Of a stretch of DNA of 50,980 nt, positions 1 through 50,980 are shown in pieces. Made by a program: the position numbers and the translations under genes. Positions within the stretch are counted from its first letter, which is position 1. Every line of letters begins with the position of its first letter. The notes under the pieces are model-generated. The model was not told the origin of the DNA, did no database searches, and worked only from the letters and a program-made list of their open reading frames with translations. The DNA is from Deltaproteobacteria bacterium. Lineage in GTDB: Bacteria; Desulfobacterota; Dissulfuribacteria; Dissulfuribacterales; DYLC01. The DNA is taken from NCBI GenBank assembly GCA_028695735.1, contig JAQVIJ010000001.1, positions 1 to 50,980 on the forward strand, written 5' to 3'.

Positions 1-2
1 CC

Positions 3-233
3 GAACGAAGCGTAATCACTAAACATTTACGTAATATCTTTCAGGCTGAAGAACTCGACGAGAAAAGAAATGTGCAAAAAATGCACATTGCTGGCTCGGA
101 CAAGCCCGTTGCATTCTATAGTCTCGACGCCATCATCTCGGTCGGCTACCGCGTAAATTCCAAACGGGGCACGCAGTTTCGCATCTGGGCTACTGAACAA
201 AAGGACAGTCACATTTCTGCTCAACTTTTTTAA
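3..233 (+). pseudogene. RhuM-family protein fragment, cut at both ends
   Basis: The plus strand reads in frame from the window edge to a TAA at 231-233. It gives a peptide with the RhuM core (KHLRNIF...ELDE...FYSLDAIISVGYRVNSKRGTQFRIWAT), the conserved stretch of the virulence-associated RhuM family, often found in accessory islands. The 5' part lies outside the window. After RIWAT the match stops and the frame runs into the leader of the structured repeat (the GGACAGTCACAT motif near 203-214) and ends. I infer that the repeat inserted into, or recombined with, rhuM near position 195 and removed its 3' part. The family call is from memory of the motif. The gene is almost surely non-functional. 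Confidence 0.7.
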
Positions 234-791
234 TTAAATCTCCTGGGGCGGCAGCGGTGAAGCATTTGTTCCATGCGTCGCATAACTGCCCTCCATGGCA
301 GGATGCGCCGCCGGCGCCCTCCTGGCGCCTATTCCACAAACACTCCACCACTGCCGCCCTTCTCGTCCCTGCGGAACTCCATATTCATAACGAGTGCCCT
401 ATCCATTCCTACTGCAATCCCACAAATAACGGATTGACCTGCTGGAATAATAAACCTACCCTTCTGATAATAAAAATCGCTGGCTAAACCGGCACTTCTG
501 CCAATAAAAAACGTGGAATTGTTTTTTTACCCTCTGTTAACCAAAGTTCGAAGGATATGTGGTGGTTTGAAGCGTCGTTTACGATTGAGCGTGGGGTTCA
601 GGAGGGGTGTTAACCAAAGTTCAAAGGGTCTATGTCTTTTTTAAGCGACTTCTGAGGTAAGATGTGGAGGTGGGGAGGGGCGATGAGCAGCCGGTGTTTG
701 TGAAATAGGCGCCACGAGGGCGCCGGCCCCACATTACCGCCATGGAGGGCGGTTATGTGGGGCATGGAACAAATGCCGGCTGCCCTCGCCC
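198..791 (+). mobile_element. Structured interspersed element, copy 1 (full, about 590 bp)
   Basis: A leader (about 198-246: GGACAGTCACATT, then CTTTTTTAATTAAATC) precedes arm A (247-358), a spacer (359-677) and arm B (678-791) in inverted orientation. Each arm folds as an outer stem enclosing two hairpins. Arm A has an outer stem GGCGGCAG...CTGCCGCC, a first hairpin GCGTCGCAT...ATGCGCCGC with loop CTCCAT (one mismatch in this copy), and a second hairpin GGCGCC/GGCGCC. Arm B has the same shape with different stems (for example CCCCACAT/ATGTGGGG). The spacer holds a 74-base-spaced direct repeat GTTAACCAAAGTTC at 536 and 610. No conserved reading frame spans the copies. It fills the gene-free stretch 234-795. 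Confidence 0.8.
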
Positions 792-796
792 ATGCA

Positions 797-907
797 AAGA
801 AAAAGGACAGTCACATTCTTGCACCCTCTTGCAGTCCCCTTGCCGCATCATGGGCAGCCGTTGATTAGCGTGCCAAGCATAAGGAAACCCTGTCCCCCTT
901 GGGATTG
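797..907. mobile_element. Short MITE-like repeat, copy 1
   Basis: A segment of about 108 bases running from AAAAAGGACAGTCACATTC to CCCTGTCCCCCTTGGGATT recurs nearly identically at about 49991-50112. Its ends are imperfect inverted repeats (AAAAAGGACAG against AAGGGGGACAGG read on the other strand), as in a MITE or REP-like element. GGACAG also opens the leaders of the larger structured elements, so the two may share a mobilising enzyme; that link is inference. The right end abuts a broken attC site, so it probably inserted into the integron cassette array. Confidence 0.6.
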
Positions 908-955
908 CTTTTTTGGGGGCCGGCGCAGCCGGTCCGCACGAACGACGTGTTATGC
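908..955 (-). other. Truncated attC recombination site of the hicAB cassette
   Basis: On the minus strand the hicB stop codon lies inside GCATAAC (955-949), a good R'' core (RYYYAAC). An arm ACGTCGTTCGTGCGG and a GC-rich palindrome follow, as in the left half of an attC. The expected complementary right half ending GTTRRRY is missing, and the MITE-like repeat begins there. The matching R' core sits at the cassette's other end: the hicAB cassette starts with TTATGC at 1413, so the closed circle would have GTTATGC, an exact complement of GCATAAC. That match strongly supports the assignment. Confidence 0.65.
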
Positions 956-1189
956 GACGTTTTGCATGCGATTGGCGAAGTCGCGGCCCGAGGTCGCGGG
1001 CGGCAAGGGCTTTCTGTCCTTCCGATACAATTCTATGGCTTCTTCGACAATCTGGCAAAGTTCTTCGAAGACTTGTTTCTCGTCGTCGCCGTGACAACCG
1101 CCAAGAATCAGTCCAGGTGCACTCCCAACATAGCATTGATCTTCTTCAGACCACTCGACAATCTTTGCGTATTTGGCGCTGTCTTTCAT
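950..1189 (-). CDS. hicB: HicB antitoxin of a type II toxin-antitoxin pair
   Basis: This 79-residue protein shows the HicB partial RNase H-like fold: an N-terminal strand pattern IVEWSEEDQCYVGSAPGLILGGCHGDD, followed by the helix EKQVFEELCQIVEEAIELYRKDRKPLPP. It should bind and neutralise HicA and repress the operon. Its start overlaps the end of hicA by four bases, so the order is toxin first, as is usual for hicAB. The stop codon sits inside the R'' core of an attC site, typical of an integron cassette gene. The C-terminal tail after PLPPATSGRDF is too short to be a DNA-binding domain, so any repression would need another element. Confidence 0.85.
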   Translation of the reverse strand: MKDSAKYAKIVEWSEEDQCYVGSAPGLILGGCHGDDEKQVFEELCQIVEEAIELYRKDRKPLPPATSGRDFANRMQNVA

Positions 1190-1383
1190 TTCTTCAACTC
1201 CTCCAGGGCCAGGCTTACCGCCCGGACCTGATAATGTTTCGCGTCATCCCCAAGTTTACCGGAAATTATCACGGGTTTCTGGGCTCTCGGGTGAACAAAG
1301 TTTCGATGGCTTCCTTTACCGCCGCGATTCACGAAACCGGCCTTTTCCAATTCCGCGATCAATTCCCTTATCTTGGGCGGCAT
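1186..1383 (-). CDS. hicA: HicA toxin, mRNA interferase
   Basis: This 65-residue protein has the double-stranded-RNA-binding-like HicA fold: IRELIAELEKAGFVNRGGKGSHRNFVHP, with the conserved catalytic histidine at residue 26 in GKGSHRNF, then a strand with PVIISGKLGDDAKHYQVRAVSLALEEL. HicA toxins cleave mRNA and stop growth until HicB binds them. The gene starts about 25 bases inside the cassette boundary at 1413, and hicB follows with a four-base overlap. Toxin-antitoxin cassettes are common in sedentary integron arrays, where they may stabilise the array. All key residues are present, so it is probably functional. Confidence 0.88.
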   Translation of the reverse strand: MPPKIRELIAELEKAGFVNRGGKGSHRNFVHPRAQKPVIISGKLGDDAKHYQVRAVSLALEELKK

Positions 1384-1407
1384 CTACTTAGTCCTGTGTT
1401 GTTGGTC

Positions 1408-1471
1408 GCATAACGTTCGGCTTCAGGCGCGCGCCGCTTGCGGCGCGTCGACCTGCAAGCCGTTGTTAGGC
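1408..1471 (-). other. attC recombination site between two integron cassettes
   Basis: Read on the minus strand this 64-base site begins with R'' GCCTAAC (1471-1465) and ends with R' GTTATGC (1414-1408). Complementary L arms (CGGCTTGCAGGT and CCTGAAGCCG) and a GC-rich palindromic apex (CGCCGCAAGCGGCG) lie between. Insertion would occur after the first G of GTTATGC. The upstream cassette begins with TTAGGC at 2136, giving GTTAGGC in the circular form, an exact complement of this R''. The site is at the 3' end of the DUF4136 cassette and just upstream of hicA. Confidence 0.88.
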
Positions 1472-1474
1472 AGA

Positions 1475-2113
1475 TCATCGTTGCATTGGGACATTCACAC
1501 GGCGCGTTGTGCCACTCTTCCCTGGAAAATCCTCAAATAGGGCCTTGACCATGGCGGGCATCACAGCCGCGAGCTGGCTGCTTGAACCTGCGCTGACAAC
1601 CTTGGCCTCATATCGCTTCTTGACCTTTCCAGCGGCTAACTCGGCGCGGTCTACGAAATCCAAACGCAAGAATCGCGTATACACCGTGTCTGAGCGTGTC
1701 CCGGTTCCAACGACGCCATAGGTAGGAGTGTTGTATGTGGTTCCGCTATACGTTGCATAGCCGCCGTAGCTCGTAATGGTGCCGGTCGTGTAGCTAGAGG
1801 AAGTTCCGGTTTGCCCAATTATCGGGTATGAAGACACCACCTCGCGCCCAGTGTCGATCCCGTAGTCAAGAAATACGATCACATCCGCTTCAGCCACCGG
1901 CGTCTCCACATAACCGCGCTTGTTCAGCTCGGTCTTTACGAGCTGCTCATACGATTTGTGTTCGAGACTTCCCTCTTGGCTCTTGAGCGGGAGGGTGGCG
2001 TACTTAAGCGGCTGGGTTGTCGGCGGGAGGTCATGGAATACGGAAATGTCGGATCGGACAACCATGCAGCCCGAGACCAGCATCGTAATGAGCACTGCAA
2101 CAATCGCTCGCAT
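1475..2113 (-). CDS. DUF4136-type lipoprotein carried on an integron cassette
   Basis: A 212-residue protein with a lipoprotein signal (MRAIVAVLITMLVSGC, lipidated Cys at residue 16), so it should be anchored in the envelope. The body fits the DUF4136 pattern: LKYATLPL, a helix ending EQLVKTELNKRGYVETPVAEADVIVFLDYGI, then a Gly/Ser/Thr/Tyr-rich stretch (about residues 108-140) and FLRLDFVDRAELAAGKVKKRYEAKVVSAG. The function of the family is unknown. A strong ribosome site (AGGGAGGTG) precedes the ATG. The gene fills a 723-base cassette (2136-1414) whose boundaries match the integron core rule. Family assignment is from pattern recognition. Confidence 0.7.
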   Translation of the reverse strand: MRAIVAVLITMLVSGCMVVRSDISVFHDLPPTTQPLKYATLPLKSQEGSLEHKSYEQLVKTELNKRGYVETPVAEADVIVFLDYGIDTGREVVSSYPIIGQTGTSSSYTTGTITSYGGYATYSGTTYNTPTYGVVGTGTRSDTVYTRFLRLDFVDRAELAAGKVKKRYEAKVVSAGSSSQLAAVMPAMVKALFEDFPGKSGTTRRVNVPMQR

Positions 2114-2130
2114 GTCACCTCCCTTGATCT

Positions 2131-2137
2131 GCCTAAC
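2131..2137 (-). other. Outer boundary (core site) of the integron cassette array
   Basis: GTTAGGC on the minus strand marks the 5' edge of the DUF4136 cassette. The DNA beyond it (2138-2200) is AT-rich and has no attC symmetry, so this is either an attI-like site or a secondary genomic insertion site. No integron integrase gene is present between here and secDF, where one would be expected for a complete integron. Confidence 0.55.
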
Positions 2138-2367
2138 ATTATTTATTATCTACCTTACAGGTTTTCTAAAAATTATCATTAGGATTGCTGCACCGTCAAG
2201 AAAAAACAAGGGCAAAAAGAGGGCAAAGGTGGCCGCCAAGCTGAATGCGTGCGGTGTGACGGCACAGTTGCTGAAAAAGCTGACACAAATTCGCCATAAA
2301 AGCAATAACCCCTTATCTGGCATTGATTGGACTTGAAGCCTCTTTTTTCTTGCAAAATCTCTTATAT

Positions 2368-2396
2368 TTGACTATTTATTCCTTCACATTTCATAT
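2368..2396 (+). promoter_or_regulatory. Possible promoter for the secDF operon
   Basis: TTGACT (2368-2373) and TCATAT (2391-2396) are separated by 17 bases, and a ribosome site (AGCGAGG) lies just before the secDF ATG at 2415. The -10 match is weak. The rest of 2138-2414 holds nothing I recognise. Confidence 0.3.
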
Positions 2397-2414
2397 TTAT
2401 CAAGCGAGGTCACC

Positions 2415-5060
2415 ATGTCCAAGATATTGCGCTGGAAGTTTACTTTGTTGGCCGGTCTCATAGCCCTGGCCTGTCTTTTGGTATATCCATCCTTTTTGAA
2501 GGAAACCCCTGAATGGTTCAAAAAATATGTCATGGCCGAGGGCCTGAAGTTAGGTCTGGACCTACAGGGCGGCATTCACCTGATTCTGCGAGTGGATGTA
2601 AACCAGGCGGTCAAGAACTACCAGGAGATGGCGGCCAAGGACTTCAAGGACACAGCCGCAAAAAAACAGATCACATTGGTCAGAAGGCAGACGGCCCCTG
2701 ATGTCCTACAGTTTCTGATTCCCAACCCTGAGGCCCTGAACAAGACCAAGGAACTGCTCAAAAACGAATTTCCATCCCTGGAGATAGTCAAGGAAGAAAT
2801 GGAGGGTAACTTCCCACTCCTCACTCTAAAACTTGCCTCATCAGAGGAGAACAACATTCGTAAAAATGCGGTGACACAGTCCCTGGAGATCATCCGCAAC
2901 CGCATAGACCAGTTCGGCGTCTCGGAACCTGTGATCGTCAGGCAGGGCGATGAAAACATCGTGGTGCAGCTCCCAGGCGTAAAGGACCCAGAAAGGGCCA
3001 TAAAACTCATAGGCCAGACAGCGCAACTGGAATTCAAGATGGTGGACGACGCAGCCTCCATAGACCTAATGAAGCTCACCTCCGATGCCATTCAGGAGGG
3101 CAGGCTTTCTGCGGATTACGACTCCAAGGCATTGAATGCAGCCCTCAGGCCCTTTTTACCCAAGGATGACGAGGCCGCTGTAATGAAAGAAAAGGACAAC
3201 AAGACCGGCAAGGAGGTCAAAAGGCCCATCTTGCTCAAGGCAAAGGCGGTCATGACCGGAGATTCCATCAAGACCGCCATGGTGCAGATCGGCGGCCAGT
3301 ACAACGAACCATACGTAGCCATGGAGATGAACAGCCAGGGGGCGCGTCTGTTTGAGCGGGTAACACAGGAAAATACCGGCAAACGCCTGGCTATTGTACT
3401 GGACGGCGTTGTGCGCTCGGCCCCTGTGATTCGCGAGAAGATCGGCGGCGGCCATGCCCAGATCACCGGCTCCTTTACCCCTGCCGAGGCATCCGACCTG
3501 GCCATTGTGCTGAGGGCTGGCGCCCTTCCCGCGCCTGTGCAGATCATACAGAACATCACCGTAGGGCCGTCCCTCGGCAAGGACTCCATTCAAAAGGGCC
3601 TGATGGCAGGCATTATCGGGGCAGCGGTGGTCATGCTCTTCATGGTGTTCTATTATAGGCTCTCGGGTCTGATAGCCGATGTTGCCGTAATGCTCAATAT
3701 CCTGTTTCTCATGGCCGCCATGGCCCTTTTCCACGCCACTTTGACCCTGCCCGGTATAGCAGGTATCATCCTGACCATAGGTATGGGTGTGGACTCCAAC
3801 GTCCTGATCTTTGAACGAATGCGAGAGGAAAAGGCCCTGGGCAAGCCCATCAAGGCCCTGATAGACGGCGGCTACGACAAGGCCTTCTGGACCATCGTGG
3901 ATGCCCACGTCACCACCCTCATCACTGCATTCGCCTTGTTTTTGTTTGGCACAGGCCCCATCAAGGGCTTTGCCGTGACCCTTTCGGTAGGTATCATCAT
4001 CAACCTCTTTACGGCCATCTTCAGCACTCGCGTGGTGTATGACTGGATGCTGAGCAAGGGCTCAATAAAGGACATCTCATTTCTTCAGATACTGCACGGC
4101 ACGAAGATCCGGTTCATCGAACGCAAAAACATCGCATTCGGAGTCTCGGCCGCCCTGTGTCTTTTGGGGCTGTGGGCGTTTCTGCAGATCGTGCTGGGCA
4201 CAGCCAATCTGGGTGTGGACTTCTCAGGCGGCACCATGGTGCAGTACAAGGCGGAAAAACCGTTTCACCTGGATGAGGTGCGAAAGGCGGTGGAGTCCAT
4301 TCACTTAGAAGGCTACACACTGCAAGATGTCCCCGGAGAAAACATCTTCATTTTGCGGCACAAACAGTCCTCAAACAGTGTGAGCAATGTGGAAAACCTG
4401 GTCTCTGATGCCCTTTCCAAGACCCTGCCTGACAACAAATTCATAGTGGAGAGCAAGTCCGAGATCGGCTCATCCGTAAGCAGCGAACTGAAGAGCAAGG
4501 CCGTCATAGCCATTGCCATCTCCCTTCTGGGGATTCTGGCATATCTGGCCTTTAGATTTGACTTCAGTTTCGGTGTGGCGGCGGCCATAGCCACCTTTCA
4601 CGATGTCATACTGGTGCTTGGGCTGGTGTATCTCATGAACCTGGAGATCTCCCTGCTCATAGTCACAGCACTTCTGACCCTGGCAGGCTATTCACTTACG
4701 GACACGGTGGTGGTGTTTGACCGAATTAGGGAAAACATTCATAAGCACAAAAGGCTTTCCTTTGCGGAGATCATCAACCTGAGCGTAAACGAGATGCTCT
4801 CACGAACCATCATAGCCAGCGGCACCACCTTCATGACCATTCTGGCCCTGCTGTTCTTCGGCGGTGTGGTGATTCGGGACTTTGCCCTGACCCTGTTCTG
4901 GGGCGTCATAGTGGGGACATACTCCTCCATCTTCGTGGCAAGCCCCATAGTATATCTCTGGCACAAGGGCAAGACCCCCATGATAGAGGCACCAGGGCCA
5001 AAGATAGTGGCTGTACACGGCCCCATAAACGCAGCGCCGGGCGCCAATTCAAGGCGATAA
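2415..5060 (+). CDS. secDF: SecD-SecF fused protein translocase subunit
   Basis: An 881-residue inner-membrane protein that uses the proton gradient to help the SecYEG channel release exported proteins. The SecD half has an N-terminal membrane helix (about 8-27), the LGLDLQGGIHLILRVDV motif, a large periplasmic domain with a repeated QLPGVKDPERA-type region, and a cluster of five helices containing GMGVDSNVLIFERMREE. The SecF half starts near residue 555 (FLQILHGTKIRFIERKN), with GVDFSGGTMVQYK near 598 and a second helix cluster containing DTVVVFDRIRENI. SecD and SecF are separate proteins in many relatives and fused in others. No yajC is visible upstream. It leads a long plus-strand run, with murA six bases downstream. 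Confidence 0.95.
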   Translation: MSKILRWKFTLLAGLIALACLLVYPSFLKETPEWFKKYVMAEGLKLGLDLQGGIHLILRVDVNQAVKNYQEMAAKDFKDTAAKKQITLVRRQTAPDVLQFLIPNPEALNKTKELLKNEFPSLEIVKEEMEGNFPLLTLKLASSEENNIRKNAVTQSLEIIRNRIDQFGVSEPVIVRQGDENIVVQLPGVKDPERAIKLIGQTAQLEFKMVDDAASIDLMKLTSDAIQEGRLSADYDSKALNAALRPFLPKDDEAAVMKEKDNKTGKEVKRPILLKAKAVMTGDSIKTAMVQIGGQYNEPYVAMEMNSQGARLFERVTQENTGKRLAIVLDGVVRSAPVIREKIGGGHAQITGSFTPAEASDLAIVLRAGALPAPVQIIQNITVGPSLGKDSIQKGLMAGIIGAAVVMLFMVFYYRLSGLIADVAVMLNILFLMAAMALFHATLTLPGIAGIILTIGMGVDSNVLIFERMREEKALGKPIKALIDGGYDKAFWTIVDAHVTTLITAFALFLFGTGPIKGFAVTLSVGIIINLFTAIFSTRVVYDWMLSKGSIKDISFLQILHGTKIRFIERKNIAFGVSAALCLLGLWAFLQIVLGTANLGVDFSGGTMVQYKAEKPFHLDEVRKAVESIHLEGYTLQDVPGENIFILRHKQSSNSVSNVENLVSDALSKTLPDNKFIVESKSEIGSSVSSELKSKAVIAIAISLLGILAYLAFRFDFSFGVAAAIATFHDVILVLGLVYLMNLEISLLIVTALLTLAGYSLTDTVVVFDRIRENIHKHKRLSFAEIINLSVNEMLSRTIIASGTTFMTILALLFFGGVVIRDFALTLFWGVIVGTYSSIFVASPIVYLWHKGKTPMIEAPGPKIVAVHGPINAAPGANSRR

Positions 5061-5066
5061 CACCCT

Positions 5067-6350
5067 ATGGAACAACTGGTCATAGAAGGCGGCCATAGCC
5101 TGAAGGGTGTGATACGCATCAGCGGGGCCAAGAATGCCGCTCTGCCGGCGCTGGCCGCCACTTTGCTTGCAGGCGGCGAATTTGAAATCAGAAATCTCCC
5201 TGAGTTGAGGGACATCCGCACCTTTTTGAGCCTGTTGGAGGGGCTGGGCGTAACGAACTCTCCTGAAGCACAAGAACCAGGAAAAGGCCGCCGAGTCGTG
5301 TTAAACACCATCTCCATCTCGAACCACGAGGCCGCCTATGACCTGGTACGCACCATGCGGGCATCAGTCCTGATTCTGGGGCCGCTTCTGGCGCGCACAG
5401 GCGCCGCCCGCATCTCCCTGCCGGGAGGCTGCGCCATCGGTGCAAGGCCCATAGACTTTCATCTCAAAGGCCTGGAACACATGGGCGCAAGACTCACGCT
5501 AAAGGCTGGATATGTGGAGGCCAAGGCCTCTCGACTAACAGGGGCGGAGATATATTTCGATGTGCCCTCTGTCACCGGCACGGAAAACCTCATGATGGCC
5601 GCCTCCCTTGCACGGGGCAAGACCACGCTGAAAAACGCTGCAAGGGAACCTGAAGTGGCAGCCCTGGGGCAAATGCTTCAGGCCATGGGCGCCCGCATAC
5701 AGGGCCTGGGCTCTTCGGTCATCGAGATTGAAGGCGTAAAGGAACTAAAACCAGTTTCATGGGACATCATTCCGGACCGCATAGAGACAGGCACATATCT
5801 CATGGCTGCCGGCGCTGCAGGCGGAGAACTCAGGCTTCAAAATGCCTGCCCCGAATACCTGGAGGCGGTCATAGCCAAACTACGGGAGATCGGACTTGAG
5901 ATTGAATCAAAAGGCCAAGAGCTCTGGGTACGGCGCAAGCGCCGGCTCAAAAGCGCTGATGTGACCACCCTGCCATATCCCGGGTTTCCCACGGACCTGC
6001 AGGCCCAGTTCATGCTCTTGATGGCCATTTCAGAGGGGTTGAGCGTCATCACCGAGACCATCTTTGAAAACCGCTTCATGCATGTACCTGAACTGAACCG
6101 TCTTGGGGCCGACATCCGTGTGGACGGCAGAAGCGCCATAGTGCGCGGGGTCAAGGAGCTCACAGCCGCGCCTGTAATGGCCACTGACCTGAGGGCCAGC
6201 GCATGTCTGGTACTGGCAGGTCTGGCTGCCAAGGGCAAGACCACCATCTCTCGCATCTATCATTTAGACCGGGGCTATGAGCACATGGAAAAGAAGCTGG
6301 CAGGGGCAGGGGCGCGCATTCAGCGCATCAGGGCGGAAATGCCGTATTGA
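5067..6350 (+). CDS. murA: UDP-N-acetylglucosamine 1-carboxyvinyltransferase
   Basis: MurA catalyses the first committed step of peptidoglycan synthesis: enolpyruvyl transfer from PEP to UDP-GlcNAc in the cytoplasm. The 427-residue protein has the usual length. Lys22 and Asn23 (SGAKNAALP) bind substrate, and Cys122 in [11 protein letters not shown] is the loop cysteine attacked by fosfomycin in sensitive enzymes. [10 protein letters not shown] and the C-terminal [17 protein letters not shown] complete the EPSP-synthase-like two-domain fold. It begins six bases after secDF, so the two are probably co-transcribed. Confidence 0.96.
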
Positions 6351-6381
6351 GAATATCTCCAAGACAATTCAAGAGGATTGC

Positions 6382-7425
6382 ATGACACTTTCAGACGACC
6401 TGGGCAGAAACATCACATATCTTCGCGTATCAGTAACCGACCGCTGCAATCTGCAATGCTTCTATTGCTCCTCTCATCCACAGACACCGGAGCAGGCCAC
6501 ACAGGACTGTGCGGAAACCTGCCGTTTTCTGCCTCAAGAGGAGCTGCTCACCGATGCCGAGATACTGCGCGTGGTGGAGACCTTTGCAAAACTCGGGGTT
6601 CAGAAGATTCGACTGACCGGCGGCGAACCGCTTCTGCGCCCGAACCTGTCCGGCATAGTGCAGTCCATCTCGCAGATACCATCCATCACCGACATCTCCC
6701 TCACCACAAACGGCATATTCCTTCTGGAGCAGGCCCGCGGGCTCAAGGCGGCTGGCATTCGACGCCTGAACATCAGTCTGGACACATTGCAGCCGGAAAG
6801 ATACAGGACCATCACTGGGCATGACGCATTTCAAAGGGTATGGAACGGCATTCTGCACTGTCTGGAGCTGTCTTTTTCCCCCGTCAAGCTGAACGTGGTC
6901 ATGATAAAAGGTGTAAATGACGATGAACTCATTGATCTGGCCGCTCTCACACTAAAATGGCCGGTTCAGGTGCGCTTCATCGAATTCATGCCCATAGGAC
7001 GATACACAAGCTGGAATGCATCCAGGCATCTGTCGTGTGAAGAGATGAAACACCGCATTCAGCAACGGCTCGGCCCCCTGACTGCTGTGGCGCAGGGTAG
7101 AAACGCCGGCCCGGCGGAGGTATATGCCCTTGCAAACGCCCTTGGGAACATAGGATTCATCAGCCCCATCAGCCGCCACTTCTGCGCTACGTGCAATAGA
7201 GTGCGCCTGACCGCGGACGGCCACATAAGACTCTGCCTGTTCTCGGACAATGAGCTGGACCTCAAGGCCGCCATGAGAAACGGCATCTCCGATGAGGAAC
7301 TGACAAAACTTTTGCAGGACACCATACGCCGTAAACCTGCCGGGCTGGACAAGTCCATTGAAGGCGGCACGGAAACCGGAAAAACGCCTTCGTGCCAGCG
7401 CCGTATGTCCACAATAGGAGGATAA
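6382..7425 (+). CDS. moaA: GTP 3',8-cyclase, molybdenum cofactor synthesis
   Basis: A radical SAM enzyme that turns GTP into the cyclic dehydro-GTP intermediate of molybdopterin synthesis. Cys22, Cys26 and Cys29 (CNLQCFYC) bind the SAM cluster; Cys268, Cys271 and Cys285 (CATC...RLC) bind the second cluster. The protein ends in Gly-Gly, the MoaA tail that is needed for activity. I place the start at ATG 6382, after an AGAGGA ribosome site; a longer in-frame extension would overlap murA and is not MoaA-like. A Cys-containing insert (about residues 32-50) follows the first cluster and is longer than usual. Molybdoenzymes are implied; mobB lies further along. Confidence 0.94.
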   Translation: MTLSDDLGRNITYLRVSVTDRCNLQCFYCSSHPQTPEQATQDCAETCRFLPQEELLTDAEILRVVETFAKLGVQKIRLTGGEPLLRPNLSGIVQSISQIPSITDISLTTNGIFLLEQARGLKAAGIRRLNISLDTLQPERYRTITGHDAFQRVWNGILHCLELSFSPVKLNVVMIKGVNDDELIDLAALTLKWPVQVRFIEFMPIGRYTSWNASRHLSCEEMKHRIQQRLGPLTAVAQGRNAGPAEVYALANALGNIGFISPISRHFCATCNRVRLTADGHIRLCLFSDNELDLKAAMRNGISDEELTKLLQDTIRRKPAGLDKSIEGGTETGKTPSCQRRMSTIGG

Positions 7426-7429
7426 ATTA

Positions 7430-8380
7430 ATGCATTCCAATGTGATATTCATATTTCCGGGCCAGGGCTCTCAGTATGTGGGCATGGCCAAAGACTTCTA
7501 CGACAATATGCCTGAAGCCAGGGAGATATTTGAGCTGGCATCGGATGTGACGGGCCTGAATGTCACAGAACTCTGTCTTGAAGGCCCGCTGGAGGAACTC
7601 ACTCGAACATCCAATCTACAACCGTGTCTCACCGCAGTGGAGATGATCTGCGCCATAGCCATGATGCAGCACGGCGTGTCTCCGGTGGCAGTGGCTGGTC
7701 ACAGCCTCGGTGAATATGCCGCCCTGTGGGTGGCCGGTGTTCTGGGCATCGAAGACACGTTGCGCCTCGTGCATCTGCGAGGCAGACTCATGGAAGAGGC
7801 AGGGTCAGGCACATCGGGGGCCATGGCAGCCGTAATCGGCCTGGACAAGAACGCCCTGGAAGCCATGACAGCCCCCTTGCAGAAAGAGGGCGTGATCAGC
7901 CTTGCCAATCACAACAGCCCTGAGCAGATCGTGGTCACCGGAGAGGCTGCGCTCATAAATCGGCTGGTGCAGCAAATCAAGGCCGAAACCAAGGCCAAGG
8001 CCATTCCCCTCAAGGTTGCCGGCGCATTTCACAGCCCGCTTATGAAGACGGCCTCGGTGCAACTATCAGAGGCATTGAAGGATGTGCGTTTCAATCCTGC
8101 ACGGATACCTGTTTACTGCAATGTCACAGCCCAGCCGGAGACCGACCCCATGCGCATTCAAAAGCTGCTGGTAGAGCAGATATACAGTCCTGTCAGGTGG
8201 TATGAAACAGTGGTCAACATGGCCTCAAATCACAGCCCCTGCTGTTTTCTTGAGCTGGGCCCCAAAAATGTCCTGTCCAACCTCATCAGAAAATCCCTGC
8301 CAGAAGACGGCTGCACTATCTATCAGATAGAAAATTCAGAGGGCATAGAGGCGTTCCTGAACAACGACCTACAAAGCTGA
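7430..8380 (+). CDS. fabD: Malonyl-CoA:ACP transacylase
   Basis: FabD loads malonyl groups onto acyl carrier protein for fatty-acid elongation. The 316-residue protein has the PGQGSQYVGM start, the nucleophile Ser92 in GHSLGE and its partner His201 in AGAFHSPLM, the same numbering as in the E. coli enzyme. GPKNVLSNLIRK near the C-terminus is also typical. It starts four bases after moaA. The usual fab neighbours (acpP, fabH, fabG) are absent, so it sits apart from a classical fab cluster here; acpS lies elsewhere in the window. Confidence 0.95.
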   Translation: MHSNVIFIFPGQGSQYVGMAKDFYDNMPEAREIFELASDVTGLNVTELCLEGPLEELTRTSNLQPCLTAVEMICAIAMMQHGVSPVAVAGHSLGEYAALWVAGVLGIEDTLRLVHLRGRLMEEAGSGTSGAMAAVIGLDKNALEAMTAPLQKEGVISLANHNSPEQIVVTGEAALINRLVQQIKAETKAKAIPLKVAGAFHSPLMKTASVQLSEALKDVRFNPARIPVYCNVTAQPETDPMRIQKLLVEQIYSPVRWYETVVNMASNHSPCCFLELGPKNVLSNLIRKSLPEDGCTIYQIENSEGIEAFLNNDLQS

Positions 8381-8384
8381 AACC

Positions 8385-9374
8385 ATGCAGGCACACACCC
8401 TCTTCAATCCAGAATCAGAACGTTTAATGCGCCTTCTGGGCAGGGCCGAAAGACCCAAATTACTGGTCATCGGTGATGTCATGCTGGATCACTTCATCTT
8501 CGGAGATGCGGAACGCATATCGCCGGAAGCGCCTGTGCCGGTGGTGAACATGGAGAAAGAGAGTTGGATTCTGGGAGGCGCCGCCAATGTAGCCCACAAT
8601 CTGATGGCATTGAATGCGGATGTCACCCTGTTCGGTCTGGTGGGACAGGACGAAACGGCATGGCGTCTGCGCTCCATCGCCCAGGATACCGGCATGGACG
8701 TGCGCCTTTTTGCAGCAGCAGACCGGCCAACCACGGTTAAAATCCGCATCCTTGCAAGGGGTCAGCAGATGCTGCGCGTGGACAACGAGAGCCGCCGGCG
8801 AATCGGCCCTGACCTCACAGGGCTTGTGACTGAACAGTTGAAGGTGCTGCCCCCTGTGGATGTGGTGTTGATCTCCGACTATGCGAAGGGCTTTATCACT
8901 CAGGACCTGATGCAAACGGTGCTGGCGGAGGCGCGCAAAATGAGTGCACCTGTGCTGGTGGACCCCAAACCAGCCAATGCCGACTGTTATACAGGTGCAT
9001 ATCTCGTGACCCCGAATCTCAAGGAGGCGGAGGAGTTGTCCGGCATTCACATAACGGATGCCGCCTCTGCGCAAAAGGCCGGCAGGCTGATTCAGAAAAG
9101 GCTACAGGTCAACGCGGTGCTCATAACCATGGGGGCGAAGGGCATGATGCTGTATGTCACAGAAAACAGGGGCATTCTTCTTTCCGCCAGGGCCAGGGAG
9201 GTGTTCGATGTCACAGGCGCCGGAGATACGGTCATAGCGGTTCTCGCATGGGCATTGGCCAAAGGAGCGGAAATGGAAGAGGCGGCATATCTCGCCAATG
9301 TGGCGGCAGGCATAGTGGTGGCCAAGGTAGGTACAGCCACCATTTCCATTCAGGAGCTGGCGCAGGCGCTGTGA
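8385..9374 (+). CDS. D-glycero-beta-D-manno-heptose-7-phosphate kinase
   Basis: A 329-residue PfkB/ribokinase-family sugar kinase matching the kinase half of HldE (RfaE domain I, HldA). It phosphorylates heptose 7-phosphate at C1 to make the precursor of ADP-heptose for the LPS inner core. GDVMLDHFIFGDAERISPEAPVPVV at the N-terminus is nearly diagnostic, and the ATP-site motif DVTGAGDTV carries the catalytic base Asp281. The nucleotidylyltransferase half of HldE is not fused and not seen in the window. Its stop codon overlaps the GTG start of the next gene. Confidence 0.9.
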   Translation: MQAHTLFNPESERLMRLLGRAERPKLLVIGDVMLDHFIFGDAERISPEAPVPVVNMEKESWILGGAANVAHNLMALNADVTLFGLVGQDETAWRLRSIAQDTGMDVRLFAAADRPTTVKIRILARGQQMLRVDNESRRRIGPDLTGLVTEQLKVLPPVDVVLISDYAKGFITQDLMQTVLAEARKMSAPVLVDPKPANADCYTGAYLVTPNLKEAEELSGIHITDAASAQKAGRLIQKRLQVNAVLITMGAKGMMLYVTENRGILLSARAREVFDVTGAGDTVIAVLAWALAKGAEMEEAAYLANVAAGIVVAKVGTATISIQELAQAL

Positions 9375-9976
9375 GTCAAATCAGAATCCCCTTCAAAGCC
9401 CTTTTGATTCACAGTCTATTGGCCCGGAAAGAACAGGTGATTCAAGATGTCCTGGCTCTTCTGATGGAACGATATGGGGAAACGGCATTTGAAAGCCCTG
9501 TATTGCCCTTTCATCACACCGATTATTATGAAAAGGAATTCGGCCCGAATCTCAAACGGCTCTTTGTGGGCTTTGCCGAACTGGCGCCCCAGGACATCCT
9601 GGTGCAGGCCAAGCTATTCGCAATGGAACTGGAGAGGCGGTTTTCCTGTAACGGCAAACGCCTGATAAACATCGACCCTGGCATGTTGACCATGGAACGC
9701 CTTGTGCTGGCCACGGCCAAGAATTTTACGCATAGGATATACCTGGGCCAGGGGGTGTTCGCTGACCTGACCCTCATCTTTCAGAAGGGCGGGTTCAGGC
9801 CACTTCCCTGGACATTCCCCGATTATAAATCAGACGAGGCCATGGCCCTGTGGCACGACTGGCGCAATCACTACAAAAAAACCATAGAACAGGGCAAAGT
9901 GCACATCGAAGCCGGAATTCAATGGAGCTCGAGAGGAAACTATGATACGAAGCATGACCACCTTTGCCAGGTATGA
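9371..9976 (+). CDS. DUF4416 family protein
   Basis: A 201-residue cytoplasmic protein of unknown function. The family pattern is seen in FPSVL-like PVLPFHHTDYYEKEFG, then GKRLINIDPGMLTMERLVLATAKNFTHRIYLGQGVFADLTLIF and GFRPLPWTFPDY. I chose GTG 9371 because it overlaps the kinase stop (GTGA), a common coupling, and gives the family's usual N-terminus; an upstream in-frame extension is shadow sequence. The C-terminal tail runs 35 bases into yicC, so the two are translationally coupled. The family is usually found in this same neighbourhood in related genomes, from memory. Confidence 0.8.
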   Translation: MSQIRIPFKALLIHSLLARKEQVIQDVLALLMERYGETAFESPVLPFHHTDYYEKEFGPNLKRLFVGFAELAPQDILVQAKLFAMELERRFSCNGKRLINIDPGMLTMERLVLATAKNFTHRIYLGQGVFADLTLIFQKGGFRPLPWTFPDYKSDEAMALWHDWRNHYKKTIEQGKVHIEAGIQWSSRGNYDTKHDHLCQV

Positions 9977-10823
9977 GGAGGCAGGCCCTGTCTGGTCGTT
10001 CAAGGCAGAGTTGAAGTCCGTCAACACCAAGTTCTGTGAGGTAATCGTTCGCGGCCCCCGATGGCTGAATCCACTGGAGGACAACATTCGGCGTCTGGTG
10101 CAGAAACGCATGGCCCGCGGCCGTCTGGAGTTGACTCTACAGATGGAGCGCGTCCTTCGGGACACGAGCTGTCTAGAACCGGACATGGAACTGGCCCGCG
10201 GATACCTGGAGGCATCGAACCGCATCGCACATTCTTTGGGTCTGAACCCTGTGAAAGACACATCTATACTTCTGACACTGTTCCCCGGGCTCATCACCAC
10301 CAGAGAAAATGGGACTGATACAGACGAACTCTGGGCATTCGTCTCTCAGGCCGTATCCAACCTGCTGGATCAGGCCGAGCGAATGTCGTTGGTGGAGGGC
10401 GAGGCACTGGCAAGGGATATGACCGAGCGTATCGGCCTGTTGAAGACCATGCTGCAAAAGGCGGCTGATCGTGCGCCGGTGAGGCTGGAAGAGGCCAGGG
10501 CCGCAATGCAAAAACGCATCGACACCCTGGCCGGCACAGTGCCTTTGGACGAAACCCGTCTGGCCCAGGAATGCCTTCTGATGATGGACAGAATGGACGT
10601 GAGCGAGGAGATCACCCGGGCTTTCAGCCATATTCAACAGTTTCAGGCATGTCTGAACAGTCATGAAGCCGTGGGACGCAAGCTGGATTTTCTGTGCCAG
10701 GAGCTCTTTCGAGAGGTGAACACCCTGGCCTCCAAGTGTGCTGATGTGGAGATGTCTCACCTAACAGTAGAGATGAAGTGTGAGATAGAAAAGATCCGTG
10801 AACAGGTGCAAAATGTGGTATAG
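9942..10823 (+). CDS. yicC: YicC/YloC-family endoribonuclease
   Basis: A 293-residue protein with the YicC N-terminus MIRSMTTFARYE and ELKSVNTKFCEV, and the C-terminal DUF1732-type segment RKLDFLCQELFREVNTLASKCADVEMSHLTVEMKCEIEKIREQVQNV. Family members are reported to cleave RNA. In related bacteria yicC is commonly followed directly by remA (DUF370) and gmk. Here an AT-rich gene at 10993-11970 separates them. It overlaps the DUF4416 gene by 35 bases. Confidence 0.92.
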   Translation: MIRSMTTFARYEEAGPVWSFKAELKSVNTKFCEVIVRGPRWLNPLEDNIRRLVQKRMARGRLELTLQMERVLRDTSCLEPDMELARGYLEASNRIAHSLGLNPVKDTSILLTLFPGLITTRENGTDTDELWAFVSQAVSNLLDQAERMSLVEGEALARDMTERIGLLKTMLQKAADRAPVRLEEARAAMQKRIDTLAGTVPLDETRLAQECLLMMDRMDVSEEITRAFSHIQQFQACLNSHEAVGRKLDFLCQELFREVNTLASKCADVEMSHLTVEMKCEIEKIREQVQNVV

Positions 10824-10992
10824 TATATAATTTTTATAGGCATTGGCACAACTGGAGGAGCTGCAATAAAATTAAACTGTTGGGCTTTAAACTTATACTT
10901 ATGAATGTTTATCTGGGTGCTGAACTTAGCTTAAGAAAACTTGTTGTCAAACGACAGCATAATTGCAGGATCTTGGTGTGGAGTAAATTCAA

Positions 10993-11970
10993 ATGGCTTA
11001 TTTTTTAGTCTCTGTTTCAAATAGGACTAATTTAGAATTATGTATAAAATTTGGACTTGCAGGTTTTACAAATAGTATAAATGGATTATGGACATATGCA
11101 GAAATCCATGAGGGTGATTTTATTTCGTTTTTATATGGAGCCAAAGTTTTCAACCTCTATAAAGTTGTAAAGAAGGAAGCCATATGGCATGCAGATAAAG
11201 TTGGTCCATGGCCCCCAGTAACTTTTAGAATGTCTGGAAAAACTTACTATTTCCCTTTTCGTCTTTATTTAAAACCACTTCGCGAATTGATTGAACCTAT
11301 GGTTAGAGCGGAATTTGCCTATGTAGCAGAAAATTTACTTTTAAGGGGTGGCTATAGAAAAACCCACTTTCAAGCAGACCAAACTACATTGCAATCAGTT
11401 TCTCAAATGGGGAATCTCTATGATAAACCAATAGAAAGATTTGCAAGCAATAATTATGAAACATTTATTCCACAGGTTACATGGAATAGGACTCTTATGT
11501 CCATACCTGAAGTCTTTCCTTTTCAGGAATTCATTCTTCAGTCTTTAATAAAGCAATGGCTATCTCAGAGTGAGAATTTGCAAACCTTATTTAATTTGAT
11601 TGAGTTAGATGATTTACAAGCAAAAGATTTCGATGTACTTAGCGAAAAGGCTTTACCTGAAGGTCATATAGATATTCTGATCAAGGATGCCTTTCCCACA
11701 GGAGTTTCCAGGAAAATTATTTTAGAAGTTAAATTAAACAAGTGTCAGCCAAAAGATATAAGCCAGTTAGAAGGTTATATGAAGGAGTTAGGAGATGAAT
11801 GCATACGAGGGGTGTTAATAGCCAAAGAATTTTCCAAAAAGGCCCTTTTAGGGTGTAAAGGGAAAAATATAAAATGTTTTATGTATTCTTTCGACGAAAT
11901 TAATTTGTCAAAAATATACTCTATTCCTGAACTTAACCGGCGAATTTGTATTAACCCCATAACATGGTAA
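10993..11970 (+). CDS. EVE/PUA-like domain fused to a PD-(D/E)XK (NucS-like) nuclease
   Basis: A 325-residue protein I do not recognise by name. The N-terminal half (about 1-140: YFLVSVSNRTNLELCIKF...GLWTYAEIHEGDFISFLYGAKVFNLYKV) resembles EVE/PUA-like folds, some of which read modified bases. The C-terminal third (about 210-300) has a nuclease core: Asp227 in GHIDIL, Glu245 and Lys247 in ILEVKLNK, and Gln258...Tyr262. A modification-dependent restriction or repair nuclease is my inference. The gene is strikingly AT-rich compared with its neighbours, and is flanked by AT-rich DNA with no visible integrase. It separates yicC from remA-gmk, so it looks like a single-gene horizontal insertion into a housekeeping operon. 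Confidence 0.6.
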   Translation: MAYFLVSVSNRTNLELCIKFGLAGFTNSINGLWTYAEIHEGDFISFLYGAKVFNLYKVVKKEAIWHADKVGPWPPVTFRMSGKTYYFPFRLYLKPLRELIEPMVRAEFAYVAENLLLRGGYRKTHFQADQTTLQSVSQMGNLYDKPIERFASNNYETFIPQVTWNRTLMSIPEVFPFQEFILQSLIKQWLSQSENLQTLFNLIELDDLQAKDFDVLSEKALPEGHIDILIKDAFPTGVSRKIILEVKLNKCQPKDISQLEGYMKELGDECIRGVLIAKEFSKKALLGCKGKNIKCFMYSFDEINLSKIYSIPELNRRICINPITW

Positions 11971-12073
11971 TGAAGGAATAAGAGTATGGCCACGGTGGGG
12001 TTAAAGGAATGGGTAATACTTTATGGATATGGTGATCCGCAGTGACTGAAAATGAAATAGCAGGATAACAATA

Positions 12074-12382
12074 ATGGCTTCTAAAAGGATACTGAACATA
12101 GGCTTTGGAAATGTAGTGGTGGCGGAACGGATAGTGGCCATCGTAAATCCCGCCTCTTCTCCCATGAAAAGGCTGCGGGAGGAGGCCAAAAACTTAGGTA
12201 AACTCATAGACGCCACGGAGGGCAGAAAGACCCGCTCCATTCTGGTGCTGGACAGCGACCACATCGTGCTTTCCGGCCTGCAGGCCGAGACCATAGCCCA
12301 ACGCCTGACCCAGGAACCTGCCGCCCGACTGGAGGAGGTCATGCAGGGCCGAAGACAGGAGGATACCGGACATGACAAATGA
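12074..12382 (+). CDS. RemA-like (DUF370) regulatory protein
   Basis: A 102-residue protein with the DUF370 signature [73 protein letters not shown]. The Bacillus member RemA is a DNA-binding activator of matrix genes; in Gram-negatives the role is unclear. It lies just before gmk with an 11-base overlap, the arrangement usual for this family. AGGATAA serves as the ribosome site. The 103 bases before it, after the inserted nuclease gene, contain no further gene. Confidence 0.85.
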
Positions 12383-13013
12383 AACACGCATCAGAGGCGA
12401 TTTGTTTGTGATATCAGCGCCTTCCGGAGCAGGCAAAAGCACTGTATGCCGCCGGGTTTTGAAGGAAATGGACGGCATCGCCTTCTCCATCTCACACACG
12501 ACTCGAAGCCCCAGACAGGGCGAGGTAAACGGCGTGGATTATCATTTCGTCTCCAGAAAAAGATTTAAGGAGATGATCAACTCAAATGCCTTCATCGAAT
12601 GGGCGGAGGTACACGGCAATCTGTACGGCACAAGCTATGCAGCCATTGAGAGCCTGCTCGACCAGGGCATGGATGTCATGCTCGATGTGGATGTTCAGGG
12701 GAAACGGAACATCTCCCGCATCTTTCCAAGGGCCGTATCCATCTTCATTCTTCCCCCCTCTATGGCGGAGTTAAAAAAAAGGCTCGAATTCAGGGGCACA
12801 GACGATGAGGCCACCATAGCGCTGCGGCTTCGCAACGCCGTCCTGGAGATGCGGCAGATCAGCAGCTATGACTTTCTCATAATCAACGACGACCTGAATT
12901 CCGCAGTGGAAGACATGAAGGCGGTAATCCGCTCAAGGCGCTGCGCTGCGTCCCGTGTCCTCACAGGGGATTTACCCATCCTGCATGATCTTGAGACAGT
13001 GACAGGCGACTAA
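12372..13013 (+). CDS. gmk: Guanylate kinase
   Basis: Gmk phosphorylates GMP to GDP with ATP. The 213-residue protein has the P-loop [10 protein letters not shown] (residues 15-24), the GMP-binding region [20 protein letters not shown] and the lid/core segment [30 protein letters not shown]. Length and motifs are standard. It overlaps remA by 11 bases, and rlmB starts at the base after its stop codon. Confidence 0.96.
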
Positions 13014-13823
13014 ATGAAAAAAAACAACAAAAACATTCGGGAAAACAGACCCGACCCATCGGCGCCTTTCTGGGTATGGGGCCTGCATGTAATGGAAGAA
13101 TTTGCAATGACCCAGCCATCCGCCATAGAGGAGGTGAAATTTCTGCCGTCTTTTGAACAAAAGAAGGCAAACGCCCGCTTGATAGCGGAATTGAGGGCAA
13201 GGGGGACGCCCTGCAATCTCATACAGGACTTTCAAAAAACAGACATGCCAAAAGACGCCGTGCATCAGGGGATAGCAGCCCTTGTACGGCCGTTCTGGTC
13301 CATTGAACTGGAAGATTTGCAGACAATCAACATTGCGCATTCCCCTTCACTCCTTCTCATCTGCGACCAGATTGTGGATCCCCAGAATCTGGGGGCCATC
13401 ATTCGGGCATCGGTGGCCTTTGGTGTGAATGCGATTCTCCTGCCTGAGCGCTCCACAGCGACCGTTACAGGGGCAGTGGTCAAGGCGTCTTCCGGTGCCA
13501 TAGCCCATGCCAGGCTGTGCCGTGTGGGCAATCTCGCCGCTGCCATGGAACGGCTCAAGGAATGGGGATTCTGGTTCACGGCATTGAGTCCGGACGGCAC
13601 TGAACCCATCTGGAACCTGGATTTCCTGCGCAACACCGCCATTGTGGTGGGCGCGGAAGGCCAAGGCGTTCGGGAGCTCATCAAAAAACGCTCCGATTTT
13701 ACGGCCTACATACCTCAGGCAAAGGGCATAGCATCCATGAATGCAGCAGCGGCTGCATCCGTATGCCTTTATGAAGTCATGCGACAGAGAAGGCTGGCCA
13801 TGCCAGCCAACACAATTTATTAA
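13014..13823 (+). CDS. rlmB: 23S rRNA 2'-O-ribose methyltransferase of the SpoU family
   Basis: A 269-residue SPOUT enzyme. The N-terminal substrate-binding domain begins at VWGLHVMEE; the methyltransferase part carries motif 1 (DQIVDPQNLGAIIRASVAFG), motif 2 (AIVVGAEGQGVRELIKKRSD) and motif 3 (IPQAKGIASMNAAAAASVCLYE) of the knotted SAM site. RlmB methylates a guanosine in 23S rRNA; substrate cannot be proven from sequence, and TrmH-like relatives share these motifs. Its ATG follows the gmk stop directly. Confidence 0.88.
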   Translation: MKKNNKNIRENRPDPSAPFWVWGLHVMEEFAMTQPSAIEEVKFLPSFEQKKANARLIAELRARGTPCNLIQDFQKTDMPKDAVHQGIAALVRPFWSIELEDLQTINIAHSPSLLLICDQIVDPQNLGAIIRASVAFGVNAILLPERSTATVTGAVVKASSGAIAHARLCRVGNLAAAMERLKEWGFWFTALSPDGTEPIWNLDFLRNTAIVVGAEGQGVRELIKKRSDFTAYIPQAKGIASMNAAAAASVCLYEVMRQRRLAMPANTIY

Positions 13824-13838
13824 CATCAGGAGGATACC

Positions 13839-14783
13839 TTGAACAAACTCACTTCTCACAAGAAATTGACCATAATCGGCGCAGGCGCAGTAGGGGCCGC
13901 GGCTGCCCAGTGGGCCGTCTCCCGTTCCAGCGCCCATGAGATTCTGCTCGTGGATGTAGTAGATGGCGTGCCTCAGGGCAAGGCCCTGGATCTTTCCCAG
14001 GCAGCCCCCCTCTGCGGCTTTCATGGCAGTGTCAAGGGCAGCTCAGACTTCGCTGACATGGCAGGTTCAGATGTGGTGATCGTCACAGCAGGTCTGGCCC
14101 GCAAACCCGGCATGACAAGAGACGACCTGCTGGCCAAAAATGTCCAGATCGTAAAGAGTGTCACAGAAGAAATCGTCAGGCACGCTCCAGAGGCCTGTAT
14201 CGTAGTGGTGACCAACCCCATCGACGCCATGGTCTATACAGCGTACAAGACCTCAGGACTGCCTCGCAATCGAGTGGTTGGCATGGCAGGCGTCCTGGAT
14301 TCCGCCCGCTATCGCACATTTATCGCCCAGGAATTGGGGGTCTCAGCCTCCAGTGTATCAGCCCTTGTCATGGGTATTCACGGCGATCACATGCTGCCAT
14401 TGGTGCGCTTGGCCACAGTAGGAGGCGTACCTGTCACAGCGCTTCTCTCCAGCGAAAAGATAGACGAGATAGTGCACCGCACACAACATGCCGGAGGAGA
14501 GATAGTCGGTCTTTTAAAGACAGGGAGTGCATTTTCCACTCCAGGGCTTTCAGCAGTGGAGATGGCCGAGGCCATTCTGCAGGATCAGAAAAAGGTCATG
14601 CCATGTGCCGCGTGGTTGAATGGTGAATTCGGCATCAACGGCGTATTTCTTGGCGTGCCTGTGGTGCTGGGAGCGGGCGGCGTGGAACGCATTTTGGAAT
14701 TTCAGCTGACCGAAGAGGAAAAAGAGGCCCTGGCCGCATCGGTCAAGGCGGTACAGGGACAGGTGGCGGCCACAGGTCTGTAG
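13839..14783 (+). CDS. mdh: Malate dehydrogenase (LDH-like type)
   Basis: A 314-residue NAD-dependent enzyme interconverting malate and oxaloacetate. The Rossmann motif GAGAVG spans residues 14-19. The active-site loop GLARKPGMTRDDLL has the paired arginines of malate rather than lactate dehydrogenases; NPIDAMVY and MGIHGDHMLP (catalytic His) follow. The start is TTG at 13839, supported by AGGAGG seven bases upstream; the upstream gene ends 16 bases earlier. It fits a TCA-cycle or reductive role. Confidence 0.92.
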   Translation: MNKLTSHKKLTIIGAGAVGAAAAQWAVSRSSAHEILLVDVVDGVPQGKALDLSQAAPLCGFHGSVKGSSDFADMAGSDVVIVTAGLARKPGMTRDDLLAKNVQIVKSVTEEIVRHAPEACIVVVTNPIDAMVYTAYKTSGLPRNRVVGMAGVLDSARYRTFIAQELGVSASSVSALVMGIHGDHMLPLVRLATVGGVPVTALLSSEKIDEIVHRTQHAGGEIVGLLKTGSAFSTPGLSAVEMAEAILQDQKKVMPCAAWLNGEFGINGVFLGVPVVLGAGGVERILEFQLTEEEKEALAASVKAVQGQVAATGL

Positions 14784-14874
14784 GACATAGAGAAAATATG
14801 TACCGGCTGGCACTGGCATTCCCTCAAGGCCAGGCAAGCGGTTTAAGCCTCGGTATGGAATGGAAAGAATGCAT

Positions 14875-16110
14875 ATGATACTGCGCAGGCTCTGCTGTCT
14901 TGTGTTGCTGATGGCTGCAACGGCCTGCGCGGCCGTTCAAAGGGAGGTCACGCCACCACTCCCTGCCGGGCCGCAACCCGAACATGCCTTCAATCTGGGC
15001 GAGGTCAGGTTTGTGCAGGTCCAGGCGGACCGGATTCCAGCGCTTACCTCACTCTCCAGAGAAGGGCTTAAACGGGCGGCCAACGCCAATCGGACGTTTC
15101 TCGAGGCCGCCCTGATAAAACAGACCGGGGCCATGGAAAGGGCGTTTCTGGCCAGGCTTCTAAAGGCCAATCTGACCCTTGAAGCCCTCATAGAACAGCC
15201 GGATTGTGATGACATCACTGTTTTCAACCAGAAACTGCATCGGCAATTTGTATTTTATGCCCCTGAAGATACAACCGGACTCAAGGATGCCCCTAAGGAC
15301 GCGGCCAGCGTTCTGGTAACCGGCTACTTCCAGCCCGAGCTTTCGGCCTCTGAGGTCCGCACACAGGAATACACCTATCCGCTCTATGCTACGCCTTCGG
15401 ATCTGCTGCAGGCAGACTTGCAGGACTTCGACAAGACCCTGCCTGCCAGGACCATCTTCGGCAGGGTGGTGGGCAATCGTCTGACACCTTATTACACAAG
15501 GGCCGAGATAGAACAGGGGGCCCTGCCCGTGAACACCCCTGTACTGGCATGGCTGGCCTCACCTGTGGAAGGCCTCATGCTGCACATACAGGGCTCTGGA
15601 ATCCTGGTGTTCCCAAACGGCGAAAGACGCTTCGTGCACTATGCGGCAAATAACGGCCACTCGTATCGAAGTGTGGGGAAATGGCTGGTGGAACAGGGGA
15701 TACTACCCCTGGAGCAGGTCTCATGGCAGTCCATTGAGGCATGGGCAAAGGCCAACCCAGAGCGATTTTTGCAGGCAAGTTTCACCAATCCCCGTTATAT
15801 CTTCTTTCGCTTCGAGAAAGACGGCCCCCTGGGGGTCACAGGCCGGCGGCTGGAACCCATGCACTCCATCGCCCTGGACAGGGACATCTATGGGCTTGGT
15901 GGTCTGTTTCTGCTGTGCATAGACGGCTTTAATGGCGGGCAACCCTTTGCATCCTTGGTCTTTCATCAGGATGTGGGCAGTGCCATTCAGGGCCCGCACA
16001 GAGTGGATCTCTATGTGGGAGAGGGGCATGAGGCCGGTAATATGGCAGGAAGACTGAAGAATACCGGCAGGCTTTTTCTGCTGCTTCCACAGGACGGCCC
16101 AAATGATTGA
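14875..16110 (+). CDS. mltA: Membrane-bound lytic murein transglycosylase A
   Basis: A lipoprotein enzyme that cleaves peptidoglycan glycan strands, forming 1,6-anhydroMurNAc ends. The signal ends at MAATAC, giving lipidated Cys18 from the ATG at 14875 (two in-frame ATGs at 14860 and 14869 are alternatives; GGAAAG before 14875 favours it). ALIEQPDCD and VTGYFQPELSAS mark the MltA domain. The C-terminal 3D domain has SIALDRDIYGLGGLF, then QDVGSAIQGPHRVDLYVGEGHEAGNMAGRLKNTGRLFLLLP, which includes the catalytic Asp. It sits among housekeeping genes and likely shares the operon's transcript. Confidence 0.92.
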   Translation: MILRRLCCLVLLMAATACAAVQREVTPPLPAGPQPEHAFNLGEVRFVQVQADRIPALTSLSREGLKRAANANRTFLEAALIKQTGAMERAFLARLLKANLTLEALIEQPDCDDITVFNQKLHRQFVFYAPEDTTGLKDAPKDAASVLVTGYFQPELSASEVRTQEYTYPLYATPSDLLQADLQDFDKTLPARTIFGRVVGNRLTPYYTRAEIEQGALPVNTPVLAWLASPVEGLMLHIQGSGILVFPNGERRFVHYAANNGHSYRSVGKWLVEQGILPLEQVSWQSIEAWAKANPERFLQASFTNPRYIFFRFEKDGPLGVTGRRLEPMHSIALDRDIYGLGGLFLLCIDGFNGGQPFASLVFHQDVGSAIQGPHRVDLYVGEGHEAGNMAGRLKNTGRLFLLLPQDGPND

Positions 16111-16165
16111 CAAGGAATTTCATCGGAGTATCCTTATTCATTCAAACTCAAAAAGGAGGAAAGAC

Positions 16166-17455
16166 ATGCCAGGCACTCTATCACAAAAGGACTTTGAACG
16201 CCTCATAGAGATAGGCAGACCACCCAATATCAAAAGGCTGTTTCCCAACTCCAAGGCCCTTCTGGTCAGCGGCAAGGTGATCGACCGGGCCATGTCGGCC
16301 AAGGGCAAGGCCATGACCATTGCCGGCAACGCCAGAAACTCATTTGTCATAAGAGGCGCATTACAGGCGGCGCAACGCGCCAACGCCCCCATCATCATCG
16401 AGATCGCCAAATCCGAAGGTGGAAGAGAGGCCTATTGCGCCATCAACTACTGGAATATGGCCAAATATGTGGATCAGCTCTGCAACGAGCTGGCCATCAC
16501 CGTGCCGGTGGCCATACATGCCGACCACTACGGTATAAAAAAACAGGCGGATGTGGAGATCGCCAAGACAGAGATTCCATCCATGTTCGACGCAGGCATC
16601 ACCTCCATCGCCATAGATGCCTCTCACATGCCGGACGACGAGAACCTCCTGGCCAACATAGCCCTTAAGGACTATATCCCTTCATGGGCAGGTCTGGAGA
16701 CAGAAATAGGCGAGATAAAGGGCAAAGAAGGCCTTTCCACGCCGGAAGAGGCCCTGTTTCTTATACAGGGGCTCAATGCCCACGGCATCTTCCCCGACTG
16801 GATTGCCCTTAACAACGGCACTACACACGGCCTGGAGGCCAGCAGTCAGGGCATACAGGTAGAATTGACTCAACGAATTCATGAGGCCATAGCGCCATAC
16901 AAGGTCTCAGGGGCACAGCACGGCACATCAGGCAACAGCTCCGACCGGCTTCGGGAGATCGCTTCCCGCACCCGCACCACCAAGGCCAATGTGGCCACTG
17001 CCCTTCAGATGATCTCATGGGGCCTGGAGGTCAATGACTATGGCAACGCCGCTTTGGATGCCAACGGCGAGTTCATCAAGGTTGCAGGAGAAGGCATGGA
17101 TGAAGGGATGTGGGCCGAGATGAAGGCCTATGCCCAGGCCAAGGGCTATAAAAAAGGTGATTACAAAAAACTCAATCTCCCCTTTGAAAATAAGCTCTTG
17201 GCCCAGCCCAAAGAGATACGGGAACGCATGGCAAAGCGGGTGGAGGACTTTGTGTACAGGCTGCTCACAGAGGTCTTCAACGCCCAGGACTCGGCTGGCT
17301 TTGCCTATGAAGCCATTTTCAAGGCCGGTTCCTTTGACTTGGGGCCAAAGTCCCAGCAGATGGAGTCGCCCGCTGACTGGACAGAGGACAAGATTCGCGC
17401 AAAGGCCAAGACCCTTCAGCCTGACAAGGGGCCCAGCGGCAACTTCGACGATTAA
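16166..17455 (+). CDS. fba: Class II fructose-bisphosphate aldolase, long form
   Basis: A 429-residue zinc-dependent aldolase splitting fructose 1,6-bisphosphate into DHAP and glyceraldehyde 3-phosphate. Metal ligands appear in VAIHADHYG and LNNGTTHGLE, and the phosphate loop lies near SGAQHGTSGNSSDRLREIA. It is about 80-100 residues longer than the short class II enzymes, with a C-terminal extension containing MAKRVEDFVYRLLTEVFNAQDSA; a long form of this type is known in related bacteria. I chose ATG 16166 because AAAGGAGGAAAG precedes it; earlier in-frame codons overlap mltA. Confidence 0.88.
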   Translation: MPGTLSQKDFERLIEIGRPPNIKRLFPNSKALLVSGKVIDRAMSAKGKAMTIAGNARNSFVIRGALQAAQRANAPIIIEIAKSEGGREAYCAINYWNMAKYVDQLCNELAITVPVAIHADHYGIKKQADVEIAKTEIPSMFDAGITSIAIDASHMPDDENLLANIALKDYIPSWAGLETEIGEIKGKEGLSTPEEALFLIQGLNAHGIFPDWIALNNGTTHGLEASSQGIQVELTQRIHEAIAPYKVSGAQHGTSGNSSDRLREIASRTRTTKANVATALQMISWGLEVNDYGNAALDANGEFIKVAGEGMDEGMWAEMKAYAQAKGYKKGDYKKLNLPFENKLLAQPKEIRERMAKRVEDFVYRLLTEVFNAQDSAGFAYEAIFKAGSFDLGPKSQQMESPADWTEDKIRAKAKTLQPDKGPSGNFDD

Positions 17456-17463
17456 GAAGCCAT

Positions 17464-18150
17464 ATGCGCATCATAAGCGGGGCCGCCAAGGGTCGCAGAC
17501 TGGCGGCTCCCAAAGGCCTTGACATTCGCCCCACCACGGACTTTGTAAAAGAGGCCATGTTTCAGCTGCTGGAGAACCAAATGGCTCAACCCTGGCAGGA
17601 ATGCACTGTCCTGGACCTGTTTGCAGGAAGCGGCGCCCTGGGTATCGAGGCCCTCTCCAGAGGGGCTGCCCACTGCATCTTTTTAGACTCTTCCTTCAAG
17701 GCCGCCACATTGATTCAGCGCAATCTTCAAATCTGTGGTGAACCGTTTTGTCTGCCTCACAGGGCAACGGTGTGCATCACCGATTTATTTCGCCTGAAAG
17801 GGGGCGGTAGCCGACTGTTATGGGCACACAGGCCATTTCAGGTCATTTTTGCAGACCCGCCCTATGAAACCGGGCTTTCCCTTGCCACAATCCATTTTGT
17901 GCTGGAAAATGACCTCTTGGGCCCAAATGGCATACTGGTGGTGGAGGAACGCAAGGGAATTGAGGTGGCGATGGAGCCACCTTTGCTGAAAAAAGGCGGA
18001 CTGATAGCTTTAGATAGGCGCATTTATGGGGATACGGCGCTGTGGTTTTACCAAAAGGATGATGAAACCCAGAAAAATAACAGCAAGAGGCAGCATATTT
18101 ATATGGCCGGAATTGAAATTAAGGATATGGAACAAAAAGAGATGGGGTGA
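17464..18150 (+). CDS. rsmD: 16S rRNA guanine-N2 methyltransferase
   Basis: A 228-residue SAM-dependent enzyme that methylates G966 of 16S rRNA. MRIISGAAKGRRL and RPTTDFVKEAMFQLL are the RsmD N-terminus; LDLFAGSGALGIEALSRGA is the SAM site; FADPPYE is the catalytic DPPY motif. The charged tail after LWFYQKDDETQ (about 30 residues) exceeds the usual length. The last bases overlap the 3' end of the tRNA-His gene on the other strand (18143-18150). It closes the long plus-strand run. Confidence 0.93.
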   Translation: MRIISGAAKGRRLAAPKGLDIRPTTDFVKEAMFQLLENQMAQPWQECTVLDLFAGSGALGIEALSRGAAHCIFLDSSFKAATLIQRNLQICGEPFCLPHRATVCITDLFRLKGGGSRLLWAHRPFQVIFADPPYETGLSLATIHFVLENDLLGPNGILVVEERKGIEVAMEPPLLKKGGLIALDRRIYGDTALWFYQKDDETQKNNSKRQHIYMAGIEIKDMEQKEMG

Positions 18151-18219
18151 GTGATGGGATTCGAACCCACAGCCTTCGGGGCCACAACCCGACACTCTAA
18201 CCGTTGAGCTACACCCACC
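18143..18219 (-). tRNA. tRNA-His (anticodon GTG)
   Basis: On the minus strand the acceptor GTGGGTG pairs with CACTCAC (one G-U), preceded by the extra G(-1) opposite discriminator C73, a hallmark of tRNA-His. The anticodon arm is TCGGG-TTGTGGC-CCCGA with GTG at the anticodon position; the T arm GTGGG-TTCGAAT-CCCAT is intact. CCA is encoded. The 3' end overlaps the rsmD stop region. Confidence 0.95.
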
Positions 18220-18248
18220 ATCGCTCGCTATCGTTTGTTGGCCTGAGT

Positions 18249-18278
18249 TTTATACCTTAAAATGAGTTGGATTGTCAA
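18249..18278 (-). promoter_or_regulatory. Promoter of tRNA-His
   Basis: On the minus strand TTGACA (18278-18273) and TATAAA (18254-18249) are 18 bases apart. The -10 ends about 30 bases before the mature tRNA start, leaving room for a 20-25 base 5' leader for RNase P. Confidence 0.6.
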
Positions 18279-18331
18279 TAGTCAGAAAAACACCAAACTC
18301 CGTGATTGAATCTAAAAAACAAAAACATACC

Positions 18332-18764
18332 GGGACGCAGAGACGGCAGCGGGGGGCATTTGTTCCATGCGGCGCATAACTGCCCTCCATGGCAGTGATG
18401 CGCCGTCGGCGCCCTCCATGGCGCCTATTCCACAAACACCCCCCGCTGCCGCCTCTGCGTCCCTGCGGAACCCCATGTCTATAATGGGTCCTCTATCCCT
18501 TTTTCTTGTAATCCCCTGAACGGAGGATTAACCGACGCTTTTGATAATAAAAATCGTAGAATTGGCTTTCACCTTCCTGTTAACTACAGTTCAAAAGAAA
18601 GGCCATGTGTTTTTTTAAACGACTTCTCATGTGGTGCATGGTATCCTGGAGGGGCGAGGGTAGCCGGTGTTTGTGGAATAGGCGCCACGAGGGCGCCGGC
18701 CCCACATTACCGCCATGGAGGGCGGTTATGTGGGGCATGAAACAAATACCGGCTGCCCTCGCCC
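18332..18764 (+). mobile_element. Structured interspersed element, copy 2 (short form, divergent arm A)
   Basis: Arm A (18332-18463) keeps the family's constant strands and hairpins, but its outer stem has another sequence: GGGACGCAGAG...CTCTGCGTCCC continuing to CGGCAGCGGGGG/CCCCCGCTGCCG. Arm B (18652-18764) is the usual inverted type with stem GGGCGAGGG...CCTCGCCC. The spacer is short and has one GTTAAC-type unit, giving 433 bases in all against about 545 in the long form. The usual GGACAG leader is absent. It fills the stretch between tRNA-His and dusB. After it, 18791-18818 resembles 28056-28083. Confidence 0.75.
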
Positions 18765-18833
18765 ACAAAAATAAAATTGTTTTTTTACATTATGACAAAT
18801 TCAATTACGAAATTTGGGAACCCATAACCATTG

Positions 18834-19850
18834 ATGAAAGAAGGTCACACACAACAACCCTTATCACCCTGTCTTACACCCTTTGAGGTACGAGGCTTGA
18901 AAGTGGATTTTCCTGTTCTACTTGCACCATTGGCAGGCATCACAGACTACCCCTTTCGAAGGCTCGCCCTGGAATTCGGGGCCGGGCTTGTGGTCACGGA
19001 GATGCTGGCATCCCAGGCCATGATACGCCGAAATCAAAAATCCCTGCTCATGACCAGCTCCCTTGGTCAGGAGCGGGCTTTGGCCCAGATATCCGGTGCA
19101 AATCCACAGATCATGGCAGAGACAGCCCGTTTTTTGCAGGACATGGGGGCCATGGGTATTGACATAAACATGGGCTGCCCTCAGCCCAAGGTGGTCAAGA
19201 CTTGCGCCGGTGCCGCTCTGATGCAGGATGAGCGGCTGGCAGGCCGAATTATGGAAGAGGTTAGAAAGGCGGTGGGCATACCTCTATCGGTCAAGATGAG
19301 ATTAGGATGGGACATGAACAGCATAAACGCCCTAAACATCGCCCGCATTGCCCAGGAAAGCGGGGTGGACTTCATTACCATTCATGCCCGCACTCGAAGC
19401 CAGATGTTTTCAGGAAGGGCGCAGTGGGAGCTCATTCGGCCCATCAAGGAGGCCATAAAAATACCTGTGATAGCCAACGGAGACATCACAGACCTCAAAA
19501 GCGCTACGGAGTGCCTGCTGGTCTCAGGGGCGAATGGCTTGATGATCGGCAGGGCTGCCCTGGGACGGCCCTGGCTGTTTGCCAGACTCAAGGCATATTT
19601 TGACACAGGAGACATCACACCGCCTATGACCATCGGCCAACAGCGTGAGGTGGTCATGCGGCACCTTCAGGCACTCTTGGATTTCTATGGCATGCCCACT
19701 GCTGTCTGGATGGCCAGAAAGCACCTCGCCTGGTATTCAAAGGGCCTGCGGAATGCCGCAGGTTTTCGAGACAGAATCAATCGCATAGAGGACTGGCAGG
19801 AACTCTTATTCGCTGTGCAGACATTTTATGAAGCCCTGGAGGAGATATGA
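18834..19850 (+). CDS. dusB: tRNA-dihydrouridine synthase
   Basis: An FMN enzyme that reduces uridine in the tRNA D-loop. The 338-residue protein has LLAPLAGITDYPFRRLALEFGAGL, then INMGCPQPKVVKTCAGAALM with the catalytic Cys, then KMRLGWD, FITIHARTRSQMFSG and the phosphate-binding IPVIANGDI...GLMIGRAALGRPWLF. I use ATG 18834; an in-frame TTG lies three bases before it. mobB overlaps its stop by four bases. Confidence 0.92.
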   Translation: MKEGHTQQPLSPCLTPFEVRGLKVDFPVLLAPLAGITDYPFRRLALEFGAGLVVTEMLASQAMIRRNQKSLLMTSSLGQERALAQISGANPQIMAETARFLQDMGAMGIDINMGCPQPKVVKTCAGAALMQDERLAGRIMEEVRKAVGIPLSVKMRLGWDMNSINALNIARIAQESGVDFITIHARTRSQMFSGRAQWELIRPIKEAIKIPVIANGDITDLKSATECLLVSGANGLMIGRAALGRPWLFARLKAYFDTGDITPPMTIGQQREVVMRHLQALLDFYGMPTAVWMARKHLAWYSKGLRNAAGFRDRINRIEDWQELLFAVQTFYEALEEI

Positions 19851-20356
19851 AGAATGCGCCAAAGGCCATAGCCTTTATAGGATGGCACAATTCGGGTAAG
19901 ACCACTCTACTTCGTCAGGTCCTGAGAGAATTGGTGCAACAGGGCTACCGGGTCGGCGTCATGAAATCCACAAAGGATGAATCCGCATTTATGGACAGGC
20001 CCGGAACCGATAGCTTTCTCCATCGGGTGGACGGGGCCAGTTCTGTGGCCTTGATTGGGCCGAAGGAGGTCTTTTTTCGCTCAGACAACCTGCAAGAGCC
20101 CTTTGAGGACCTCAAAAACCGCCTTTTCCCTGATGTCAATCTGGTGCTGGCTGAGGGATTCAAGCATGTCTCACACCTGCCCAAGATAGAGGTCACACGC
20201 TCGGCCATCTCCACAGAACCACTGCGCCAACACATACCCAATGTGGTGGCGGTGGTGGCTGACTATGAGGTGGATTTTCCCGTCAAGTTCCATTTCAGCC
20301 AGGTGCCGGCATTGGTGAGTTTCATCAGGCAGTTTTTACAGGTTAACGCACTGTAA
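19847..20356 (+). CDS. mobB: Molybdopterin-guanine dinucleotide biosynthesis adaptor
   Basis: A 169-residue GTP-binding protein that helps attach GMP to molybdopterin. The P-loop is FIGWHNSGKTTLL; VGVMKSTKDESAFMDRPGTDSFLHR and LVLAEGFKHVSHLPKIEV are MobB motifs. It overlaps dusB by four bases. With moaA in the same window it implies molybdenum- or tungsten-dependent enzymes, such as formate dehydrogenase, though none is in view. Confidence 0.9.
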   Translation: MKNAPKAIAFIGWHNSGKTTLLRQVLRELVQQGYRVGVMKSTKDESAFMDRPGTDSFLHRVDGASSVALIGPKEVFFRSDNLQEPFEDLKNRLFPDVNLVLAEGFKHVSHLPKIEVTRSAISTEPLRQHIPNVVAVVADYEVDFPVKFHFSQVPALVSFIRQFLQVNAL

Positions 20357-20470
20357 GAGACGCATTTGCAATTCACCCCCTGCTGTTGTTACGCAAAAGT
20401 GACTGCCGTTTGTTGCTGTTACCAGGTTGATTCACTGTTCTGGGAATTACCTGAACAAAAATGTCAAGAA

Positions 20471-20503
20471 TAAAAAAACGTCCTGCCAGTGCGGCAGGAC
20501 GTT
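20471..20503 (-). terminator. Rho-independent terminator after the secreted-protein genes
   Basis: AACGTCCTGCC and GGCAGGACGTT form a perfect 11-base stem with a five-base loop (20477-20503). On the minus strand the stem is followed by a run of seven T (20478-20472). It lies 37 bases past the stop of the gene at 20540-21064 and ends that unit. The rest of 20357-20476 shows nothing recognisable. Confidence 0.88.
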
Positions 20504-20539
20504 CATGCAGTTGAAGATGAATTTGAAGATAAAAGATTT

Positions 20540-21064
20540 TTAGTTTGACATCAAACGAACCGCAACAGGTATTAATCCATCACATGCAACAGGTACGGTC
20601 AAGGTCTGAGGCTGATATCCATCAGCAGTAACACTTATATCCGCAGTACCTTTGGAAACCCCCTGAAACCTGGCTATACCATCTTCGTCTGTATTGGTTG
20701 AGCCCTTGGGAGCCGCACTCACGGTTACATTGGGCAGAGGATTACCTTTGATATCCGCCACCTGCACCCTTACAGTATTTTTGCAGTCAGCGCTGACAAC
20801 CTCTTTGATTCTGAAGGTATAATTCAAAGGGTCCCAAACAAAATTGGCATCTATCCCTGTCAACGAGGCGGGGTTATTGGTTTGAGGGTCTGTCCAATTG
20901 GCTGTAATGCCGCTGCACTGCACCATATCAGGCACTATGGCCTTACAGGTGGCATTCTGCAGACTGATATCTATCTTGAGCGGATCAGCAAGGGCAAGGG
21001 AACCAATAAAAAGAGACATCAAAATGCCAAGGAGCACAATATATTTATTGCATATGCGAATCAT
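20540..21064 (-). CDS. Secreted protein with carboxypeptidase-regulatory-like domain
   Basis: A 174-residue exported protein with a Sec signal (ICNKYIVLLGILMSLFIGSLALA). Residues about 97-170 form a beta-sandwich like carboxypeptidase-regulatory or Ig-like repeats: VRVQVADIKGNPLPNVTVSAAPKGSTNTDEDGIARFQGVSKGTADISVTADGYQPQTLTVPV. Four Cys are present and could form disulfides. Four N-X-S/T sites occur. It is the last gene before a strong terminator, 13 bases after the Cys-rich protein gene. Function unknown; surface or fibre-associated is a guess from its neighbours. Confidence 0.6.
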   Translation of the reverse strand: MIRICNKYIVLLGILMSLFIGSLALADPLKIDISLQNATCKAIVPDMVQCSGITANWTDPQTNNPASLTGIDANFVWDPLNYTFRIKEVVSADCKNTVRVQVADIKGNPLPNVTVSAAPKGSTNTDEDGIARFQGVSKGTADISVTADGYQPQTLTVPVACDGLIPVAVRLMSN

Positions 21065-21077
21065 GGTTGTCCTCCTT

Positions 21078-21650
21078 TTATGGTTTTACGCAAAAACCGT
21101 TGCTGCTACACACAAGACCAGTTGCACATTCACTATCCTTATGGCACACGCTCTGACCTTCGCTGCATGGGCCGCACACTGCACAATATGTCAATGTACC
21201 TTCTTGCAACTGACAACCACCACCAGAAGAACTGCTGGTAGTACCGCTGCTCGTAGATGAAGAAGAGCTACTCAGTAGCAGATCAAGCGGATTAGTGCCG
21301 CTGGAGGTAGAGGATGTAGAGGTAGAACTGGAGGAGGAAGAGCTGACCCCACCGCCGAAATTCCCGGAGCTTGTTGAAGAAGACGTGGAACTAGTAGAAG
21401 AGGTGGAAGAACTGCTTGAGCTGGATGTACATACATCCACGCCCTTATCAAATCCATATGAAGGCCCGACATCTTTGGTACACTTAAGACCGGGTTGACA
21501 TTCATCGTCGGAATCACAATCACCTTGACCTGCACTACATGGGTTTTGTTTAGAGCAGAAATCCCAATCGCCTACAGATACTGCGGCTGCATGGACCGCA
21601 AAGGACAAAAGGCCTATTGCGGCTAAATAAAAGATATTTTTAAGAGACAT
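21078..21650 (-). CDS. Secreted Cys-rich protein with serine/threonine linkers
   Basis: A 190-residue protein with a Sec signal (MSLKNIFYLAAIGLLSFAVHA). Two Cys-rich modules share the pattern C-x2-GQ-x2-C-x2-D-x-EC-x2-GL-x-C (CSAGQGDCDSDDECQPGLKC and CSEGQSVCHKDSECATGLVC). They are joined by long Ser/Thr runs (about residues 75-145) coded by imperfect triplet repeats. The modules recall small disulfide-rich domains better known from animal secreted proteins. I do not recognise a named family. It lies in a minus-strand set of exported proteins. Confidence 0.6.
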   Translation of the reverse strand: MSLKNIFYLAAIGLLSFAVHAAAVSVGDWDFCSKQNPCSAGQGDCDSDDECQPGLKCTKDVGPSYGFDKGVDVCTSSSSSSSTSSTSSTSSSTSSGNFGGGVSSSSSSSTSTSSTSSGTNPLDLLLSSSSSSTSSGTTSSSSGGGCQLQEGTLTYCAVCGPCSEGQSVCHKDSECATGLVCSSNGFCVKP

Positions 21651-21772
21651 GATGAACCTCCCGAATAGAGGGAAACGAAGAAGGAAGAATAGATAAAACT
21701 AATTATCAAAAAATCTTTTGTGCACGGCATTACACCGTGCACAAAAGTTAATACTGATTATCAAAATTAGCT

Positions 21773-23119
21773 CTACTTCTTGTTAGGAGCCAACTGATAG
21801 GTACAATTATCAACGGCAACACCACCAGCCGTTACAACACTGCAATCGAATGTAGCAGGCACCCAAGTCAGGTCATAAGCGGCCTGCAGATAAGATGGTA
21901 TCACAGCCGAACCAGCATAACTGACAGCAGTAGTGCCATCATAAGCTGTTCCGCTCTGCTGCACAGAGGCATCCGTCAACTTGACACGCACCCAACCTTC
22001 TGCGAAGGGCGGAGTGAGCTGACCGATGTACACCTCTTTCTCTATCTTGGCCCCTGGAGGTGCAGGAGAGTAAATAGTAGTGGTAGTAGTAGTATTCTCC
22101 TGGAGGTCATAGATATTCTGTGCGATACTTGTGCCATAGTCCTTGCTCAGGTCACATGCATCAGGACTGCTCAGCACGCCGTCACAATCAGAACCACCGC
22201 TCAGGCAGCAGCTCAGCTTGACAGGGAAGTTAAAGACTGCAAAGGTGGAATTGCTGGCATCATTCCTGTATGGGATATGTATAGCACTCTTCGCAATGGC
22301 TGAACGCACTTCAACCGCACTGTTATAGCCATAATTATCCCAACGGGTCTCTTCAAATACTGAAACCCTCTGAGTGTTGCAGTTATTGGCCAAGGCAGTA
22401 GCGACCATGGGCATCACAAGATTCATGCTCGGGTCCTTAACCTCTTCCACGCCAGCCAAGACATTCTGGCTTGGGTAATATCTCATACCATAGATTTTAT
22501 CAGAATAAGTGACCTGCATGGTGCCTGAATTAACGCAAGTTGCATGGCCCCCCATTGGGTCAGACAAAAATGACAGGCCGCTTGTACCATTATATAAGGT
22601 GCCATATGCCGTTTGGATAAGACCCTTGCTGATAGGGCCGGTAAGGGTGTTGTTATTGCTGTCAGTAAAGGTCATGGCGGCGACACCATAAACCTCTACA
22701 TAACCAACGCTGGCATCATAGCCGTTACATGTAGTGGCCATGCCAACATTTAAAGGCACCTCTGGAGAGCTGTCATCAGTGCTGACGATCTTGGTGGTAC
22801 CGTTGGCATCAACAATATCGGCAGTCCACTCATCGTTGGGGGAGAGATAGATAAAGAAGTCCCTGGATTCGCAGCTCGTATTGGGCTCACGGAACACCAC
22901 CTTGGCCACCACACTGTAAGTGGAAGAGGTATTCACCACCCGCAGATTGGTCTTCACGGTTCCACCAACGGCATAAATCGGATAGATAAGGGCGTCACCA
23001 ACACCGTTTCCGGCCTGATATACGTGGAAATCGGCATCATACGCCTGGGAAGGAGAGGCAAACAAACAAGCCGCTGCACCAAGGGCAGCACCACAACCAA
23101 AAAGCTTTTTCAGATTCAT
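21773..23119 (-). CDS. Large secreted surface-type protein, function unknown
   Basis: A 448-residue exported protein with signal MNLKKLFGCGAALGAAACLFASPSQA. The mature part begins YDADFHVYQAGNGVGDALIYPIYAVGGTVKTNLRVVNTSSTYSVVAKVVFREPNTSCESRDFFIYLSPNDEW, a beta-rich pattern I associate with uncharacterised surface proteins of related bacteria. It has 11 Cys after the signal, a run of six Thr near residue 343, and several N-X-S/T sites. AAAGGAGG seven bases before the ATG suggests strong expression. The 218 bases upstream hold an AT-rich leader with a second SD-like AAAGGAGG at about 23230. It could be an S-layer or pilus-like component, but nothing proves that. Confidence 0.55.
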   Translation of the reverse strand: MNLKKLFGCGAALGAAACLFASPSQAYDADFHVYQAGNGVGDALIYPIYAVGGTVKTNLRVVNTSSTYSVVAKVVFREPNTSCESRDFFIYLSPNDEWTADIVDANGTTKIVSTDDSSPEVPLNVGMATTCNGYDASVGYVEVYGVAAMTFTDSNNNTLTGPISKGLIQTAYGTLYNGTSGLSFLSDPMGGHATCVNSGTMQVTYSDKIYGMRYYPSQNVLAGVEEVKDPSMNLVMPMVATALANNCNTQRVSVFEETRWDNYGYNSAVEVRSAIAKSAIHIPYRNDASNSTFAVFNFPVKLSCCLSGGSDCDGVLSSPDACDLSKDYGTSIAQNIYDLQENTTTTTTIYSPAPPGAKIEKEVYIGQLTPPFAEGWVRVKLTDASVQQSGTAYDGTTAVSYAGSAVIPSYLQAAYDLTWVPATFDCSVVTAGGVAVDNCTYQLAPNKK

Positions 23120-23337
23120 TACAAACCTCCTTTAGGATTTATTGAAAAAATAAAAAACAGCAAAAACAATACCACAACAACCTACGACAAAAACATCAAA
23201 TTTTCTCTCGCCTTAACCCTGGACTCACCTCCTTTACAAAGGATTTTATAAAGTAATTCTATCCCAAAAAAGAAAAAATGCAAGATAAAAATCACTACTT
23301 GATTTGAGATATAGCAAAAAACAGGCCACAATGCAAT

Positions 23338-23832
23338 CTATAAGAAATTATCCAAGATGGGCAATTTCCAGATGTGATACCATTTACCGCCCACCTTCAA
23401 CCAACGATCCCTTGGATATAAGGTCTCTTCTTTGCCGGTGCGCTTGTCCGGAAAGACACAGGTGATGGAGACATCCGCCACCTGGTCATGCGCCATAGTG
23501 ATGCCTGTAACCTGCACGGAAACAGGCTTGGGCGCCCTGGCATAGCGGTCCATAAAGGCCTCTTTGGTGTATCTCCACCTCAAGTGCGGGGCCTCCATCT
23601 CGTAAATTGTGTTCCAATCCAGCCTGGCCCGAGCAGCCCAGTAGTGAATGAAGGCATTTTTCAAATCCTTGGGCAATTTTTCTTCCACCCCTGGAGCGAA
23701 TGAGATGATCTGGGCCCCTTCAGGTGTACGGGAACAGGAGACCATTTGAAGAACGAAGCAGAGGGCACAGAGGCACAAGACAAGATTGGCTGTTTTTGAC
23801 CAGCGGTTGGCTGTAATACTGCAACGCATCAT
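23338..23832 (-). CDS. Lipoprotein of unknown function
   Basis: A 164-residue protein with a lipobox (LQMVSC, Cys near residue 33) after a long N-region. The mature part resembles nuclear-transport-factor-2-like small domains: LKNAFIHYWAARARLDWNTIYEMEAPHLRWRYTKEAFMDRYARAPKPVSVQVTGI...YPRDRWLKVGGKWYHIW. It starts nine bases after the parvulin gene and is probably co-transcribed with it. Function not known. Confidence 0.55.
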   Translation of the reverse strand: MMRCSITANRWSKTANLVLCLCALCFVLQMVSCSRTPEGAQIISFAPGVEEKLPKDLKNAFIHYWAARARLDWNTIYEMEAPHLRWRYTKEAFMDRYARAPKPVSVQVTGITMAHDQVADVSITCVFPDKRTGKEETLYPRDRWLKVGGKWYHIWKLPILDNFL

Positions 23833-23841
23833 GACAAGCTC

Positions 23842-24711
23842 CTAATTTCCGGAGATGGGGGCAATGGGGCTGTCCCAGCCCTCTTTTGCCAGTTCCGTCC
23901 ACTCGAAACCGTATTTCTTAACCAGCTCTTCCGCATATTTTCTGAGCACTTCGTCCTTTTTTGCTCCGGCGATTTTGTCGTAAAGGGCCTTGTCATTCTT
24001 TACATCCGCAAAGGATCTGTGACTTTCAGGCACTATCTTGTTGACTCTGAAGACATAATAAAAACCGTTTATCTCCACAGGGCCTGCAATGCCGTTTTCT
24101 TTTATGTCAGAGAGGGCATTTTTGATCTCGGGCCTGAGGTCCGTCTCTTTTATCAGCCCCATCTTACCCTCTTTTTGCCGGAATACAGGGTCCATGCTGG
24201 TCTTTACCAAATCAGAAAAGGCATCCGGGCGTTGCTGCAGCTGCTGCACGGCAGCCTGCGCCTTTTCCTGATTGTCGAAGATGAGACGGGACAGGTCAAA
24301 CTGTTTGGGCGTCTTGTAATCCTCGATATGAGAAAGGTAATAAGACTCCAGCACGGCATCATCGATCTTGAGATTTTTTTGCAGGTAGTCATCTGCAAAT
24401 GCCTTGGCAAGCCTGTTTTCCTTCAAAAGCTCCAGCTCGACAGCAAGGTCCTTGTCCTTTGGCAGGATCTGCGTCTCGGCCTCTTTAGCAAAGAGCCTCT
24501 GCTGAAGCATGACACGCAACATCTCTTTTTTAGGCGGAATCACCTCCTTGGGCACCATGCGGTTTTTGAAGACCTCGGCCTCTTGGGCGGTAATGCTGAC
24601 TCCATTTCCCTTGCCATACAGGTCATTTTCTGCAAGGGCGGGCTGAGCAAGGGAAGAGGCCAGAAATGTCAAACAAGCGGCACTGAAAATGGTTTTATAG
24701 CGTAAGCGCAT
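23842..24711 (-). CDS. Periplasmic peptidyl-prolyl isomerase, parvulin (SurA/PpiC) type
   Basis: A 289-residue exported protein with a signal ending PALA. The N-terminal helical part (VITAQEAEVFKNRMVPKEVIP...MLRVMLQQRLFAKEAE) matches SurA-like chaperone arms. A single parvulin domain spans about residues 130-240: YYLSHIEDYKTPKQFDLSRLIFDNQEKAQAAVQQL...FSDLVKTSMDPVFRQKEGKMGLIKETDLRPEIKNALSDIKENGIAGPVEINGFYYVFRVNKIVP. It likely folds the exported proteins encoded nearby or outer-membrane proteins. Confidence 0.78.
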   Translation of the reverse strand: MRLRYKTIFSAACLTFLASSLAQPALAENDLYGKGNGVSITAQEAEVFKNRMVPKEVIPPKKEMLRVMLQQRLFAKEAETQILPKDKDLAVELELLKENRLAKAFADDYLQKNLKIDDAVLESYYLSHIEDYKTPKQFDLSRLIFDNQEKAQAAVQQLQQRPDAFSDLVKTSMDPVFRQKEGKMGLIKETDLRPEIKNALSDIKENGIAGPVEINGFYYVFRVNKIVPESHRSFADVKNDKALYDKIAGAKKDEVLRKYAEELVKKYGFEWTELAKEGWDSPIAPISGN

Positions 24712-24791
24712 AATACAACTCCTGAATAAAAGTCAACTTAAATCGATGAGCAATGGATATATATTAACAGAATGGGCAAGTGGGGGCAAAT

Positions 24792-25628
24792 CTAATGACA
24801 CTCGACGGAGATGTCAATCTCAAAGACAAGGGTGTCATCCACAGGATATGTCTTCAAAAAGGATTGATTGCAGGCATCATATCTGATAGAGGAAAATCGA
24901 GGGGCGGAAAAACAATAGGCACCATTTTTATCCGTTATGGCCAACAGGGTTTGGTCATGGGATTTGTTTATGGGCATATTGGAGGCAGGTGAGGTCATAA
25001 ACTCTATGGGTGAGTAATAGGGATTGGCCCAATTTTTATTTACATGGCCGCACTGAAAGATATAAGGGCTCTCAATGGAAGGTCTGGCCATTATAAGGGA
25101 GGCGAGATAGACATAGAGCCTCACACCATTCAGCTCCAGTTGGGTTACACCGAAAACCGCACCAACCTCCAGGAAACGGGAGTCCGCAAAGGGTGGTTGC
25201 TGTTTCAAGAGGTCATTCCAGATGTATTCCAAGGCATCGCTGGGATTTAACGGAAAATCCAGCACCAAACCGCTGATCCCTTCAAAGATGAGACCTGCAT
25301 TCAGGTCTGTCATGGGCTGATCTGATGGTAATTGCAAGGAGTAGCCTGCCGCTATAGCCCTGAGGCGGGTATCTCTGCCATCGGGGTCTGTGTTGGAGAA
25401 ATAAAGCCGATTGACCATGTCTTGGCAGTGGGCATCAGCGACATGATTTAATTTTTCATTTAGTAGGAGGGGAAAGGCGCCAGCTTTCTCTCTCAGTTGA
25501 GCTGTGCGTTGAAGCAGTTGGTTAGAGCCATCTGAAATGGATATGAATTGTGAGGCGGCCCATGCCCCTTCTGCCGAAATGAACACAATGAATATAAAGA
25601 GATATGTGATTGGCGTGAAGTATTTCAT
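24792..25628 (-). CDS. Secreted CAP-superfamily (SCP/PR1-like) protein
   Basis: A 278-residue exported protein. I start it at ATG 25628 (MKYFTPITYLFIFIVFISAEGAWA, a good signal; AAAAGG upstream), not at an earlier in-frame ATG. The region LREKAGAFPLLLNEKLNHVADAHCQDMVNRLYFSNTDPDGRDTRLRAIAAGY has the CAP pattern in which N-terminal helices precede a His and the substrate cleft. The C-terminal 110 residues are unlike known domains to me. CAP proteins bind lipids or act as proteases or inhibitors; the bacterial role is unclear. The repeat array begins about 65 bases upstream of its start. Confidence 0.6.
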   Translation of the reverse strand: MKYFTPITYLFIFIVFISAEGAWAASQFISISDGSNQLLQRTAQLREKAGAFPLLLNEKLNHVADAHCQDMVNRLYFSNTDPDGRDTRLRAIAAGYSLQLPSDQPMTDLNAGLIFEGISGLVLDFPLNPSDALEYIWNDLLKQQPPFADSRFLEVGAVFGVTQLELNGVRLYVYLASLIMARPSIESPYIFQCGHVNKNWANPYYSPIEFMTSPASNMPINKSHDQTLLAITDKNGAYCFSAPRFSSIRYDACNQSFLKTYPVDDTLVFEIDISVECH

Positions 25629-25695
25629 GCCTTTTAATAAAGCAACTATTATGCCAAACAGTATATTGCCATATCGCCATATGAAGGAATAAAAG

Positions 25696-26244
25696 AAAGG
25701 ACAAAAGGACAGATACATTTCTGAACAACTTTTTTAATTAAATCTCTTGGAAAATGAAAACAAAAACAAAAGGACAGACACATTCCTGAACAACTTTTTT
25801 AATTAAATATCTTGGGGCGGCAGCGGTGAAGCATTTGTTCCATGCGGCGCATAACTGCCATCCTTGGCAGGATGCGCCGCCGGCGCCCTCCTGGCGCCTA
25901 TTCCACAAACACTTCACCACTGCCGCCCTTTTCATCCCTGCGGAACTCCATGTCCATCACGGATGCCCTATCCATTCCTCATGTAATTCCACTCGTATTG
26001 ACCTATTTTTATAATGAGCGGCATTTCTGCCAATAAAAAACGTGGAATTGGCCTTACCCTCTGTTAACCAAAGTTCAAAGGGTCTATGTCTTTTTTAAGC
26101 GGCTTCTGAGGTAGAATGTGGAGGTGGGGAAGGGCGAGGGCAGCCGGTGTTTGTGGAATAGGCGCCAGGAGGGCGCCGGCCCCACATCACCGCCATGGAG
26201 GGCGGTTATGTGGGGTATGAAACAAATATCGGCTGCCCTCGCCC
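25696..26244 (+). mobile_element. Structured element, copy 3 (short form, doubled leader)
   Basis: Two leaders in tandem (25696-25751 and about 25769-25815, each GGACAGA.ACATT then CTTTTTTAATTAAAT) precede arm A (25816-25927). A short spacer with a single GTTAACCAAAGTTC and arm B (26132-26244) follow. Arm A to arm B spans 429 bases. The first hairpin loop is altered but still paired. This is the left end of a tandem array of the family. Confidence 0.78.
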
Positions 26245-26381
26245 GGATATTGAATTATCATCCTGTATTAAAACTGAAAAATCGACAAGCACGATGAGAC
26301 AGAAGGGAAAAACAGAACAAGGGCAGATACGTTCCTGAATAACATTTGAATGAATACAAAAAAGACATCATTTTTTGGGGG

Positions 26382-26925
26382 GGCGGCAGCGGTGAAGCAT
26401 TTGTTCCATGCGGCGCATAACTGCCCTCCATGGCAGGATGCGCCGCCGGCGCCCTCCATGGCGCCTATTCCACAAACACTCCACCACTGCCGCCCTTCTC
26501 GCCCCTGCGGAACCCCATGCCCAGAACGAATGGCCTATCCATTCCTACTGCAATCCCACAAATAACGAATTGACCTGCTGGAATAATGAACCTAGCCTTC
26601 TGATAATAAAAATCGCTGGCTGAACCGGCATTTCTGCCAATAAAAAACGTGGAATTGGTTTTTTACCCTCTGTTAACCAAAGTTCGAAGGATATACGGTG
26701 TGTTGAAGCGTTGTTTATGATTGGGCGTGGGTTGCAGGAAGGGTGTTAACCAAAGTTCAAAGGGTCTATGTCTTTTTTAAGCGGCTTCTGATGTAGGATG
26801 TGGAGGTGGGGAGGGCGAGGGCAGCCGGTGTTTGTGGAATAGGCGCCACGAGGGCGCCGGCCCCACATCTCCGCCATGGAGGGCGGTTATGTGGGGCATG
26901 GAACAAATATCGGCTGCCATCGCCC
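26382..26925 (+). mobile_element. Structured element, copy 4 (long form)
   Basis: Arm A 26382-26494, spacer with two GTTAACCAAAGTTC units, arm B 26813-26925 in inverted orientation. The second hairpin has loop CTCCAT in arm A here. It is preceded by a linker (about 26245-26381) that recurs before copies 5 and 6, carrying GGGCAGATACGTTCCTGAAT and an A/T-rich tail. Confidence 0.8.
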
Positions 26926-27064
26926 AGACATTGAATTATCACCATGTATCAAAACTGGAAAAAACAACAAGCACAATGAGACAGAAGGGAAAAACAGAAC
27001 AAGGGCAGATACGTTCCTGAATAACATTTTTAATGAATACAAAAAAACATCATTTTTTTTTGGG

Positions 27065-27618
27065 GGCGGCAGCGGTGAAGCATTTGTTCCATGCGGCGCA
27101 TAACTGCCATCCCTGGCAGGATGCGCCGCCAGCGCCCTCGTGGCGCCTATTTCACAAACACTTCACCACTGCCGCCCCTTCTCGGCCCTGCGGAACTCTA
27201 TGTCCAGAACGGATGGCCTATCCATTCCTACTGCAATCCCACTGATAACGAATTGACCTGCTGGAATAATGAGCCGGCACTGCTGCCAATAAAAATCGCT
27301 GAAAATCGCTGGCTAAACCGGCACTTCTGCCAATAAAAAAAGTGGAATTGGCCTTTACCCTCTTTTAACCAAAGTTCGAAGGATATACGGTGTTTTGAAG
27401 CGTCGTTTACGGTTGGGCGTGGAGGTGGGGAGGGGTGTTAACCAAAGTTCAAAGGGTCTATGTCTTTTTTAAGCGACTTCTGATGTAGGATGTGGAGGTG
27501 GGGAGGGGCGAGGGTAGCCGGTGTTTGTGGAATAGGCGCCACGAGGGCGCCGGCCCCACATCACCGCCAAGGAGGGCGGTTATGTGGGGCATGGAACAAA
27601 TGCCGGCTGCCCTCGCCC
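27065..27618 (+). mobile_element. Structured element, copy 5 (long form)
   Basis: Arm A 27065-27176, spacer with a short duplication (AAAATCGCTG twice near 27291-27310) and two GTTAACC or TTTAACC units, arm B 27506-27618. Linker and arms closely match copy 4, at a period of about 690 bases. Confidence 0.8.
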
Positions 27619-27756
27619 AGACATTGAATTATCACCATGTATCAAAACTGGAAAAAACAACAAGCACGATGAGACAGAAGGGAAAAACAGAACAAGGGCA
27701 GATACGTTCCTAAATAACATTTTTAATGAATACAAAAAAGACATCATTTTTTTGGG

Positions 27757-28030
27757 GGCGGCAGCGGTGAAGCATTTGTTCCATGCGGCGCATAACTGCC
27801 CTCCATGGCAGGATGCGCCGCCGGCGCCCTCCTGGCGCCTATTTCACAAACACTTCACCACTGCCGCCCCTTCTCGGCCCTGCGGAACTCCATGTCCATC
27901 ACGGATGCCCTATCCATTCCTCATGTAATTCCACTCGTATTGACCTATTTTTATAATGAGCGGCACTTCTGCCAATAAAAAATGTGAAATTGGTCTTTTA
28001 CCCTCATGTTAACCAAAGTTCAAAGATATA
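27757..28030 (+). mobile_element. Structured element, copy 6 (left half only)
   Basis: Arm A (27757-27868) and the start of the spacer are present; the spacer is of the copy 3 type (CATGTCCATCACGGATGCC, then ACTCGTATTGACC). The match ends soon after GTTAACCAAAGTTCAAAG at about 28008-28025, and no arm B follows. The remaining 28031-28180, up to the oligosaccharyltransferase gene, carries a 28-base match to the flank of copy 2 (28056-28083). Confidence 0.72.
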
Positions 28031-28180
28031 AGGTTAGACAAGGAGTTATTGCCTTTATGGCAACTTCAATCACGAAATTTGGGCTATTCAATATCTTGAA
28101 CAATGTCGTCAAACTCTGTAAAACGTGGGCATTAAATTTCAGGTGTTATTCTAATAAATAGTAAGTCGAGGAAACACGAC

Positions 28181-30289
28181 ATGATGCCTAACAAAAAACT
28201 CATGACCGCCTTTATGATTGCAACCATTATGCTCATAGGGCTTTTTGTACGATTGGATGGCCTGATGGAATGGAACAAGCAACCTGATCGTGCATTTTTC
28301 CAAGGCCAGCCCCTCTCCACCACCTTCGATGCCCCTTATTATCTTGCGTTGGCAAGGGATCTGGCTCACGGAGAATACGAACGATTCAGCCAAATGCGGG
28401 CGGTGCCAGCCAACCCGCTACCGCCCACACCGCCGCCGTTGCTTTCAGTAATGGCGGCGGCCCTTACAAAACTGGGCATGAATCTGAACTGGGTCGGCGC
28501 CTTGCTGACGCCTTTTCTGGCGCTGCTTTTGGCCCTTCCCATGTATGGCATCGGCAGCCTGCTTTTAAGCCGTACCTCAGGGCTGGCCGCAGCCATAGTA
28601 GGTCTCCTCGCCTTCCCTTTTGTGGCCAGAAGCAGCATCGGGTGGTTTGACACCGATTCGTTAAACCTGGTCTTTGTATGGTCGCTTTGTTTTTTGGCCA
28701 TCTATATCTTGAAAAGAGACGGTATGAGGCGCTACCTGGCCTGGGGCTGTTATGTGATTTTGGGATTGCTCTTTGTATGGTGGTGGGATCAGGCCAGAAA
28801 GGTTGCCGCCGTTCTTGCCATACTGCCCGCTGTCATGACATTCCCAGTGTTTTTGTGGCGTCTGCGCAAGGAAAAGACATTTTATGCAGCCCTCACAGGC
28901 ATGGCTGTGCTGACAGGCATATTGGCCTATCTTGCAGTCCATTGGGGGCTGGTCGCAGAAGCTCTTCAGAAATATGGCTATATCTCCAAACAAGGGGGGT
29001 TACTGCCCAACATCGGCGTCAGTATCTCGGAACAACAGACACAAGACCTCATGACAACCCTGGCCTCAGCCACAGGAGAGACCTTGGCCCCGTTTTTGGC
29101 GATTCTCGGATACCTTGCATGGTTGATACGCAAAAGGGACCTGTCGGCCCTTCTGGTGTTAACAGTGCCTGTAGGGCTTGCATGCCTCAGCCTTTTTGCA
29201 TACCGTTTTCTCATATTTGCAGGGCCTGCCATTGGTCTTGGAATCGGCATGTGCTGTTTTGAACTCCTGAAGCTTTCAGAAAAAAGACCTGTATTGCGCT
29301 ATGCAGCCATAGCCCTTCCTCTTTTGATATGTGTAAAACCTGTATATCTTGCGAATAAACAGGTGATTTGGCCGTCTGAGCAGCCGTATATCCTGGAAGG
29401 CATGGTGGAAGCGAAAAAAGTGACTCCTGCCGATGCCATAATATGGACCTGGTGGGATCACGGCCACAATCTCATCTATTGGGCGGATAGGGCCGCCGTC
29501 AGTGATGGACAGTTCCACGGCGGATTTAGAACAGTGGCCAATGCCATACCTTATACGGCGAATGATGCACGGCTTGCCGCAAATTTCATGCAATTTTTCG
29601 TGACCAGGGGTGAAGACGGTTTCAACACCATCATACAGGCCATACAGACAAAAGAGGACGAAGCAAGGCGAATGGCGGAGGCCATCTCATTTTTGAAGCG
29701 AGTCCTTGCGGCAGGGCCAGACGAGGCCAGAGAGATCATAAAGGAACAGGGGCTTAAATCAGTAGCCGACATGAATTCCATCGACAAATGGCTGGCATTC
29801 TTCTTTCCTTCAGTTTCACGACCCCTATATTTCTTCACAGATAAACGCACCAGCCATGTGCTTTCCTGGATCTTTTATTTTGCCACATGGAATCCCGTAA
29901 CAAAAACCGGCGGAACGGCCATATACGAACCATTTACAGGGCTGTCGGAGTCATCCTCAGGGTTTCTGACCTCCCAGGACGGCCACACAAAGGTAGATCT
30001 GACCGCAGGCAGCATAGATTCCGGCCAAAATCACGGCATGTTACTCTTTTCTCATGAATGTGGAAAAGAAAAACGGTTTTATGGCAGGCCCATAGGCCAT
30101 GTATTTTTGTACAACTCCGAGGACGGAACTGGCGCAATCATGAGCGACAATCTGGCCGACTCTGTGTTCAATCGCCTGTTTGTATGCAAAGAAGGGATGG
30201 AACCTTACTTCAAGCCCATACTCACGGGAAATACGGCATATCAGTTGTGGGAGGTAAGGGGAGACCGCATCCCAAATGCGAAGGAATAG
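28181..30289 (+). CDS. STT3/PglB-type oligosaccharyltransferase
   Basis: A 702-residue membrane enzyme expected to transfer a lipid-linked glycan to asparagine of exported proteins. The N-terminal two thirds is multi-spanning. Asp50 in TTFDAPYYLALARD fits the metal/acceptor Asp of the first external loop, and GWFDTDSL (about residues 157-164) the second acidic motif. The catalytic-site signature WWDHG is at residues 424-428, followed by a soluble C-terminal domain. Such enzymes are known in some Desulfovibrio relatives. It has GAGGAAA before the ATG and stands alone, just right of the repeat array and convergent with pcm. Acceptor and glycan are unknown. Confidence 0.87.
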   Translation: MMPNKKLMTAFMIATIMLIGLFVRLDGLMEWNKQPDRAFFQGQPLSTTFDAPYYLALARDLAHGEYERFSQMRAVPANPLPPTPPPLLSVMAAALTKLGMNLNWVGALLTPFLALLLALPMYGIGSLLLSRTSGLAAAIVGLLAFPFVARSSIGWFDTDSLNLVFVWSLCFLAIYILKRDGMRRYLAWGCYVILGLLFVWWWDQARKVAAVLAILPAVMTFPVFLWRLRKEKTFYAALTGMAVLTGILAYLAVHWGLVAEALQKYGYISKQGGLLPNIGVSISEQQTQDLMTTLASATGETLAPFLAILGYLAWLIRKRDLSALLVLTVPVGLACLSLFAYRFLIFAGPAIGLGIGMCCFELLKLSEKRPVLRYAAIALPLLICVKPVYLANKQVIWPSEQPYILEGMVEAKKVTPADAIIWTWWDHGHNLIYWADRAAVSDGQFHGGFRTVANAIPYTANDARLAANFMQFFVTRGEDGFNTIIQAIQTKEDEARRMAEAISFLKRVLAAGPDEAREIIKEQGLKSVADMNSIDKWLAFFFPSVSRPLYFFTDKRTSHVLSWIFYFATWNPVTKTGGTAIYEPFTGLSESSSGFLTSQDGHTKVDLTAGSIDSGQNHGMLLFSHECGKEKRFYGRPIGHVFLYNSEDGTGAIMSDNLADSVFNRLFVCKEGMEPYFKPILTGNTAYQLWEVRGDRIPNAKE

Positions 30290-30305
30290 GTTACAGCAGG
30301 CATTC

Positions 30306-30953
30306 TCACTCCCGCCATCCATGCTCTCCGACGAGTTTGACGAATCTGACGCCTGTGATGGTCTCCTGCGTGATGCGGCCTGCGGACTTATGAACGCGCA
30401 CCAGGGTCTGAGAGAATTCATCGCCCACTGGAATGACCATTACAGCCGAGTCTGCCAACTGCTCTAACAAGGGTTCAGGCACATAAGGGGCACCTGCTGT
30501 GACCAAAATGGCATCATAGGGCGCATTTTCCCGCCAACCCCATGTGCCGTCATCCAGTTTGATATGCACATTGGAATAGCCCATGCCGTGCAGTATGGTT
30601 TTGGCGCGAAAGAGCAGGGCTGATATGCGCTCCACACTATAGACAAAGCGGCTGAGCTCGGCCAGAATAGCAGTCTGATAACCAGAACCAGTGCCGATCT
30701 CCAAGACCTTTTCATGGCCCTGAAGCCCTAAAAGTTCGGTCATGAGGGCAACGATATAGGGCTGTGAGATGGTCTGGCCGTGGCCGATGGGCAGGGGAAA
30801 GTCGCTGTAGGATTGATCCCTCAATGCCTCATCCACAAACAAGTGCCTGGGCACCTTGGACATGGCGGCCAGGACCCGTTCATCCCGAATGCCGCGAGCG
30901 GCGAGCTGCTGGCTCACCATGCGTTCTCTGGCTATGCGAAATTGGTCAGGCAT
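30306..30953 (-). CDS. pcm: Protein-L-isoaspartate O-methyltransferase
   Basis: A 215-residue repair enzyme that methylates isoaspartyl residues in aged proteins. [48 protein letters not shown], the SAM site [19 protein letters not shown] and [14 protein letters not shown] are all family motifs. It is the last gene of the long minus-strand operon and converges with the oligosaccharyltransferase gene, 16 bases apart; no terminator is visible between them. Confidence 0.94.
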
Positions 30954-31006
30954 GATTTCAAATCACTTCACGACAGGACGTTTCTTTTGAACGATATGCC
31001 GTTTTA

Positions 31007-31381
31007 TCAGCGGCTGGGCACTGGCACATAATACTGGGCACTGCGCACCCGGCCGTTTTCCAGGACCACCATCAAGGCCTCTACCTCAGGATGAGTGAAG
31101 CGCTCAGAAAAGGGCAGTTTGTGCCAAAAGTGCCTGCGGACCTCATAGTAGTGCCATTCTTCCTGGCCTGAGGCATTGGTGCGAGTGGCGTTTGGAGGCC
31201 CCAACATGCGCAGCACATCCTCCTGGCTCTGGCCAGGCTCTATGAGGGAGGCGTCTATGGCCAGATGATGCCTGGGCGTGCCGGCACAGGCGGTAAGGAC
31301 AAGGACAAGAAAGAGAAAGAGGCCGGCCTCTTTCAACCATCTGAGTTCAATGGGTTGTGACGGGGTCATAAACGGTTTCAT
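31007..31381 (-). CDS. BamE/SmpA-like small lipoprotein
   Basis: A 124-residue lipoprotein (FLVLVLTAC lipobox). The mature part has the SmpA/OmlA-type pattern IEPGQSQEDVLRMLGPPNATRTNASGQEEWHYYEVRR, which in BamE forms the domain attached to the beta-barrel assembly machine. Whether it is the true BamE is uncertain, because several unrelated lipoproteins carry this fold. It lies between acpS and pcm on the same strand. Confidence 0.7.
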   Translation of the reverse strand: MKPFMTPSQPIELRWLKEAGLFLFLVLVLTACAGTPRHHLAIDASLIEPGQSQEDVLRMLGPPNATRTNASGQEEWHYYEVRRHFWHKLPFSERFTHPEVEALMVVLENGRVRSAQYYVPVPSR

Positions 31382-31477
31382 GATTGTAAGTTACCATGCC
31401 TTGGGCTTAAAGTCATTGTCATTTCGAATGACGACGTAAGCTATTCACAAAAATTTGACATGTCAAGCCAAATTGCC

Positions 31478-31849
31478 TCATGCCTCCTGAATCACCACAG
31501 CCACGGCCATCTCCTTTTCATGGCTGATGGTGAGATGCAATTTGACGCCAAATAGAGACAATCTATTGATGGCACTGGGGGAAAGGGTGAGAAGCGGCCT
31601 GCCATGCCTGTCCCTGTGAATCTGCATGTCCTGCCAGGAGATAGGCCCAATTCCGCAACCCAATGCCTTGGCGCAGGCCTCCTTGGCAGCAAACATCCCT
31701 GCAAACGCCGTGGCAGGCCGCACCTTCGCCCTGGCATAGGCCATCTCCTCTTGAGAGAAGATGCGATGCAAAAAATGCTCGCCCCAGCGGCCGATGAGGC
31801 CTTCGATGCGTGAAATAGAGACTATGTCCACACCAAGACCGCAAATCAT
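31478..31849 (-). CDS. acpS: Holo-[acyl-carrier-protein] synthase
   Basis: AcpS moves the phosphopantetheine arm from CoA to acyl carrier protein. From ATG 31849 the protein is 123 residues, the usual length, and begins MICGLGVDIVSISRIE with metal ligand Asp8; FAAKEACAKALG holds the second metal-binding Glu. LHLTISHEKEMAVAVVI is the usual C-terminus. An earlier in-frame start adds a 13-residue tail not seen in the family. It follows pdxJ, an old and widespread neighbour. Confidence 0.93.
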   Translation of the reverse strand: MICGLGVDIVSISRIEGLIGRWGEHFLHRIFSQEEMAYARAKVRPATAFAGMFAAKEACAKALGCGIGPISWQDMQIHRDRHGRPLLTLSPSAINRLSLFGVKLHLTISHEKEMAVAVVIQEA

Positions 31850-31902
31850 GGGCCTAAAACCAATGCAATGACGGCAAATGGCCAACACATGCTTCAGAAT
31901 GC

Positions 31903-33123
31903 CTACAGCGGAACGCCGCTCTTCACAAGTGAGAGCATCTCCCGCACCGCCCGTTCCAGACCTACTAAAGCAGCCCTGGCTATCACAGCGTGACCGATGC
32001 TGAACTCGTCTATGAAACTTACGGCTGCAAGCCGCGTCACATTCCGATAATTCAGGCCATGACCGGCATGCACGCGCAGCCCTGTCTCAGCCGCAAGCCG
32101 CACTGCCTCGAGAATGCGGTCGAACTCCTCGTCCTGTTGTGAAGGCGATGGGGCGTCTGCATATCGGCCTGTATGTATCTCCACGCAATCCGCCTGCACA
32201 TTTGCAGCGGTTCGAATCTGTTCCTCCTCAGGATTTATGAAGAGGCTCACGGGAATCCCTGCCTCATGCAGGCGTGAGACGGCCCTTTTGACCGTATCCC
32301 TGTGGGCTATCACGTCCAGACCGCCCTCTGTGGTGAGCTCCTGACGCCTTTCCGGCACAAGGGTCACCACATCAGGTCTAATTTCACAGGCGATGGAGAG
32401 CATCTCCTCTGTGGCCGCCATCTCCAGATTGAGCCTGGTCTTGACCGTCCTGCGCAAGAGCTCCACATCCCGATCCTGAATGTGCCGCCTGTCCTCTCGC
32501 AAATGCACCACAATACCATCCGCACCCGCCAGCTCCACCAGAGAGGCCGCTGTCACAGGATCCGGCTCATTCCCACCTCTGGCCTGTCGAATGGTGGCGA
32601 TGTGATCCACATTTATACACAGGTCTGCCATGTTATTGCCTCCGTTCAATAGATTCTTGAGTCTGGATTCCCTCTGCCGCATTTGCACAGCCGATTGTTC
32701 ATCCTCGTGGTCTTCACCCAAAATATGTGCAAGACCGTGTATGAGCAAGTCCTCCATACGCAAATTCAGGGGGACACCGCTTTGTGCCGCCTCTTTCGCC
32801 GCAGTTTCCACTGAGATAACAATATCTCCCAATACAAAATCCGGCCCGGCTGCAAGGAGATCATCTGCTTGCTGGGCAAAGGATATGACGTTAGTGGGCC
32901 AGGGCCGATTGAACCACCGGCCGTTTATGGCCGTTATGCCCTCATCTGTGGTCAACAATATGCTGAGCTGGGGTTCGTGTTTAAGGGCAAAAGAAGCGGA
33001 CAGCTCATCAGATTTTTGCAAAAAAACCGGTAGGCGGGCCAAAAGCGCCTGTGCCTGCCTTTCAAAGGCCAATCTGTTGAAGTTTTGAACCCCAAATGCC
33101 TCATCTGTAATGAAAACAGGCAT
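31903..33123 (-). CDS. YbeY rRNA maturation protein fused in frame to PdxJ
   Basis: One 406-residue reading frame. Residues 1-164 are YbeY, an endoribonuclease for rRNA maturation, with zinc ligands His129, His133 and His139 in [11 protein letters not shown]. Residues 165-406 are PdxJ, pyridoxine 5'-phosphate synthase ([54 protein letters not shown]). In most bacteria these are separate genes. Here no stop codon lies between them, yet ATG 32631 has its own GGAGG eight bases upstream, so separate PdxJ may also be made. Either a true fusion, a lost stop codon, or a sequence error. It follows phoH by five bases. Confidence 0.85.
32629..32648 (-). promoter_or_regulatory. Internal ribosome site and start for PdxJ within the fusion
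   Basis: On the minus strand ACGGAGGCAATAACATG gives a GGAGG about eight bases before an in-frame ATG (32631-32629), which is exactly the normal PdxJ start. It would give a free 242-residue PdxJ (31903-32631) besides the fused chain. Confidence 0.6.
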
Positions 33124-33128
33124 TGCGA

Positions 33129-34157
33129 TCAGTCCCTTTGCCCTGCCGTGAGGGCGGCAGGTCTATCTGTCTTGCGGTGGCTGTCCGCCTCTTCATAGGC
33201 CTGAATGATGCGGCTTACCAGCTTGTGCCGCACCACATCCTGTTTGGAAAAAAAGATGAAGGCGATACCCTCGATAGCCTGAAGTATGTCCCTGGCCTCC
33301 ACCAGACCGGACACCTGGCGCTCCGGCAGGTCTATTTGAGTGACATCCCCTGTGATCACTGCCTTGGAGCTGTAACCCAGACGTGTCAGAAACATCTTCA
33401 TCTGCTCGGTGGTGGTGTTTTGTGCCTCGTCCAAAATGATAAAGGCGTCATTTAGGGTGCGGCCCCTCATAAAGGCCAACGGCGCCACCTCTATCACACG
33501 CTTTTCTATCAGGCTCAAGACCCGCTCGAAGGGCAACATGTCGTAAAGGGCGTCGTAAAGGGGCCGCAGGTAGGGATTCACCTTTTCCGCCAGGTCACCC
33601 GGCAAAAAACCCAGTTTTTCACCGGCCTCCACTGCAGGTCTGGTCAGGATGATGCGCTTTACACGATCCTTCAAAAGGGCTGAGACCGCCATGGCCATGG
33701 CCAGATAGGTCTTGCCTGTACCGGCAGGGCCTATACCGAAGACGATGTCGTTTTCATGAATAGCCTCTATGTATTGCGTCTGATTCAGGGTCTTGGGCGC
33801 TATGAAACGCTTGCCTGAAACCACCAGGGCCTTTTCGTTAAAGGTCTTGCGCAGGTCTGCGTTTTTGTCCTCCTTTACCAGCTGAATGGCGTGCTCCACA
33901 TCCCTTTTGCCCAGAATGCGGCCGTCTTCCACCAGCTCGTACAGCCCGCGTATGGTCTTGTCCGAGAGCTGCACATCCACAGGTGCACCCACTATTGTGA
34001 GCTCGTTACCTCTTGCGGTGATGTTCACCTCAAAGGCCTTTTCTATGGACTTGAGATGAACGCCCTGTTCACCACAGACCTGAGGGGCAAGGGCATTGTC
34101 GTGCAATATTACGACCGACTGCGTCAAACGGCTCGAAGCTGCTCTGGGGGCTGCCAT
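33129..34157 (-). CDS. PhoH-like ATPase (YbeZ)
   Basis: A 342-residue PhoH-family ATPase, a likely RNA-related helicase or nuclease partner of YbeY. An N-terminal KH-like segment ([25 protein letters not shown]) precedes the P-loop GPAGTGKT (143-150), [32 protein letters not shown] and the Walker [11 protein letters not shown]. It is directly upstream of ybeY, the standard pairing. proC ends three bases before it. Confidence 0.92.
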
Positions 34158-34160
34158 GAC

Positions 34161-34976
34161 TCAGTTTGTTTTGGATAAACTGCGGGAACGCTCTGTGGCA
34201 GCGCGAACCGCATCCATGATAGCTGCGCGAAATCCCCTGTTTTCCAGGGCATACAACCCTTCTATGGTGGTGCCGCCGGGGCTGGTCACCATGGCCGTCA
34301 GATCAGCAGGTGATTTCCCTGTTTCAAGGCACAAAAGTGCCGAGCCGAATACGGTCTGTACGGAAAGCATGGCGGCCACATCCCTTGAAAGCCCTTCACG
34401 CACACCTGCATCTATCAATGCCTGTATAAAGGTGAATACATAGGCAGGCCCGCTTCCGCTCAGACCGGTTACAGCATTCAAAAGCTCCTCTGACAAGACA
34501 ACCGCCTTACCAATGGCATCAAATATGGATTTGGCCGTGTCCATGTCCTTGAATGAGGCATGTCTGCCGGGACACAGGGCGGATGCCCCAGCCTGCACCA
34601 GGGCGGGTGTGTTGGGCATGACGCGCACCACTCGCGTGCCATCAGGGAGCATGGACTCCATAAACTGCGTGGTAACACCGGCAGCAATGGAGATCAAAAG
34701 GTGACGCTGCGTAAGTCGAGGGCCCATATCCGTCAATACCTTTGCCATCACCTGAGGCTTAACAGCCAAAAGCAGGACATCGGCCCTATCCACCACATCT
34801 TTGTTATCTTCAAAGAGCTCAATTTTCAGCCTGGCCTGCATGTCGCTTCGCCTCTGTGCCGAGGGCTCGGATGCCACGATCTGAGAGGCATCTAAAAGCC
34901 CCTTGGCCAGAATCCCTTTGATAAGGGCCTCGGCCATCTGGCCTGCTCCTATAAAACCCAGTCGTTCAATGTGCAT
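34161..34976 (-). CDS. proC: Pyrroline-5-carboxylate reductase
   Basis: A 271-residue enzyme for the last step of proline synthesis. GFIGAGQMAEALIKGIL is the NAD(P)-binding motif; VLLLAVKPQVM, RVMPNTPALVQAGASALCPG and VTGLSGSGPAYVFTFIQALIDAGVREGL are family motifs. The C-terminal SPGGTTIEGLYALENRGFRAAIMDAVRAATERS is complete. It overlaps the cyclase gene by 11 bases. Confidence 0.95.
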   Translation of the reverse strand: MHIERLGFIGAGQMAEALIKGILAKGLLDASQIVASEPSAQRRSDMQARLKIELFEDNKDVVDRADVLLLAVKPQVMAKVLTDMGPRLTQRHLLISIAAGVTTQFMESMLPDGTRVVRVMPNTPALVQAGASALCPGRHASFKDMDTAKSIFDAIGKAVVLSEELLNAVTGLSGSGPAYVFTFIQALIDAGVREGLSRDVAAMLSVQTVFGSALLCLETGKSPADLTAMVTSPGGTTIEGLYALENRGFRAAIMDAVRAATERSRSLSKTN

Positions 34977-36864
34977 TCTCTTCTCCTTTTTCCATCAATT
35001 CATATACCTTGACCGGATTGGTCTTTCCTTTCACCAGCACCTCGCCTACCTCCCGCAGGGCAAAGCCCTGAAGCTGCGAGGCAGTGCGCTCTGAAACCAA
35101 TATATGTGTGCCATAGGTCTTGTTCAATCCCTCCAGCCTGGAGGCCAGATTCACTGTATCGCCTATCACAGTATAATTTAAAAATTCCTCGCTGCCCAGA
35201 TTGCCCAAGGTCACATCTCCTGTTGCTATACCTATACCGATATTCAGGCCTTCAGAGCCTTCAATCCCCGAAGAACGAATCTCGTTGAGCACGCGAAGCA
35301 TATCGACACCTGTCTGAGCAGCCCGTTGCGCATGGTCCTCATACTCTATAGGTGCGCCGAAAAAGGCCATTATGGCATCCCCTATGAGCTTATCCAGTGT
35401 GCCGCCATACCTAAATACCACCGGAATCATTCTGCCGAAATAGTAATTCAAAAACGCCGCTGTCTTTTGAGGGCCCAATCGCTCCGAAATAGTGGTAAAC
35501 CCCCGAATGTCTGTAAACAAAATCGTGAGTTCTTTCTTGATGCCTTCAAGGGACGGCTCCACTCGGCCGTTCACCAGTTCCGACACAAAGGCCGGAGCGA
35601 CATATTTACCGAACATGTCTCCGATGAGGTGGGCGGTTCTGCGCTCGAATATCTTTTTGACAAACAGACTCACAAGAAACTGGCTCAACACCCCCAAGGA
35701 CATGGCGGCGGTATCGATTGAAAAAGACCATTTGAAAAATGCAAGAAACGAGATGGCATGGACACAGACAATCAACAGAAAAAACACCCCTGTTTCCTGC
35801 CAGACGGCCATACTGGATATAAAAAATATACCTGCCAGCATGGTCACCAAAAAGATTGCAACGGCAGTGGGCCATTTCTCCATGTGTGAGATAAATGCTC
35901 TCTGAAGCATGGTATCTATGGCATTTGCATGGCAGGCAACCCCCAGATCCCGTGGTGTATAGATCCGCTCCACATTTAAAGCAAGCCCGGCAGACACATC
36001 CCTGCCCACATCAGAACCCAGACGTGTCATAGGGGTTTGGAAAAAATCCTTATCTGCAGTCAGGCTGCTCCCCAAAAGGACGATATTGCCCTTGACTATG
36101 GAGGCATCAAACCTGCCCTGTACCACATCTATATAAGAAATGGCAGGAAATGCCTTATAGGTGCCTCGAAAATTGATGATCAGTTCGGGATAGGGGAGCT
36201 CAATGGTATCAGGCGGCACTCCCATGCGGAAACAATCGAGCCTGGAAAAATCCAGCTCATACTGAAGGTTGTAGTATGCCCGAATCACCTCCAGCGAAAA
36301 GGCGGGCAGCAACTGAAGGGAACCGTCTTCCAGGGGTCTGGCATGGAAAAAATGGATCCTCCTCAAGACATCGTCTGTATCAGGGGTCAAGTCTATGAAA
36401 CCGTCACCTATCATGGCCTCTTGAAACAGTGGCAACGCAAATATCTCTCCAACCCCTGGCGCAGTGGCCACGCGCGCCATCACCACATTACCGGCATCAG
36501 CAATGGCGCCTGCAAGGGCGATATCCTCCATGGGATCCGGGTCAGGCACAGACAACAGCATGTCGAGGGCGATAATCTCCGCGCCTGCGTCCTTAAGATG
36601 GGAGATGGCCTGAGCCAGATGCATCCTGGACCAATACCGGGTCCTGTGAAGCCCTGCAGCGCTCCGTTCATCCATGAGCACCAGCACCACTTTGCCTGAG
36701 ACAGGCCGCTCGCCTCGCAACCGGAAATTCAGGTCGTAAAGCAGGTAGTCCAGGGGTTTGAAGATATGGAGCAGATACAGCAAGACCACAAGCAGGGCCA
36801 ACAAAACGGCCACAAAAGCCGAAACCCTGAGTTGCAGTCTTTTAAGGTCTTTTACAGTATGCAT
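34966..36864 (-). CDS. CHASE2-domain adenylate/guanylate cyclase
   Basis: A membrane protein of 632 residues from ATG 36864, which comes one base after the preceding stop. A first membrane helix is followed by an extracytoplasmic CHASE2 sensor (about 45-330: LLYDLNFRLRGERP...VVLVLMDERS...IIALDMLLS), further membrane helices (about 340-420), and a class III cyclase domain (about 440-625). KELTILFTDIRGFTTISERL carries the first metal Asp, GGTLDKLIGDAIMAFFGAP the second, and YTVIGDTVNLASRLEGL the catalytic-loop residues. It would make cAMP (or cGMP) in response to an unknown periplasmic signal. It sits in a housekeeping operon. Confidence 0.88.
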   Translation of the reverse strand: MHTVKDLKRLQLRVSAFVAVLLALLVVLLYLLHIFKPLDYLLYDLNFRLRGERPVSGKVVLVLMDERSAAGLHRTRYWSRMHLAQAISHLKDAGAEIIALDMLLSVPDPDPMEDIALAGAIADAGNVVMARVATAPGVGEIFALPLFQEAMIGDGFIDLTPDTDDVLRRIHFFHARPLEDGSLQLLPAFSLEVIRAYYNLQYELDFSRLDCFRMGVPPDTIELPYPELIINFRGTYKAFPAISYIDVVQGRFDASIVKGNIVLLGSSLTADKDFFQTPMTRLGSDVGRDVSAGLALNVERIYTPRDLGVACHANAIDTMLQRAFISHMEKWPTAVAIFLVTMLAGIFFISSMAVWQETGVFFLLIVCVHAISFLAFFKWSFSIDTAAMSLGVLSQFLVSLFVKKIFERRTAHLIGDMFGKYVAPAFVSELVNGRVEPSLEGIKKELTILFTDIRGFTTISERLGPQKTAAFLNYYFGRMIPVVFRYGGTLDKLIGDAIMAFFGAPIEYEDHAQRAAQTGVDMLRVLNEIRSSGIEGSEGLNIGIGIATGDVTLGNLGSEEFLNYTVIGDTVNLASRLEGLNKTYGTHILVSERTASQLQGFALREVGEVLVKGKTNPVKVYELMEKGEENAH

Positions 36865-36865
36865 T

Positions 36866-37978
36866 TCATGGCAGAACAATACCCTCAGCCATAACAGTCT
36901 GAAGCAAGCCGTTATTCAAGGGATAGGCCGGCTGCGGCAAATATCCATTCAGCCGATCAGACAACCAGAAAGGAATCTGACTCCCTATGCCTCCGATGGG
37001 TGAAGATACAATAACTACGACCCGACACTTCTGAAGCACCTGATATTCCCGATCAGCCGTCTTTATCTCAGCGGCATCCCTGTCGTTTATTACAAGATTT
37101 GTGCGGTACAACCCGCTGGACTGCTCCGCGTCCTTGACGATATAATTCTGTCGTTTGACTCGCGGGGTCCTCTCCTCAGCCCATGCAACGGCTGGACCTG
37201 CATCAAAAAAGCTGAAAAACGGCAATCTATCCGGGTCTATGGCGGACATGATGTCCCTGGCCGAACGGTTGGTGACCACATACCTCACCATGCCGCGCTC
37301 TACTATGGCATTCCTGTCCACCGTATCCCTTGAATACAGCACCTCGCCGCTGCGGCTGATCACCTTTGGGAAAAGGGCAGGCTTGACAGCACTGCCACGG
37401 GGCAACCGCCTGGCATCCAGGACCAACCAGGTCGTCTCTTCACTGCCTGCTCCGCTGAAGGCGCCGAATGCACCGGAAGCCGCCTGTTCCGGAATGCCCT
37501 GCTGTGACCGGCCTGAAAGGGTATCCAAGACATGCACAGTGAGCCCCTCTACGCCGTTTATAGGCGTATATTGAATCACCTCATAATAGGGGTTGCCGCC
37601 GGAGGTCACCCAGTGTTCTTCCTTGTCCCGATAGCGCAGAAACGCCCTCACCTTCATAAGAAAATTCCCGCGGCCCAAGGTCTTTAAGGTCTCCCGATCA
37701 TCCACATGAATGCCGGCGGCAAGCCTGACGATATTTGAAGAGGCGGTGACGCGAGCAGCTCCGATGGTCATGGGACGGGAACCGCCGTTTTCATTGAGAT
37801 ATGCCCTGCCGATTCCATAGATGAGGCCCGCATCCCAGTCTATCCAGCCGGAGTCATAACGTTCCTGATAGGGCATAAACGGGGCGTCACTGGCCGAAAA
37901 GGCCGGCATGCCGCTGATTGACAACACAAAAATGACCAGAAAACACACCGCAAATCCATACAAGAGTCTGCTCCACAT
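36866..37978 (-). CDS. Secreted protein with LPP20/FlgT-like region, function unknown
   Basis: About 370 residues with a Sec signal (LLYGFAVCFLVIFVLSISGMPAFSAS). Segments WIDWDAGLIYGIGRAYLN...TIGAARVTASSNIVRLAAGI and TTWLVLDARRLPRGSAVKPALFPKVISRSGEVLYSRDTVD recall LPP20-type and FlgT-like periplasmic proteins, whose N-terminal domains repeat this pattern. I start it at ATG 37978 (AGGGG eight bases before); a GTG at 37987 overlaps the upstream gene's stop and is the alternative. It lies directly before the CHASE2 cyclase and might supply or shape its signal; that is a guess. Confidence 0.55.
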   Translation of the reverse strand: MWSRLLYGFAVCFLVIFVLSISGMPAFSASDAPFMPYQERYDSGWIDWDAGLIYGIGRAYLNENGGSRPMTIGAARVTASSNIVRLAAGIHVDDRETLKTLGRGNFLMKVRAFLRYRDKEEHWVTSGGNPYYEVIQYTPINGVEGLTVHVLDTLSGRSQQGIPEQAASGAFGAFSGAGSEETTWLVLDARRLPRGSAVKPALFPKVISRSGEVLYSRDTVDRNAIVERGMVRYVVTNRSARDIMSAIDPDRLPFFSFFDAGPAVAWAEERTPRVKRQNYIVKDAEQSSGLYRTNLVINDRDAAEIKTADREYQVLQKCRVVVIVSSPIGGIGSQIPFWLSDRLNGYLPQPAYPLNNGLLQTVMAEGIVLP

Positions 37979-37983
37979 GATGC

Positions 37984-39897
37984 TCACCCCTCGCGGCCCG
38001 ACTCCAGCTGCACATACATGCCGGACGCAGGCTTTTTGACCTTATACTCGGTCACTATAGACTTCAATGCCTTGCGGATCTCCTCCTCACCCCTGGCGGC
38101 CTTGAGTCTTTTAAGCTGGGCGTTGAACCAGACCCAGTCACGCTGTCCGTCGCCCATGGCCAGCAGCACCTTTGGATGGGCGGTGGGGGTCAGGGATTCG
38201 GCAGGATAAAAGAGCTCTTCATATAACTTTTCACCAGGCCTGAGGCCAGTAAACTTTATATGGACATCCACATCCGGTATCAAGCCATACAGGCGAATCA
38301 CCTGCTCAGCCAGATCAACGATCTTCACAGGCTCGCCCATATCCAGCACAAATATCTCGCCTCCATTACCGAGAGAGGCGGCCTGCAACACAAGCTGACA
38401 GGCCTCGTGAGTGGTCATGAAGAAACGCCGTATCTCCGGGTGCGTAACGGTGACAGGCCCGCCTTTCTGTATCTGACTCCTGAAAAGCGGCACAACGGAA
38501 CCCGAAGACTCCAGCACATTGCCGAAACGCGTGATGATAAAGGCGGTATCGGAGCGATCGTTCAAGTTCTGGCAGTATATCTCGGCCACTCGCTTGGTGG
38601 CGCCCATGACATTGGTGGGTTTTACCGCCTTGTCGGTGGAGATGAGGACAAACTTTTCCACACCGAATTCATGGGATACATCCGCCATCATCCTGGTGCC
38701 GAATACATTGGTCTCAACTCCGGCCTTTGCATTCAGCTCCACGATGGGCACATGCTTATAGGCGGCTGCATGAAAGACTATATCCGGCCCCTCCTCATCA
38801 AAGAGCGCACGCATTCCATCCGGGTCGCAGACATTGCCCAGCACGGCCCTGATGGGCAGGTATGGAAGACGCTCCTTGAGCTGCATCTCTATCTGATAAA
38901 GGGCAAACTCGCTGGCCTCCAGCAAGATCAATTTGTTGGGAGAAAGCTCGGCTATCTGACGGCAGAGCTCTCCGCCGATGGAGCCGCCTGCCCCGCTTAC
39001 CAGAACGGTTTTCCCCTCCAGTTCCTGTCTTACAAGGGAATCATCTATATGCACAGGCTTTCTGCCCAGGACATCTTCGGCGATCTGCACAGGTTCTATC
39101 TGGACATGGTCGGTATTTTTAATCCGCAGATTCCCTGTCATGATGGTCTCAAAGGAAGGCATCATACGACATGGCACATCTATTGATTTGCATATTGCGG
39201 CTATGCGCTTGACCGTGCGCTGAGATGCCGATGGAATCGCCAAAAGCACCATCTCCACATCCAGTCTCCTGGCGATGACAGGCAGCTCCCTTGTGCGGCC
39301 CAGGACCTTTACGCCAAGTATCTCTTTGCCCAGCTTCAAACGGTCGTCGTCCACAAAACCAATGGGCTTATAGATGTCCTGCTCCTTATGCAGCAAATCC
39401 CTCAGAAGCAGCTCTCCGGCCCTGCCAGCGCCGACGATGATCGTCCTGATGCCGCGTTCCGGAGTCGAAAAACCTTCGGTATAAAAACGATAGACCAGCC
39501 TGCCTCCGCTCATAATGGATACCAAAAGCAGGAAATCTATTACAAACACGGAAAAAGGTATGCTGAAATAATAAAACATGACTGTAAACGAGACCAGTAC
39601 AGCCGCAAAAGCCGCCTCTATGATACGAATCAGGTCGGCAGGGGCTATGAAGCGGGCTACTATGCGATCGAGTCTGAAAGGAAATGCGGCGCTAATCTGG
39701 CAGAACATCAGAAGCGGCAAGGCCACATATGCGTTTTTGAGTTGCTCACCAGGCACGCTGAAATTGTAAAAAAGATAGGTGGCCCCGAGCCATGCAGCTA
39801 CAACAGCCATAATATCATAGAAAAATATGACCGTTCTGACCCAAAGCCATCTGCGGTTCAACAGAAAAAAACGCAACCGCTTAAAAATCTGCCTCAT
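37984..39897 (-). CDS. Membrane nucleotide-sugar 4,6-dehydratase, WbpM/CapD/PglF type
   Basis: A 637-residue protein. The N-terminal half has four or five membrane helices and a Rossmann-like domain (IIVGAGRAGELLLRDLL). The C-terminal half is a short-chain dehydrogenase with VSGAGGSIGGELCRQI and STDKAVKPTNVMGATKR, the altered catalytic set of this family. It likely converts UDP-GlcNAc to the 4-keto-6-deoxy sugar needed for QuiNAc, FucNAc or bacillosamine. Genes for a GT4 transferase and a reductase/epimerase follow upstream in the same operon, matching the Pseudomonas WbpV-WbpL-WbpM set. Confidence 0.88.
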   Translation of the reverse strand: MRQIFKRLRFFLLNRRWLWVRTVIFFYDIMAVVAAWLGATYLFYNFSVPGEQLKNAYVALPLLMFCQISAAFPFRLDRIVARFIAPADLIRIIEAAFAAVLVSFTVMFYYFSIPFSVFVIDFLLLVSIMSGGRLVYRFYTEGFSTPERGIRTIIVGAGRAGELLLRDLLHKEQDIYKPIGFVDDDRLKLGKEILGVKVLGRTRELPVIARRLDVEMVLLAIPSASQRTVKRIAAICKSIDVPCRMMPSFETIMTGNLRIKNTDHVQIEPVQIAEDVLGRKPVHIDDSLVRQELEGKTVLVSGAGGSIGGELCRQIAELSPNKLILLEASEFALYQIEMQLKERLPYLPIRAVLGNVCDPDGMRALFDEEGPDIVFHAAAYKHVPIVELNAKAGVETNVFGTRMMADVSHEFGVEKFVLISTDKAVKPTNVMGATKRVAEIYCQNLNDRSDTAFIITRFGNVLESSGSVVPLFRSQIQKGGPVTVTHPEIRRFFMTTHEACQLVLQAASLGNGGEIFVLDMGEPVKIVDLAEQVIRLYGLIPDVDVHIKFTGLRPGEKLYEELFYPAESLTPTAHPKVLLAMGDGQRDWVWFNAQLKRLKAARGEEEIRKALKSIVTEYKVKKPASGMYVQLESGREG

Positions 39898-39929
39898 GCA
39901 ACGTCCTCCATTACACCTGTCTCCGTTTG

Positions 39930-40952
39930 TTATTCCAATCCCGCCGCATTATACTTTTTATCTATTTTCATAAAAAAATACAAGTACCAAACTGCCCATC
40001 CCAACAGCCATATGTGTAAATTTGAATAATATATACCCAACATGCCGGAAATACCACTTAAAAGCATGGTAATGCAGCCTGTTTTCAGCACATGCCTGTG
40101 GCCTCTTACACCGGCCTTGAGCCTGGCAAGACGTTGATAATAGTGACTGCAATGGGCATGCCATATCTTTTCCGCCTTGAGCAAACGTTTGAACAATGTA
40201 ACAGTGGCATCCACTATAAAAAATGAAAAGACCAGCACCGGGAAAAACCACGGCCACAGACCGGTCTTCCAGCCGGTTATGCCAAAGGCGCCTGCCAAAA
40301 AACCCAGCGGGATGGAACCGGCATCGCCCATAAACATACGGGCTGGAGGGGCATTGTGAAACAGAAAGGCAAGGGAGGCGAGACTGACCGCCCAATTCAA
40401 ACACGCAAACTGCATATCGCCTGCGAGAAAAGCGGCAAGCCCGTAAAAACCAAATCCAGCACACGCCATACATCCGGCCAGACCATCCGAACCATCCATA
40501 AAATTGAACAGATTGGTCATCCATGTGAGGGACAGGGCCAGGACAACCACAATAGCCCCCAAGAATTCCGGCGCAAAAAACACATATGCCCAGAAAAAAG
40601 AAACGGAAAGATGCGCGAGCAGCCGCGCCATAGGGGAAATACGGAAAAAATCATCCAGAAAGGAGATAAAGATCAGGGCGACGACGCAAGAATAGACCAT
40701 CAATAAAAAAAAATCCCCCTGCATCGGCCCCTGAATCGGCCCCTGAATCGAAATGAAGAACCATGAGGTCAGGACCCCCAGCCAGATACACAAACCTCCA
40801 AGCCGCAGCACCGGCCTGTCATGAAGGGAACGGCCGCAGGGTATATCCAGCAAGGCCCTGGGCAACCGTGACGCAACAGGCCCTGAAAGCAGTAGATGTC
40901 CGGCCATGAGCGGCAGAAAAAATGCAAGGGCAAGGGCCAGAAAACAGGTCAT
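39930..40952 (-). CDS. Undecaprenyl-phosphate sugar-1-phosphate transferase (GT4, WbpL/WecA-like)
   Basis: A 340-residue multi-spanning membrane protein that starts a lipid-linked glycan by placing a sugar phosphate on undecaprenyl phosphate. Family motifs are visible: LHDRPVLRLGGL, the aspartate loop NLFNFMDGSDGLAG, PPARMFMGDAGSIPLGFL and HCSHYYQRL. The last is the His-rich loop thought to set sugar choice. It begins one base after the stop of the epimerase gene. Confidence 0.88.
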   Translation of the reverse strand: MTCFLALALAFFLPLMAGHLLLSGPVASRLPRALLDIPCGRSLHDRPVLRLGGLCIWLGVLTSWFFISIQGPIQGPMQGDFFLLMVYSCVVALIFISFLDDFFRISPMARLLAHLSVSFFWAYVFFAPEFLGAIVVVLALSLTWMTNLFNFMDGSDGLAGCMACAGFGFYGLAAFLAGDMQFACLNWAVSLASLAFLFHNAPPARMFMGDAGSIPLGFLAGAFGITGWKTGLWPWFFPVLVFSFFIVDATVTLFKRLLKAEKIWHAHCSHYYQRLARLKAGVRGHRHVLKTGCITMLLSGISGMLGIYYSNLHIWLLGWAVWYLYFFMKIDKKYNAAGLE

Positions 40953-40953
40953 C

Positions 40954-41886
40954 TCATTCTTTTCGCAAAAACCATTGGGCGGTCTGTTTCAAGGCGTCCT
41001 GTATGCCGAAAACAGGCCGCCAATGAAGCTCCTGCTGAATCTTTTCGCTGCTCACCTGAAGGCAGGCGGTAGCGCGCAGGACATATTCATTCAAGAAAGG
41101 GGCATGCCCACCCATGCGCCAGAAAACGGCTGGGAGTCTTATGATCCGGCTGCGGCTTTGCATACAGGAGATGAGATTTGAAACCAGCTCCATAAAATCG
41201 AGGTCATGGCCGTCTGACACAAAAAATGCCGAACGCAAAGGGGGTTGCAGCCGTATTATATGCAAAATGGCGTCCACCAGATTATGTACATATACCAGGC
41301 TGCGCAATCCGCCCTCTTCAGGCGCAATCACCGGCAGATTCCTTTTTAACAGCCACAACACCTTCAAAAGGTTCCCTTTCATTCCAGGGCCATAGACAGC
41401 GGGAGGCCGCAATATAACGAGGTCGATGCCCTGATTCTGATTTGCCTCCAAAAGCACCTGTTCGGCCATAAATTTGGAACGGGCATAGGGTGTCATGGGA
41501 TTAAAAGGGCTTTTTTCGGTAAACGGCGTAGTTGACATCTCTCCATGCACCTTCACCGTGCTCAGGAACACGAACCGTTTTGCGCCGAGCTGACATGCTT
41601 TATCAAACAATTTTTGAGTCTCGGTCACATTGATATGGTGCAACAGGGCCTCGTCAACGCCCGATGTGACACCTGAAAGATGCACCACGGTGTCTATGCC
41701 GGACAAGCCGTTCAGCACATTCCATGCCTGTTCATCCCTTCGCAACCAGGTGATATCAGTGCCATTGAAGGGCACACGGGCATTTTTGCGAATGACTCCA
41801 ATGGCCTCTATACCTTCTTGCACAAGGGCATTACACAAAATGCCACCGATAAAACCATTGGCCCCTGTTACAACTACCTTTCCCAT
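40954..41886 (-). CDS. NAD-dependent sugar epimerase/reductase (WbpV-like)
   Basis: A 310-residue extended short-chain dehydrogenase: KVVVTGANGFIGGILCNAL binds NAD, VVHLSGVTS and FLSTVKVHGE precede the catalytic YARSK. With the GT4 and WbpM-like genes it probably makes UDP-FucNAc or UDP-QuiNAc and passes it to the lipid carrier. Substrate is inferred from context only. It is the first gene of the minus-strand operon that runs to pcm. Confidence 0.82.
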   Translation of the reverse strand: MGKVVVTGANGFIGGILCNALVQEGIEAIGVIRKNARVPFNGTDITWLRRDEQAWNVLNGLSGIDTVVHLSGVTSGVDEALLHHINVTETQKLFDKACQLGAKRFVFLSTVKVHGEMSTTPFTEKSPFNPMTPYARSKFMAEQVLLEANQNQGIDLVILRPPAVYGPGMKGNLLKVLWLLKRNLPVIAPEEGGLRSLVYVHNLVDAILHIIRLQPPLRSAFFVSDGHDLDFMELVSNLISCMQSRSRIIRLPAVFWRMGGHAPFLNEYVLRATACLQVSSEKIQQELHWRPVFGIQDALKQTAQWFLRKE

Positions 41887-41947
41887 ATGAACAAATCCTG
41901 ATAGTATTCCCTGTAATCCAATGCATTAAAGTGTTATAAAATACCAT

Positions 41948-43240
41948 ATGAAAAGACCAAACCAAATACCATATCTCGTATATGCGGATGAAAAAGGCCA
42001 GATCTTCGATTTCCCAGGCCTTCGCATGGCAGGCCGCAGCGGTAATCTCTTTCACCCCATTCAACCCACAGACCTGATTCCACTGCCTGAAGGCAGCGAG
42101 TTATTCGTGCTGCCGGACCGTCTGCCAGTGGGCTGGGACTCGGAAAAGGACGAGATGGTAGTATTGGACAGCATTCCTGGCCAAAGGGGCAAGGTAAGGG
42201 CAGTGGCGGCCTTTATAGCACCGGCACACACACAGCTTGCCATGGCCGCATTTCAAAGGGAGAAAAAGGACCTGCCGCCACTTCCGCTCTTCGCCTATAC
42301 CGCAGTGGGCTGGTATGGCAACAGTTTCTGGGTTCCGGCATTTAGAAGTGACTTGGACATTCGGCAAGACGCCAGGCACTTTGATCTGACTGCAATACGC
42401 AAAAACACCACCAGCAGAATGAAAGAAGCCCCACACAACCGGCTTATTCAGCATCTGGGCAGATGCAGCCTCACATATGGCTGTCCTGCGGCAAAAAACC
42501 TGTTTCTCAACCGCTATGAGGCACCTTTGCCCACCTCACCTGCCTGTAATGCCAGGTGCCTCGGCTGCATCTCGCTTCAGCCGCCCAACGGCCCGCCTGC
42601 CACACAGGAACGGATTCGTTTCGTCCCCACACCAGAGGAGATAGCCGGAATCGCAATACCCCACCTGAAACAGGCCCCAAGGGCCATAGTGAGCTTTGGC
42701 CAGGGCTGTGAGGGTGAACCGTTGTTGCAGGCGGAAACCATAAAAAGTTCTATTCAACTCATGCGAAAGGCCACTTCTCGTGGAACCATAAATCTGAACA
42801 CCAATGCAAGCCGTCCTCGTGCAGTGGAACTTCTGAGGGAAGCAGGGCTGAACAGCATGCGCATCAGCCTAAACAGCATTCGAGAACACTATTATCACGC
42901 CTATTACCGGCCTGTGGATTATACACAAAAGGATGTAATTGCCTCCTGCAAGGCCATGAAGGAGGCAGGGGGATTCGTCTCCTTAAATTACTTCATATTT
43001 CCTGGTTTGACGGATGAGGTGCAGGAGTTGGAGAGACTGGAGGAGGTCATAGCAGAAACAGGCCTGGATTTCATACAGCTCAGAAACCACAACATAGACC
43101 CCGACTGGTATCTAAATGAAATTCACTACAGCTACAGTGGGCATCGCCTCGGCATAAAAACCATGATAAAGATGCTAAAAAAACGCTTTCCACACCTGGG
43201 GTTTGGTTATTTCAATCCATACCTTGAGAAAGCAGAATGA
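41948..43240 (+). CDS. Radical SAM protein of unknown function
   Basis: A 430-residue protein. The SAM-cluster motif is Cys200, Cys204 and Cys207 (CNARCLGC), placed unusually far from the N-terminus after a separate domain of about 185 residues that has no match I know. Two further Cys (GRCSLTYGC) lie just before. After it come SFGQGCEGEPLLQ, INLNTNASRPRAVELLREAGLNSMRISLNS and SLNYFIFPGLTDEVQELERLEEVI, typical of the barrel. No ribosome site is seen before the ATG, and TATAAA (41935-41940) is close, so the mRNA may be leaderless. It is divergent from the epimerase gene. Confidence 0.75.
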   Translation: MKRPNQIPYLVYADEKGQIFDFPGLRMAGRSGNLFHPIQPTDLIPLPEGSELFVLPDRLPVGWDSEKDEMVVLDSIPGQRGKVRAVAAFIAPAHTQLAMAAFQREKKDLPPLPLFAYTAVGWYGNSFWVPAFRSDLDIRQDARHFDLTAIRKNTTSRMKEAPHNRLIQHLGRCSLTYGCPAAKNLFLNRYEAPLPTSPACNARCLGCISLQPPNGPPATQERIRFVPTPEEIAGIAIPHLKQAPRAIVSFGQGCEGEPLLQAETIKSSIQLMRKATSRGTINLNTNASRPRAVELLREAGLNSMRISLNSIREHYYHAYYRPVDYTQKDVIASCKAMKEAGGFVSLNYFIFPGLTDEVQELERLEEVIAETGLDFIQLRNHNIDPDWYLNEIHYSYSGHRLGIKTMIKMLKKRFPHLGFGYFNPYLEKAE

Positions 43241-43263
43241 TTCAAGGCGAAAACCGCCGAAAT

Positions 43264-44484
43264 TTACTGTTCCATTGAGGCCACCACATAGCTGTTGACC
43301 CATGCCATGGCATCCAGGTAACACTGGGAAAGGGTGGAGACAGGGACCTGAAGCTGTTGTGCCATGGCGGCTATGGTTGTCTCATCGTGTTGCTCCAGGG
43401 CCAGCACTACATTCATAAACGGCCGCAACTCACCTTTACCCTGCAAAAGCGACTCTTTAATCTCATCCACCACAGGCAATTCCTCCAGAATCTCGTTTAA
43501 TGGCTTACCCAACATGGCGTCCATAAAGGAAAGAATGCCCATAAAAAATACTGTGGAGGCCAATTCATTTCTGTTTAAGACCTTAACGAGATTTTCACAG
43601 GTCTTGGCCCTGAGACAGGCCGAGACCATCAGTTCAGATGGGCGATCAGCGGACAGCCTGGAGGACAGGAATATGGAGAGCCAGCGCCTGACCTCCTTTT
43701 CTCCAATGAATGCGATGGCCTGTTCCACAGAGGAAACAGTGGTTCTAAGGCCGAATGCAGCGGAATTGATGATCTTCAAAAACTTGAAACACAGGGCCGG
43801 GTCATTTTGAATCAGACGGGCGATCACCCGCATGTCCATCTCAGGCCGGTTCAGCTCCACCATCAGCTTGAGCAGGGAGACCATGGCTGGTTGCAGGGCC
43901 TTGCCCGTAATGACAATGGGTTTTGCGAAAAAATAACCCTGAAACAGGACAAATCCCAACTCTTTAGCCCTTTGGAACTCCTCTTCTGTCTCGATCTTTT
44001 CGGCAAGCAGGGCCAGGTTATGCCGGCTGATGGAATCCAAGAGCCTTTTCATGTCCTGGCCTTGAACAGCCCGCCAATCCACCTTTACAATGGTTGCCAG
44101 GCCCAAGAGTTCATCGAAACTTCCATCAAAGACAAAGTCATCCAGGGCCAGCACAAAACCACGCTGGGCCAATTTTTTGCAGGCCTCCACTATATCCGGA
44201 GTTACAGTGACAGTCTCCAGTATCTCTACAACTATCTGTCTTGGTTCCAATGCCGGCAGGCCGTCCAGCAATATTTTATCAGGAAAATTTATAAAGGCCT
44301 TCTTTTTACCGCAGACCTGTTCAATGCCCAGCGCACAAAAAAGATTGTGCAGCACGGTGGATGTGGCGGTTTCGCCGTCTATCTGTGAAAAGGCATTCTG
44401 AAGGCTGGAACGGTAGAGCAGTTCATAGGCTACTGTCCGCTGCCGGGTATCGAGAATGGGCTGTCTGCCAAGGTAGATGTCCAT
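43264..44484 (-). CDS. EAL-HDOD signalling protein (YuxH-like), probably inactive as esterase
   Basis: A 406-residue cytoplasmic protein. The EAL-like domain (about 1-200) starts IYLGRQPILDTRQRTVAYELLYR; EAL is replaced by ELL, and several metal ligands of active c-di-GMP phosphodiesterases are not in place, as usual for this family. The HDOD domain (about 205-390) has MVSLLKLMVELNRPEMDMRVIARLIQNDPALCFKFLKIINSAAFGL...VEQAIAFIGEKEVRRWLSI. Such proteins are linked to c-di-GMP or motility signalling. It converges with the radical SAM gene. Confidence 0.86.
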   Translation of the reverse strand: MDIYLGRQPILDTRQRTVAYELLYRSSLQNAFSQIDGETATSTVLHNLFCALGIEQVCGKKKAFINFPDKILLDGLPALEPRQIVVEILETVTVTPDIVEACKKLAQRGFVLALDDFVFDGSFDELLGLATIVKVDWRAVQGQDMKRLLDSISRHNLALLAEKIETEEEFQRAKELGFVLFQGYFFAKPIVITGKALQPAMVSLLKLMVELNRPEMDMRVIARLIQNDPALCFKFLKIINSAAFGLRTTVSSVEQAIAFIGEKEVRRWLSIFLSSRLSADRPSELMVSACLRAKTCENLVKVLNRNELASTVFFMGILSFMDAMLGKPLNEILEELPVVDEIKESLLQGKGELRPFMNVVLALEQHDETTIAAMAQQLQVPVSTLSQCYLDAMAWVNSYVVASMEQ

Positions 44485-44630
44485 AACTTGTTACTCCTGT
44501 AACAAAAAAATAACATGGCGGGTAAAAAATACAAGATTAGATTAAATCTTGACACCAGATTGCGCGCAGGCGGCTCCATGACCTTGCTCTATGAATCCTT
44601 TACAGCCATGTAATTAATCATTGACATTCA

Positions 44631-44660
44631 GTAAAAATCCAAATAAATAAAGGGGATAAG
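44631..44660 (+). promoter_or_regulatory. Possible promoter of the HU/IHF gene
   Basis: An exact TTGACA (44631-44636) is followed after 18 bases by GATAAG (44655-44660). A GAGAGGA ribosome site precedes the ATG at 44691. The -10 is weak. Confidence 0.35.
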
Positions 44661-44690
44661 TTCCCAATCACGACAAAATGGGGAGAGGAA

Positions 44691-44975
44691 ATGAATAAAT
44701 CAGAATTGATCGCAGAGCTGGCGCAGGAAGCAGAGATACAGGAGAGTGTAGCGGAATTCGTCGCCAATGAAATCATCGGAGCGATGACAACCGCTCTGGC
44801 AAACGGTGAGGGCATTGAAATTCGAGGCTTCGGAAGTTTTATTGTGAAAGAATATCAGGCATATATGGGCCGCAACCCCAAAAGTGGTACGGCCATTCGA
44901 GTCTCTCCCAAAAAACTCCCTTTTTTCAAGGTGGGCAAGGAGTTGAGGGAACGCGTCAATAAAGGCAGGGGATAG
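44691..44975 (+). CDS. HU/IHF-family DNA-binding protein
   Basis: A 94-residue nucleoid protein: MNKSELIAELAQEAEIQ...FVANEIIGAMTTALANGEGIEIRGFGSFIVKEYQAYMGRNPKSGTAIRVSPKKLPFFKVGKELRERVN. The arm motif GRNPKSG with its intercalating Pro, and the following basic strand, are intact. IHF beta and HU cannot be separated with certainty; VNKGRG at the end slightly favours an IHF-like form. It ends 11 bases from purM on the other strand. Confidence 0.92.
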   Translation: MNKSELIAELAQEAEIQESVAEFVANEIIGAMTTALANGEGIEIRGFGSFIVKEYQAYMGRNPKSGTAIRVSPKKLPFFKVGKELRERVNKGRG

Positions 44976-44986
44976 CGCCAAGCCCC

Positions 44987-46042
44987 CTAACCGTTAAACA
45001 CCACAAACGCCTCATCCTCCTGCCGTGACTCCACACGGCCTATCATAACGGCCTGTTCTCCCAATGCAGCGGCCTGCAAAAGCACATCCTGCACGTTCCC
45101 CTTAGGCACTATCAATATCATGCCGATGCCACAGTTGAAGGTGTTGAGCATCTCCTCTGTGGGGATATCCCCATCCGCAGACAACAGCTCAAATACAGGG
45201 GGCATCCGCCATGCGGACAAATCTATTACCGCCTTGCAACTCTTTGGAATCACGCGAGGAATATTATCCTGAAACCCACCACCTGTTATATGCACCATCC
45301 CCTTGATGGGATTATTTTTAAGCAGATGCAGCACGGTGTTTACATAAATACGAGTCGGAGTCAACAACACATCACCCAGGACAGCACCGTCAAGGGCATC
45401 CAGTCTGTCGCTGAGATTGTATTTTTTCTCCTCCAGAAAGACCTTGCGCACCAATGAATAGCCGTTACTGTGCAGTCCGCTGGAGGCCAGACCTATGAGA
45501 GCGTCTCCCTCACTGATCTCGGAACCGTCTATGATACGATTGCGGTCCACGACGCCCACCACAAAACCGGCCAGGTCATACTCATCATTCGCATAAAAAC
45601 CTGGCATCTCCGCTGTTTCTCCGCCGATCAGTGCACATCCCGCTTCCTTGCAGCCGGCTACGATCCCCTGCAAGACACTCAGTGAAACCCCTTCTTTCAG
45701 TTTACCGGTGGCAAAATAATCCAGCATAAAAAGGGGCTGGGCCCCGCAGACTATGATGTCATTGACGCACATGGCCACCAGATCGATTCCGATGGTGTCA
45801 TGTCTGTCCATCATGAAGGCCAATTTCAATTTGGTGCCAACGCCATCGGTTGATGCCACGAGCACCGGAGCGGTGTATTGGGAGGTGTCTAAGCTAAAAA
45901 GCCCGGAAAAACCGCCTATGGAGGTCAAAACCCCTCGTTTGAAGGTGGAAGAGACCAAAGGCGCCAGTTTTGAAATAAATCTGTTGGCGGTCTCCACATC
46001 CACGCCGGCCTCGGCATACCTGTTTTTTTTCTCAATATTCAT
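44987..46042 (-). CDS. purM: Phosphoribosylformylglycinamidine cyclo-ligase (AIR synthetase)
   Basis: A 351-residue enzyme for the fifth step of purine synthesis. YAEAGVDVETANRFISKLAP, the substrate motif STDGVGTKLKLAFMMDRHDTIGIDLVAMCVNDI, GGETAEMPGFY and HITGGGFQDNIPRVIP are diagnostic. The 140 bases upstream of it, up to tsaC, contain no gene. It lies near the purD-purE fusion but in a separate unit. Confidence 0.96.
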   Translation of the reverse strand: MNIEKKNRYAEAGVDVETANRFISKLAPLVSSTFKRGVLTSIGGFSGLFSLDTSQYTAPVLVASTDGVGTKLKLAFMMDRHDTIGIDLVAMCVNDIIVCGAQPLFMLDYFATGKLKEGVSLSVLQGIVAGCKEAGCALIGGETAEMPGFYANDEYDLAGFVVGVVDRNRIIDGSEISEGDALIGLASSGLHSNGYSLVRKVFLEEKKYNLSDRLDALDGAVLGDVLLTPTRIYVNTVLHLLKNNPIKGMVHITGGGFQDNIPRVIPKSCKAVIDLSAWRMPPVFELLSADGDIPTEEMLNTFNCGIGMILIVPKGNVQDVLLQAAALGEQAVMIGRVESRQEDEAFVVFNG

Positions 46043-46182
46043 AGGATTCGATACCCTTCTTGATTTAAATTTTCAATACGGCCCATCACAGGACCAGCCA
46101 CTTGCAACAAAAAATCAGATTACAGGTGAAAGGTGAAAAAATGAGCAAATGACCGTCAAGACGCCTTCTATTTTTAATCCAA

Positions 46183-46791
46183 TTACAAAAACAAGTCAAT
46201 CTTGCCCAAAACGCCTTTTCGAACCACCCTAAATGGCTGCACCGATACATCGACTATGGTGGAAGGAAGGCCGCCGCTACTTCTACCACCATCTACAACC
46301 AGGTCCGGAGCAGGATTCCGGAGTTGGGCCATCACCTCCTGGGCATCGTGACAGGCAGGCAGGCCATGCAGATTGGCGCTGGTAGCTGTCAGAGGACGGC
46401 CCAGTGCCGTAACAAGACCATGGGCGAAGGCATGACTGGAGATACGCACGCCTATCAACCCATCAGGGCCCACCAAATGGAACGGCAATCCAGGTCTGGC
46501 CCTGAACAACAGTGTCAAAGGACCAGGCCAAAGCGTCATGAGCCTGTGAGCCTCATCGGGTATTTCCTGCACCAGGTCGTCCAGCCAGGAGATCTCTGCT
46601 ATGAGCACCAGCAGGGGCAGGGCGGTATCACGCCTTTTTATCAAATAGATGCGGCTCATAGCCTCAAGATGTTCAATAGATGCCCCCAGCCCGTAACTCG
46701 TTTCCGTGGGATAGGCCACCACGCCGCCTGCCTTCAGCACTCTCACAGCCTCCTTCAGCGCCGCTGAATCAGTTGCCTTCAATAGCCTCAT
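46183..46791 (-). CDS. Threonylcarbamoyl-AMP synthase (TsaC/Sua5/YrdC)
   Basis: A 202-residue enzyme that makes the threonylcarbamoyl-AMP needed for t6A at tRNA position 37. GGVVAYPTETSYGLGASIEH, IYLIKRRDTALPLLVLIAE, LWPGPLTLLF and the lysine/serine motif GRPLTATSANLHG are the YrdC fold. The short form without a Sua5 tail is complete. Its start overlaps the purD-purE gene by 23 bases. Confidence 0.92.
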   Translation of the reverse strand: MRLLKATDSAALKEAVRVLKAGGVVAYPTETSYGLGASIEHLEAMSRIYLIKRRDTALPLLVLIAEISWLDDLVQEIPDEAHRLMTLWPGPLTLLFRARPGLPFHLVGPDGLIGVRISSHAFAHGLVTALGRPLTATSANLHGLPACHDAQEVMAQLRNPAPDLVVDGGRSSGGLPSTIVDVSVQPFRVVRKGVLGKIDLFL

Positions 46792-48589
46792 TCTGCTTCA
46801 AAACCTGCTCTAACTGCCTTTTTCTGTAAAGTTGTAATCTGTCTGCCAGCACAGGGTCTGAAACAGCCAGAATCTGTACAGCAAACATGGCCGCATTTTT
46901 CGCCCCTGCCTTGCCGATGGCCATACATGCCACAGGCACGCCTGGAGGCATCTGGACGGTGGAAAGCAGGGCATCCAGGCCACCCAAACTGGAATTGGCC
47001 ATGGGTACGCCGATAATGGGCAAGGTGGTGTGGGCAGCCATGGCCCCTGCCAGATGGGCGGCCATTCCTGCACCGGCTATGATGATTTTGAGCCCCCGTT
47101 CACAGGCGGTCTTTGCATACTTCATGGCCAGTTCAGGGGTCCGGTGCGCTGAAAGGATGCGCATCTCACAGGATACGCCGAACTCCTTCAGTACATTGCG
47201 CGCCTCTTCCATCACCTCCATGTCGCTCTTGCTTCCCATGACAATGCCCACCACAGGCACAGATGCCGGCATTGCCGCAGGGTTCAAGTGTTTCAATGCC
47301 TTTTGGCCGATATCCTTGCGGTAGTGGACACCATCCCAATATATCTTGGAACAGGCATGGTATGCGGTCTCAATGGCAGCGGAAATGGTATCTCCCAAGG
47401 CGGTAACCCCCAGAACCCGGCCTCCAGCAGTGACATATTTGCCGTCTTTCATGGCGGTCCCTGCATGAAATACCTGAACATCCGGCATTTTGGCGGCCTT
47501 ATCGAGGCCTTTTATCTTTTTACCAGTTTCATACTTGCCTGGATAACCCTCTGATGCCATCACCACGCACACCGCTGCCCTTGAATCCCACTTCAGATGC
47601 AGTTCTTTCAGACGGCCATCGAGGGTAGCCTCCATGATCTCCATAAGGTCGGTTTCCAGCCTCATCAAAATAGGCTGGGCCTCAGGGTCTCCAAAACGGC
47701 AGTTGAATTCCAGAACCTTTGGCCTACCGTCCTGAATCATCAAGCCGGCATACAACACCCCTTTATATAAAATGCCCTTCGCGGCAAGGGTCTTGACCAC
47801 AGGCTTCATAATGGTCTCCATGACCTCATTAAACAGGCTGTCACTCACCACAGGCGCCGGTGAATAGGCCCCCATTCCACCTGTATTAGGACCTTGATCG
47901 CCGTCAAAAACCGCCTTATGATCCTGGGAGGTCGCCAATGGCAATACCGTCTCACCGTCTGTCACCGCCATGAAGGACGCCTCTTCACCCTGCAAAAACT
48001 CCTCCACTATCAGGCTATTACCTGCCTCACCAAAGACTCGGCGTTCCAGAATATCCCTGACCGCCTCTTCGGCATCAGCCAATGTACCAGCAACTATTAC
48101 GCCTTTGCCGGCGGCAAGCCCGTCGGCCTTCAAGACCATTCGCATGGAGGCATGGCCCTTTGCCCACACCTCTCTTATGTACTCCATGGCAGACCCCTGC
48201 TCTGTAAAAACCCGATGTGCGGCAGTGGGCACACCGGCCTTGGCCATGATCTCCTTTGCAAAGGTCTTGCTGGCCTCCATTTGAGCGGCCTGTTTCGAGG
48301 GACCGAACACACGAAAACCATTGGCCTCCAGCAGGTCGGCAAGCCCCTCGGCCAGTGGCGCCTCAGGGCCGATTACTGTAATATCGATTTGTTCCTTGCG
48401 AACAAATTCTAGTATGCCGTTCAAATCCGTGGCCTTCAGGGGCACACACACGGCACACTGGGCTATACCGGCATTCCCCGGCGCGCAATACAGGGCCGCA
48501 ATTCGAGGACTCATTGCCAGTTTCCAACACAGGGCATGCTCCCTGCCTCCGGACCCCACCACCAACACCCGCTTTTTCTCTATGGGCAT
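46769..48589 (-). CDS. PurD-PurE fusion: GAR synthetase and N5-CAIR mutase
   Basis: A single chain of 606 residues. The first part (to about 425) is PurD, phosphoribosylamine-glycine ligase: VLVVGSGGREHALCWKL, ATP-grasp motifs with LKADGLAAGKGVIVA and NTGGMGAYSPAP, and FNCRFGDPEAQ. From about residue 440 it is class I PurE: VVGIVMGSKSDMEVMEEA, the catalytic SAHRTPE and GAGMAAHLAGAMAAHTTLPIIGVP. No stop codon or clear ribosome site separates them. They are usually separate neighbours. I start at ATG 48589 because GGAGGGAG precedes it; an ATG four codons upstream contains that site. Confidence 0.9.
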   Translation of the reverse strand: MPIEKKRVLVVGSGGREHALCWKLAMSPRIAALYCAPGNAGIAQCAVCVPLKATDLNGILEFVRKEQIDITVIGPEAPLAEGLADLLEANGFRVFGPSKQAAQMEASKTFAKEIMAKAGVPTAAHRVFTEQGSAMEYIREVWAKGHASMRMVLKADGLAAGKGVIVAGTLADAEEAVRDILERRVFGEAGNSLIVEEFLQGEEASFMAVTDGETVLPLATSQDHKAVFDGDQGPNTGGMGAYSPAPVVSDSLFNEVMETIMKPVVKTLAAKGILYKGVLYAGLMIQDGRPKVLEFNCRFGDPEAQPILMRLETDLMEIMEATLDGRLKELHLKWDSRAAVCVVMASEGYPGKYETGKKIKGLDKAAKMPDVQVFHAGTAMKDGKYVTAGGRVLGVTALGDTISAAIETAYHACSKIYWDGVHYRKDIGQKALKHLNPAAMPASVPVVGIVMGSKSDMEVMEEARNVLKEFGVSCEMRILSAHRTPELAMKYAKTACERGLKIIIAGAGMAAHLAGAMAAHTTLPIIGVPMANSSLGGLDALLSTVQMPPGVPVACMAIGKAGAKNAAMFAVQILAVSDPVLADRLQLYRKRQLEQVLKQNEAIEGN

Positions 48590-48723
48590 AACTCCCTCCA
48601 ATGTTTTTCAACACTCAATGGCCAGCGGCGCAAATACGCCTTAGATTTATACAAGATAACAAAAAAAATGTTCCCCGAAAAGACAAAGGATATGGAGAAA
48701 TCTGGTTTTTAGTGAATTCCTTA

Positions 48724-48752
48724 TTGACACGCCCAAGACGATAGGCTATTAA
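48724..48752 (+). promoter_or_regulatory. Promoter of rpsT
   Basis: TTGACA (48724-48729) and TATTAA (48747-48752) have an ideal 17-base spacer. Transcription would start near 48760, giving a leader of about 64 bases. The purD-purE gene leaves in the other direction. Confidence 0.65.
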
Positions 48753-48823
48753 ATTAGACTTCATAAATAAGGATAATCTGCCATGTTGCAGATAAAAATC
48801 ATTACAAAAAAAGGAGAGAAAAC

Positions 48824-49108
48824 TTGGCAAATCATAAATCAGCCATCAAACGCATACGTCAAAACGAAAAACACAGAGAGCGGAATGCCAGCAGGAAAAC
48901 CCGTGTCAAGACCATGGTCAAAGGGCTTATGGCCAATATAGAAGCCAAGGACCCGGTAAAGGCATTGGAGCAGTTCAGGGCCACACAGAAACTCATCGAT
49001 CAGACGGCAGCCAAGGGCACATTCCATTGGCGTACAGCGGCCCGCAAGATCTCCCGTCTTCACAAAAGACTCAAGGCATTAACTGATAATACTGTCACAG
49101 TACAATAG
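48824..49108 (+). CDS. rpsT: 30S ribosomal protein S20
   Basis: A 94-residue basic protein of the small ribosomal subunit: MANHKSAIKRIRQNEKHRERNASRKTRVKTMVKGL...KLIDQTAAKGTFHWRTAARKISRLHKRLKAL. The start is TTG at 48824, after AAAGGAGAG, so initiation may be limited, as in the E. coli gene, which also starts with TTG. A structured repeat begins just after the stop codon. Confidence 0.95.
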   Translation: MANHKSAIKRIRQNEKHRERNASRKTRVKTMVKGLMANIEAKDPVKALEQFRATQKLIDQTAAKGTFHWRTAARKISRLHKRLKALTDNTVTVQ

Positions 49109-49113
49109 TCAGA

Positions 49114-49227
49114 ACAAAAGGACAGACATATTTTTTGAGTAACTTTTTTAATTAAATATCTTCAGCACAATAGTGGGGCGGCAGCGGTGAAGCATTTGTT
49201 CCATGCGTCGCATAACTGCCCTCCATC
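49114..49227 (+). mobile_element. Broken structured element: leader and partial arm A
   Basis: A leader (GGACAGACATATT, CTTTTTTAATTAAATATC) is followed by CAGCACAATAGT, then arm A from 49177. The arm stops inside the first hairpin loop (CTCCAT at 49222-49227), where A-rich DNA and a new leader begin. CAGTACAATAGT at 49098-49109, at the end of rpsT, matches 49163-49174 at 11 of 12 bases. Confidence 0.65.
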
Positions 49228-49245
49228 AAAACAACAAAAAACAAC

Positions 49246-49838
49246 AAAAGGACAGTCACATTCCTGAACAACTTTTTTAATTAAATCTCTTGGGGGCGGC
49301 AGCGGTGAAGCATTTGTTCCATGCGGCGCATAACTGCCCTCCTTGGCAGGATGCGCCGCCGGCGCCCTCCTGGCGCCTATTTCACAAACACTCCACCACT
49401 GCCGCCCTCCTCGCCCCTGCAAAACTCCATATTCATAACGAGTGCCCTATCCATTCCTACTGCAATCCCACTGATAACGAATTGACCTGCTGGAATAATG
49501 AGCTGGTATTTCTGCCAATAAAAATCGCTGGCTAAACCGGCACTTCTGCCAATAAAAAAGTGGAATTGGCCTTTACCCGCTGTTCACCAAAGTGCAAAGG
49601 GTATGTGCTGGTTTGAAGTGTCGTTTACGGTTGGACGTGGGGTCTTCAGAAAGGGTGTTAAGCAAAGTTCAGGGGATCTATGCCTTTTTTAAGCGACTTC
49701 TGATGTAGAATGTGGAGGTGGTGAAGGGCGATGAGCAGCCGGTGTTTGTGGAATAGGCGCCACGAGGGCGCCGGCCCCACATCTCCGCCAAGAAGGGCGG
49801 TTATGTGGGGCATGAAACAAATGCCGACTGCCCTCGCC
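49246..49838 (+). mobile_element. Structured interspersed element, copy 7 (long form)
   Basis: Leader at about 49246-49294, arm A 49295-49406, spacer with GTTCACC and GTTAAGC units in place of GTTAACC, and inverted arm B 49726-49838. Stem changes in arm B (for example GGGCGATGAGCAGCC against GACTGCCCTCGCC) weaken the outer stem slightly. It appears to have entered the loop of the broken element to its left. Confidence 0.78.
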
Positions 49839-49863
49839 TAAAAACAAAAACATGTTATTAGAA

Positions 49864-49890
49864 GTAGGGCGACCGGCCGGTCGCCCCTAC
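49864..49890. repeat. Palindromic repeat (GGGCGACCGGCCGGTCGCCC type)
   Basis: GTAGGGCGACC-GG-CC-GGTCGCCCCTAC is a near-perfect 27-base palindrome with one bulged base. From memory the same palindrome is widespread as a short dispersed repeat in bacterial genomes. Only one copy is seen in this window. Confidence 0.6.
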
Positions 49891-49903
49891 ATTCTTTTGT
49901 GCA

Positions 49904-49932
49904 GGGGATTGCTTCGCTTCGCTCGCAATGAC
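49904..49932. repeat. Short palindromic repeat (GATTGCTTCGC...GCAATGAC type)
   Basis: GGATTGCTTCGCTTCGCTCGCAATGAC is a common dispersed bacterial repeat whose ends pair (ATTGC with GCAAT) over a TTCG-rich centre. It codes the false peptide LRAKRSNP on the other strand. A single copy is seen in this window. Confidence 0.6.
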
Positions 49933-49990
49933 AACCGCTTGTACCACCGCTGAAGAAAAAACATTCTTCGGACAGAAAAAGGACAATGGA

Positions 49991-50112
49991 CAGAAAAAGG
50001 GCAGTCACATTCTTGCACCCATTCTTGCACCCTCTTGCAGTCCCCTTGCCGCATCATGGGCAGCCGTTGATTAGCGTGCCAAGCATAAGGAAACCCTGTC
50101 CCCCTTGGGATT
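49991..50112. mobile_element. Short MITE-like repeat, copy 2
   Basis: It matches the repeat at 797-907 almost base for base from TCACATTCTTGCACCC to CCCTTGGGATT, with the stretch ATTCTTGCACCC duplicated near its left end. The ends carry the same imperfect inverted repeat around GGACAG/CTGTCC. The DNA after it, 50113-50299, shows no gene. Confidence 0.6.
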
Positions 50113-50299
50113 ACAGGCGACGCGCCAAATAACATGGTTTCTCCACAACTGTTGTCTTCCCGTTGACGGTCGTTACTTCCTTCCGGAGTGCGTCGATGCA
50201 ACAAAAAATCTTGAACAAAAGAAGATTGCAGATTAAAAGAGGAGAGTATCCTTCCTAACTTCAACAAAGGGAAGGGACAAGGTCGCAAGGGGGGAAAAC

Positions 50300-50722
50300 A
50301 TGATTATTGATGCCGAAGCCTACTTAAATATTGGGAATGCTTATGCTGCCAAAGGGCAATATGACGAGGCAATAGAGGATTATAGTAAGGTAATTCAATT
50401 AAACTCAAATCTTGCCGAAGCATACGTCACTCGTGGGGTTGCTTATGCGCACAAAGGACAATATGACAGGACAATAAAGGATTGTGATAAGGCAATTCAA
50501 TTAAACCCGAATCTTGCCGAAGCATACGCCACTTGTGGGGTTGCTTATGCGCACAAAGGACAATATGACAAGGCTATAGAGAATTATAATAAGGCAATCC
50601 AGTTAAACCCAAATTATGCCGTAGCCTACGCCACTCGTGGGGTTGCTTATGCGCACAAAGGACAATATGACAGGGCACGTTCTGATTTCCAAACGGCATG
50701 TAATATGGGTGCAAGGCATTGA
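50300..50722 (+). CDS. Tetratricopeptide-repeat protein
   Basis: A 140-residue protein of four TPR units (about 34 residues each), of the form AYxxxGxAYAxKGQYDxAIxDYxKAIQLNPNxAEAY. It has no signal peptide. TPRs are protein-binding scaffolds, so the partner is unknown. The units repeat at the DNA level with a period of 102 bases (GGGGTTGCTTATGCGC at 50435, 50537 and 50639), which suggests recent expansion. A GGGGGG run before the ATG serves as ribosome site. It sits at the edge of repeat-rich accessory DNA. Confidence 0.75.
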   Translation: MIIDAEAYLNIGNAYAAKGQYDEAIEDYSKVIQLNSNLAEAYVTRGVAYAHKGQYDRTIKDCDKAIQLNPNLAEAYATCGVAYAHKGQYDKAIENYNKAIQLNPNYAVAYATRGVAYAHKGQYDRARSDFQTACNMGARH

Positions 50723-50849
50723 AGAGGATATTGAAATGATATGCAAGCGCTCCTTGCAGAACTTGCACTCCACTCCAATGAGACCAAACCGCAGGTTTCA
50801 GGAAGACGCTCGGAAGTTTTATAAACTCCTGTTCACGCATTTAAGGTTA

Positions 50850-50980
50850 TTAAAACACACCTGTAACACGATGATATATAAGCTCGGCTAAATAACGGCT
50901 GAGTTTCCTGGAGGCATCCGCCTTGAGTGCATCGCTTTCCATATTGTCTCTGCCTGTAAGAAAACCCTCGTCCCGCACCA
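50850..50980 (-). CDS. 3' end of a possible LPS-assembly lipoprotein LptE
   Basis: An open minus-strand frame of 42 codons runs off the right edge and stops at 50850-50852. The peptide VRDEGFLTGRDN...ESDALKADASRKLSRYLAELIYHRVTGVF resembles the C-terminal helix of LptE (E/D-rich, then xLARYLAExIxxRL). Its closeness to rpsT fits memory of such gene order. The identification is weak because most of the gene lies outside. Confidence 0.3.
   Translation of the reverse strand, partial: VRDEGFLTGRDNMESDALKADASRKLSRYLAELIYHRVTGVF

Follow-up and report, generated by a model that had tools for sequence, protein, structure and literature searches.

Enzymes that join a reader of modified bases to a nuclease, or to its motor, have been described from prokaryotes. 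In YTH-McrB of Thermococcus gammatolerans, an archaeal YTH domain binds 6mA DNA, and Bell et al. (2020) mention in one sentence that YTH-like domains are fused to McrB or PD(D/E)XK nucleases (PMC7641849; the words NucS and homing are not present in that paper). A similar pocket recognises 5mC/5hmC in EVE domains, among them that of the EVE-HNH enzyme VcaM4I (PMC7897488). Stand-alone proteins of this fold also exist: the cage of MJECL36 (W25/F79/F90) superimposes on the m6A cage of YTHDC1 (W377/W428/L439), but binding of m6A by MJECL36 was undetectable despite this cage (PMC6112328). A methyl-dependent nuclease has further been proposed to be incompatible with the corresponding methylase in Streptococcus pneumoniae, where a strain has either DpnI, which cuts Gm6ATC, or DpnII together with its methylases (PMC3573125).

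Fusions of YTH with PD(D/E)XK nucleases have thus been known since 2020, and what is new here is a conserved family of this kind and the methylase wreckage beside it, at the locus described below and at others. The open-licence literature yielded no published description of this family and its methylase-wreckage context, and no paper in which 'NucS' occurs together with 'EVE domain'.

The insert between yicC and remA

The window, a stretch of 50,980 nucleotides from a Deltaproteobacteria bacterium (contig JAQVIJ010000001.1), contains an AT-rich insert of 1250 bp (about 1.25 kb) that fills exactly the space between the stop codon of yicC and the ATG of remA and holds a single gene (Table 1). 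The GC content is 34.3% in the 169 bp before this gene, 33.7% in the gene itself and 39.8% in the 103 bp after it, compared with 55.4% in yicC. In all 36 loci of relatives having both yicC and remA (L077-L111 and L113; L076, which gave no yicC match, was left out of the count) the two are neighbours, separated by 13-392 bp in 35 loci and by 947 bp in one. The gap is 75 bp in G001, the sole genome of the same family in this comparison, and the nuclease gene is missing from all 98 other relatives' genomes searched. The gene is an insertion in the yicC-remA gap, private to the source genome within the relatives sampled. The GC values and the gene order of relatives bear out the original prediction of an AT-rich gene inserted at this place, and the comparison with sister genomes found no conservation of the gene at this position in the phylum. 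Unusual composition had also been claimed for both sides of the gene; both flanks are indeed AT-rich, but the upstream one is not random sequence, being a methyltransferase remnant (see below). The other long yicC-remA gap (L100:539-1485, 947 bp) carries, by eye, an apparently unrelated short ORF.

No direct or inverted repeats that would signal a transposon flank the insert, and of RNA elements only one tRNA of the window reaches the Rfam gathering score. A promoter scan of the region gave seven matches where 5.0 were expected, so that a 10/12 match ahead of the gene, at 10843-10872 within the insert, is uninformative. It had further been suggested that a place inside an essential operon would let the gene be retained and expressed. 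We reject this explanation as unsupported: the position is unique to the source genome among the relatives compared, no nuclease relative was seen in a yicC-remA operon, and the other family members adjoin unrelated genes.

Table 1. Features of the insert and its neighbours in window coordinates, followed by the methylase junctions (J1-J7) found beside members of the nuclease family; positions for J1-J5 are residues of the 524-aa methylase.
Feature	Position	Strand	Basis or remark
yicC, intact, upstream neighbour	9942-10823	+	gene order kept in 36 relatives
Insert, yicC stop to remA ATG	10824-12073		AT-rich
Upstream part of insert	10824-10992	+	contains methylase remnant
Methylase remnant	10880-10969		N6_N4_Mtase family
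Nuclease gene, EVE/YTH-fold + NucS-type PD-(D/E)XK, 325 aa	10993-11970	+	ORF; Pfam NucS_C; AlphaFold2
N-terminal EVE/YTH-fold domain, aa 1-147	10993-11433	+	VIA-align
Putative cage position F25	11065-11067	+	mapped to MJECL36
Putative cage position W73	11209-11211	+	mapped to MJECL36
Putative cage position F87	11251-11253	+	mapped to MJECL36
C-terminal NucS-type PD-(D/E)XK domain, aa 178-301	11524-11895	+	VIA-align
Catalytic residue D227	11671-11673	+	
Catalytic residue E245	11725-11727	+	
Catalytic residue K247	11731-11733	+	
Invariant residues Q258, Y262		+	
AT-rich spacer nuclease-remA, 39.8% GC	11971-12073	+	without recognisable gene or flanking repeats
remA (DUF370), intact, downstream neighbour	12074-12382	+	
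gmk, intact	12372-13013	+	
J1 (L015, L027)	~223		methylase cut directly at nuclease start
J2 (L020)	~302		methylase cut, in-frame stop
J2 (window)	266-293		remnant
J3 (L021)	43		methylase cut
J4 (L024)	from 67		methylase directly after nuclease stop
J5 (L118)	66-113		methylase piece ~45 bp before nuclease
J6 (L039)			Dam-family N-terminal fragment, frameshifted, upstream of nuclease
J7 (L036)			headless Dam-family fragment starting at nuclease stop

A two-domain protein and its family

AlphaFold2, with 35 family members as input, predicts a structure with sensor and nuclease domain within one chain (mean pLDDT 93.3, pTM 0.90). According to VIA-align, the N-terminal domain resembles MJECL36 (2p5d; Z = 14.4), PH1033 (1wmm; Z = 13.7) and YTHDC1 (6zda; Z = 12.6) over 127-129 residues, and the C-terminal domain resembles NucS (2vld; Z = 11.8) and EndoMS (5gke; Z = 11.4). 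Ten Foldseek matches were obtained at E <= 0.001, among them the modification-dependent nucleases MspJI and AspBHI, EndoMS, NucS and the m6A reader YTHDC1. Recognition at the sequence level is limited to the nuclease half. Pfam NucS_C matches the window protein with 26.6 bits (cut-off 24), the NucS equivalog model reaches 37.6 bits against a cut-off of 216 and covers residues 212-285 only, and PADLOC models match the window protein weakly and in its nuclease half only (best 0.0012), the best match among family members being 7.4e-06, to PDC-S26. No EVE or YTH model is among the 17 Pfam families matched by any of the 38 family members at E <= 1, the hhalign match of the N-domain to the MJECL36 group is weak (23%, 18 columns), and the N-terminal NucS domain is absent from the window protein.

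Four residues named in the original prediction as a PD-(D/E)XK core (Asp227, Glu245, Lys247 and Gln258) proved correct: they align with D160, E174, K176 and Q187 of Pyrococcus abyssi NucS (2vld; numbers counted on the sequence alignment) and, like E218 and Y262, are invariant in all 37 members reaching them. All 38 members have F25, W73 and F87, as well as W33 and Y85. Since the family scan relied on the patterns G[KR]TYYFPF and [AP]EFAYVAE, conservation at residues 82-89 and 106-113, including F87 and Y85, is in part a product of this selection; the patterns do not cover F25, W33, W73 or the catalytic residues. Comparison of the MJECL36 sequence with the DSSP assignment of the model places F25 on the strand matching the W25 strand of MJECL36, and pattern and DSSP together equate F87 (YFPFR) with F90 (KFPYR), while the mapping of W73 to F79 is less sure. 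W33 was rejected as a cage residue, since DSSP assigns it to a helix and F25 instead occupies the W25-equivalent strand. Structure prediction and conservation hence uphold both halves that had been proposed, the possible modified-base reader as an EVE/YTH-like fold with conserved putative cage positions and the nuclease core as a NucS-like domain.

A first scan of the named genomes with the single window protein gave no match. Solid matches were found in four of 395 genomes of the phylum, namely the source genome, G217 (67% identical, with an N-terminal frameshift), G177 (51%) and G227 (63%, cut by the contig end), and the alignment of these four copies (A1) as query recovered 38 loci in named genomes. 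The 38 members are 45-68% identical to the window protein and scattered over bacteria and archaea, the hosts being Dehalococcoidia, other Chloroflexota, thermophilic Bacillota, Acidobacteriota, Armatimonadota, Planctomycetota, Aminicenantes and many archaea. Several rows were set aside: L004 (same contig as L052) and L002 (same as L016) were dropped, as was L052 from the tree; L025, a near-copy of L017, was left out of alignment A3 and of the 42 flanks analysed below, and L029 out of A3; L027 and L050, with broken frames, were left out of the alignments and L071 (wrong frame) out of alignment A5.

Bacteria and archaea are intermixed in the family tree, where Chloroflexota require seven changes and the window protein is sister to a Syntrophorhabdaceae copy (support 97/86). 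The nuclease is present in one of 400 Chloroflexota genomes, in 8/393 genomes of the class of G429 and in three of 50 genomes of the phylum of G435, one of these being a fragment. The scatter of the family is horizontal. Carriage by phages, plasmids or viruses is rejected, since searches of those sequences gave no whole-protein match: there were no relatives in phages and plasmids at E <= 1e-5 (only weak matches to the C-terminal half under relaxed settings) and none in viral contigs. Near-identical nuclease genes with their downstream ORFs also occur in two bins named Archaeoglobaceae and Brockarchaeota (L028 and L029), which reflects either a very recent transfer or a binning error.

Broken nuclease copies are found at L016, L027, L050, L122 and L124. 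In close pairs, mostly without an adjacent methylase piece, dN/dS is well below 1 (e.g. 0.019/0.235, 0.013/0.118 and 0.173/0.951), whereas pairs with such a piece (L015/L018, L021/L023, window/L016 and window/L020) show greater divergence and a high or saturated dS. Purifying selection in the close pairs is strong and keeps the nuclease functional as a family.

Small ORFs follow several nuclease copies and, except for one weak match, have none in Pfam. A protein of 80-85 aa is encoded right after the nuclease, with a short gene overlap, at five loci of Archaeoglobales, Aminicenantes and Acidobacteriota (L039:3663-3905, L040:6945-7190, L043:6945-7190, L044:1486-1743 and L046:6948-7193); it has no Pfam match in the two copies tested and is a possible partner or inhibitor. 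A different protein of 85-101 aa lies downstream in two phyla (L020:4024-4281, L023:1925-2191 and L027:3002-3307), again without a Pfam match in the one copy tested (L023). In both Caldicoprobacter species (L017:5165-5989, and L025 of C. oshimai DSM 21659) a 274-aa ORF ends 12 bp before the nuclease; it shows a weak zinc-ribbon match and, by eye, an EVK-type nuclease-like motif.

Methylase remnants at the nuclease borders

The upstream part of the insert contains the remnant of a DNA amino-methyltransferase gene of the N6_N4_Mtase family, which corresponds to residues 266-293 of the intact 524-aa relative M62 (tblastn against intact methylases: 43.1 bits, E = 6.4e-7, 30 aligned columns with 70% identity). 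By comparison, 1000 dinucleotide shuffles reached at most 22.3 bits, and 495 other pieces of the window at most 29.3. As a candidate cognate methylase the window has this 30-residue remnant only, though another methylase may act in trans. The genomes of L027 and L023 encode intact relatives of 524 and 534 aa (PF01555) at other places.

Methylase pieces lie against the nuclease at nine of 42 loci, in seven junctions (J1-J7, Table 1), and eight of the nine are clearly broken. The uncertain case is L024, where the methylase keeps all its catalytic motifs and has no ATG, GTG or TTG start. Seven loci carry pieces of the N6_N4 family (the window, L015, L020, L021, L024, L027 and L118, the last found after the methylase pattern had been noticed), and two carry pieces of the Dam family (L036 and L039; TIGR00571, 1.4e-13 and 2.6e-22, respectively). 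With methylase queries at E <= 1e-4, matches occurred in 11 of the 42 nuclease flanks (197 kb) and in none of 52 control loci (166 kb). The two extra flanks have amino-methylases of other subfamilies, one of them intact and divergent to the nuclease (L048) and the other intact-looking, CcrM-like and 256 bp upstream (L035). What recurs beside the nuclease is a broken DNA methylase gene and not a housekeeping operon.

In Fusobacterium, a gene for the DpnII endonuclease (PF04556, 4.7e-109) has as its neighbour a methylase that is 52-56% identical to the N6_N4 methylase, and at L059:2299-4729 DpnII, an Mrr-type nuclease gene and an amino-methylase lie in a row.

Across genomes, this N6_N4 family is missing altogether from 29 of 35 that have the nuclease. 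G435 (the genome of L027) has an intact methylase elsewhere and a broken nuclease, while in G432 (L023) the nuclease and a methylase of this family are both intact, on separate contigs within one bin, which counts against incompatibility. Strong D12/Dam matches (E <= 1e-25) were found in none of 39 nuclease-positive and in 11 of 39 negative genomes (Fisher, 0.0004); the negatives came from the head of earlier listings, chosen before the result, and the positives include archaea and small bins. Within the class of G429 the same threshold gave 0/8 positives and 122/385 negatives, a borderline difference (hypergeometric, 0.049), and E <= 1e-10 gave 2/8 and 155/385, the two positives (G429 and G434) having intact, weakly Dam-like genes. 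We regard the Dam depletion in nuclease-positive genomes as suggestive only, genome size and completeness being confounders in both comparisons and archaea also in that of 39 against 39.

The source genome itself has three other intact amino-methylases, and therefore the nuclease cannot cut every m6A or m4C but needs specificity for context or base. In the same genome a Dam-family gene beside a terminase-like ORF, in a prophage-like setting (G000 C2:364876-365550, L131), has one in-frame stop, a single case that fits the idea of incompatibility.

Proposed function and comparison with known systems

We consider that the window protein is probably a stand-alone modification-dependent restriction nuclease, with N6-methyladenine as its likely mark, which persists where the matching methylase has been lost. 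The original prediction of such an enzyme therefore stands as the best reading, without the part on retention by an essential operon. The EVE/YTH-fold half would flip out and cage the modified base, most likely N6-methyladenine, after which the NucS-type half would cleave the DNA, and the cell would be protected against incoming DNA from methylating hosts. Such a nuclease should be tolerated only by hosts whose own DNA is free of that mark; it would persist in genomes that had their matching methylase destroyed, and would hence often lie against the wreckage of that methylase. The window copy may have come to the yicC-remA gap together with its methylase scrap, and the arrival of the nuclease and the loss of the methylase may have occurred in one step. 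Since two unrelated families of adenine-type methylases are broken at nuclease borders, the common factor seems to be a mark and not one partner gene, which suggests N6-methyladenine. The DpnII neighbour of the Fusobacterium methylase hints at GATC as the target context.

It is unlikely that the enzyme reads another modification (5mC/5hmC, m4C or a hypermodified phage base) and that the wreckage merely reflects shared defence islands. The N6_N4 methylase family also produces m4C, and intact amino-methylases occur near the nuclease at L035 and L048. A similar pocket reads 5mC/5hmC in VcaM4I (PMC7897488). The product of the Dam family, however, is N6-methyladenine according to the NCBI family description, and clustering in islands leaves the like truncation at the nuclease border in unrelated genomes unexplained. 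The methylase piece directly upstream in the same direction at six loci, as in M-R operons, and the occurrence of that methylase family with DpnII would also suit a classical type II R-M pair in which the restriction enzyme, cutting unmethylated DNA, has lost its methylase. This has a small chance of being right: the nuclease is under purifying selection beside dead methylases, which can give it no self-protection, a situation lethal for a nuclease of that type. Moreover, an intact methylase of the N6_N4 or Dam families stands beside the nuclease at none of the loci (L024 being uncertain), the methylase is missing from the 29 genomes mentioned above, and we know of no EVE/YTH fold that reads unmodified target sites.

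Flush junctions at several positions of one methylase family (J1-J5), tight gene borders and wide horizontal scatter recall a selfish, homing-like nuclease gene that spreads by inserting into methylase genes. We find this very improbable, because methylase sequence lies on just one side of the nuclease and never resumes where both flanks are readable, the window insert has no flanking repeats, most copies lie outside methylase genes, the affected methylases belong to two unrelated families, and no homing-nuclease family is among the Pfam matches. The least credible reading is a housekeeping DNA-repair nuclease with a damage-reading PUA-like domain, as the closeness of the catalytic domain to NucS/EndoMS could indicate. 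Repair genes are usually stable in place, whereas this gene is very patchy (in the Chloroflexota, the class of G429 and the phylum alike), differs in its genomic place from genome to genome and lacks the N-terminal NucS domain.

Beyond the modification-dependent nuclease that we favour, a more specific proposal is possible, although we lean against it at present: the family may be a second, independently built 'DpnI', in which a YTH-type m6A reader and a NucS-type nuclease cut adenine-methylated (perhaps Gm6ATC) DNA and which spreads through bacteria and archaea at the expense of resident methylase genes of the Dam/DpnII type, the truncated methylases flush with its ends being fossils of a repeated swap. 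If this is true, the family would offer a compact single-chain methyladenine-dependent restriction enzyme, useful as a tool, with a reader fold as in eukaryotic m6A readers; it would bear on the origin of YTH domains, and the mutual exclusion of methyl-dependent nucleases and methylases would be visible as repeated gene fossils across phyla.

Among the known systems, YTH-McrB and the YTH-PD(D/E)XK fusions likewise join a prokaryotic YTH/EVE-like reader to a nuclease or its motor, but in contrast to YTH-McrB the window enzyme is compact and single-chain, has a NucS-type nuclease and does without a GTPase. VcaM4I shares the arrangement of an N-terminal EVE sensor that flips the modified base and a C-terminal nuclease, and differs in its HNH nuclease, its 5mC/5hmC mark and its cage residues P24/W82/Y130 (PMC7897488). 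With the mismatch endonucleases NucS/EndoMS the window protein has the C-terminal catalytic domain and its residues in common, while an EVE/YTH fold replaces the N-terminal NucS domain. The closest fold of the N-domain is that of the stand-alone EVE/YTH-like proteins MJECL36 and PH1033 (UPF0310), whose W25/F79/F90 would correspond to F25/W73/F87; these have no nuclease, and for MJECL36 the reported m6A binding was below detection (PMC6112328). DpnI/DpnII of Streptococcus pneumoniae follows the same logic of a methyl-dependent nuclease proposed to be incompatible with a methylase (PMC3573125). DpnI, however, consists of a catalytic domain and a winged helix (PMC4117772) where the window protein has an EVE/YTH fold and a NucS-type domain, and, unlike the DpnI/DpnII exchange, the exchange proposed here would have left truncated methylase genes behind and involves many phyla.

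Follow-up and report, generated by a model that had tools for sequence, protein, structure and literature searches.

The window analysed here is a stretch of 50,980 nucleotides from a Deltaproteobacteria bacterium, whose genome comprises 2.22 Mb in nine contigs, and it contains intergenic repeats of two types, A arms and inverted B arms. A sequence-only reading of the window had located seven full A arms and six inverted B arms, and all of them were present at the positions claimed. The arms are listed below together with a truncated eighth A arm; the strand given in every row is the proposed RNA strand, which carries GGA in the hairpin loops and is hereafter called the GGA strand.

247..359, minus strand: A arm
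678..791, plus strand: B arm
18332..18464, minus strand: A arm, stem extended outward, ATGGAG in the two hairpin loops of the GGA strand
18651..18764, plus strand: B arm, upstream of a dusB-like gene
25816..25928, minus strand: A arm
26131..26244, plus strand: B arm
26382..26495, minus strand: A arm, ATGGAG in both loops
26812..26925, plus strand: B arm
27065..27177, minus strand: A arm
27505..27618, plus strand: B arm
27757..27869, minus strand: A arm
about 49177..49234, minus strand: truncated eighth A arm, cut within the loop of hairpin 1, joining strand at 49193, in the flank of the arm at 49285
49295..49407, minus strand: A arm
49726..49839, plus strand: B arm, loop 1 AAGAAG

The usual layout in the window's genome is an inward-facing A..B pair of about 430-580 bp, occurring singly or in arrays such as the A B A B A B A array at 25816-27869; the arms sit between genes. 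Since the arms are mostly found in inward-facing pairs, their GGA strands point outward on both sides. When one unit was used as a BLAST query, 213 matches were obtained in the window's genome; 89 arms were found across the 21 stretches fetched from it, and a covariance model of the arm gave at least 94 matches. These copy numbers are based on searches and fetched stretches rather than on the complete genome sequence, and such an abundance is far beyond chance. An exact 20-base pattern search in genome contigs returned no match, and neither did a search for the repeat in plasmids, phages and viral contigs.

Two further observations concern the flanks of the arms. The repeat AAAAGGACAGACACATTCCTGAACAACTTTTTTAATTAAATCTCTTGG lies outside many A arms (25700-25816 in the window, and other outer flanks) and is also present without an arm, so it may be another dispersed element. 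Truncated arms stop inside hairpin 1 and are often fused directly to the GGACAG repeat (49177-49234 in the window, and the outer flanks of the arms at C1:1566, C5:61473 and C4:81355 of the window's genome), as if hairpin-mediated deletions recurred at one place.

The arms also occur beyond the window's genome. Relatives were sought with the covariance model over 46 genomes of the order, probably Dissulfuribacterales, which gave at least 94 copies in genome G008, 36 in G015, one in G006 and one doubtful copy in G023; G008 and G015 belong to another family of the order. BLAST found no second copy in G006, and a scan of 395 genomes drawn from the phylum, run with stricter filters, revealed no further carrier. 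A DNA pattern search showed copies in the metagenome-assembled genome “Deltaproteobacteria bacterium UBA5754”, which agrees with G015, and one copy in a contig of 3 kb that is filed under Syntrophus aciditrophicus (L107). The weak match in G023 (L069:1501-1587, G023:C45; E 4e-4) has a different sequence with a similar outer stem and two hairpins, and it may represent another family of elements of this kind.

Each tested arm folds into the three-way junction that the sequence-only reading had described, an outer stem with two hairpins. The folding-energy z-scores of the window arms ranged from -10.8 to -12.4, with no shuffled sequence folding as well. The outer stem exists as described except that it does not end at the joining strands: TTTGT base-pairs with ACAAA, which makes the stem longer than first seen. 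The copy at 18332, which had been given an outer stem of its own, is an A arm with an outward extension of its stem.

The stems had also been said to covary, which proved to hold strongly between lineages and weakly inside a subfamily. In ten representatives covering three bacterial families as well as L107, both sides had changed in 13 of 30 pairs while 97.3% of the cells remained paired, compared with at most 52.6% in slid-partner controls. Within the A and B subfamilies, the fractions of paired outer-stem cells were 0.876 and 0.884, close to the shuffled values of 0.855 and 0.856, and the changes there were mainly one-sided and uncompensated. Watson-Crick pairing in the hairpin stems of the window's genome reached 97.5% of cells for A and 99.3% for B. 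Thus the structure persists from lineage to lineage, and within one genome the hairpins persist too, while single outer stems decay. Taken as a whole, the conserved three-way-junction fold is well supported.

On the strand complementary to the one considered earlier, the loops of hairpin 1 have the form A-N-GGA-N: ATGGAG, AAGGAG, AGGGAG and AGGGAT in the window's genome, and ATGGAC and ATGGAT in the relatives. Across 161 distinct arms, the six loop positions held A in 160, any nucleotide, G in 160, G in 158, A in 160 and any nucleotide, so that variation is almost wholly confined to positions 2 and 6, and the hairpin stems are nearly invariant. The ANGGAN pattern was found in loop 1 of 41 of 42 A arms and 41 of 43 B arms, and in 62 of 64 arms of G008, 16 of 17 of G015 and the single arm of G006; the B arm at 49726..49839 has lost the GGA from this loop. 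ANGGAN hexaloops are bound by RsmE, a homologue of CsrA, and their N nucleotides can vary (PMC7652899). In most arms of G008 and G015, loop 2 reads AYGGAY, with AYGGAY loops also in the G006 arm; in the window's genome, loop 2 retains GGA in only about 39% of the arms. A separate tally of loop-2 hexaloops took the motif as given and carries no weight here. Further GGA motifs lie in the joining strands (GTGGAATA, CATGGAAC) and are often decayed in the window's genome. If conversion acted inside a unit, its A and B arms should have loop alleles in common; such sharing did not exceed that in shuffles.

Pairing of the outer stem as RNA in the window's genome was 96% and 93% on the GGA strand and 87% and 88% on the opposite strand, because common mismatches turn into G-U pairs on the former. 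When two arms of the array were folded on both strands, the GGA-strand folds were better by 8-12 kcal/mol. In G008 neither strand is preferred, and for the single G006 copy the non-GGA strand gives the better fold; the strand evidence for an RNA of the GGA strand is supportive, not decisive.

A default Rfam scan of the window returned only a tRNA and missed TwoAYGGAY (RF01731), which surfaced only in permissive searches of short stretches and in a family-specific genome search. TwoAYGGAY was first described in 2010 (PMC2864571) and was later proposed to bind or sequester CsrA (PMC4333381). Against its gathering score of 43 bits, the permissive scan gave 47.6 bits for a short G008 stretch and 42.6 for a second G008 copy, and a genome-wide search of G008 placed one copy above the cut-off (44.3 bits). 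The copies of G015 and G006 remained below it, as did all nine matches in the window's genome (best 33 bits), eight of which are arms, and all eight lie on the GGA strand; 14 control genomes gave no match. Two other members of clan CL00106, RsmW and PrrB_RsmZ, also match weakly.

The likeness to TwoAYGGAY, reached by score in G008 copies, consists of a consistent strand, a long outer stem around two adjacent hairpins, a layout present in all carriers, and the A-Y-GGA-Y loops of most G008 and G015 arms and of the G006 arm. The arms differ from that family in being dispersed in about a hundred copies per genome and, in the relative, in lying on a transposing element; the window copies differ further in their scores below the threshold and in their loops, which are mostly ANGGAG. 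TwoAYGGAY itself was reported from the human gut, gamma-proteobacteria and Clostridiales (PMC2864571). The earlier statement that no named family has this architecture thus applies to the mobile, multi-copy form only, since the fold on the opposite strand resembles a named RNA family.

Evidence of mobility comes from G008, where the arms are embedded in elements of 173-177 bp bounded by the inverted ends CCTGAATCCGTGAG / CTCACGGATTCAGG. Exact ends occur 270 times in the G008 genome, the reversed control pattern not once, and perfect target duplications of 5-6 bp flank 31 of 50 complete elements, where chance would give far fewer than one. Inverted ends with short target duplications are the mark of a DDE-type transposase, and the G008 elements, which are MITEs, thus point to transposition of the DDE kind; mobility of this relative is well supported. 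For the units of the window's genome, neither ends nor a consistent target duplication could be made out, and we infer from their dispersal and their kinship with the G008 form that they have moved by the same route. Like the bacterial MITEs ERIC, Correia/NEMIS, RUP and RPE, the G008 elements measure 100-200 bp with inverted ends and target duplications, and the arms share with these families their noncoding nature, stable folds and intergenic location. The arms differ from them in a branched core that is kept across bacterial families while its stems are replaced, in duplications of 5-6 bp, in a parent IS that was not found, and, in the window's genome, in their paired inverted arrangement.

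As stated earlier for these repeats, no transposase lies inside the element. A DDE transposase matching the elements was not found among the families covered, PF01609 (DDE_Tnp_1) being absent, and no transposase was recognised among the open reading frames in a search for an autonomous parent between two distant TIR pairs. IS1380 was rejected as mobiliser, as G008 holds only decayed IS1380-type pieces with other ends. Some arms of the G008/G015 lineage (L075, L083, L084, L087, L098, L102) are enclosed by a further, outer pair of ends, GGATCCGTCAAAGTCA / TGACTTTGACGGATCC, which places these arms inside a second kind of element.

Given the mobility of the G008 relative, the arms might be a plain MITE family whose GGA loops were inherited without any RNA function and whose fold was kept for other causes, either because DNA hairpins are needed for movement or because replication-based correction maintains palindromes. 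The mostly one-sided decay of outer stems inside a subfamily is what copies without a local function would show, and a search for promoters and terminators in the array found none above chance level, which fits this reading as well. It leaves unexplained, however, why loop 1 varies only at the two N positions of ANGGAN next to near-invariant hairpin stems, and why one strand is preferred by an independent Rfam model from the CsrA-binding clan. In addition, one G008 element (L131:12645-12754) has both ends but carries a simple hairpin (CCTGTGCCGAGCACGGCAGACAGG) in place of the arm interior, and movement may thus not require the junction core. We consider a plain MITE family unlikely, though still to be taken seriously.

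The sequence-only reading had regarded the arms as large relatives of REP/REPIN elements with Y1-transposase-like hairpins, and had suggested a search for a Y1 HUH/RAYT gene flanked by arms. Inverted folding pairs and arrays at intergenic sites do make the arms look like BIMEs (PMC8266576), and Y1 genes are present in the window's genome, G008 and G015. However, none of the fetched Y1 loci, in the window's genome or its relatives, has an arm beside the gene, and no Y1 gene was found in G006. The arms are about 115 bp long and branched, unlike palindromes of 20-50 nt with a GTAG foot, and inspection of the listed arm flanks revealed no conserved GTAG or CGTC tetranucleotide. The target duplications and inverted ends in G008 run counter to the REP/REPIN type too, and the proposed relationship is not supported; movement of these elements by a Y1 (RAYT) transposase appears highly improbable. 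Elsewhere in the window's genome, a Y1-transposase-like (RAYT) domain lies in frame within a long open reading frame (L043:1501-1731, G000:C5:31478-31708), the rest of which presumably resembles a DUF1156-type protein; this is an in-frame insertion of a RAYT gene.

Very stable folds at intergenic sites could also act in cis on flanking transcripts as RNA processing or transcription-end elements, independently of CsrA, and such roles have been described for ERIC and NEMIS (PMC2229807). No clear bias in gene position or orientation was seen for the arms, which occupy tandem, convergent and divergent sites alike, and terminator-like tails in the array were not above chance. Considering also that such a role does not explain the ANGGAN loops, we regard it as improbable.

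The explanation we favour, at a probability of roughly 0.6, is that the arms belong to non-autonomous MITE-type elements which carry, as conserved cargo, a TwoAYGGAY-like RNA fold of the CsrA-binding type. Copies would be transcribed on the GGA strand, and the transcripts would fold into the three-way junction and offer their GGA loops to a CsrA dimer, which could clamp the two hairpins, with the GGA motifs of the joining strands contributing. The many copies would then act as a sponge that titrates CsrA, or would tether the protein to adjacent transcripts. Binding of CsrA by the arm RNA is predicted here from motif and fold. Each of the four carriers (the window's genome, G008, G015 and G006) has one csrA, which is necessary but does not discriminate, since CsrA is widespread in the order (32 of 46 genomes). 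By inspection, csrA of the window's genome follows flagellar genes and has a fliW-like gene as its neighbour. Some 2 kb past these two genes, on the downstream side, is an A B A B array (L055, G000:C8:277789-281180), a proximity that could be due to chance given the dozens of loci.

CsrB/CsrC and RsmX/Y/Z/W, which are thought to sequester CsrA/RsmA, resemble the arms in that GGA motifs recur in their hairpin loops and single strands. Unlike the arms, these RNAs are encoded by single-copy or few-copy genes with promoters and terminators of their own, and none of these signals was found here. Counted against CsrA binding are the scores of the window copies below 43 bits and the frequent loss of GGA from loop 2 and the joining strands. 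The very stable hairpins of the arms may also be unfavourable to CsrA, given the fact that most selected ligands had short stems (PMC7652899).

Within the part of the literature covered, we found no case of mobile elements spreading the sites of a global RNA regulator, and no demonstrated function of TwoAYGGAY beyond the computational proposal of CsrA binding (PMC4333381). The arms offer about a hundred natural variants per genome, share their core across bacterial families and confine their loop variation to the free positions of the CsrA site, which makes this proposal directly testable. We tentatively suggest, at somewhat less than even odds, that a transposable element has multiplied a candidate CsrA-binding RNA until a genome holds about a hundred copies, and that the host regulator is thereby titrated or re-targeted. 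If this is true, the outward-reading paired arms would yield GGA-bearing RNA from whichever side is transcribed, and mobile elements would be able to scatter sites for a global RNA regulator across a genome.
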